DNA of 32,274 nt from Pseudomonadota bacterium (GTDB lineage: Bacteria > Pseudomonadota > Gammaproteobacteria > Acidiferrobacterales > Acidiferrobacteraceae): positions 1 through 32,274 of the forward strand of contig JAKAXM010000024.1 of NCBI GenBank assembly GCA_021816625.1. The letters are read 5' to 3'. The notes beneath the pieces are model-generated. The model worked only from the letters and a program-made list of their open reading frames with translations. It did not search any database and was not told where the DNA came from. The translations under genes and the position numbers were made by a program. Positions 1 through 32,274 of this stretch are shown piece after piece; within the stretch, counting starts at the first letter, position 1; the number at the start of each line of letters is the position of its first letter.

Positions 1-2770
1 TTGCGACCTCCTCAGGCGTGCCGGTCGCCACGATCTGGCCGCCGCCGCTGCCGCCTTCGGGCCCTAAATCCACTAGATAGTCGGCGGTCTTGATGACGTC
101 TAGATTATGCTCGATGACGACCACGGTGTTACCGCGCTCGGTAAGTGTCTGCAGTACCGCGACCAGTTGCCGGATGTCGTGAAAGTGCAGGCCCGTCGTG
201 GGCTCGTCCAGGATGTAGAGGGTCCGGCCGGTATCGCGCTTGGAAAGTTCGCGGGCGAGTTTGATGCGCTGGGCCTCGCCGCCCGATAGGGTGGTAGCCG
301 ACTGGCCGAGGGTCAGGTAGCTCAGCCCGACGTCGTTTAAGGTCTCGAGCTTGCGGCGGATGACCGGCACGGGATTGAAGAAGGCCAAGGCCTCCTCCAC
401 GGTCATCTGCAAGACCTCGTGGATGGTACGCCCTTTATACCGGACGGCGAGTGTCTCACGGTTGTAGCGCATCCCCTTGCAGACGTCACAAGGGACGTAC
501 ATGTCGGGTAAAAAATGCATCTCCACCTTGACGAGTCCGTCCCCTTCACAGGCCTCGCAGCGGCCGCCGCGCACGTTGAAAGAGAAGCGGCCGGCACCGA
601 AACCGCGCTCGCGGGCCTCGCTCGTCGCGGCAAAGAGTTCGCGCAGTGGGGTAAAAAGGCCCGTGTAGGTCGCCGGATTCGAGCGCGGCGTGCGCCCGAT
701 CGGGCTCTGGTCGATGTCGACGACCTTGTCGAAATGGTCGAGTCCATCAATAGCATGATGGGCGGCGACGTCGAGCCGGGTTTTGTTCAGATGGTTGGCG
801 GCGGCGGCGTATAATGTGTCGTTTATGAGCGTCGATTTCCCGGATCCGGAAACGCCCGTGACACAGGTCAGAACGCCAACAGGGATCGCAACGTCGATGG
901 CGCGCAGGTTGTGGCCCCGCGCCCCCCGGATCACGATCTCGCCCTGTGCCGCCCGGCGCTCGGTAGGCACCGCGATCTCCTCTAGGCCCTTTAAGTATTT
1001 GCCAGTCAGGGATTCCGGGTTGTCCTGGATCTCGGCCGGCGTTCCCTGGGCGACGATGCGGCCCCCGTGGACCCCGGCGCCCGGCCCCACGTCGACCACG
1101 TGGTCGGCAGCCAGGATCGCCTCTTCGTCATGTTCGACGACGATGACGGTGTTGCCCATGTCGCGCAGGGTCTCGAGCGTCGCGAGCAGCCGGCCGTTGT
1201 CGCGCTGGTGCAAGCCAATGGAGGGCTCGTCAAGGACGTACATGACCCCGACGAGGCCGGCCCCAATCTGCGAGGCCAGCCGAATGCGTTGGGCCTCGCC
1301 TCCGGATAGGGTTTCTGCGGAGCGTGCGAGCGTCAGATAGTCGAGGCCTACGTTGACTAGGAACTTGAGCCGTTCGCTGATCTCATGGACGATCTTAGCG
1401 GCGATAACCCCACGCTGACCCGGCAACAGCAGGTGTTGAAAGAACCCATGGGCTTCCTGAATCGCAAGCCCCGTAACCTCGTGGATGGCGCGGTTGTCGA
1501 TGAAGACATTCCGGGCCTCCTCGCGGAGCCGGCTGCCCCCGCAGTCCTTGCAGACCTGGGTCCCAATGAAACGCGCCAGCTCGTCACGCACGCTCGCCGA
1601 CTCGGTCTCCCGATAACGGCGTTCCATATTCGGGATGACGCCCTCGAAGGCGTGTTTGCGCCTATGGCGCCGCCCACGGTCGTTGTAGGTGAAGGTGATC
1701 TCTTCGTCGTCGCTGCCGTGGAGTATGGTCTGGCGGACCTTCTTCGGGAGGTCTTCGAAGGGTTGATCGATGTCGACCCCGTAATGCCGGGCGATGGACT
1801 CAAGGAGTTGAAAATAAAACGGGTTACGGCGGTCCCAGCCACGGATCGCTCCCGCCGGCAGACTCAGGGTCGGATCCTGGATCAGGCGTGCCGGATCAAA
1901 GAATTGGCGTACGCCCAAGCCATCGCAGGATGGACAGGCCCCGGCTGGGTTATTGAAGGAAAAGAGGCGCGGTTCGAGCTCGGCGAGGCTAAATCCGCAA
2001 TGCGGGCAGGCATAGCGCGCCGAAAACAGCAATTCTTGCGCCGCTTCGCCTTCGGCGGGCAAGGTTACGAGCCGCACCAGACCATCCGAGAGCGCCAGGG
2101 CGTTTTCGAAGGATTCGGCGAGCCGTGTTTCCTGTCCGGCGCGTAGGGTCAGGCGGTCCACCACGGCTTCTATGGTGTGTTTCTGGCTCTTGGCCAGGGG
2201 CGGGGCTTCGCCGAGCTCGACGACCTTGCCGTCAATGCGGGCGCGGATGTAGCCCTGCGCCTTGAGCTCCTCGAGTTTACTCAAGGCCTCGCCCTTGCGG
2301 CCCGATATGACGGGGGCCAGGATCATGGCCTTGGTGCCCGCTGGCAGCGCCAGCGCTTCGTCGACCATTTGCGTCACGGTTTTGGCATCGAGGGCCACAC
2401 CATGGGTCGGACAGCGGGGCTCACCGACCCGGGCATAGAGAAGGCGCAGATAATCATAGATCTCGGTCACAGTGCCAACCGTGGACCGCGGATTATGTGA
2501 CGTGCTCTTTTGCTCGATGGAGATCGCAGGCGAAAGCCCTTCGATCAGGTCGACGTCGGGCTTGGCCATGAGCGATAGAAATTGCCGGGCATAGGCCGAC
2601 AGGGATTCGACATAGCGGCGCTGCCCTTCTGCGTACAAAGTGTCGAAGGCAAGCGACGATTTGCCGGAACCGGAGAGTCCGGTAATCACTACCAGGCGAT
2701 CACGGGGCAGATCCAGGTCGAGGTTTTTCAGGTTGTGCGTACGTACGCCGCGGAGGCGGATAAGGTCCAT
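1..2770 (-). CDS. uvrA: UvrABC excinuclease subunit A, 3' end cut by window
   Basis: Damage-recognition ATPase of nucleotide excision repair; it loads UvrB at lesions in the cytoplasm. Reading the minus strand from the ATG at 2770 gives 923 open codons that run off the left edge, so only the last roughly 15-20 residues of a protein usually about 940 long are missing. The first Walker A (GLSGSGKSS) is at residues 31-39 and the second (GVSGSGKST) near residue 640. Two ABC signature stretches (LSGGEAQRI) are visible, as are Cys pairs of the zinc modules (CPHC...CPSC near 255-285 and CEGC...CDVC in the second half). It diverges from ssb, an arrangement common in gammaproteobacteria. Identification is secure; the true C-terminus is not visible. 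Confidence 0.97.
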
Positions 2771-2799
2771 GCGATCTTTCGAGTGGGAATCAATCGGAT

Positions 2800-2829
2800 A
2801 CTATACGGCGAGGGCCGGGTGCAAGGCAA
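2800..2829 (-). promoter_or_regulatory. candidate uvrA sigma-70 promoter
   Basis: On the minus strand, TTGCCT (2829-2824) is followed after 18 nt by TATAGT (2805-2800), about 30 nt upstream of the uvrA ATG. I found no CTG-N10-CAG LexA-type box in the 2771-3065 gap by eye. Confidence 0.4.
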
Positions 2830-2949
2830 AGATCGGGCGGACCTTGGCTTTGGGTGTGGTGGGTGGCGGGGGTCTTGCCGCCGGTGCCGCATCACCGGGC
2901 GGAGCTTTGCTGACGATTCCCCCATGTGCGTTCACCGGACTTCGCTCTG

Positions 2950-2977
2950 TTCAAGGATTGGGCCCCTGGCATAAACT
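2950..2977 (+). promoter_or_regulatory. possible ssb promoter
   Basis: TTCAAG (2950-2955) and TAAACT (2972-2977) are separated by 16 nt, about 90 nt upstream of ssb. The match is modest and is listed mainly because ssb needs a promoter in this 295-bp divergent gap. Confidence 0.25.
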
Positions 2978-3065
2978 AGGGTCTCGCCGGGCGGGGTCGT
3001 AGGCGTGCGGCCCGGCCCCTTGTTGCTGGCCTTTTCCGGCCGGCCTCCACGCTGAGGAAAAAATC

Positions 3066-3545
3066 ATGGCGCGCGGCATCAATAAAGTAATCCTGGTAGG
3101 CAACCTCGGGAAAGACCCCGAGATACGGTATGTTCCCAACGGCGGCGCGGTCGCAAACCTCAACATTGCGACGTCCGAATCGTGGAAGGACAAGGCTACC
3201 GGTGAGAAACAGGAGCGCACGGAGTGGCACCGCGTGGTGTTCTTTGGGAAGCTCGCCGAGATCGCTCAGGAGTACCTGAAGAAGGGTGCACAGATCTACG
3301 TCGAGGGGCGCCTTCAGACCCGGAAATGGCAAGACAAGACCAGCGGACAGGATCGGTACACGACCGAGATCATTGGTAGCGAGCTCCAGATGTTGGGAGG
3401 GCGCGGGGGTGCAGGAGGTTCCGACGGGCCGCCCGATACCGGTTACGAGCCGGCGGCTGGCAGTGTCGGGGGCGGCCGGTCGGCACCGTCCCCTTCAGCG
3501 CCCGCAGGGGGCGGTGGAGATTTCGACGACGACATTCCGTTCTAG
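3066..3545 (+). CDS. ssb: single-stranded DNA-binding protein
   Basis: Coats single-stranded DNA in replication, recombination and repair and recruits partners through its acidic tail. The 159-residue product begins [19 protein letters not shown], the classic OB-fold start, with the fold spanning about residues 1-110. A Gly/Ser/Pro-rich linker follows, and the protein ends in the conserved acidic DDDIPF tail that binds partner proteins. The length matches bacterial SSB (about 160-180). GAGGAAAAAATC precedes the ATG, giving a good ribosome site. It diverges from uvrA and ends in its own intrinsic terminator, so it is probably monocistronic. Confidence 0.98.
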
Positions 3546-3574
3546 TTCCCACCAAGACATAGTATGTAAATAAC

Positions 3575-3607
3575 ACCCCTGTAGGCCTTGTGGCTGCAGG
3601 GGTTTTT
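3575..3607 (+). terminator. intrinsic terminator of ssb
   Basis: ACCCCTGTAG (3575-3584) pairs with CTGCAGGGGT (3594-3603) with one T-G wobble and a 9-nt loop. The stem runs into TTTTT at 3603-3607. It sits 30 nt after the ssb stop. Confidence 0.85.
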
Positions 3608-3779
3608 CGTTTACACAAACAAGTAGTGCTGCCAGGGCGGGTCGAAGTAGGCGATATTTCCTTATACAAGGTGCCATGGCATGGCGTCGGCTCTTGCGGC
3701 CTCTCTCATGGGCGACGGGGAGCAGGCGCCAGGCCCCGTAAGTGCCGCTCGGCATAATAGGGCAGCAATATCCGCAGAT

Positions 3780-3830
3780 GACCCTACCAATCCCCGTCTT
3801 TCTCGCGCAAAGACGGGGATTCGCAGGGTC
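3780..3830. repeat. 51-nt imperfect palindrome (two-step hairpin)
   Basis: The 13-nt arm AATCCCCGTCTTT (3789-3801) and its exact complement AAAGACGGGGATT (3809-3821) flank a 7-nt loop. After a 3x3 internal loop, a second 6-bp stem, GACCCT (3780-3785) with AGGGTC (3825-3830), extends it. There is no T-tract on either strand, so it is not a standard terminator. It could be a structured RNA or a REP-like or miniature-element remnant. Confidence 0.8.
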
Positions 3831-4151
3831 GTTGCCACAAGGGGGTGTTTTAACGTAACCGCAATTTAGGTGCGGGAGTATCGCTAGCCACCAGGGCCTT
3901 GCCCTGATGACCGCCGCTGCGATCCCAAGAATGGGCACATAAGTCCGTACACTACCGACCTCATCGTATGAGCCCATCCCTTGTATCGCGGACTGTTCAT
4001 CTGTCAGGGCATGGCGGTGGTGCTGTGCGGGCGAGTTTTGTCTGCCAGGTTTTGCGGATCGCCGGCGGTGGCGCGTGGCCTAAATATCATAAAATTAGAA
4101 TACGCAAAATTACAAAAATAAAAAGAAGTTGGGGTGGATAAAAAAATGCGA

Positions 4152-4180
4152 TGGGACAGTACTCTCCCAGTCTCTATACA
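4152..4180 (+). promoter_or_regulatory. possible promoter with dyad before the 24-codon gene
   Basis: TATACA (4175-4180) could be a -10 element, with TGGGAC (4152-4157) at 17-nt spacing as a poor -35. The dyad TGGGA (4152-4156) / TCCCA (4165-4169) lies between them, where an activator or repressor might bind. The site lies at the edge of the AT-rich patch. Weak evidence. Confidence 0.22.
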
Positions 4181-4296
4181 CTGAGCTCGCTTGGATAAAT
4201 ATGGAAAGAAAACGCGCGCTTGGTATGCGGGGCAGAGGGCTTCATCGTCCCGTCCTCACGAAGATGTCTCTATGAGCTGAGCGCGGAGGGCCTGTG

Positions 4297-4371
4297 ATGG
4301 TGTCTTGGACCTGGGGCGAGGTAGTGCTGGCCGGATGGGTGGTCGCGATGGCGATCTGGCTTACCGATTGA
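4297..4371 (+). CDS. 24-residue single-pass membrane protein
   Basis: The ATG at 4297 opens a 24-codon frame ending in TGA. GGAGGG sits at 4285-4290, six bases upstream, a near-ideal ribosome site. The product begins MVSWTWGEVVLAGW and continues VVAMAIWLTD: a hydrophobic segment with Trp residues near both ends and one acidic residue (Glu8), as in small single-span inner-membrane proteins. An intrinsic terminator follows at 4482-4520 and an AT-rich region precedes it, so it looks like a self-contained transcription unit. I recognise no family; known tiny subunits of the CydX or KdpF type have comparable size, but no partner gene lies nearby. It could be a chance frame, but the ribosome site, composition and terminator argue against that. 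Confidence 0.55.
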   Translation: MVSWTWGEVVLAGWVVAMAIWLTD

Positions 4372-4481
4372 GTGGAATGGATAGGGGTCGGAGAAACAGC
4401 GGGGGAGGAGGAGGGCAAGTTCTGGGACGGACTTTCGCGAGCGCCTGAAGGAACAATGGATGGCGACAGGAGGGGAATTGG

Positions 4482-4520
4482 CCCGCGGACGGCGCGTAGT
4501 CTCCGCGGGTTTCGTTTTTT
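4482..4520 (+). terminator. intrinsic terminator downstream of the 24-codon gene
   Basis: CCCGCGGA (4482-4489) pairs perfectly with TCCGCGGG (4502-4509), followed by TTTCGTTTTTT (4510-4520). Its position 110 nt after the 24-codon gene implies that a transcript ends here. Confidence 0.85.
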
Positions 4521-4580
4521 GCAGGGGCAGATGACCGCGGATCCTGCGGTTGGCCCGTGTGGCGCCCGGCAACCCGGGTC

Positions 4581-4609
4581 TTGACATAGCGATGTCCCCG
4601 CCTGATCAT
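4581..4609 (+). promoter_or_regulatory. candidate leuA promoter
   Basis: A consensus TTGACA (4581-4586) is followed after 17 nt by GATCAT (4604-4609). The -10 is imperfect, but it overlaps a perfect 16-nt palindrome, suggesting a repressed or activated promoter. It would give a leader of about 220 nt before leuA. Confidence 0.45.
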
Positions 4610-4620
4610 GGGCCCATGAT
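4605..4620. promoter_or_regulatory. perfect 16-nt palindrome, operator candidate
   Basis: ATCATGGGCCCATGAT is its own reverse complement. It overlaps the putative -10 of the leuA promoter, a usual place for a dimeric repressor. No regulator gene is adjacent. Confidence 0.5.
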
Positions 4621-4722
4621 TATCCACGCCCATCCCCGATTCAAAGAACGACTGCGGTAGTTGTCCCTGCGGTAAGCGTCACGCTGCGTCTTGCGTTTCA
4701 TCGTGCTTTCTGAGGTTGTTGT

Positions 4723-4863
4723 ATGCGTCTTCTGGGTGTCGTTCTGCGACTGCGCAGTCCCTGCCGGGCCATGACCTGTGGTTGCCCGGCAGTGGCCGCT
4801 GACCCCGGCGCACGCCAACGTAACCTTGGGAGATACCATGATGTTGCAAGACCCGAGCCGTAA
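4723..4863 (+). CDS. possible leuA leader ORF
   Basis: An ATG at 4723 with GAGG at 4712-4715 (7-nt spacing) opens 46 codons, ending in TAA at 4861-4863 inside the first codons of leuA. It begins MRLLGVVLRLRS, with four Leu in the first ten residues. Leu-rich leaders are known to control leu operons by attenuation, and overlap with leuA could allow translational coupling. Against this, the Leu codons are not a long consecutive run and the frame is longer than typical leaders. Speculative. Confidence 0.25.
   Translation: MRLLGVVLRLRSPCRAMTCGCPAVAADPGARQRNLGRYHDVARPEP
4761..4792 (+). promoter_or_regulatory. leuA leader hairpin
   Basis: CTGCCGGGC (4761-4769) pairs exactly with GCCCGGCAG (4784-4792) across a 14-nt loop. 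A smaller hairpin, CTGCG-ACTG-CGCAG, lies just upstream (about 4745-4758). Neither is followed by a T-run, so classic termination is not evident; they could control ribosome access. Confidence 0.5.
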
Positions 4864-6544
4864 ATATCGGAGTTTTCCGGTCTTACCGTTAACGGATAGG
4901 GTGTGGCCCACGCGGGTCATAGAGACGGCCCCTATCTGGCTCAGTACCGATCTGCGGGATGGAAATCAGGCACTCCGGGAGCCTCTCGGCATCGCCCTAA
5001 AGCGCGAGTTCTTTGCCCGTTTGTGCGCGATCGGTTTTCGGGAAATCGAGGTCGGTTTTCCTTCAGCCTCGCGCACCGAATTCGATTTCGTGCGTGGCTT
5101 GATTGACGAGTCACTGGTGTCCGCCGATGTCACTATCGGGGCGCTGACCCCGGCGCGCCCGGAACTTATAACGCGCACCATCCTGGCCCTTAAGGGGGCG
5201 CGCCGCGCCATCGTGCATATCTATAATGCGATCTCCCCGGTCTTTCGGGATGTCGTGTTCAAAAAAGATAAGGCGGCGGTCGTGGCCATGGCCGTCGACG
5301 CGGTGCGCCATGCGCGGCTGTTGACCCGTAACTTTCCGGAGACCGAATGGGTCCTTCAGTATAGCCCGGAGGACTTCAGTGCCGCAGAGATCGCGTTCTC
5401 GAAGGGGATATGCGATGCGGTCGTGGCGGCGTGGGAGCCGGATCCCGGTGAGCGCGTCATCATCAATTTACCGGCAACGGTGGAGATGTCGACCCCCAAT
5501 GTTTTCGCCGACCAGGTCGAGTGGATGCATCGCCACTTGGCACAGCGCGACGCCATCATTCTAAGCGTGCACCCGCACAACGATCGCGGGACCGCCATTG
5601 CCGCGGCGGAGCTTGCGCTCATGGCTGGTGCGCAGCGGGTCGAGGGGTGCGTCCTCGGCAACGGCGAGCGTACTGGGAATGTCGATCTCCTGGTTTTGGC
5701 AATGAATCTTTATACGCAAGGGGTGGCGCCGGGACTCGATTTTTCGGATATCGACGATTTGGCCGCGACGGTCGCGCGCTTGACCGGCCTGCCCGTGTCC
5801 CCGCGCCATCCCTATGTGGGCGAGTTGGTCTATACGGCGTTTGCGGGCTCCCATCAGGACGCCATAAAGAAGGGCTTGGCGGCGCAAGCGCCCCGGACTT
5901 TGTGGCGGGTCCCTTACCTACCCTTGGATCCGGCCGATGTGGGTCGCGACTACGAGGCTGTGATACGAGTCAATAGCCAGTCGGGGAAAGGTGGGCTTGC
6001 CTATATCCTGGAGACGCATTACGGCATCGTCTTGCCGCGGCCCATGCTCATGGAATTGAGCGCCGCCGTGCAGACGCTCGCGGATGAAACGGGCCGCGAG
6101 ATCACCCCGGAGCAGATATGGCAGGTCTTTTCTAATCATTATTTGGACGACCGGGGGCTGGCTCGCTATGTGGGACACGACTGGTCGGGCGAGCCGCAGA
6201 CAAACCCGATGCATCTCACGCTCATCGTGGCGGGGATAACGACACGCTATGAAGGCCATGGCAACGGCCCTCTCGATGCGGCCGCGCACGCCCTGCCTAT
6301 CCCGGTCCGCGTCTGTCATTACGAGGAGCGATCGTGCGCGAGCGGTTCGTCTGCGGAGGCGCTGGCCGTCGTGGCGGTCGAACCGTGGGCCGGCGGACCT
6401 GTAGTCTTTGCGGCCGGCATCCATACCAACATCGTGACCGCGGGTCTGCTGGCGCTCGTTCGAGCCTGGTCGCGTCTGCAGGCCAAGACCGCCGGGACGG
6501 CCGGGCCAGCCACTGGGGAGGGGGCGTCATGGGCTATGGGCTAG
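4838..6544 (+). CDS. leuA: 2-isopropylmalate synthase, long (LeuA2) form
   Basis: First committed step of leucine synthesis: condenses acetyl-CoA with 2-oxoisovalerate. The 568-residue product starts MMLQDPSRKYRSFPVLPL, matching the usual start of the long LeuA type of Pseudomonas and actinobacteria. STDLRDGNQAL near residues 36-46 is the catalytic loop, HPHNDRG at 245-251 carries metal ligands, and GNGERTGN follows. The C-terminal third is the regulatory domain for leucine feedback. I chose the ATG at 4838 over an upstream in-frame ATG at 4778 because GGGAG lies just before it and the earlier residues fall in the leader hairpin. ATG 4841 is equally possible. No other leu gene is nearby. Confidence 0.95.
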   Translation: MMLQDPSRKYRSFPVLPLTDRVWPTRVIETAPIWLSTDLRDGNQALREPLGIALKREFFARLCAIGFREIEVGFPSASRTEFDFVRGLIDESLVSADVTIGALTPARPELITRTILALKGARRAIVHIYNAISPVFRDVVFKKDKAAVVAMAVDAVRHARLLTRNFPETEWVLQYSPEDFSAAEIAFSKGICDAVVAAWEPDPGERVIINLPATVEMSTPNVFADQVEWMHRHLAQRDAIILSVHPHNDRGTAIAAAELALMAGAQRVEGCVLGNGERTGNVDLLVLAMNLYTQGVAPGLDFSDIDDLAATVARLTGLPVSPRHPYVGELVYTAFAGSHQDAIKKGLAAQAPRTLWRVPYLPLDPADVGRDYEAVIRVNSQSGKGGLAYILETHYGIVLPRPMLMELSAAVQTLADETGREITPEQIWQVFSNHYLDDRGLARYVGHDWSGEPQTNPMHLTLIVAGITTRYEGHGNGPLDAAAHALPIPVRVCHYEERSCASGSSAEALAVVAVEPWAGGPVVFAAGIHTNIVTAGLLALVRAWSRLQAKTAGTAGPATGEGASWAMG

Positions 6545-6647
6545 GCCCGGGGTCTGCCATAGGTCTCATGCGACCTCTGAAATGGGATGCTAGGGTGCAG
6601 ACCTTACAGTGTCTTTCCCAATCCACTTTCTCTTTTAAGGAGCGCCC

Positions 6648-6920
6648 ATGAGAAAGCAACTGACAGCAATCGGCAGTTCCTTGTTGTTGATGACGATGCT
6701 CACGGCCTGCCACCACAAATCGAACAACGCCGGATCCAGCGGCTCCGGCGGGGGCGGTGCGGGGACGACGGCGCCTTCCGGCGGGCCGGGCGGCGCAGGG
6801 TCGGCCGGTAGCGGTGCTGGCGCTGGTACCGGTTCCTCGGGCGGCGGTAGTGGCGGCGGTTCGGGCGCTGGCACGGGGACCGGGGGCGGCACGGGCTCGA
6901 GCGGGGGTAGCGGAAGCTAA
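6648..6920 (+). CDS. Gly/Ser-rich lipoprotein
   Basis: The 90-residue product begins MRKQLTAIGSSLLLMTML and has a clear lipobox, LTAC, at about residues 18-21, so it should be lipidated at Cys21 and membrane-anchored. The mature part is almost entirely Gly, Ser, Ala and Thr in low-complexity runs, with no recognisable fold. AAGGAG precedes the ATG. The next gene begins 10 nt after its stop and also encodes an exported protein, so the two are probably co-transcribed. Function unknown; a flexible spacer or surface-coating role is only a guess. Confidence 0.75.
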   Translation: MRKQLTAIGSSLLLMTMLTACHHKSNNAGSSGSGGGGAGTTAPSGGPGGAGSAGSGAGAGTGSSGGGSGGGSGAGTGTGGGTGSSGGSGS

Positions 6921-6930
6921 AGCGGGCCTT

Positions 6931-7347
6931 ATGGCCTCTGTGCGCCAAGTCGTCGCCGCCGGTCTCGTGATGGCGAGTTCTGCAGCCTGGGCGCAGGGAA
7001 CGGTTGCGCCCGGCAGCTCCCTAGGGACGCAGGCCGCGACGGCCCAGGCCCTGGCCCAGTTGCGGGCCAATCTCGAGACGCAAAGCATCGTGGTCTCGCG
7101 TATGGCGCAGGCGACGACGGCGGCTCAGTTGCAACAACTCCTGACCGAGGATAGTCAATTGGTCAGCGCGGACCTTAGCCTCTTAAATGGGCTTGGAGGG
7201 GTCTCTGGAGGCGCGGGGGTAAGCCCCCCGTCGACCTCGTATCCCGGCGCTCTCGGGGCCCGGCATGGGGGTCTGGGGGCGACTGCGCCAGCCCCGCCTG
7301 GAACCCCAAGTGGTCCAGCCTCGGGAAATCCCTTCCCGTTTCCCTGA
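6931..7347 (+). CDS. small exported protein of unknown function
   Basis: The 138-residue product starts MASVRQVVAAGLVMASSAAWA with a predicted signal-peptidase cut after AWA (residue 21). The mature region (about 30-95) is rich in Ala, Gln and Leu and looks helical; the C-terminal third is Pro/Gly/Ala-rich and unstructured. There is no Cys, so it is soluble in the periplasm or secreted. I placed the start at 6931 rather than at an upstream in-frame ATG because of the signal peptide and the 10-nt gap after the lipoprotein gene. The ribosome site is weak, consistent with coupling to that gene. No family recognised. Confidence 0.65.
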   Translation: MASVRQVVAAGLVMASSAAWAQGTVAPGSSLGTQAATAQALAQLRANLETQSIVVSRMAQATTAAQLQQLLTEDSQLVSADLSLLNGLGGVSGGAGVSPPSTSYPGALGARHGGLGATAPAPPGTPSGPASGNPFPFP

Positions 7348-7425
7348 TGTGTCCTCTGGGCGCCGTCCGGGCCTAGCGGCTTTATAGTCGACGCTGCTAT
7401 GCTTGCCCCCGGGAAAGGGGTCGCC

Positions 7426-8061
7426 ATGCGGTCAGGGGATACGGTTTTAGGGGTGCTGAAGGTCATACGCGACACGGCTGTGGCCGTGATCCTGCGGCCG
7501 ACGACGTTTTTTCAGGCGATGCCGCGCAGCGGGGGGTTTCGGACACCCTACGTCTTCCTGCTGGTCATCGGCCTTTTCGACATGCTGTTGTTGTCGTTCT
7601 TCCAGATCCTCACGATTGGGGTGCGTGCCGGTCTCGGGTTCGCGGCCAATGCCTTGCTGCTTGCGCCGCTCGCGCTTACCTTGTCGGGCTTCGTGTTGAC
7701 CACCGTTTTCTATGTGTTTTGGCGGCTCATGGGGTCCGCGCAGTCCTACGAGACGGCCTACCGTAGCTTCGCCTATAGCTATGCCATATCGCCGGTAACC
7801 ACGATCATGGGTTTTGTCCCCTACCTGTCCTTGGTGGGGTTGTTTTGGTGGTTTGGCCTGCTCGTGATTGCGAGCGTTTATGTCCATGGCGTGAGCCGCC
7901 TGAAGGCGGCGACCGTATTTGCGGCGCTCGCCTTGGCTATGGTGGTGTTCCTGACGCGCGCCGAGCATTACGTCCTCCGTCATGGCATCGCGTCGCTGCC
8001 CATGCAAGGCGCGCCCGCCGCGGCGAAGCCGGCCGCGCGTTCGCGATTATCGCCGGTTTAA
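7426..8061 (+). CDS. Yip1-like multi-pass membrane protein
   Basis: The 211-residue product has about five hydrophobic segments, beginning around FLLVIGLFDMLLLSFF, and the layout of bacterial Yip1-domain proteins: an N-terminal stretch with RPTTFFQAMP, then membrane spans. These proteins are inner-membrane and mostly of unknown function. AAGGGG lies 5 nt before the ATG at 7426; an in-frame ATG at 7399 would add nine residues but has a poorer site. The C-terminal tail is Ala/Pro/Arg-rich. The domain call rests on overall pattern rather than on a sharp motif. Confidence 0.7.
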   Translation: MRSGDTVLGVLKVIRDTAVAVILRPTTFFQAMPRSGGFRTPYVFLLVIGLFDMLLLSFFQILTIGVRAGLGFAANALLLAPLALTLSGFVLTTVFYVFWRLMGSAQSYETAYRSFAYSYAISPVTTIMGFVPYLSLVGLFWWFGLLVIASVYVHGVSRLKAATVFAALALAMVVFLTRAEHYVLRHGIASLPMQGAPAAAKPAARSRLSPV

Positions 8062-8102
8062 GACGGCCTTGGTAACGTAGACCTCGCTCAAGCGGGCCTT
8101 CA

Positions 8103-8118
8103 GGTCCCGGCCGGGACC
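8103..8118. repeat. perfect 16-nt GC-rich palindrome
   Basis: GGTCCCGGCCGGGACC is fully self-complementary and lies between the Yip1-like gene and the DUF3096 gene. It could be an operator or part of a transcript end; no T-run follows. Confidence 0.5.
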
Positions 8119-8241
8119 GCGCGCTCGAGGGATGCACGCCCGCTGTGGGTCCGGCTACCGGGGTAGGCCCAGCAAGGGAGGAGGACGAGCCCGCCGGAAA
8201 TCGGGTAAGCTTGGTCGTCGCTTCGCTCACGAGGACCTTCG

Positions 8242-8376
8242 ATGTATCTTCATGTCGCGCTTACGCCCCTCATTTCACTGGTGGCGGGGATCCTGATCCT
8301 CGTCGTTCCGCGTCTCCTCAATTACATCGTGGCCATTTATCTCATCGCCATAGGGATCTTGGGTTTGGTTCATTAG
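8242..8376 (+). CDS. DUF3096 small membrane protein
   Basis: A 44-residue protein starting MYLHVALTPLISLVAGILIL, then PRLLNYIVAIYLIAIGILGL: two hydrophobic segments around a PRLLNYIVAIYL core that is the hallmark of DUF3096. GAGGA at 8231-8235 lies 6 nt before the ATG. The length fits the family (about 40-60). It ends two nucleotides before the start of the tetraheme cytochrome gene, so they are probably co-translated. The family has no known function; I infer only that this protein sits in the inner membrane. Confidence 0.85.
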   Translation: MYLHVALTPLISLVAGILILVVPRLLNYIVAIYLIAIGILGLVH

Positions 8377-8378
8377 CC

Positions 8379-9755
8379 ATGCGCTGGGCGGCGCTTTGCG
8401 CAGCGCTTGTGCTGACCGCGCAGGCCGCTTGCGCGAGGCCCATCGCGGCGCTGTCCCCGGGGGCGCGCCTCGCCCTGCAGGGCGCCGATGGGGTCGTGCC
8501 CTGCGCCGTTTGCCATGGGGCACGGGGACAAGGCCGCCCGCACTTTGCGTATCCGCATCTTGCGGGGCTTGGGGCCCCTTACGTCCTGGATACCCTGCGT
8601 GCCTTTGCCGATGGGCGCCGTCTCAACGGTATCATGACGCCCATCGCCCGCCGGCTTTCAGCGCAGGCGATGCGCTCCGTCGCCCTTTACTATGCGCAGT
8701 TCCGGCCACGTCCTCCCCATTGGCCAGGATCTCTGAGCCTAAGCCGGCTCGGGCGCGGGCGGCGCTACTACCAGTATGGCGCCCTGTCCGACCACCTCAT
8801 AGCCTGCGCCCGCTGTCATGGGCGGCGCGGCCACGGTCAAGGCGCACGCTTTCCCTGGATCGCGGGCCAATCTCGGGCCTACCTCATAGAGCAATTGCGC
8901 TCGTTCCAGGCCGGTGCGCGCACCGGCCATGCCTTGGGGCTCATGCGCCATGCGGCGCGGCCCTTGAGTCGCCACCAAATCGCCGATATCGCGCTCTATG
9001 TGCGTCTGCTCGGGGCCCGGCCGCCGCTTGCGCTCAGGCCGCATGCTTGGGTGCGCAGCGCGCGTCCCATCGTGCCGCGGGGTTTCATGCCGCCGCCGCG
9101 TGCAGCCATTCCGGCAACGGTGTTCGGGCGCGCCGCCCGGCGCGGCCGGGCGATCTTTGACGACACCCCCCGCTATGCCCGCGCCTATGTCGGCAACGCC
9201 TTGTCGTGTCGGGACTGTCATTTGGGGGAGGGCCGTGCGCCTCATGCCGGGCCGCTGTGGGCCGCGGCCGCGCTCTATCCTCGCGTTTACCGGGGACGCG
9301 TGACGACGCTCGCGCAACGGATTCGGGATGCCTTTGCCCACAGCGAAGCGGGCCGCGCCCCGCCGCTGGCAAGCCCGGTGCTGACCGATCTTCTGGCCTA
9401 CATCCATTGGATGAGCCGGGGCGAGGTGATCGGCGCGCCAGCGCCCGGACGCGGTTACCCAAGTCTTGCGCCCCTGCACGGGCCGCCGGACAGCGCGCAA
9501 GGAGCGGTGCTCTACCATAGCCGATGCGCGGTTTGCCACGGTGAACGCGGGGCCGGGAGGCGTTATAATGGACGCCTCGTTTTCCCGCCGGTCCTAGGGG
9601 CTGCAAGCTATGGGCGCACGGCAAGCCTTGCGCAGGAGCCTCTGCTTGCGGCCTTTCTCAAGGCCACCATGCCTTACGGTGAGGCCGGCACATTGAGTCG
9701 GCGCGAGGCCTACGATCTGGCGGCCTACCTGGACGCTGCCCCGCAGGGCCGGTAA
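8379..9755 (+). CDS. exported tetraheme cytochrome c, TsdB-TsdA-type fusion
   Basis: A 458-residue protein with a signal peptide (MRWAALCAALVLTAQAACA) and four CXXCH haem sites at residues 42-46, 143-147, 277-281 and 383-387, so it acts in the periplasm. The first half resembles TsdB, a dihaem c4-type electron carrier (CAVCHG, then PHLAGL and MTPIA). The second half resembles TsdA thiosulfate dehydrogenase: LSCRDCHLGEGR, PLWAAAALYPRVYRG, a GRGYPSL stretch, CAVCHGERGAG, and TMPYGEAG with the likely Met ligand. Such fusions are known in some sulfur oxidisers and oxidise thiosulfate to tetrathionate. Odd: where TsdA normally has a haem-ligating Cys (RI-x-x-C-F-x-x-S), this protein reads RIRDAFAHS, with Ala at 318. 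A different reaction is therefore possible. Confidence 0.78.
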   Translation: MRWAALCAALVLTAQAACARPIAALSPGARLALQGADGVVPCAVCHGARGQGRPHFAYPHLAGLGAPYVLDTLRAFADGRRLNGIMTPIARRLSAQAMRSVALYYAQFRPRPPHWPGSLSLSRLGRGRRYYQYGALSDHLIACARCHGRRGHGQGARFPWIAGQSRAYLIEQLRSFQAGARTGHALGLMRHAARPLSRHQIADIALYVRLLGARPPLALRPHAWVRSARPIVPRGFMPPPRAAIPATVFGRAARRGRAIFDDTPRYARAYVGNALSCRDCHLGEGRAPHAGPLWAAAALYPRVYRGRVTTLAQRIRDAFAHSEAGRAPPLASPVLTDLLAYIHWMSRGEVIGAPAPGRGYPSLAPLHGPPDSAQGAVLYHSRCAVCHGERGAGRRYNGRLVFPPVLGAASYGRTASLAQEPLLAAFLKATMPYGEAGTLSRREAYDLAAYLDAAPQGR

Positions 9756-10062
9756 TGCGCGAGCCGGTGGCATCGTTAACGGGGATTTGTCAGAATTTGC
9801 AAAGGAATGGGGGCCTAGCCGCGCGTTATCGGGGCGGGCATGGGCCTGATTGATCGTCGCGAATCTCAAGTTTCGGCCAGCGTGCCGTAGCGTGCTTAGC
9901 CTGCGCATTCCGGACGGGCGAGGATGAGGGCGTCCTGAGGCCGGGCGGAATGCGCAAGCGGCGGGCATTGCGGGCCTCTCGTCCCGAGCCTGCCGTCGAA
10001 CGGCCCCGCTCGATACGGACCGATGCGCCTGACAAGATCGGACAAGGAAGGGGTAAGGGCTT
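9756..10062. other. intergenic interval with a large hairpin
   Basis: No coding frame is supported in these 307 bases. The notable content is the two-part hairpin at 9902-9956. I found no clear promoter for the acyl-CoA dehydrogenase gene and no T-tailed terminator after the cytochrome gene. Confidence 0.5.
9902..9956. repeat. 10-bp inverted repeat with nested stem
   Basis: TGCGCATTCC (9902-9911) pairs exactly with GGAATGCGCA (9947-9956). Inside, GGACG (9912-9916) pairs with CGTCC (9931-9935), stacking directly on the outer stem on the 5' side. There is no T-run. Possible structured RNA or regulatory element upstream of the acyl-CoA dehydrogenase gene. Confidence 0.65.
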
Positions 10063-11220
10063 GTGAAAGTCATACCAGTGCGATTGCGACCGCTTCATGC
10101 GCGTTTTGTGGATGTCGCTGATCGGGTCCTGGCGCCGCACGCGGCCGAGGTCGATCGGGCGGCGGCATGGCCTGCCGCGAGTTTCGCGGCGCTGGGCGAG
10201 GCCGGACTCATGGGTCTGCATGTGACAAAAAGGCTCGGGGGGCTCGAGGAGGGCTTCGCCGCGCTTGTCATGGCGACCGAGACCCTGGCGCAGGCCTGTG
10301 CCTCTTCGGCCCTCTGTTACGGCATGCATTGCGTCGCCTCGGCAGTCATCGCGGCCAAGGCGACCAAGGATCACGAGGAACGTTATCTCGAACCCATCGC
10401 CCGCGGCCAGCACGTCACGAGCCTCGCCTTATCGGAAACGGGTCATGGGGCGCACGTCTATCTGGCGGAGACGAGCCTTACGCAAGCGGCATCGGAGTAT
10501 CGAGTAACCGGGGTCAAGCAGTTCGTGACCAGCGGCGGCCATGCCGACTCCTATGTCGTGTCGACGCGGGCGAGCGTAAGCAATGAACAAGGCGAGTTTT
10601 CCTGCGTTTTGGTCGACAAGACGGCCCCCGGGCTGACATGGCTCGAGCCCTGGAACGGGCTCGGCCTGCGCGGGAACTCGTCGCGCGGCCTGCAGCTCGA
10701 CGAGGCGCGCGTGCCGCTTGCGAATCTGTTGGGCAACGAGGGGGATGAAGTGTGGTATTTCTTCCAGGTCATAGCGCCCTATTTCCTGTTGGCCATGGCC
10801 GGCGTCTACAACGGGATCGCACAGGCGGCGCTCACCGGGGCCCTAAACCACGTCCGGCAAAGGACCTTTAGCCACTCAGGTGAGGCCTTGGCGCGGGCCG
10901 ATATGGTTCAGGACAAGGTGGCAGGGCTCTGGGCCCGTGTGCAGCAAGCCCGCCTTCTCGCCTATCACGCGGCCGAACTCGCCGACGCCAATGACCCGGA
11001 TGCCCTCTTGGCGCTGCTTGCGAGCAAGGCAAGTGCCGGAGAGATGGTGGTGCACGTCACGAGCGAGGCGATGGCCTTGTGTGGCGGGATTGGCTATCGC
11101 GAGAATGCGGTGCAGGCGCGCCTTCTGCGCGATGCCCAAGCCGCGCCCGTCATGTCACCGACGGCGGCACTCCTACGTCTTTGGGTGGGCCGGCATTTGC
11201 TTGGCGTGCCGCTTCTCTAG
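10063..11220 (+). CDS. acyl-CoA dehydrogenase family flavoprotein
   Basis: The 385-residue product has the ACAD layout: N-terminal helices (about 1-115, with GLMGLHVTKRLGG), a central beta domain (ALSETGHGAHV and LGLRGNSSRGLQLDEARVP) and C-terminal helices ending GGIGYRENAVQARLLRDAQ. The family uses FAD to desaturate acyl-CoA thioesters. The stretch after RDA, normally ending YEGT with the catalytic Glu, reads RDAQAAPVMSPT, so Ser replaces Glu here. The enzyme may use another base or be a non-dehydrogenase member. The start is a GTG with AAGGAAGGGG about 9 nt upstream. No fatty-acid genes are adjacent, so the substrate is unknown. Confidence 0.85.
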   Translation: MKVIPVRLRPLHARFVDVADRVLAPHAAEVDRAAAWPAASFAALGEAGLMGLHVTKRLGGLEEGFAALVMATETLAQACASSALCYGMHCVASAVIAAKATKDHEERYLEPIARGQHVTSLALSETGHGAHVYLAETSLTQAASEYRVTGVKQFVTSGGHADSYVVSTRASVSNEQGEFSCVLVDKTAPGLTWLEPWNGLGLRGNSSRGLQLDEARVPLANLLGNEGDEVWYFFQVIAPYFLLAMAGVYNGIAQAALTGALNHVRQRTFSHSGEALARADMVQDKVAGLWARVQQARLLAYHAAELADANDPDALLALLASKASAGEMVVHVTSEAMALCGGIGYRENAVQARLLRDAQAAPVMSPTAALLRLWVGRHLLGVPLL

Positions 11221-11237
11221 CCGCTTTTCTCATAACC

Positions 11238-13628
11238 ATGCACCCCGCGCCTCTGCTCTTCGTTGATGCCCGTGCCAGCGGCCGTCCGGCAAGCGCCTTG
11301 TCGGAGCAGGCGCGGGCGGCGGCAGAATCGGCGCAGATCGAGTTTCGCCGGGTCTCGGTCGGCGCGGCCGATGAGCTGGGGCAAGTCCCCGGACCTCCGC
11401 CCTTGCTCATCGTGTTGGCCCCCGATGTGGCCCCCTTGTTCGCCGTTACGCGGCGTGCCCGCACCCTATGGCCCGATGCCCTCATCGTGTTGCTGGCCCC
11501 TGCCATTCGTCTGCTCGCGCTCCGTAATGAGCTTACCATCCGCGGGCTCTTTGGAGATCTGTACCGCACGCAGGACACGGCGAGCACGCGTTTGTGCCAT
11601 GACTTCGTGCATCACATTACCGAAGCCCAGCGGCGCCGTTCCCTGCATACGACCTTGAGCGCGATTAATGTCCAGCTGACCCGCGCAGGGCCGGCGATCG
11701 CCAACGTCCGCGGGTTATTGCAGTCAAACCAGTATCTTGCAAGCGTCCTTTTGAATGCCCACGACGCGATCGCCTTCCTGGATGCCCAAGGGGTCATCAG
11801 TCTCTGGAACAATGGCGCCGTGGCCCTGCTCGGCTATGACGAAGGGGCGGTCCTTGGGCGCCCTCTGAGTTTTCTGGCCTCCCGCGATGAACCGGCCGAC
11901 CGCCCCGATCTCCTTACCGTGTTGAGCGCGGTCATGGATGGTCGGGCCGCCGTGCGGCAAGATCTCGTGCTGCGTGACGCAGCCGGCCGGCGCATCGCCG
12001 TCGACGTGACCTTGGCGGAGGTTTTTGACGATGAGGGGCAGCGCCTCGGGTTCTCGCTATTCATGCGCGACATTACCGTTCGCCGCCGCTACGAAGAGTC
12101 GCTTGCCGCCGAGCGCGAGCGATTGCTCGTGACCCTACGCAGCATTGGGGATGGGGTCATCACCACCGATATCGAGGGGCGGATCACCTTGCTCAATCCG
12201 GTCGCCGAGGCCCTGTGCGGCTGGCCGCTCGCCGAGGCCTTGGGTGAACCTCTGGAGCAGGTTTTTCGCATCGTCGACGACAAGACCCTCGAGGTGTGTG
12301 AGGATCCTGTGCGCCAGGTGTTGCGGACCAACGCCACGGTGGAGCTTGCCCATAATACGGCCCTGGTCAGCCGTGACGGAACCCGGCGCGTGATAGCCGA
12401 TAGCGGCGCGCCGATCCGCGATGCCGAGGGCCTCATCGTCGGCGTGGTGCTGGTGTTTCGGGACGTTACCGAAAAACAGCGGGTCGAGGATGCCTTGCTG
12501 CGTGCTCGCCAACTCGAGGCCATCGGCTTTCTCGCGGGCGGCATCGCTCATGATTTCAACAATATCCTGACGGCCTTGTTTGGTAATATCAGTCTGATGC
12601 GGCTGCATACGCCGCCTGGATCTGCCACGCTGCCGCTTCTGGATCAGGCCGAGCAGGCGTTTTTTCGGGCCCGTGACCTGACCCAGCAACTGCTTACCTT
12701 CGCCAAGGGCGGGGCCCCGGTAAAACGGGTTGGGTCGCTCAGCGATCTGCTGCGCGAGACCGCGCGTTTCTTATTGCATGGGACCAAGGTGTCGGTGGAA
12801 TTTGTCTTCCCGGATGGTTTGTGGACGGCGGAGTTTGATGCGAGCCAGATGTCACAGGCGGTGTCCAATATCATTTTAAATGCGGTCCAGGCCATGCCGG
12901 AGGGCGGCCAGATCCGGATCGGGGCGCATAACGTTTTTCTGAAGTCCCGGGAGGTTCCGCCGCTCAAGGAGGGCCGCTACGTGCGTTTTACGATCCAGGA
13001 TGAGGGGCCCGGTATCCCGGAGGCGGATCGGGAGCGCGTCTTTCACCCGTACTTTACGACCAAAGACGCAGGAACGGGGCTTGGGCTTGCCACCACATAC
13101 TCCGTGATTCAGCGGCATGGCGGTCATGTCGGTGTGGCCGAGAGCGCCCGCGGCGCCCTGTTCGAGGTCTATCTGCCGGCGAGCACCACCGCCCTGGCGG
13201 CCGATGGTCACGGGGACTTACGCGGACACAGGCCGGACCAGGGTTCTGGGTATATCGTGGTGATGGACGACGAGGAGCCGGTGCGCAAGGTCTGTGCGGA
13301 GATCTTGGGACACCTGGGCTACCGCGTCGAAACCGTGGCTGACGGGGAGGCCTTGGTGACCTTATATGCCGAGCGGCTGACAACGGGGTCGGTGCCGGAC
13401 GCGGTCATCGTTGACCTTACTGTGCCCGGGGGCATGGACGGTCGGGAGGCGGCGGGGCGCGTGCTGGCCTTGGATCCCAAGGCCAAGCTGATCGTATCGA
13501 GCGGCTATTGCATGGATCCTGTGATGGCCGATTACAAGAACTACGGCTTTGTCGGTGTGATCGCGAAGCCGTATGATGTCCGAGCGATGGCGGCGCAGTT
13601 GGCGGATGTGACGCGGGCCCCGCGTTAG
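11238..13628 (+). CDS. hybrid sensor histidine kinase with two PAS domains and a receiver
   Basis: A 796-residue soluble-looking signalling protein without clear membrane spans. Order: an N-terminal alpha/beta region (about 1-130) that looks like a degenerate receiver lacking the phospho-Asp; PAS 1 (about 170-290); PAS 2 (about 294-420, GDGVITTDIEGRITLLNP); HisKA with GGIAHDFNN and phospho-His at 438; HATPase (N-box NIILNAVQAMP, G-boxes DEGPGIP and GTGLGLAT); and a C-terminal receiver (about 672-790) with acidic pocket MDDEE, phospho-Asp 726 and Lys in IAKPYD. It should autophosphorylate and pass phosphate to its own receiver. No partner regulator is adjacent. The ATG at 11238 follows the acyl-CoA dehydrogenase stop by 17 nt, with no strong ribosome site. 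Confidence 0.9.
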   Translation: MHPAPLLFVDARASGRPASALSEQARAAAESAQIEFRRVSVGAADELGQVPGPPPLLIVLAPDVAPLFAVTRRARTLWPDALIVLLAPAIRLLALRNELTIRGLFGDLYRTQDTASTRLCHDFVHHITEAQRRRSLHTTLSAINVQLTRAGPAIANVRGLLQSNQYLASVLLNAHDAIAFLDAQGVISLWNNGAVALLGYDEGAVLGRPLSFLASRDEPADRPDLLTVLSAVMDGRAAVRQDLVLRDAAGRRIAVDVTLAEVFDDEGQRLGFSLFMRDITVRRRYEESLAAERERLLVTLRSIGDGVITTDIEGRITLLNPVAEALCGWPLAEALGEPLEQVFRIVDDKTLEVCEDPVRQVLRTNATVELAHNTALVSRDGTRRVIADSGAPIRDAEGLIVGVVLVFRDVTEKQRVEDALLRARQLEAIGFLAGGIAHDFNNILTALFGNISLMRLHTPPGSATLPLLDQAEQAFFRARDLTQQLLTFAKGGAPVKRVGSLSDLLRETARFLLHGTKVSVEFVFPDGLWTAEFDASQMSQAVSNIILNAVQAMPEGGQIRIGAHNVFLKSREVPPLKEGRYVRFTIQDEGPGIPEADRERVFHPYFTTKDAGTGLGLATTYSVIQRHGGHVGVAESARGALFEVYLPASTTALAADGHGDLRGHRPDQGSGYIVVMDDEEPVRKVCAEILGHLGYRVETVADGEALVTLYAERLTTGSVPDAVIVDLTVPGGMDGREAAGRVLALDPKAKLIVSSGYCMDPVMADYKNYGFVGVIAKPYDVRAMAAQLADVTRAPR

Positions 13629-13658
13629 GGGACAGTGGCGGCGGCACGGGAGGTGGCA

Positions 13659-13856
13659 GTGGGCCGTTGGCTCGTCATAATGGGACTTGCCTTTATCGTG
13701 ACCGGTTTGCTCTGGGGGCTGATCACGCGCCGTTTCGGCAGGCTGCCTGGGGATTTCGTGTTTCGTGTCGGCGATGCGCGCATCCATATCCTCCTTGCGA
13801 CCTCGCTCCTCCTGAGCGTGGTTCTGAGCCTGCTTTTATGGATAATGCGCCGATAG
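13659..13856 (+). CDS. DUF2905 small membrane protein
   Basis: The 65-residue product starts MGRWLVIMGLAFIVTGLLWG and contains RFGRLPGDFVFRVGD followed by LLATSLLLSVVLSLLLWIMRR: two membrane spans around the conserved GRLPGD motif, typical of DUF2905. I chose GTG 13659 because GGGAGG lies 5 nt upstream and the family usually starts just before the first span; in-frame GTG codons at 13635 and 13653 are alternatives. The next gene overlaps its end by 19 nt. Function unknown. Confidence 0.85.
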   Translation: MGRWLVIMGLAFIVTGLLWGLITRRFGRLPGDFVFRVGDARIHILLATSLLLSVVLSLLLWIMRR

Positions 13857-14911
13857 TCTTGGCCCCTAATGCCTTCAAGGGGACCTTGTCTCCGGACGCG
13901 GCGGCGCGGGCCATGGCCGCCGGTGTAGAACTCGCGTGTCCGGGGCGGCCGGTTTTCATGCGCCCTTTGCCGGATGGGGGCGACGGGACCCTAGAGGTCC
14001 TGCTTGCGGCTCTAGGGGGCGAACGTTACGAGTTTGACGTGACGGACGCCTGTGGCCTTACGCGCAAGGCCCCCCTTGCCCTCCTGGGACGCGGACGCCG
14101 GCGCGTGGCGGTGATCGAGAGCGCTCAGGTCTTAGGGCTTGCGCTGAACCCCCTTTGTCCTTTTGAGCAGCGCACGAGCCGGGGCGTGGGGGAACTTGTC
14201 CGTCATGCCCTGGATTGCGGGGCGCAAGCGATCTATCTCGGTCTTGGAGGTAGCGCGACCTGTGATTTGGGTGCGGGTTTCCTGACCGCTCTTGGGCTTG
14301 TGATCACTGAAACGCCCGGACCCGCACCCTCGCCTTACCGTATCGAAGTCGACAGCCGTCGCCTGGACCCGCGTCTGGCGCGCACCTCGCTCGTGGTCTT
14401 AGCTGATGTCGCGAGCCCGCTCCTGGGTCCCATGGGCGTGCGCGCCTTTGCCGCCCAGAAGGGTGCAGAAAGGGCCCTAGTCGACGGTCTCGATGACCGC
14501 CTGCGTCCGCTTGCCGCGGCCCTTGAGGCCCATTTTCGGGTGGCGGTCGCCCATTGGCCAGGGAGCGGGGCGGCCGGGGGCATAGGCTTTGCCTGCGCCC
14601 TTCTGGGGGCGCACATGACCGCGGGCGCGGCCATGGTGGCGCGACTGACGGGCCTGCGCCAGGCGATCGGCCGGGCCGCCTGCGTGGTGACCGGCGAAGG
14701 GGCTTGCGATGGCCAGACGGCCTATGGCAAGGGCCCGCAGTTCGTGGCGGCCTTGGCTCGCCGCCTGGGGCGCCCCACCTATCTCGTCTGCGGGCGCGTG
14801 GACGGATCTTTTGCGCCGCTTGCGCGGGATTTTGCCCGCTGTCTTACGCTACCCCCTGATCGCGCGCCGGCCCAGGGCCTGCGCGATACAGTCGCTTTAC
14901 TTTTATCCTGA
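13838..14911 (+). CDS. glycerate kinase, GlxK/GarK type
   Basis: Phosphorylates D-glycerate (usually to 2-phosphoglycerate in this class) in the cytoplasm. The 357-residue product begins MDNAPIVLAPNAFKGTLSPD, followed by MRPLPDGGDGTLEVL, both hallmarks of the family. Further family stretches are YLGLGGSATCDLGAGFLTALG and, near residue 285, VTGEGACDGQTAYGKGP. The length is near the usual 370-380. I rejected an earlier in-frame ATG (13667) because the added residues come from the overlapping DUF2905 gene. The overlap implies coupling to that gene. No photorespiration or glyoxylate genes are adjacent. Confidence 0.93.
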   Translation: MDNAPIVLAPNAFKGTLSPDAAARAMAAGVELACPGRPVFMRPLPDGGDGTLEVLLAALGGERYEFDVTDACGLTRKAPLALLGRGRRRVAVIESAQVLGLALNPLCPFEQRTSRGVGELVRHALDCGAQAIYLGLGGSATCDLGAGFLTALGLVITETPGPAPSPYRIEVDSRRLDPRLARTSLVVLADVASPLLGPMGVRAFAAQKGAERALVDGLDDRLRPLAAALEAHFRVAVAHWPGSGAAGGIGFACALLGAHMTAGAAMVARLTGLRQAIGRAACVVTGEGACDGQTAYGKGPQFVAALARRLGRPTYLVCGRVDGSFAPLARDFARCLTLPPDRAPAQGLRDTVALLLS

Positions 14912-14928
14912 CCCACAATCTTTCTTTT

Positions 14929-14994
14929 GGCCGGATTGCGACTACGCTTTAAAGAAGAGCCGTGCCGTCGCTCCCCGCGGCGCGCAGTCCGGCC
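14929..14994. repeat. 12-bp inverted repeat upstream of pilU
   Basis: GGCCGGATTGCG (14929-14940) pairs with CGCAGTCCGGCC (14983-14994) with one T-G wobble and a 42-nt loop. It lies between the glycerate kinase stop and pilU. No T-run follows, so it is more likely a leader structure or spacer than a clean terminator. Confidence 0.5.
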
Positions 14995-15027
14995 TTGCGC
15001 ATCATCGTGATTTCGAGTGAGGACGTC

Positions 15028-16197
15028 ATGACCCCCGAGCAAGCGACCACTGCTCTGCATGGTTTGTTGAGATTCATGTTAAGCAAAAAGGCTTCCGACC
15101 TGTTCTTGTCGGTAGATTTTCCGCCGGCCATCAAACTCGACGGCAAGATGACCCCGGCCGGTCAGCAACGTCTCACCCCGGTGCATACGAAGGCGTTTGC
15201 GCACGCCATCATGAACGACAAGCAACGTCAGGAGTTTGAGGCGGAAAAGGAGTGCAACTTTGCGATCAGCCCGCCCGATATTGGACGATTCCGTGTAAAC
15301 GTCTTTGTTCAGCAGGGTCATGTCGCCCTCGTTTTGCGTACCATCACAAGCAAGATACCGACCTTCGATGAGCTCAAGCTGCCGCCGGTTCTGCGTGACG
15401 TCTGTCTCACGAAGCGCGGCCTCGTGATCTTGGTGGGCGGGACCGGATCGGGGAAGTCGACCTCGCTTGCGGCCTTGATCGACCACCGTAACGAGCATTC
15501 GCATGGGCATATCATCACGATCGAGGACCCGGTGGAGTACGTCCACCGCCACAAGAACTGCCTCATCACCCACCGGGAGGTCGGGGCCGACACGCACAAT
15601 TGGTTCGCGGCCCTGAAAAACACGTTGCGCCAGGCCCCTGATGTCATCCTGATCGGCGAGATCCGCGATCGCGAAACCATGGAATACGCGATTGCGTTCG
15701 CCGAGACGGGACATCTTTGCATGGCCACCTTGCATGCCAATAGCGCGAACCAGGCCCTTGATCGCATCGTGAACTTTTTCCCCGAGGAAAGGCGCAATCA
15801 ACTGTTGATGGATCTTTCGCTCAACACCCGCGCGATCGTCTCGCAGCGCCTGATCCCGCGTGCCGATGGTCTTGGTCGGGCTGCGGCCGTCGAGATACTG
15901 CTGAACACCCCGCTGGTCGCGGATCTTATCTTCAAGGGTGAGGTTCACTCGCTGAAAGAGGCCATGGCGAAATCGCGCGAGCAGGGCATGCAGACCTTCG
16001 ATCAGGCGCTTTTCGATCTTTATGAGGCGGGTGTGATCAGCTATGAGGATGCGCTGCGTAACGCCGATTCCGTGAATGAATTGCGGCTCGCCGTGAAGCT
16101 CCGGGGCAAGGGTGCGCGGGCATCGACCGAGACCCCCTCGGCCTTTAGCATCATGGCCGAGGAAGAGCCGCAGGCGATGCCCTCGGAATCGGCTTAG
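15028..16197 (+). CDS. pilU: type IV pilus retraction ATPase PilU
   Basis: Hexameric ATPase that helps PilT retract type IV pili at the inner-membrane base. The 389-residue product has an N-terminal PAS-like domain (about 1-100; ECNFAISPPDIGRFRVNVF), Walker A GGTGSGKST near 137-145, the Asp box ITIEDPVEYVH, Walker B LRQAPDVILIGEIRDRETM and the His box ETGHLCMATLHANSANQALDRI. The C-terminal extension EQGMQTFDQALFDLYEAG...ADSVNELRL points to PilU rather than PilT. ATG 15028 has GAGGA just upstream and gives the family-typical start; an in-frame ATG at 14962 lies in the hairpin region. The usual upstream pilT neighbour is absent here. Its stop overlaps that of the convergent CBS gene. Confidence 0.93.
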   Translation: MTPEQATTALHGLLRFMLSKKASDLFLSVDFPPAIKLDGKMTPAGQQRLTPVHTKAFAHAIMNDKQRQEFEAEKECNFAISPPDIGRFRVNVFVQQGHVALVLRTITSKIPTFDELKLPPVLRDVCLTKRGLVILVGGTGSGKSTSLAALIDHRNEHSHGHIITIEDPVEYVHRHKNCLITHREVGADTHNWFAALKNTLRQAPDVILIGEIRDRETMEYAIAFAETGHLCMATLHANSANQALDRIVNFFPEERRNQLLMDLSLNTRAIVSQRLIPRADGLGRAAAVEILLNTPLVADLIFKGEVHSLKEAMAKSREQGMQTFDQALFDLYEAGVISYEDALRNADSVNELRLAVKLRGKGARASTETPSAFSIMAEEEPQAMPSESA

Positions 16198-16700
16198 GAG
16201 GAGACGAGGCGCCGGTCTTGTACGGCGTCTAGGTGACTGCTCTCCTGCCCGAACTCGCGGTCGAAGGTCTCTTTGAAGATGGCCTTATGGACGTCCCCTA
16301 TGCTCAAGATCCCGACCAGTCGCCCATGATCGGCGACCGGTATGCGGCGGATCTTATGGGCGAACATGACCGATACCGCGCGCAAGATCGGGTCATTGGG
16401 GGTTACGGTAAAGACCCTTTGACTCATCAGCGCGTCCACATGCAGATTCAAGACGTCGCGGTATTCGGACTCAAGCTCCTCGAAATGCGGTGTCTGGGCG
16501 AGCCGCAAGGCCTCGTCCACCTTGGGGTACATCGCGCGCAATACATCCTTTTCCGAGATGACGCCGATGATCGCGTTCTCATCGTCTACGACGGGCAAGC
16601 CGCTGATCCGGTGAAAGCACATCAAGATGGCGACGTCGCGGATTCTGGTGTCGCGACGGGCGGTGCGGACGTTCGTGGTCATGACATCTTTGACTAGCAT
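16194..16700 (-). CDS. CBS-domain pair protein
   Basis: A 168-residue stand-alone protein with two CBS domains: about residues 7-60 (VKDVMTTNVRTARRDTRIRD...GLPVVDDENAIIGVISEKDVL) and about 88-145 (ALMSQRVFTVTPNDPILRAVSVMFAHKIRRIPVADHGRLVGILSIGDV). Such pairs bind adenine nucleotides and usually sense cell energy state or regulate a partner; the ligand cannot be told from sequence. GGAG lies shortly before the ATG at 16700. The gene converges on pilU and the two stop codons overlap in the bases TTAG at 16194-16197. It lies 47 nt downstream of the kinase-like gene on the same strand and may be co-transcribed with it. Confidence 0.92.
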   Translation of the reverse strand: MLVKDVMTTNVRTARRDTRIRDVAILMCFHRISGLPVVDDENAIIGVISEKDVLRAMYPKVDEALRLAQTPHFEELESEYRDVLNLHVDALMSQRVFTVTPNDPILRAVSVMFAHKIRRIPVADHGRLVGILSIGDVHKAIFKETFDREFGQESSHLDAVQDRRLVSS

Positions 16701-16719
16701 GGCGGCTCTCCATGCCCGT

Positions 16720-16736
16720 ACCCCGGGCCCCGGGGT
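16720..16736. repeat. GC-rich hairpin between CBS and fructosamine-kinase genes
   Basis: ACCCCGG (16720-16726) pairs with CCGGGGT (16730-16736) over a 3-nt loop. It lies in the 47-nt gap between two minus-strand genes and has no T-run; it may stabilise or partly terminate the upstream transcript. Confidence 0.45.
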
Positions 16737-16747
16737 GGGCGGTTGGG

Positions 16748-17632
16748 TTAATGCCCGGTCTCGGCCAGTAGTTGCTTCATCATGCGTTGCGCCTGGCCGA
16801 GATAGCTTGCTCCCGATAGGTTGAGATGATTTAAGACATGGTACAAATTGTAGAGAGTCCTGCGAACCTTGTATCCAGGATCGAGCGGGACCACCTCGTC
16901 GTAGGCCGCGTAAAACGCCGCCGAGAATCCCCCAAAAAGCTCGGTCATGGCCAGGTCCACCTCTCGGTCACCATAATACACCGCTGGGTCGAACAGTATA
17001 GGTCGCCCGCCGTTTGCCGCACAATTTCCAGCCCATAAGTCCCCGTGTACGGGACTCGGATGAGGTTGGTGGCCGCTCAAGAGGGCCGGCGTGGCCTCCG
17101 CAACCCTATGCCCGAGTTCTAGTATCGGCCCGTCGTAACCGGCCTCTTGTGCCAGGCGTAGCTGAGTGAGCAGACGGCAATCCCGAAAAAACACCGCCCA
17201 CTCGGCGTGGGGCGTGTTGATTTGCGGCGTGGTGCCTATTGTGTTGTCCCGGTACCAGCCGAAGTAGGGCGCGGTGCGCGCGTGGAGTGCGGCCAGCGTA
17301 TGGCCGAGTTCGATGTCATCGGATGGTGTCCGGTCCGATAGTTCCATGTAGTTTAGGACCAGATACGATATCTGGTCGGTTGCGCCCCAGCACACGGGGC
17401 GAGCGACCCGGACCGTGAGGGTGTTGGCGATCTCATGGAGCCCCAGGGCCTCGGCACGAAACATCTCGAGCCGCCCTGGTTCGTTGTGCTTTACGAAATA
17501 AGACTCGGCCTCATCACTTAAAATTGTCGCTTGGTTCAAGGCCGATACCGGGGCCCGGCGTGCCGCCCTTGCCACGAATAGCTTACCCGTAACCTGCGAA
17601 ATTTGTTGGGCGATCGCGTCCCAACTGATCAT
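16748..17632 (-). CDS. fructosamine kinase family protein
   Basis: Family members phosphorylate ketosamines on glycated proteins so that the sugar is lost (deglycation). The 294-residue product has the aminoglycoside-phosphotransferase-like fold: an N-terminal lobe with ESYFVKHN, LGHTLAALHA, the family's FGWYRDNTIGTTPQ, the catalytic loop HGDLWAGN near 195 and the metal motif DPAVYYGDREVDLAM near 215. ELFGGF and YNLYHVLNHLNLSG follow, as is typical. The length matches bacterial homologues (about 290). It starts at ATG 17632, and a candidate promoter lies upstream at 17755-17784. The actual substrate is unproven. Confidence 0.93.
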   Translation of the reverse strand: MISWDAIAQQISQVTGKLFVARAARRAPVSALNQATILSDEAESYFVKHNEPGRLEMFRAEALGLHEIANTLTVRVARPVCWGATDQISYLVLNYMELSDRTPSDDIELGHTLAALHARTAPYFGWYRDNTIGTTPQINTPHAEWAVFFRDCRLLTQLRLAQEAGYDGPILELGHRVAEATPALLSGHQPHPSPVHGDLWAGNCAANGGRPILFDPAVYYGDREVDLAMTELFGGFSAAFYAAYDEVVPLDPGYKVRRTLYNLYHVLNHLNLSGASYLGQAQRMMKQLLAETGH

Positions 17633-17754
17633 GCCAACTCCCTGTAATCCCTGCTCGTCCCTATGTTACGGACCTTGGGCTTGATATTCAAAGCCCTGTC
17701 CCCCACTTCTGGTTTCGTAAGCGCCTGTGTCCCGAGATCTGCGCCCGGCGGGGG

Positions 17755-17784
17755 ATTATAAACCAAGATCCTAGAGTCTGTCCC
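17755..17784 (-). promoter_or_regulatory. candidate promoter for the fructosamine-kinase gene
   Basis: On the minus strand, a perfect TATAAT (17760-17755) is preceded at 18-nt spacing by GGGACA (17784-17779), which matches four of six -35 bases. This would give a 5' leader of about 115 nt. Confidence 0.45.
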
Positions 17785-17908
17785 CCGAAATCGCACTGTC
17801 GGCAGACGATCTCATAGAAGTCGCAGTTGAGCATGGAAAACGTACGGTTTGTGTGGCAAAACAGTGTTTTGGCATCCCCTAACACTCGAGGAGAGGCGTT
17901 TCTTCGTA

Positions 17909-18211
17909 ATGCTAACCACACAGCACTCCGATCTTATTTGGCTCGGGAAGAGCAAGATCCCAATCTCCGTGCGTTTGGTGCCGGTGCGCCAGCGTGGCGG
18001 GATCTGGTACCGCATGCTGATCGAACCACAAGGTACGAATCAGGGCGCCGTTCTTCTGAATCGCAACGGTCAGCCCCGTTCCTGGAAGGATTTGAGCGCG
18101 GCCCTGCGTTTTGTGTCACGGACGCTTCAGCATGTCCATGCGGTGACCGTGGAGGTGGCGCGCGAGGCCTCTGTTCGCGGGGAGGAGGGCAGCCGCGGCA
18201 ACGGTCTCTAG
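17909..18211 (+). CDS. small conserved-looking hypothetical protein
   Basis: The ATG at 17909 gives a 100-residue basic protein starting MLTTQHSDLIWLGKSKIPIS, then RGGIWYRMLIEPQG, LLNRNGQPRSWKDLSAALRFV and HAVTVEVAREAS. The pattern YRMLIE...NRNGQPRSWKDLSAA suggests a small beta-alpha fold resembling short proteins annotated only as hypothetical in other proteobacteria. GGAGAGG lies about 12 nt upstream, rather far; a TTG at 17849 would add 20 residues. The hairpin at 18286-18323 probably ends the transcript. No function can be assigned. Confidence 0.55.
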   Translation: MLTTQHSDLIWLGKSKIPISVRLVPVRQRGGIWYRMLIEPQGTNQGAVLLNRNGQPRSWKDLSAALRFVSRTLQHVHAVTVEVAREASVRGEEGSRGNGL

Positions 18212-18285
18212 CGGGGGCGTTACGGGGGATGCTGGACGGCGGGCGGGGTGTCTTAAAAAAGGGGCGCTTTAACCCGTTAACCCGG

Positions 18286-18323
18286 GGGCAACAAGGGCGG
18301 CCACGCGGTCGCCCTTGTTGCTT
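18286..18323 (+). terminator. strong hairpin, probable terminator
   Basis: GCAACAAGGGCG (18286-18297) pairs perfectly with CGCCCTTGTTGC (18308-18319) over a 10-nt loop, followed by TTTT. In the plus direction it ends the hypothetical gene at 18211. On the minus strand it lies just after the HU-like gene, but the tail there is C-rich, so termination in that direction is less certain. Confidence 0.75.
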
Positions 18324-18327
18324 TTGG

Positions 18328-18666
18328 CTAGAATATGCCCTTCAGGGTTTTCAACGGCTGGATCTTGATCACGTTACGCGCGGGCTTGGCCTTGAAGACC
18401 ATTTCTTCCTTGGTGAAGGGATTTATGCCCTTGCGCGCCCGCGTGGCCGGTTTGCGAACGACCTTGATCTTCATGAGCCCCGCCAAATTGAATACCCCGG
18501 GACCACTCTTGATGTCGCGCTTTATGACAGTGAGGAGTTCGTCAAAAACAGCGCCCACCTCTTTGCGTTTCAAATTGGTCTTGTCCGCCAAGTGCGACAA
18601 AAGCTCCGATTTCGACATCGGTTTCTTGGGCGCTTTCTTGCTCGGGGCCTTGTTTTTCGTTGCCAT
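18328..18666 (-). CDS. HU-family DNA-binding protein with basic N-terminal tail
   Basis: A 112-residue nucleoid-type protein. Residues 1-17 form a Lys/Pro/Ala tail (MATKNKAPSKKAPKKP), then the HU/IHF fold runs from SKSELLSHLADKTNLKRKEV to the end. The usual HU signature GFGTF...RNPRTG is replaced by GVFNLAGLMKIKVVRKPATR and KGINPFTKEEMVFKAKPARN, a pattern of a divergent HU subgroup. It should bind and bend DNA, with the tail adding charge contacts. I chose ATG 18666 because AGGA lies 5 nt upstream; the ATG at 18672 overlaps that site. It diverges from the fmdB-like gene, with a terminator-like hairpin between them. Confidence 0.88.
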   Translation of the reverse strand: MATKNKAPSKKAPKKPMSKSELLSHLADKTNLKRKEVGAVFDELLTVIKRDIKSGPGVFNLAGLMKIKVVRKPATRARKGINPFTKEEMVFKAKPARNVIKIQPLKTLKGIF

Positions 18667-18710
18667 GGTCATCCTATCAGGTTGAGAACAACGGCACTTA
18701 AGTTAGCATA

Positions 18711-18747
18711 AAAAAACCTAGGGGAAAGGTATTTCCCGAGGTTTTTT
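18711..18747. terminator. bidirectional terminator-like hairpin in a divergent gap
   Basis: AAAAAACCT (18711-18719) pairs with AGGTTTTTT (18739-18747), and GGGAAA (18722-18727) pairs with TTTCCC (18732-18737) over a GGTA loop. U-tracts appear in either direction. The location between two divergently transcribed starts is unusual; it may insulate the two promoters or end an unseen transcript. Confidence 0.65.
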
Positions 18748-18864
18748 GCGTCGTATTCCGCAATGGTGTGGCGTTTCCCGGTTTCCGCTATACTGAAGGC
18801 CATTGGTTTTTGCGGATTTGTCCCCATTTTCCAGGGACGGTGTCAACGGTTTTGCGAGGTCATT

Positions 18865-19131
18865 ATGCCGATTTATGAGTACGTCTGTGGTGCCTGCGGT
18901 CAGCACGCGGAGATCATGCAGAAGATAGGCGAGGTCGCGACGGAATGCCCGCATTGTCAGAAACCCGCCCTGAAGAAGCAGTTGTCGGCGCCGGGGTTTC
19001 AGTTGAAGGGTTCGGGCTGGTATGCGACGGATTTCCGCGGCAAGGATAAGGCCAAGGGTGAGGACAAGGCTAAGGAGGAGGCCGCCGCGCCGGCCGCGAC
19101 GTGTGGAGGAGGCGGCTGCGGCTGCCACTAG
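18865..19131 (+). CDS. FmdB-type zinc-ribbon protein
   Basis: An 88-residue protein starting MPIYEYVCGACGQHAE, the hallmark of the FmdB/CxxC-CxxC regulatory family. Zinc ligands are Cys8, Cys11, Cys28 and Cys31. A conserved SAPGFQLKGSGWYATDFRGK stretch follows, then a Lys/Glu/Ala linker and a Cys/Gly/His end (CGGGGCGCH) that could bind metal. GAGGT precedes the ATG; an earlier in-frame ATG (18763) is rejected because the family starts at MPIYEY. A TATACT at 18789-18794 may be its -10. It abuts the DUF502 gene and lies upstream of aspS, a frequent proteobacterial order. Exact role unknown. Confidence 0.93.
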   Translation: MPIYEYVCGACGQHAEIMQKIGEVATECPHCQKPALKKQLSAPGFQLKGSGWYATDFRGKDKAKGEDKAKEEAAAPAATCGGGGCGCH

Positions 19132-19773
19132 ATGGGACGCTTGCGGCGGTACCTCACGGCGGGCCTGCTGATCTGGGTCCCTCTGGGGGTGACGTTTCTC
19201 GTCATCCAGGCGCTCGTGAGTTTCATGGACCGTATCCTGCTGATCTTGCCCGCCGCCCTTCAGCCCGCGCACTGGTTGGGTCGCGACATCCCAGGCCTAG
19301 GCGTGGTCTTGGTAATCGCGGCGGTCCTCATCACGGGTATGGTGGCCGCGAACTTCGTGGGGCAGCGCCTCGTGCGTTTGGGCGAGGCGCTGCTTGCACG
19401 TATACCGCTTGTGCGATCCTTGTACTCGGGCGTAAAGCAGCTTCTGGAGTCACTGGTCTCAGGTGCCGGCAATTCGTTCCGCACCGTGGTACTCATACCC
19501 TACCCGCACCCGGGTAGTTGGACGCTCGCCTTCTTGACGGGCGAGGGGCTGCCGGAAGCGGTGGATGCGACCGGTCAAGACCTCGTGAGCGTCTTTGTGC
19601 CGGCCACGCCCAACCCGACCTCCGGCTTCTTCCTTATGGTCCCGCGGGCGGATGCGATCGTGCTCAATGTGACTGTCGACGAGGGCTTGCGGATGATACT
19701 CTCGATGGGTATGGTCGCTCCCGGCCTTCCGCGGAAGGGCGCCGCCCCGGTGCCCAAGAGGGCGACAGCCTAG
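19132..19773 (+). CDS. DUF502 membrane protein
   Basis: The 213-residue product starts MGRLRRYLTAGLLIWVPLGV with two membrane spans (about 8-30 and 55-76), then ARIPLVRSLYSGVKQLLES, the signature stretch of DUF502, and a soluble domain with FVPATPNPTSGFFLMVPR. It is an inner-membrane protein of unknown function, habitually found just upstream of aspS. Its ATG directly follows the fmdB-like stop with no gap, so translation is likely coupled. Confidence 0.92.
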   Translation: MGRLRRYLTAGLLIWVPLGVTFLVIQALVSFMDRILLILPAALQPAHWLGRDIPGLGVVLVIAAVLITGMVAANFVGQRLVRLGEALLARIPLVRSLYSGVKQLLESLVSGAGNSFRTVVLIPYPHPGSWTLAFLTGEGLPEAVDATGQDLVSVFVPATPNPTSGFFLMVPRADAIVLNVTVDEGLRMILSMGMVAPGLPRKGAAPVPKRATA

Positions 19774-19779
19774 GGTGTT

Positions 19780-21549
19780 ATGCGCACACATTTGAGTCGT
19801 GAGTTACCTTCCCTACCCGTAGGGACGGCGGTGGTGGTTTGCGGGTGGGCACAACGCCGCCGCGACCACGGCGGAGTCTTGTTCGTGGACGTTCGGGATC
19901 GCGGCGGTCTCGTGCAGGTGGTGTTCGATCCGGCGCGCCCGGAGGTATTTGCGCGCGCGGCCGAGATCCGCAGCGAGTATGTCCTGCAGGTCTCCGGGAT
20001 ACTGCGTAGGCGGCCTGCCGGTACCGAGAATCCAAGCCTTGCCACAGGCGAGTTCGAGATCGATGCTCGCGATGTGCAGATCTTAAACACCTCCGACGCC
20101 TTGCCATTCCAGCTCGACGAGCCCGATGTCTCGGAATCGGTACGCCTCAAGTATCGCTACCTGGACTTGCGGCGGGCATCGATGCAGGACAATTTTCGTT
20201 TACGCCACCGCGTGGTCCGGGCCGCGCGCCGTTTCCTCGAGGACCAGGATTTCATAGAGATCGAGACGCCGATGCTGACGCGCTCGACCCCCGAGGGCGC
20301 TCGCGATTATCTGGTTCCGAGCCGCACCCAGCCGGGCCACTTTTTCGCTTTGCCGCAATCCCCGCAGCTTTTCAAGCAGCTCCTCATGGTGGCGGGCTTC
20401 GAGCGCTATTACCAGGTGACCCGTTGCTTCCGCGACGAGGACTTGCGTGCCGACCGTCAGCCGGAGTTTACCCAGCTCGATATCGAGACATCGTTTCTTG
20501 ATGAGAACGAAATCATGGCCCTCATGGAGGGTCTGGTTAAGGCCATATTCCATGCGGCCATCGGTGTCGATATCGCTACGCCCATCATGCGGCTTTCTTA
20601 TGCCGATGCGATGCACCGCTACGGTAGCGACAAGCCGGATCTGCGCAACCCCCTGGAATTGGTGGAAATATCGGACGCGGTAGCGGATGTCGAATTCAAG
20701 GTGTTTGCGGCCGCCGCCAAGGATCCCAAATCCCGTGTGGTGGCTATGCGGGTACCGCAGGCCGCTGATTTATCCCGCAAGGCGCTCGACGATTACGCCG
20801 CATACGTCGCGGAGTTTGGCGCCAAGGGCCTTGCCTATATCAAGGTCAATGATCCTGCTGCGGCGGACGGTTTGCAGTCGCCCATTCTCAAATTCTTGAC
20901 GCCTGGGGCAATCGCGCAGATCGTGACACGTACCGGGGCCGAGGCTGGGGACCTGATATTTTTTGGGGCCGGTCCGAGCAAGGTCGTGAACGACTCCATG
21001 GGCGCCTTGCGGTTGCGCCTGGGGTCGGACCGGGGACTTCTCGCGGATGGGTGGCGGTTGCTGTGGGTGGTCGATTTTCCGCTGCTCGAATACGACGCGG
21101 CGGAGCGCCGCTTTCAGGCCATGCATCACCCCTTTACGGCGCCGAAGCCCGAGGATGTCCCCTTGCTCGCAAGCGACCCGGGACAGGTGCGGGCCCGCGC
21201 CTACGATTTGGTGCTCAATGGGACCGAGGTGGGCGGCGGATCGGTGCGTATTCATGATCAGGGGCTCCAGCAGCAGCTGTTTGGGGTTCTCGGGATCGAG
21301 GCGGAGATGGCCCAGGAGAAGTTTGGTTTTCTGCTGGATGCCCTGCGCTTTGGGGCGCCCCCGCACGGGGGGCTTGCCTTCGGCGTCGACCGGTTGTGCG
21401 CCTTGCTCGCCGGGGTCGATTCGATTCGCGACGTCATCGCCTTCCCCAAAACCCAAAAGGCAAGCTGCCCCCTGACGGAGGCCCCGGCGGCGGTTTCGGC
21501 CCGTCAGCTTGCGGATCTGTCTTTACGTAGCACCGCGCCGGAGCCATAA
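19780..21549 (+). CDS. aspS: aspartyl-tRNA synthetase
   Basis: Charges tRNA-Asp (and possibly tRNA-Asn) with aspartate. The 589-residue length matches bacterial AspRS. An N-terminal OB anticodon-binding domain (about 1-110, [26 protein letters not shown]) precedes the class II core: motif 2 with [21 protein letters not shown], the bacterial insertion (GAD) domain, and motif 3 with [13 protein letters not shown] near 530. [15 protein letters not shown] near the end is diagnostic. Six nucleotides separate it from the DUF502 gene, so it is in the same operon. Specificity for Asp alone or Asp/Asn cannot be settled by eye. Confidence 0.97.
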
Positions 21550-21554
21550 CCGTC

Positions 21555-22019
21555 ATGGCCGCGGTCCTGCCGCCGCGTTATAAGCGTCCTGAGTCGGTCC
21601 TGGTGGTGATCTTCACGGCCAAGGCCGAGGTCTTGTTATTGCGGCGCGCGGACCATCCGGAATTCTGGCAGTCGGTGACGGGGAGCCTTGAGTGGTCCGA
21701 AGAGGATAGGCTGGCCACGGCCCGCCGGGAACTGCAGGAAGAGACCGGTATCGTCGCCTCGGAGGGTTGGCGGGACTGGGGCTTAAGCCATCGCTACGAG
21801 ATCTTTCCGGAGTGGCGCCATCGTTACGAGCCGGGCACTGTGCACAATACGGAGCACGTCTTTTCTCTGGAACTGCGCGACCGCGTAGCGGTATCCTTGC
21901 ACCCCGCCGAACACTGCGATTACGAATGGCTGCGGTGGGCGCCGGCGGTGGCGCGTGTTACCTCGGACAGCAATCGCTGGGCCCTCGAGACCCTAGGACG
22001 CGAGCGGGGTTTCTTGTAG
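21555..22019 (+). CDS. nudB: dihydroneopterin triphosphate diphosphatase
   Basis: A Nudix hydrolase removing pyrophosphate from dihydroneopterin triphosphate in folate synthesis. The 154-residue product contains the Nudix box with G at the start of GSLEWSEEDRLATA followed by RRELQEETGI, and the preceding FWQSVTGSLE typical of NudB. Its place between aspS and yebC-ruvC is the same as in many gammaproteobacteria and supports the assignment. It starts five nucleotides after the aspS stop. Confidence 0.92.
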   Translation: MAAVLPPRYKRPESVLVVIFTAKAEVLLLRRADHPEFWQSVTGSLEWSEEDRLATARRELQEETGIVASEGWRDWGLSHRYEIFPEWRHRYEPGTVHNTEHVFSLELRDRVAVSLHPAEHCDYEWLRWAPAVARVTSDSNRWALETLGRERGFL

Positions 22020-22172
22020 AACGGCGCGGCCAGGCCCGGCGCCTGGTGCGTGCCCGATGGGGCCGGCCGGAGGGTGTAGGCCCCGGGTTTTAAGGTGGTC
22101 TTTCGGGGTGGTTTTGGGCGGCACCGGGTCCGATAGGCACGGGCCGGGTCTCGGAGTTTAAGGGGAAGGCAT

Positions 22173-22904
22173 ATGGCCGGACATAGCAAATGGGCCAATA
22201 TCCGTTTTCGCAAGGGCGTGCAGGACGCCAAGCGCGGTAAGATCTTCACGAAACTGATCCGTGAAATCACGATCGCAGCCCGGGTCGGCGGTGGCGATGT
22301 AGCGCACAATCCGCGGCTACGGCTCGCCATCGACCGCGCCTTGGGTCAGAACATGCCCAAGGACAATATCGAGCGCGCCATCAAGCGTGGTACCGGCGAA
22401 CTGGAAGGGGCGCATTACGAGGAGATCCAGTACGAGGGCTACGGTCCTGCCGGGGCCGCGGTCCTGGTCGCGTGCACGACCGACAATCGTAACCGGACGG
22501 CAGGCGAGGTCCGTCATGCCTTCAGTAAGCACGGGGGTAATTTGGGGACCGAGGGTTCGGTGGCCTATCTTTTCGAGAAGCGCGGTGTCCTGATGTTTCC
22601 CGATGGCGATGAGGAGGCCTTGCTGGAGGCCGCGATCGACCTGGGTGCCGATGACGTGGCGACGCTCCCCGGTGAGGGGGTAGAGGTCCTGACCGCCCCC
22701 GAGAAACTAGCGGCGGTGCGGGATGGTCTGGAGGGGCGCAGCCTTACCCCGGCTTCGGCCGAGGTCGTGACGCGTGCTTTGACGGATGTCACGATAGCGG
22801 GCGAGGACGCCGAGCGCGTTATGAAGCTCCTGGAGGCACTGGAGGACCTCGATGATGTGCAGGCGGTTTACACCAACGCGGCATTCGCGGAGGGATCCCC
22901 CTAG
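22173..22904 (+). CDS. yebC: YebC/PmpR family regulator
   Basis: The 243-residue product starts [20 protein letters not shown], the invariant opening of the YebC family, and has [28 protein letters not shown] and [23 protein letters not shown]. Members act as transcriptional regulators or, by more recent work, help ribosomes through difficult peptides. AAGGGGAAGGC gives a strong ribosome site. It lies directly upstream of ruvC, the usual context. The preceding 150-bp gap may hold a promoter that I could not identify. Confidence 0.96.
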
Positions 22905-22916
22905 GGGTGTTGTCTG

Positions 22917-23414
22917 ATGCGCATCTTGGGCGTCGACCCGGGTTCCCGGCGCACGGGCTTTGGGATCCTCGATGATCGCGCCGGTCGCCCCGTTTATGTC
23001 GCCTGTGGGGTCGTCTCGTCGTTGTCGGGGACCATGCCGGAGCGTTTGCACCGGATCTTCGCGGGACTCGGCGAGGTGATTACCGAGTACCAGCCGGAGG
23101 TTTGTGCCGTGGAGCGGGTCTTTTTGGCAAGAAATGCAGACAGTGCCTTGAAGCTAGGCCAGGCCCGCGGTGCGGCGCTTGTGGCCCTTGCGCGTGCCGG
23201 CCTTGCGATCCACGAGTACACGGCCTTGCAGATCAAGAAGGCCGTGGTGGGGGTCGGTCACGCCGACAAGGGCCAAGTTCAGCACATGATGCGTGCCTTG
23301 CTTGGCTTGTCGGCTGTCCCCTCTCCTGATGCGGCGGATGCGCTCGCGAGTGCGCTCTGTCATCTCTATCATTGGCAGGGCGAGGAGGCGCAGTTGCACG
23401 CGACCCGTTCATGA
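22917..23414 (+). CDS. ruvC: Holliday junction endonuclease RuvC
   Basis: Resolves Holliday junctions during recombination. The 165-residue protein opens MRILGVDPGSRRTGFGILDD with catalytic Asp7; the next acidic residue is in CAVERVFLARNADSALKLGQ (Glu near 66) and the last pair in SPDAADALASALCH. The length matches the family (about 170). The stop overlaps the ruvA start in ATGA, so the two are translationally coupled. It forms the RuvABC resolvasome with the next two genes. Confidence 0.97.
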   Translation: MRILGVDPGSRRTGFGILDDRAGRPVYVACGVVSSLSGTMPERLHRIFAGLGEVITEYQPEVCAVERVFLARNADSALKLGQARGAALVALARAGLAIHEYTALQIKKAVVGVGHADKGQVQHMMRALLGLSAVPSPDAADALASALCHLYHWQGEEAQLHATRS

Positions 23415-23980
23415 TCGGACGGCTGCGGGGCACCATAGTGGGCCGCAGTCCGCCCGGCCTGCTGCTCGAGGTCCAGGGCGTCGGCTACGAGATCGAGGTC
23501 CCCCTGTCGACGTTTGCCGACCTGCCTGCCGCGGGCGAGGTGGTTTTGTATACCCATCTCGTCGTCCGTGAGGACGCCCATCTCCTGTATGGTTTTCTGA
23601 CCGAGGGCCGCCGGGCCTGGTTTCGCGTATTGCTCAAGGTCAATGGCATAGGGCCGCGGGTGGCCCTGGCCCTGTTGTCGGGTCTGAGCGACGAGGAATT
23701 GGCGGCCTGTGTGCAGGCCGGGGATGTGGCGCGGCTCGTGCGTGTCCCCGGCATTGGCCGCAAGACCGCGGAACGGCTGCTCGTGGAGCTCAGCGGAAAG
23801 GCGCCGGTGGCCGGACGGACGGGCACCACGGGCCGCGATGAGGGTATGAGTGCGCTTCTTGCGCTCGGTTACAATGAGCGTGAGGCCCAGGGGGCCATCG
23901 AGCGCGCGGTGGCGGTCGTAGGCCCCGAGGCCTCCGGCGAGACATTGATACGCGAGGCGCTAAGAGGCATGGTGCGATGA
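23411..23980 (+). CDS. ruvA: Holliday junction-binding protein RuvA
   Basis: Tetrameric junction-binding subunit that loads RuvB. The 189-residue product starts [20 protein letters not shown], followed by the OB fold (about 1-63). Helix-hairpin-helix motifs follow ([18 protein letters not shown] and [20 protein letters not shown]), and a C-terminal UBA-like domain (about 142-189) contacts RuvB. ATG 23411 overlaps the ruvC stop; an earlier in-frame start at 23372 would lie inside ruvC and is not family-like. Confidence 0.97.
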
Positions 23981-24996
23981 TCGAAACCGAGCGCTTGGTC
24001 GCGGCCGACAGTTCGTTGGAAGAGCGCGCGCAAGAGGTGAGCCTGCGTCCCCAGCGGCTTGCCGATTATATCGGGCAGCCGCGCCTGCGGGACAAGCTCG
24101 AGATCTTCCTTGCCGCCGCCCGGGCCCGCAAGGAGTCGCTGGACCACGTTCTGCTGTTTGGTCCCCCGGGTCTTGGCAAGACGACCCTTGCTCACATCAT
24201 CGCCGCGGAGATGGGGGCATCCTTACGCCAGACATCAGGGCCGGTGCTCGAACGCGCCGGCGATCTCGCGGCGCTCCTTACGAATCTGAAGGCCCATGAC
24301 GTTCTGTTCATAGACGAGATCCATAGATTGAGTCCGGTGGTGGAGGAGATCTTGTATCCGGCCATGGAGGACTTCGAGATCGACATCCTGATCGGCGAGG
24401 GACCGGCGGCGCGCTCCATTAAACTTACGCTCCCACCCTTTACCCTGATCGGCGCCACCACGCGGGCCGGACTTTTGACCTCACCCTTGCGCGATCGCTT
24501 CGGTATCGTCGAACGGCTCGAGTTCTACGAAACGGCCGATCTCGCGCGTATCGTTGCGCGTTCGGCGGGGATCCTGGGCCTTATGGCGGAAGAGGCCGGG
24601 GTCCAGGCCATAGCCTCCTGCGCGCGCGGCACCCCGCGTATCGCCAACCGGCTCCTAAAGCGCGCCCGTGATTTCGCGCAGGTGCGCGGCGAGGGCCGGC
24701 TGACCGAGGTCGTGGCCAAGGATGCCCTGAAGATGCTCGAGGTCGACGATTGTGGGTTGGATACCCTGGACCGGCGCTTGCTATGGGCGGTGGCCGACAT
24801 CTTTCAAGGGGGGCCAGTCGGTGTCGAAAACCTGGCGGCGGCCATAGGCGAGGAGCGGGGCACCATAGAAGACGTGGTCGAGCCCTTCCTGATCCTGAAG
24901 GGCTATCTGATGCGGACCGCGCGTGGACGTATGGCGACCCCCCGGACCTACCAGCTCTTTGGGCTCGCGCCTCCTGCGGGGGCGGGCCGTGAGTAA
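23977..24996 (+). CDS. ruvB: Holliday junction branch-migration ATPase RuvB
   Basis: AAA+ motor driving branch migration with RuvA. The 339-residue product has Walker [10 protein letters not shown] near 64-72, Walker [10 protein letters not shown], sensor 1 [20 protein letters not shown] and the C-terminal winged helix ([22 protein letters not shown]). The ATG overlaps the ruvA stop (ATGA) and its stop lies inside the ybgC start region, an 8-nt overlap, so the genes form one operon. Confidence 0.98.
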
Positions 24997-25408
24997 CGAG
25001 AATTGTCATAAAGAAGGACCATTTACGATTACGGTGCGCGTCTATTACGAAGACACGGATGCGGCCGGTGTTGTGTATTATGCGAATTATTTGCGCTTCA
25101 TGGAGCGCGCCCGCAACGAGTGGTTACGCAGTCAGCTGGCCGGGCCCAGTGAACTTGCGCTAAGCGGGCGAGTCCTATTCGCGGTACGTTCGGTGGCGCT
25201 CGAATTTCGGGCCCCGGCGCGTCTCGACGATTTGTTGCAGGTGTCGGCGGACCCTCTGTCGGTGCGGGGCGCGAGCCTTACCTTCCGGCAGGACTGCCGG
25301 CGCGATGGCGAGCTGATATGTGCGGGGCGGGTCGATATCGCGTGCGTAGACGCGCGCACCTTCGTGCCGCGCCGGCTGCCAGAAGAGCTTACCCGGGCCT
25401 TGGCCTAA
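24989..25408 (+). CDS. ybgC: YbgC acyl-CoA thioesterase
   Basis: A HotDog-fold thioesterase found at the head of tol-pal operons; it hydrolyses acyl-CoA or acyl-carrier thioesters and is linked to phospholipid metabolism. The 139-residue product contains [29 protein letters not shown], whose Asp is the family's catalytic residue. The start is GTG 24989, inside the ruvB stop region, giving [13 protein letters not shown] before the fold; the length then matches the family. It precedes tolQ by 30 nt. Confidence 0.93.
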
Positions 25409-25438
25409 AACCGCCTTACCGAGAGAAAGGAGAATGTC

Positions 25439-26143
25439 GTGAGAGTCGCTGCTTCCCATCAGGGAATCACCCTATGGTCCATGGTGGACCATGCGAGCCT
25501 TGTCGTGCAACTCATGATGCTGATCCTGTTGGTCGCGTCGGTGATATCGTGGACGATGATCTTCCGAAAATGGTTCATTCTGCGCAAGGCCTACCGGGAT
25601 GCGGAGCGCTTCGAGGATACCTTCTGGCGAGGCGGCAACGCTAACCATATGTATGCAGAGCTATCGCGCAACGAAGACAAACTCGCCGGTAACGCAAGCG
25701 TCTTTGTGGCAGGCTTTCGTGAGTACACCCGACTCGAGAAGCAGAAAGGGATCGCGCCCATGGAGGTGATCGAGGGGGTTCAGCGCGCGATGCGCGTGGC
25801 CTTGACCCGCGAGATCGACTATCTCGGCACCAACCTGTCGTTCCTGGCGACGGTCGGTTCGACGAGCCCCTATATAGGTCTATTTGGGACGGTATGGGGC
25901 ATCATGTCGGCCTTTCAGTCTTTTGGCGCCATGCAGCAGGCGACCCTGGCCCATGTGGCCCCCGGTATCTCCGAGGCCCTGATTGCCACGGCCATGGGTC
26001 TTTTTGCCGCCATTCCCGCGGTCATCGCTTATAACCGCTATGCCGATGACACCGACCGGCTGGCGTCGCGTTATGAGATTTTTCTAGAGGAGTTCTCGAG
26101 CGTCTTACAGCGCCAAGCCTACGCCGGTAAGGTCTCGGCATGA
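25439..26143 (+). CDS. tolQ: Tol-Pal system protein TolQ
   Basis: Inner-membrane subunit of the proton-driven TolQR motor that energises TolA for outer-membrane constriction. The 234-residue protein has a first span (about 17-40, SLVVQLMMLILLVASVISW), a cytoplasmic loop and two further spans including FLATVGSTSPYIGLFGTVWGIM and IATAMGLFAAIPAVIAYNRY, both hallmarks. The start is GTG 25439, preceded by AAAGGAG at 6-nt spacing. Its stop overlaps the tolR start (ATGA). Confidence 0.96.
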   Translation: MRVAASHQGITLWSMVDHASLVVQLMMLILLVASVISWTMIFRKWFILRKAYRDAERFEDTFWRGGNANHMYAELSRNEDKLAGNASVFVAGFREYTRLEKQKGIAPMEVIEGVQRAMRVALTREIDYLGTNLSFLATVGSTSPYIGLFGTVWGIMSAFQSFGAMQQATLAHVAPGISEALIATAMGLFAAIPAVIAYNRYADDTDRLASRYEIFLEEFSSVLQRQAYAGKVSA

Positions 26144-26553
26144 GGCACCATCGCCGTAGCCGGACGCGGCTCATGAGCCAGATCAATGTTGTCCCCTACG
26201 TCGACGTCATGCTGGTTTTGCTCGTTATCTTTATGATCACGGCGCCGATCCTGAAGCGGGGCGTGAAGGTGAAGCTGCCGCAGGCCTCGGCGCATGCCAT
26301 CCCCAATCCGCACCGCGCGGTATTGATCGTCACAGTCGATGCCCACGGCCATTATTTCCTGGATGGACACCCGGTTAGTGCCGCGGTCCTGGAAACGCGT
26401 ACCCGGCGGCTCTTGCGACTGCGACCCCATACGCCGGTCCTGATTCGGGGCGACCGGGCCGTGCCTTATCAAGATGTCGTGCGTGCGATGGTGATTTTGC
26501 AGCAGGCAGGCGCTCCGAGCGTAGGCCTCATGACCAAGAGCCGCGGCGGTTAG
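26140..26553 (+). CDS. tolR: Tol-Pal system protein TolR
   Basis: The second motor subunit, related to ExbD and MotB. The 137-residue product has one membrane span near 21-40 with the proton-path Asp in INVVPYVDVMLVLLVIFMI, then a periplasmic domain (about 45-137). The length is normal. It starts inside the tolQ stop codon and ends one nucleotide before the tolA start. Confidence 0.95.
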   Translation: MRHHRRSRTRLMSQINVVPYVDVMLVLLVIFMITAPILKRGVKVKLPQASAHAIPNPHRAVLIVTVDAHGHYFLDGHPVSAAVLETRTRRLLRLRPHTPVLIRGDRAVPYQDVVRAMVILQQAGAPSVGLMTKSRGG

Positions 26554-26554
26554 C

Positions 26555-27460
26555 ATGGTGCGTCGGCGAGAAGCGCCCGGGCGCGTACGGGCCGCGGTAT
26601 ACGCGGTGGCCGTGCACTTGGCGGTGCTCGCGTTTTTGGTCGTGAGCTTCCGGTTTAGCAGGCTTGATACGTCTTATGTCTTAAAGACGGGGCCGCGCGT
26701 CATACACGCGTTTATGGTGGGCTCCGCACCTCCCATGCGCCGCCCGCCCGCCCCTGCGCTACCGAAGAGTACGCCGTCTCCGCCGGTCCCCAAACCGCGG
26801 GCGCGTGCCCACCAAAAGGCGCTACAGCAGGCCCGAGCCAAGGCGCAAGCTGTAGCGCAGGCCAAGGCGCGCGCGCTTTTGAAGACCCAGGAACAGGCCA
26901 AGGCCCGTGAGGCCCGCGCTCGGGCCCTTGCCGCTGCCAAGGCCCGTGCTCAGGCCCTTGCCGCGGCCAAGGTCAAGGCCCTGGCGGCGGCTAAGGCCCG
27001 TGCTAAGGCCCTGGCGGCGGCTAAGGCCCAGGCACAGGCGCGGCTGAAGGTTGAGGAAAAGCAGGCGGCGGCCCGAGCCCGGGCGCGGCTACGTCAACAG
27101 ATCGCTCAGGCGCTGGCGCGGGCCCGGGCGAAGGCCGCTGCGCAAAAGGCCGCGGCCGAGGCAGCGCGTGGTGTCGTGGATCGCTATAAGGCGCTTATCG
27201 AGGCGCGCGTGAGCGCGGCCTGGGTGGCGGTCCCCGGGTCCAAGGGCCTACGCTGTCGGGTACTCGTCCGGCTCATAGCCGGCGGGCAGGTGGTGAGCGC
27301 GCGCATTGTGCAGAGCAGCGGTAATGCGGTCTTCGACCGGTCGGTAATCGCGGCTATCTACAACGCTGCGCCCTTGCCGGTGCCGCGATCAGCCGCCAAG
27401 CTTCAGTACCTGAATCCATTGACGTTTGACTTCACGGCACCAAAGGGATCTTTGCCATGA
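26555..27460 (+). CDS. tolA: Tol-Pal system protein TolA
   Basis: Periplasm-spanning protein anchored in the inner membrane, linking the TolQR motor to TolB-Pal. The 301-residue product has one span (about 13-34, AVYAVAVHLAVLAFLVVSF), a Pro-rich stretch, a long Ala/Lys/Arg/Gln-rich helix (about 85-205) with near-exact internal repeats, and a compact C-terminal domain (about 210-301; YKALIEARVSAAW and SSGNAVFDRSVIAAIYNAAPLPVP). Its stop overlaps the tolB start (ATGA). It is shorter than the E. coli protein, mostly in the helix, as is common. Confidence 0.93.
   Translation: MVRRREAPGRVRAAVYAVAVHLAVLAFLVVSFRFSRLDTSYVLKTGPRVIHAFMVGSAPPMRRPPAPALPKSTPSPPVPKPRARAHQKALQQARAKAQAVAQAKARALLKTQEQAKAREARARALAAAKARAQALAAAKVKALAAAKARAKALAAAKAQAQARLKVEEKQAAARARARLRQQIAQALARARAKAAAQKAAAEAARGVVDRYKALIEARVSAAWVAVPGSKGLRCRVLVRLIAGGQVVSARIVQSSGNAVFDRSVIAAIYNAAPLPVPRSAAKLQYLNPLTFDFTAPKGSLP
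26924..27037 (+). repeat. tandem 30-nt repeats within tolA
   Basis: Four units encoding ALAAAK plus KARAQ-type endings lie at 26924-26953, 26954-26977 (short by two codons), 26978-27007 and 27008-27037. Units 3 and 4 share their first 21 bases exactly. Such repeats allow the helix length to vary by slippage. Confidence 0.85.
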
Positions 27461-28770
27461 ATCGTTTGAAAGCGCGTGTGGGCGTCTTATTGTGGGTCCT
27501 TTTGGGGACCCCGTTTGCGGCCCTGGCCGTCACTATCCATATTAGCCACGGGTATGGACAGAAGTTTCCGATCGCGATCGTTCCCTTCGGCGGTGAGCAG
27601 GCCTGGCCTCCGGAAAGCCGGCCGACGACGATTATCGGAAAGGATTTGGCGGGGAGCGGCTGGTTCGATGTGTTGCCGAGCCGCGACTACTTGTCCCACC
27701 CGACGCACGACGTCCAGGTGCAAGGGCATTTCAATGACTGGCGGCTGCTCAAGGCGACGGCGCTTTTGATAGGCCACATGCAGCGCCTGCCCGATGGCCG
27801 CATCGATCTGGCATTTCGCCTCTATGACGTCAATAAGGGTAGTCAGTTAGCGGCATTACAGTATACGGTGCGCCCGCCCCAACTGGAGGCGGCCGCCAAT
27901 GCCATAGCCAACGTGGTCTATGAGGCCATTACCGGGGCACGCGGAGTGTTCAATACCCGCATCGCCTTCGTCACGATGTACCGCGATGGGCCACCCGGCC
28001 ATTTTCTGTATAAGCTCGAGATCGCCGACGCGGAGGGGCACGATGCCCGGGTCGTGCTGCAGTCGCGGGAGCCCATCATGTCCCCGCGCTGGTCGCCGCA
28101 CGGTGGCCGCCTGACCTATGTCTCCTTTGCGACCGGTTGGCCGGCCGTCTATGTCCAGGATGTGGCGACGGGCCAGATGTCCCGGGTGGCGGCCTTTCAT
28201 GGGCTAAATGGGGCCCCGGCGTTCTCGCCGGACGGTACCCACCTGGCCTTGTCCCTGTCGAAGACCGGTTACCCCGAGATCTATACCATGAACCTCGCCA
28301 CCCGGCATCTGCGTCAATTGACCTTCGGGCCCAGCATCAATACCGAGCCGTCCTGGTCCCCCGGCGGGGGGCATATCGTGTTTACCTCGAACCGGAGCGG
28401 GGGGCCGCAGATCTATGAAATGAATGCCGACGGGGGCGACAAACACCGTTTGACCTTCCGGGGGCGCTATAATGCCGGGGCCTCGTTCTCGCCCAACGGC
28501 AAATGGCTGACGCTGGTAAGTCGGCGCGCGGGCCAGTATCATGCAGCGGTGTTTGAGTTGGCGGACTCAACCCTAGAGATTTTGACGGATACGAGCCTCG
28601 ATGAATCCCCCACCTTCGCGCCGAATGGACAGGAGATCCTGTACAGTACGGTGGTAGGGGGGCATCGCGTTTTGGCGACGGTTTCGCTAAACGGCCAAGG
28701 CCATCGTATACTAGGGGTTAGAGGGGGGGACGTAACTGATCCTGCTTGGTCGCCATTTCGTCATCCATGA
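27457..28770 (+). CDS. tolB: Tol-Pal system protein TolB
   Basis: Periplasmic protein that binds Pal and TolA. The 437-residue product has a signal peptide (MNRLKARVGVLLWVLLGTPFAALA), an N-terminal alpha/beta domain (about 25-160; FPIAIVPFGGE and LPSRDYL) and a six-bladed propeller of repeats with the PRWSPHGGRLTYVSF / PAFSPDGTHLALSLS / PSWSPGGGHIVFTSN pattern (about 170-437). The length matches the family (about 430). It follows tolA with an overlapping stop/start. Confidence 0.96.
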   Translation: MNRLKARVGVLLWVLLGTPFAALAVTIHISHGYGQKFPIAIVPFGGEQAWPPESRPTTIIGKDLAGSGWFDVLPSRDYLSHPTHDVQVQGHFNDWRLLKATALLIGHMQRLPDGRIDLAFRLYDVNKGSQLAALQYTVRPPQLEAAANAIANVVYEAITGARGVFNTRIAFVTMYRDGPPGHFLYKLEIADAEGHDARVVLQSREPIMSPRWSPHGGRLTYVSFATGWPAVYVQDVATGQMSRVAAFHGLNGAPAFSPDGTHLALSLSKTGYPEIYTMNLATRHLRQLTFGPSINTEPSWSPGGGHIVFTSNRSGGPQIYEMNADGGDKHRLTFRGRYNAGASFSPNGKWLTLVSRRAGQYHAAVFELADSTLEILTDTSLDESPTFAPNGQEILYSTVVGGHRVLATVSLNGQGHRILGVRGGDVTDPAWSPFRHP

Positions 28771-28807
28771 CTACTATCCCAATGGTTAAAGGTTAAGGAG
28801 TGATGCA

Positions 28808-29347
28808 ATGAAGATGAACAAACGGACGCTCGTCATTGTCGGGCTTGCCGCTTTGGCGGGTTGTGCGGGCAAAGAGGCCGTGAAGCCCCATGGGGCGTCG
28901 GCCACCGCATCGCGCGGTATGAATACCCAGGCGAATGGGGCTGGGCAGGGCAGCAATATGCAGGGTACCGGCATGGGGAGCAGCACGGGCCCCACGCTTA
29001 GCAGTTTTTCGCACCTCGTGCACTTTCGGACCAATAGTGCCACCATCAGCGGCGTTAACCGTAAGATTGTAAAAGAGAATGCGAGCTATCTCGAGGCTCA
29101 TCCGAACGTCCGCGTGCGCCTTGAAGGCAATACCGACGAGCGCGGCACGGCCCAGTACAATATGGCGCTCGGCTGGCGCCGTGCCGATGCCGTAAAGCAT
29201 ATGCTTGAGGTGTTGGGGGTATCCGGCAGCCAATTGGCGACGATCTCCTTTGGAAAATCGCGGCCGTTGGCAATGGGCCACAACCCCCAGGCGTGGGCCA
29301 AGAATCGCCGCGTCTATTTCAACTACAAGTATTTCGCGAGCAAGTAA
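28808..29347 (+). CDS. pal: peptidoglycan-associated lipoprotein Pal
   Basis: Outer-membrane lipoprotein that tethers the membrane to peptidoglycan and binds TolB. The 179-residue product has a lipobox LAGC (Cys at about 18) and a Gly/Ser/Asn/Met-rich linker (about 25-65). An OmpA-type domain follows, with VHFRTNSATI, RVRLEGNTDERGTAQYNMALGWRRADAVK and KNRRVYFNY, including the peptidoglycan-binding Asp and Arg. TTAAGGAGTG gives a strong ribosome site. It completes the tol-pal module. Confidence 0.96.
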   Translation: MKMNKRTLVIVGLAALAGCAGKEAVKPHGASATASRGMNTQANGAGQGSNMQGTGMGSSTGPTLSSFSHLVHFRTNSATISGVNRKIVKENASYLEAHPNVRVRLEGNTDERGTAQYNMALGWRRADAVKHMLEVLGVSGSQLATISFGKSRPLAMGHNPQAWAKNRRVYFNYKYFASK

Positions 29348-29352
29348 GTTTG

Positions 29353-30246
29353 ATGGGCGCGCGGTCCGGTCATCTTTTAGGGACAGCGCTATTGATGGCG
29401 GGGGTCCTCGGGGTCCCCGCCATTGCTCATGATCGCGAGCCACCGATTATCTCGATACCGACCGACGGTGCCCAACCCTCATCACGAGCCGGCCTCTTGA
29501 GCCTCATGGAGAGCCTGCGTGCCATCCGTGAGCAGCTCCGCAGCCTCGAAAATCAGGTCGAGATCGAAAACCACCGAATCAGTAAACTGCGTCGCCAGCA
29601 GCAGACATTTTTTGCGGACTTCGACCGGCGACTGCGGCATTTGCAAGGTCCTGGATCCGCGGATGCGGCATCAGGCGCCTTGGCGAGCACCCCGCCGGGC
29701 GCGGCTTCGCCTGCGAGCGCGAGTAGTCCCTCGGCAGCCCCTGGCGGGATTACAGTGATCCCGCCGGATACCGCCTCTACCACGGCACCGCCGCCCGGCG
29801 GTAGTGTTCAGCCGGCGGGCGCCAGCAATAGTCCGGCCCCTGCGGTTGCGACCGGTTCGGGACAGGCCCGGGAAATGTACGACAAAGCCTTCAATCTGTT
29901 AAGGGCAGGGCGCTACCGTCATGCGGTGGCGGCCTTTGAGGCCTATCTTGCCGCTCACCCCCACGATAAGCGAGCGGCCAAGGCTCAATACTGGGTTGCG
30001 GAGACCGATTACGTCGAGCGCGACTATCCGTCTGCGCAAAAGGCTTTCGATAGACTCGTGACCCATTACCCCAAGAGTACAAAGGTGCCCAACGCCCTCT
30101 TGAAGATGGGGTATATCGCGAAGTGGGAAGGGCACCCGAACAAGGCCCGGACCACCTGGAAGACCTTGATCGCTCAATACCCTAAGAGCATGGCGGCCCA
30201 AGTGGCACGTAACTCATTGACGAATTTGGGTCCTGCTCCGCAGTAA
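29353..30246 (+). CDS. cpoB: cell division coordinator CpoB (YbgF)
   Basis: Periplasmic protein linking Tol-Pal to peptidoglycan synthesis during division. The 297-residue product has a signal peptide (MGARSGHLLGTALLMAGVLGVPAIA), a short coiled coil (about 50-95; REQLRSLENQVEIENHRISKLRRQQ) and a long Ala/Ser/Pro-rich linker. TPR repeats follow (about 175-297; AREMYDKAFNLLRAGRYRHAVAAFEAYL and AQYWVAETDYVERDYPSAQKAFDRLV). The start ATG 29353 lies six nucleotides after pal; an upstream in-frame ATG falls inside pal and would spoil the signal peptide. Confidence 0.93.
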   Translation: MGARSGHLLGTALLMAGVLGVPAIAHDREPPIISIPTDGAQPSSRAGLLSLMESLRAIREQLRSLENQVEIENHRISKLRRQQQTFFADFDRRLRHLQGPGSADAASGALASTPPGAASPASASSPSAAPGGITVIPPDTASTTAPPPGGSVQPAGASNSPAPAVATGSGQAREMYDKAFNLLRAGRYRHAVAAFEAYLAAHPHDKRAAKAQYWVAETDYVERDYPSAQKAFDRLVTHYPKSTKVPNALLKMGYIAKWEGHPNKARTTWKTLIAQYPKSMAAQVARNSLTNLGPAPQ

Positions 30247-30291
30247 GTCGGGATGCATCGCATCACCTTGCCGTGCGCGGTAAAATGACGC

Positions 30292-30936
30292 ATGGCACAG
30301 GATCTACGGGTCACAGAAATCTTTTATTCCCTCCAGGGCGAAACCCGAACCGTCGGTTGGCCTACGGCCTTTGTGCGTTTGACCGGCTGCCCGTTGCGTT
30401 GCACATATTGCGACACGACTTACGCCTTCCAGGGGGGCGAGCGGGTGCCGCTTGCCGCCATCCTCGACAAGGTGGGTACGTATAAGCCGCGGTTCGTGAC
30501 GGTGACGGGCGGGGAGCCCCTGGCGCAGCCGCCGACCCTCGATCTCCTCCGGGACCTCTGTGACGCCGGTTACGAGGTGTCGCTTGAGACGAGCGGGGCC
30601 TTGAGTACGGCGGGCGTCGATGGGCGGGTGAGCGTGATTCTCGATCTCAAGACCCCCGGGTCTGGCGAATGCCAACGTAACCTCTACGAGAACATTGGCC
30701 GTCTCCGCACCCACGACCAGGTCAAGTTCGTGATCACCAGTGTCGAGGATTACGACTGGGCGCGCGCCTTGGTCACTCGGTACAAGCTGACCGACTGGTG
30801 CGACGTACTGTTTTCGCCCGTCAATCCAGGTCTTGCGCCCGCCGACCTCGCGGACTGGATCCTGCGCGATAAGCTCGGTGTTCGCTTCCAGGTCCAATTG
30901 CATAAGATATTGTGGGGAGACGCCCGTGGTCGCTGA
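30292..30936 (+). CDS. queE: 7-carboxy-7-deazaguanine synthase QueE
   Basis: A radical SAM enzyme that converts 6-carboxytetrahydropterin to 7-carboxy-7-deazaguanine, on the path to queuosine. The 214-residue product starts [22 protein letters not shown] with the CX3CX2C cluster at Cys33, Cys37 and Cys40 (CPLRCTYC). TVTGGEPL and SLETSGAL follow, as expected. The length fits the family (about 210-225). It overlaps queC by 11 nt, so the two are co-translated; both follow cpoB, a frequent gammaproteobacterial order. Confidence 0.96.
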
Positions 30937-31615
30937 ACGGGATGCCGTCGTTTTGCTGTCGGGCGGGCTCGACTCGGCGACCACTCTTGCGATTGCCCGA
31001 AGTAAGGGCTTTCGTTGCCACGCCTTATCGTTTGATTACGGCCAGCGCCATAAACAAGAGCTTGAGGCGGCCTCGGCCGTCGCGGCACGAGGCGGCGCGG
31101 CCGAGCATCGCATCGCCCGTCTCGACATGGGCTTTATTGGTGGCTCGGCCCTGACAGATATGGATCTCGCTGTCCCCACGGAGCCGACTTCGGGCATTCC
31201 CATCACCTATGTGCCGGCCCGTAACACGGTATTTCTGGCGATGGCGCTTGCCTGGGCCGAGGCGCTCGGGGCCTTCGACATCTTCATCGGCGTAAACGCG
31301 GTTGATTATTCGGGCTATCCCGACTGCCGCCCCGCTTTCCTGCAAGCCTTCGAGTCCCTCGCCAATGTCGCGACCCGCGCTGGCATCGAGGGGACGCCCT
31401 GTCGCATCCAGGCCCCGCTGCTCTTCCTCACGAAGGCCGAGATTATCAAGGCAGGGCTCGCCCTCGGTGTCGATTACGCGCTGACATTGTCTTGTTACGC
31501 CCCTGGCGCTACGGGATATCCGTGCGGGACATGCGACGCCTGTCGGCTGCGGGCCAAGGGCTTTGCCGAAGCAGGGCTTGCCGACCCGGCCTTAGTGTCT
31601 TCTACTCGCCTGTGA
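30926..31615 (+). CDS. queC: 7-cyano-7-deazaguanine synthase QueC
   Basis: ATP-dependent enzyme converting 7-carboxy-7-deazaguanine to preQ0. The 229-residue product has the PP-loop SGGLDS at 12-17, then [14 protein letters not shown] and [18 protein letters not shown], and a zinc site with Cys190, Cys200, Cys203 and Cys206. I chose the GTG at 30926 because GGGGAG lies about 7 nt upstream and the family starts a few residues before the PP-loop. QueD and FolE are not in the window. Confidence 0.96.
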
Positions 31616-31707
31616 GTCGTGGTGGCGTTCGGCGCCATGGAGGGGTCACCCTCAGCTGAGCACTGTGGATAAGGGAGAGGGTTAGAGCTTCGAGCGGGGC
31701 CCTTCAT

Positions 31708-31736
31708 TTGACAGCGGGGACGCCAATCACAATAAT
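31708..31736 (+). promoter_or_regulatory. strong promoter for tRNA-Lys
   Basis: Consensus TTGACA (31708-31713), 17-nt spacer, and AATAAT (31731-31736). The mature tRNA begins 12 nt after the -10, leaving a leader of only a few bases. Confidence 0.8.
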
Positions 31737-31748
31737 GACGGGCCTTTG

Positions 31749-31824
31749 GGGCCGTTAGCTCAGTCGGTAGAGCATCTGACTTTTAATCAGGTGGTCGTTG
31801 GTTCGATCCCAACACGGCCCACCA
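31749..31824 (+). tRNA. tRNA-Lys (anticodon UUU)
   Basis: The 76-nt sequence folds as a cloverleaf: acceptor GGGCCGT (31749-31755) with ACGGCCC (31814-31820), D-arm with AGCTCAGTCGGTAGAGC, anticodon loop CTTTTAA (31780-31786) with UUU at 31782-31784, T-loop GTTCGATC and an encoded CCA end (31822-31824). It reads AAA and AAG. It closely matches E. coli tRNA-Lys. Confidence 0.98.
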
Positions 31825-31862
31825 TAAAATCAAGCACTTACGACACACCCGCGCCAATTACA

Positions 31863-31898
31863 CCCCCATTTTGCGGCAAGGCCGCGACAATGTGGGGG
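31863..31898. repeat. hairpin between tRNA-Lys and the IS21 remnant
   Basis: CCCCCA (31863-31868) pairs with TGGGGG (31893-31898), and GCGGC (31873-31877) pairs with GCCGC (31881-31885) over an AAG loop, with an unpaired internal region. No T-run is present in either direction. It may be a degraded element end or a weak transcript end. Confidence 0.4.
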
Positions 31899-31912
31899 AA
31901 TGCATCCCTCGC

Positions 31913-32269
31913 TCACCTGGGCTTGCCCCCGCCGTAGTGTGGGCGCACGTAGTCCTTGACGTTCGTGTAGCAGCCCTTATAGCCCTGCGCCTGGATCTCG
32001 CGCAGGATCACAACGCTGTTCCAAACCCCTTCGGCCACAAGGGCGTCGATCTGCGGCTTATAGGGATCGAGCGCCCGGCCCCGGCGCAGCCACCGGGCCT
32101 TCGGGGCCTCGCCGCGCGGCCAAGCCCGGCGTATCGTCCTCGGATACACCCCACGCCGCACGGCGATATCCTTCTGGCTTACTCCCTGTCGTATTAAGTC
32201 TTGTATCATCATGAAGTCTCTCTTCTTGGCCCCTTCGGTGTCTCCTCTTGCTTGGTCGCAGAGCAGCAT
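31913..32269 (-). pseudogene. truncated IS21-family transposase (IstA N-terminus)
   Basis: The minus-strand frame gives 118 residues, including MMIQDLIRQGVSQKDIAVRR, GVYPRTIRRA, LDPYKPQIDALVAEGVWN and VVILREIQAQGYKG. This matches the start of IS21-type IstA: a helix-turn-helix followed by the conserved LAEGVWN...IxxEI region. A full IstA is about 400-500 residues with a DDE catalytic core; here the frame stops at 31913 before any catalytic residue, and the reading changes to YVRPHYGGGKPR. The likely start is Met20 (32212), though an ATG at 32269 is also in frame. It points toward tRNA-Lys, and the rest of the element is not visible, so it is a remnant. Confidence 0.75.
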
Positions 32270-32274
32270 ACCGA

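Follow-up and report, generated by a model that had tools for sequence, protein, structure and literature searches.

A TsdBA-type tetrahaem cytochrome without the haem-ligating cysteine in one genus of the Acidiferrobacteraceae

TsdA is the enzyme that joins two thiosulfate molecules by means of one special cysteine, and this haem-ligating cysteine is central to the accepted chemistry of both TsdA and SoxA. Here we describe a TsdB-TsdA fusion protein in which, as judged from comparison across genomes, the cysteine is lost throughout a genus and the remainder of the thiosulfate-binding site has been remodelled as well. The gene was found in a stretch of 32,274 nucleotides (contig JAKAXM010000024.1 of assembly GCA_021816625.1), referred to here as the window. 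An initial annotation of the window had remarked on the missing cysteine in this one protein and missed its absence from the whole genus, the rebuilding of the pocket and the loss of the gene from several genus members. On the alignments the genus-wide variant is real, and no earlier description of it was found in the open-licence literature that we searched, where none of the listed titles and beginnings of abstracts describes a Cys-less TsdA or SoxA protein. Because the cysteine is lost, the pocket rebuilt and selection retained, the protein probably does a different job now.

The fusion gene is contained in a forward-strand open reading frame at 8145-9755 with a probable ATG start at 8379 (Table 1); the start codon and the signal peptide (about 21 amino acids) were picked by eye. 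The CxxCH motifs of the 458-residue product are at residues 42, 143, 277 and 383, and Met86 and Met189 are assumed, by analogy with cytochrome c4, to be the distal ligands of the TsdB haems.

Table 1. Features of the fusion gene in the window. "Genus" refers to the ten copies aligned from the genus and "outside" to the 98 distinct TsdA sequences from elsewhere.
Feature	Coordinates	Strand	Basis
DUF3096 membrane protein ORF, 44 aa, stops 2 bases upstream of fusion ATG	8242..8376	+	Pfam PF11295 E 1.8e-18, sequence
Tetrahaem TsdB-TsdA fusion gene, Cys-less TsdA half, 458 aa	8379..9755	+	homology searches, sequence
CAVCH, first haem of c4-like TsdB half	8502..8516	+	sequence
Met86 (GIMTPIA), presumed distal ligand of TsdB haem A	8634..8636	+	conserved, 9/9 intact genus copies
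CARCH, second haem of TsdB half	8805..8819	+	sequence
Met189 (LGLMR), presumed distal ligand of TsdB haem B	8943..8945	+	conserved, 9/9 intact genus copies
CRDCH, haem 1 of TsdA half (catalytic haem in TsdA), His281 kept	9207..9221	+	His 10/10 genus, 98/98 outside
Tyr304 at AvTsdA Arg82 (precursor Arg109), thiosulfate contact	9288..9290	+	Tyr 8, His 2 of 10 genus; placement of adjacent 2-residue deletion uncertain
Arg314 = AvTsdA Arg92 (precursor Arg119), kept	9318..9320	+	Arg 10/10 genus, 98/98 outside
Ala318 (GCC) replacing haem 1 Cys ligand, AvTsdA Cys96	9330..9332	+	Ala 10/10 genus, Cys 98/98 outside
His321, ligand candidate of the initial annotation, non-conserved	9339..9341	+	His 5, Gln 4, Asp 1 of 10 genus
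Ser322 = AvTsdA Ser100 (precursor Ser127), kept	9342..9344	+	Ser 10/10 genus, 98/98 outside
Met345 (WMSRG), weak alternative ligand candidate	9411..9413	+	Met 10/10 genus, 10/98 Cys-bearing proteins
CAVCH, haem 2 of TsdA half	9525..9539	+	sequence
GRTAS, residues 412-416, replacing N-x-G-A-G loop of electron-transfer domain (Av 190-194)	9612..9626	+	Asn190 to Gly 10/10, Gly194 to Ser/Gln 10/10
Met431 (ATMPYG), haem 2 distal ligand, kept; Thr at AvTsdA Lys208	9669..9671	+	Met 10/10 genus, 98/98 outside; at 208 Thr 9, Ala 1

Both halves of the protein have homologs of known structure in the TsdA family, and the fusion architecture is shared. The best match of the whole protein is PDB entry 5lo9 (E 1.4e-57), with the chains of Allochromatium vinosum TsdA (AvTsdA; PDB 4wq7 and others) at about 1e-40; matches to cytochromes c4 reach 2.6e-19. 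Entry 5lo9, whose title reads only 'Cytochrome C' and which we take to be the TsdBA of Marichromatium purpuratum, has the same order of a c4-like dihaem TsdB followed by a dihaem TsdA and, like the window protein, a haem 2 methionine without an adjoining lysine; it differs in having Cys (RIQGCF), Lys at position 82 and an NWGAG loop where the window protein has Ala, Tyr and GRTAS. When searched alone with phmmer, the TsdA half matched the AvTsdA chains with a best E of 4e-41 and 5lo9 with 4.5e-38, and it aligns with AvTsdA over nearly its full length. Equivalents of AvTsdA His53, Arg92, Ser100, His164 and Met209 are kept, whereas Cys96, Arg82 and Gly194 are absent and Thr stands at Lys208. The CxxCH motifs of haems 1 and 2 and the haem 2 methionine are present in all ten genus rows. 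The Pfam domain PF21342 is common to SoxA and the window protein (34.3 bits, cut-off 27), but the protein scores only 29.4 bits with the NCBIfam SoxA model TIGR04484 (cut-off 110), and the same genome encodes a separate SoxA-like protein with Cys. These searches agree with the initial annotation, which had assigned this half to the TsdA family.

In the phmmer alignment, Ala318 falls on the cysteine of the AvTsdA motif RIGDCFERS, with no gap from the haem-side arginine to the serine. Residues 314-325 of the window protein read RIRDAFAHSEAG, and the Ala318 codon (9330-9332) is GCC. The cysteine that is the distal ligand of haem 1 in TsdA enzymes is thus missing, and the genus alignment holds no nearby cysteine able to shift to its position. 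This bears out the initial annotation, which had reported an alanine in place of the ligand and no cysteine close by in a half extending from 9207, where CRDCH starts, to 9755, where the stop codon ends.

We determined how widespread the loss is using a profile of 17 TsdA halves and a search threshold of E 1e-25. Matches were obtained in 45 of 369 genomes of the class (the window's own included), 21 of 57 of the order and 43 of 398 of the phylum, the three samples overlapping. The sequence was read at 50 of the 52 places on the class list (G295 C17 and G324 C45 were left out), at all 25 for the order and at all 54 for the phylum, and rows with fewer than 195 letters, with fewer than two CxxCH motifs or identical to others were dropped. 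This left 98 distinct sequences from outside the genus, including AvTsdA and the 5lo9 protein, among which no pair is more than 99% identical and none is contained in another. All 98 have Cys at the haem 1 position, while all ten genus rows have Ala. The dropped rows with a letter in this column also have Cys, except for two with Glu, which represent additional N-terminal domains in L153 and L154, proteins whose main domain has Cys; L151 and L217 have no letter there. The survey covers genomes sampled from one phylum and a contig scan of 24 loci read in part. In the latter, the position was read in L004 (Ala; the same contig as that of genus member G010), L005 (Cys) and L006 (Cys), and most of the other loci match the haem 2 region only. 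A scan of viral contigs found no relative. It should be noted that L005 (9821-11737; Desulfobulbaceae metagenome-assembled genome, CAISPV010000020.1) carries, fused behind its Cys-bearing TsdA domain, a C-terminal region that has more CxxCH motifs and by eye resembles MauG/dihaem peroxidase.

Fourteen genomes of the genus were available. Nine of them, the window's included, carry an intact fusion gene, always with Ala, and a tenth, disrupted copy in G002 has Ala as well. At the same locus G009 has a remnant with stops, G004 retains a TsdB-half remnant with stops and in G013 the DUF3096 ORF alone is left; in G012, a genome 77% complete, neither the fusion gene nor the neighbouring glycerate kinase gene was found. 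The window comes from a draft assembly of 52 contigs, which could raise the suspicion of an error in sequencing, assembly or alignment. However, the alanine recurs in all nine intact orthologues and the disrupted tenth and is therefore not a sequencing error; its codon is GCC or GCT in the nine genus copies read, two base changes away from TGC or TGT, and the alignment is ungapped around it. With the other eight genomes refuting it, the chance of an artefact is negligible.

The cysteine is not the only part of the active site to have changed. AvTsdA holds thiosulfate through Arg109, Arg119, Ser127 and the main-chain amide of Gly221, the last of these in a loop of the electron-transfer domain that reaches into the active site (PMC4423706, in excerpt); with an offset of 27, which is our own, these precursor positions correspond to mature residues 82, 92, 100 and 194. 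Arg92 and Ser100 are kept in all ten genus copies, as in all 98 outside sequences. At position 82, by contrast, eight genus copies have Tyr and two have His, where 90 of the 98 outside sequences have Lys or Arg. AvTsdA residues 78-79 are deleted in all ten copies, and since this deletion could sit a few residues elsewhere, the identity of position 82 is likely rather than certain. The loop is altered at three positions: Asn190, present in 94 of 98 outside sequences, is Gly throughout the genus; Gly192 has become Arg in nine copies and Thr in the window's own; and Gly194, present in 88 of 98, is Ser in nine copies and Gln in one. Outside the genus, 25 columns are at least 95% conserved, and 22 of these are kept in all nine intact genus copies; of the other three, the Cys96 and Asn190 columns have changed in every intact copy and an Arg column in a single one. 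To judge by this distribution over columns, the changes appear directed at particular sites and not the result of overall erosion.

Codon comparisons indicate that the intact copies are maintained by selection. In the seven genus pairs with dS below 0.7, the dN/dS of the TsdA half (Nei-Gojobori) is 0.118-0.182, and in five of these seven its pN is lower than that of the TsdB half; deeper pairs with large or saturated dS were left out. One could imagine that the TsdA half has been defunct since the stem of the genus and survives through a useful, c4-like TsdB electron carrier, with the loss of the cysteine as a natural first step of slow decay. The broken or deleted copies in G002, G009, G004 and G013, and the further private changes in the window's own copy, would suit such a history. 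We nevertheless consider it unlikely, given the low dN/dS and pN of the TsdA half and the retention in the nine intact copies of the CxxCH motifs, the haem ligands and nearly all of the strongly conserved columns. Since four members of the genus have broken or deleted copies, the role of the protein is dispensable.

The fusion gene has a syntenic locus consisting of genes for Yip1, DUF3096, the fusion protein, an acyl-CoA dehydrogenase and a histidine kinase (in some genomes), glycerate kinase, a T2SSE-type ATPase and fructosamine kinase. In the window, the acyl-CoA dehydrogenase and PAS histidine kinase genes lie at 10063-13628, between the fusion and glycerate kinase genes; this pair is absent in G001, G003, G008 and G010, and a short kinase remnant is found in three of these four. 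Further upstream, after leuA, a lipoprotein-like ORF (6648-6920) has a Gly/Ser-rich low-complexity stretch, and the other genus loci tested match just its first 24-36 residues. In G015, which belongs to another genus of the same family, the fusion (L038) adjoins the same glycerate kinase and fructosamine kinase genes, but it has kept the cysteine (RIQACFRFSENG, codon TGT). A separate c4-like cytochrome gene (L058:7237-7812) lies between the two kinase genes of this genome, near its Cys-bearing TsdBA.

A first gene tree, which included long rows, placed the Ala clade apart from L038 and beside very long rows with weak support, and parsimony on it required one change of state. Once the long rows and the Cys column had been removed, the tree united the genus copies in a single clade (support 100) on a stem of length 0.81, with L038 as its sister at 93, a node that is not starred. 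As the syntenic TsdBA of the sister genus keeps the cysteine, we suggest that the loss most likely occurred on the genus stem.

What the loss would mean for haem 1 can be gauged from laboratory variants of the C. jejuni enzyme (CjTsdA). Its C138G variant, like the window protein, has a small non-ligating residue at the cysteine position; it differs in having been engineered as one substitution that left the pocket intact in other respects. In the natural variant the pocket is rebuilt, and the protein is maintained. The following values are as given in excerpts of the cited papers. C138G reduces tetrathionate with a Vmax of 2.63 (fitted 3.7) versus 1316 (2328) in the wild type and oxidizes thiosulfate at 2.1 versus 1265, about 0.2% of wild-type Vmax, with C138H and C138M lower still; it contains high-spin haem that is five-coordinate or water-ligated, and it hardly accumulates in the host (PMC5146829). 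The potential of CjTsdA haem 1 is near +94 mV in C138M and near -100 mV in C138H (PMC6879331), and a value of +75 mV after release of the cysteine, versus -134 mV before, has also been reported for haem 1 (PMC9562282). By analogy, haem 1 of the window protein may be open, water-ligated or weakly ligated, or newly ligated, with a higher potential unless the new ligand is His. The suggestion of the initial annotation that potential or substrate may have changed is thus sensible, the CjTsdA Cys variants being nearly inactive and some of them shifted in potential. Its proposal that a nearby histidine could take over as ligand did not hold up: the residue is there, though at position 321, three residues after the alanine, and not at 320, two residues on, and we reject it because it is not conserved across the genus. 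Met345 is a weak candidate, as its occurrence in Cys-bearing proteins shows that it is not tied to the loss of the cysteine. The Tyr or His at the old Arg82 position is the best protein candidate for a ligand. Two AlphaFold2 models made with four rows (mean pLDDT 40.9 for the whole protein and 55.5 for the TsdA half) were too poor for ligand geometry.

Canonical TsdA catalysis through the covalent cycle should therefore be lost in the window protein. The authors of the C138G study concluded that a covalent intermediate is not absolutely required (PMC5146829, in excerpt), and in principle a Cys-free route could still let the protein oxidize thiosulfate or reduce tetrathionate, with which the retention of Arg92 and Ser100 would be consistent. 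However, Arg82 and the GAG loop, both of which bind thiosulfate, have been lost as well, and the activity left without the cysteine in the laboratory is tiny, as the excerpted values above indicate; we deem this route improbable.

We tentatively favour, at a little short of even chances, a periplasmic tetrahaem cytochrome of TsdBA descent that would no longer perform TsdA catalysis and would have been retained for electron transfer. With the thiolate gone, haem 1 would be five-coordinate, water-ligated or ligated by a replacement (the Tyr or His at the old Arg82), and its potential would rise from the strongly negative range of Cys ligation toward that of the other haems; a four-haem relay would then replace an enzyme that coupled thiosulfate through its cysteine. 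In favour of this reading are the genus-wide loss of the cysteine, the altered substrate contacts, the 22 strongly conserved columns that stay, the low dN/dS of the TsdA half and the behaviour of the CjTsdA Cys variants. The haem-attachment motifs, the haem 2 methionine and the two TsdB methionines are all kept. TfcP of Myxococcus, with a distal Cys, sets a precedent for a cytochrome c that combines unusual ligation with a catalysis-free role (PMC8833165, in excerpt). Several observations point the other way. A pure relay would not need Arg92 and Ser100, although the conservation of two such residues is weak evidence because 101 of 224 positions are invariant within the genus. A haem 1 ligated by His would, by analogy with C138H, stay low in potential. 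No partner gene is evident among the neighbours of the fusion gene, and the fixed pocket changes fit a new catalytic role as well.

Such a role would arise if the loss of the cysteine had opened haem 1 to a small anion, a peroxide or a gas, bound beside the kept Arg92 and Ser100 and the new residues of the second-domain loop, in a pocket that also has the Tyr or His at the old Arg82 position, while haem 2 and TsdB served as electron wires; we regard this as possible, if doubtful. In its favour, the changes in the pocket are limited in number and fixed, not scattered, the arginine and serine are kept in all ten copies, nine of ten copies have gained an Arg at Av position 192, the stem branch is long, and C138G contains five-coordinate or water-ligated high-spin haem (PMC5146829, in excerpt). 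On the other hand, the window's own copy has Thr rather than Arg at position 192, the neighbouring genes suggest no substrate, and the gene has been lost in four members of the genus. From what can be read in the genes, the relay is ranked ahead of a new reactive site as the likelier role if either applies.

Genes for thiosulfate chemistry are still present in the window's genome. It encodes the SoxA-like protein (PF21342), with Cys at the expected place and its gene adjoining an ORF that by eye resembles SoxB, as well as a DoxD-DoxA fusion and two small mono-haem SoxA/TsdA-domain proteins. The latter, of a type about 150-180 amino acids long, are encoded at G000 C28:22716-23054 (L050), where Cys was seen, and at C13:35216-35476 (L069). 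By our own grouping, one group of these proteins occurs in all 14 genus genomes and a second in 13, and the copies read have Cys; they may have inherited the lost TsdA activity or have been its partners. DoxD occurs in 11 of the 14 genus genomes and also in G014 and G015. A takeover of the TsdA reaction by DoxDA as the cause of the cysteine loss is weakened by its presence in these two genomes; G015 has both DoxD and a Cys-bearing TsdBA, so DoxD does not explain the loss. Separately, G006 carries a broken remnant of a second TsdA (L092, C135:6186-6673), split over two frames and with Cys at the ligand position.

Homology alone would label this gene a thiosulfate dehydrogenase, a warning for the annotation of the family. 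If haem 1 has indeed become a new reactive site, the genus would possess a novel c-type haem enzyme acting on a small anion, a peroxide or a gas. In a clade that has discarded the cysteine while selection still maintains the protein, the laboratory Cys variants have a natural counterpart, which can reveal the purpose of the thiolate and how a catalytic haem site turns into something else.
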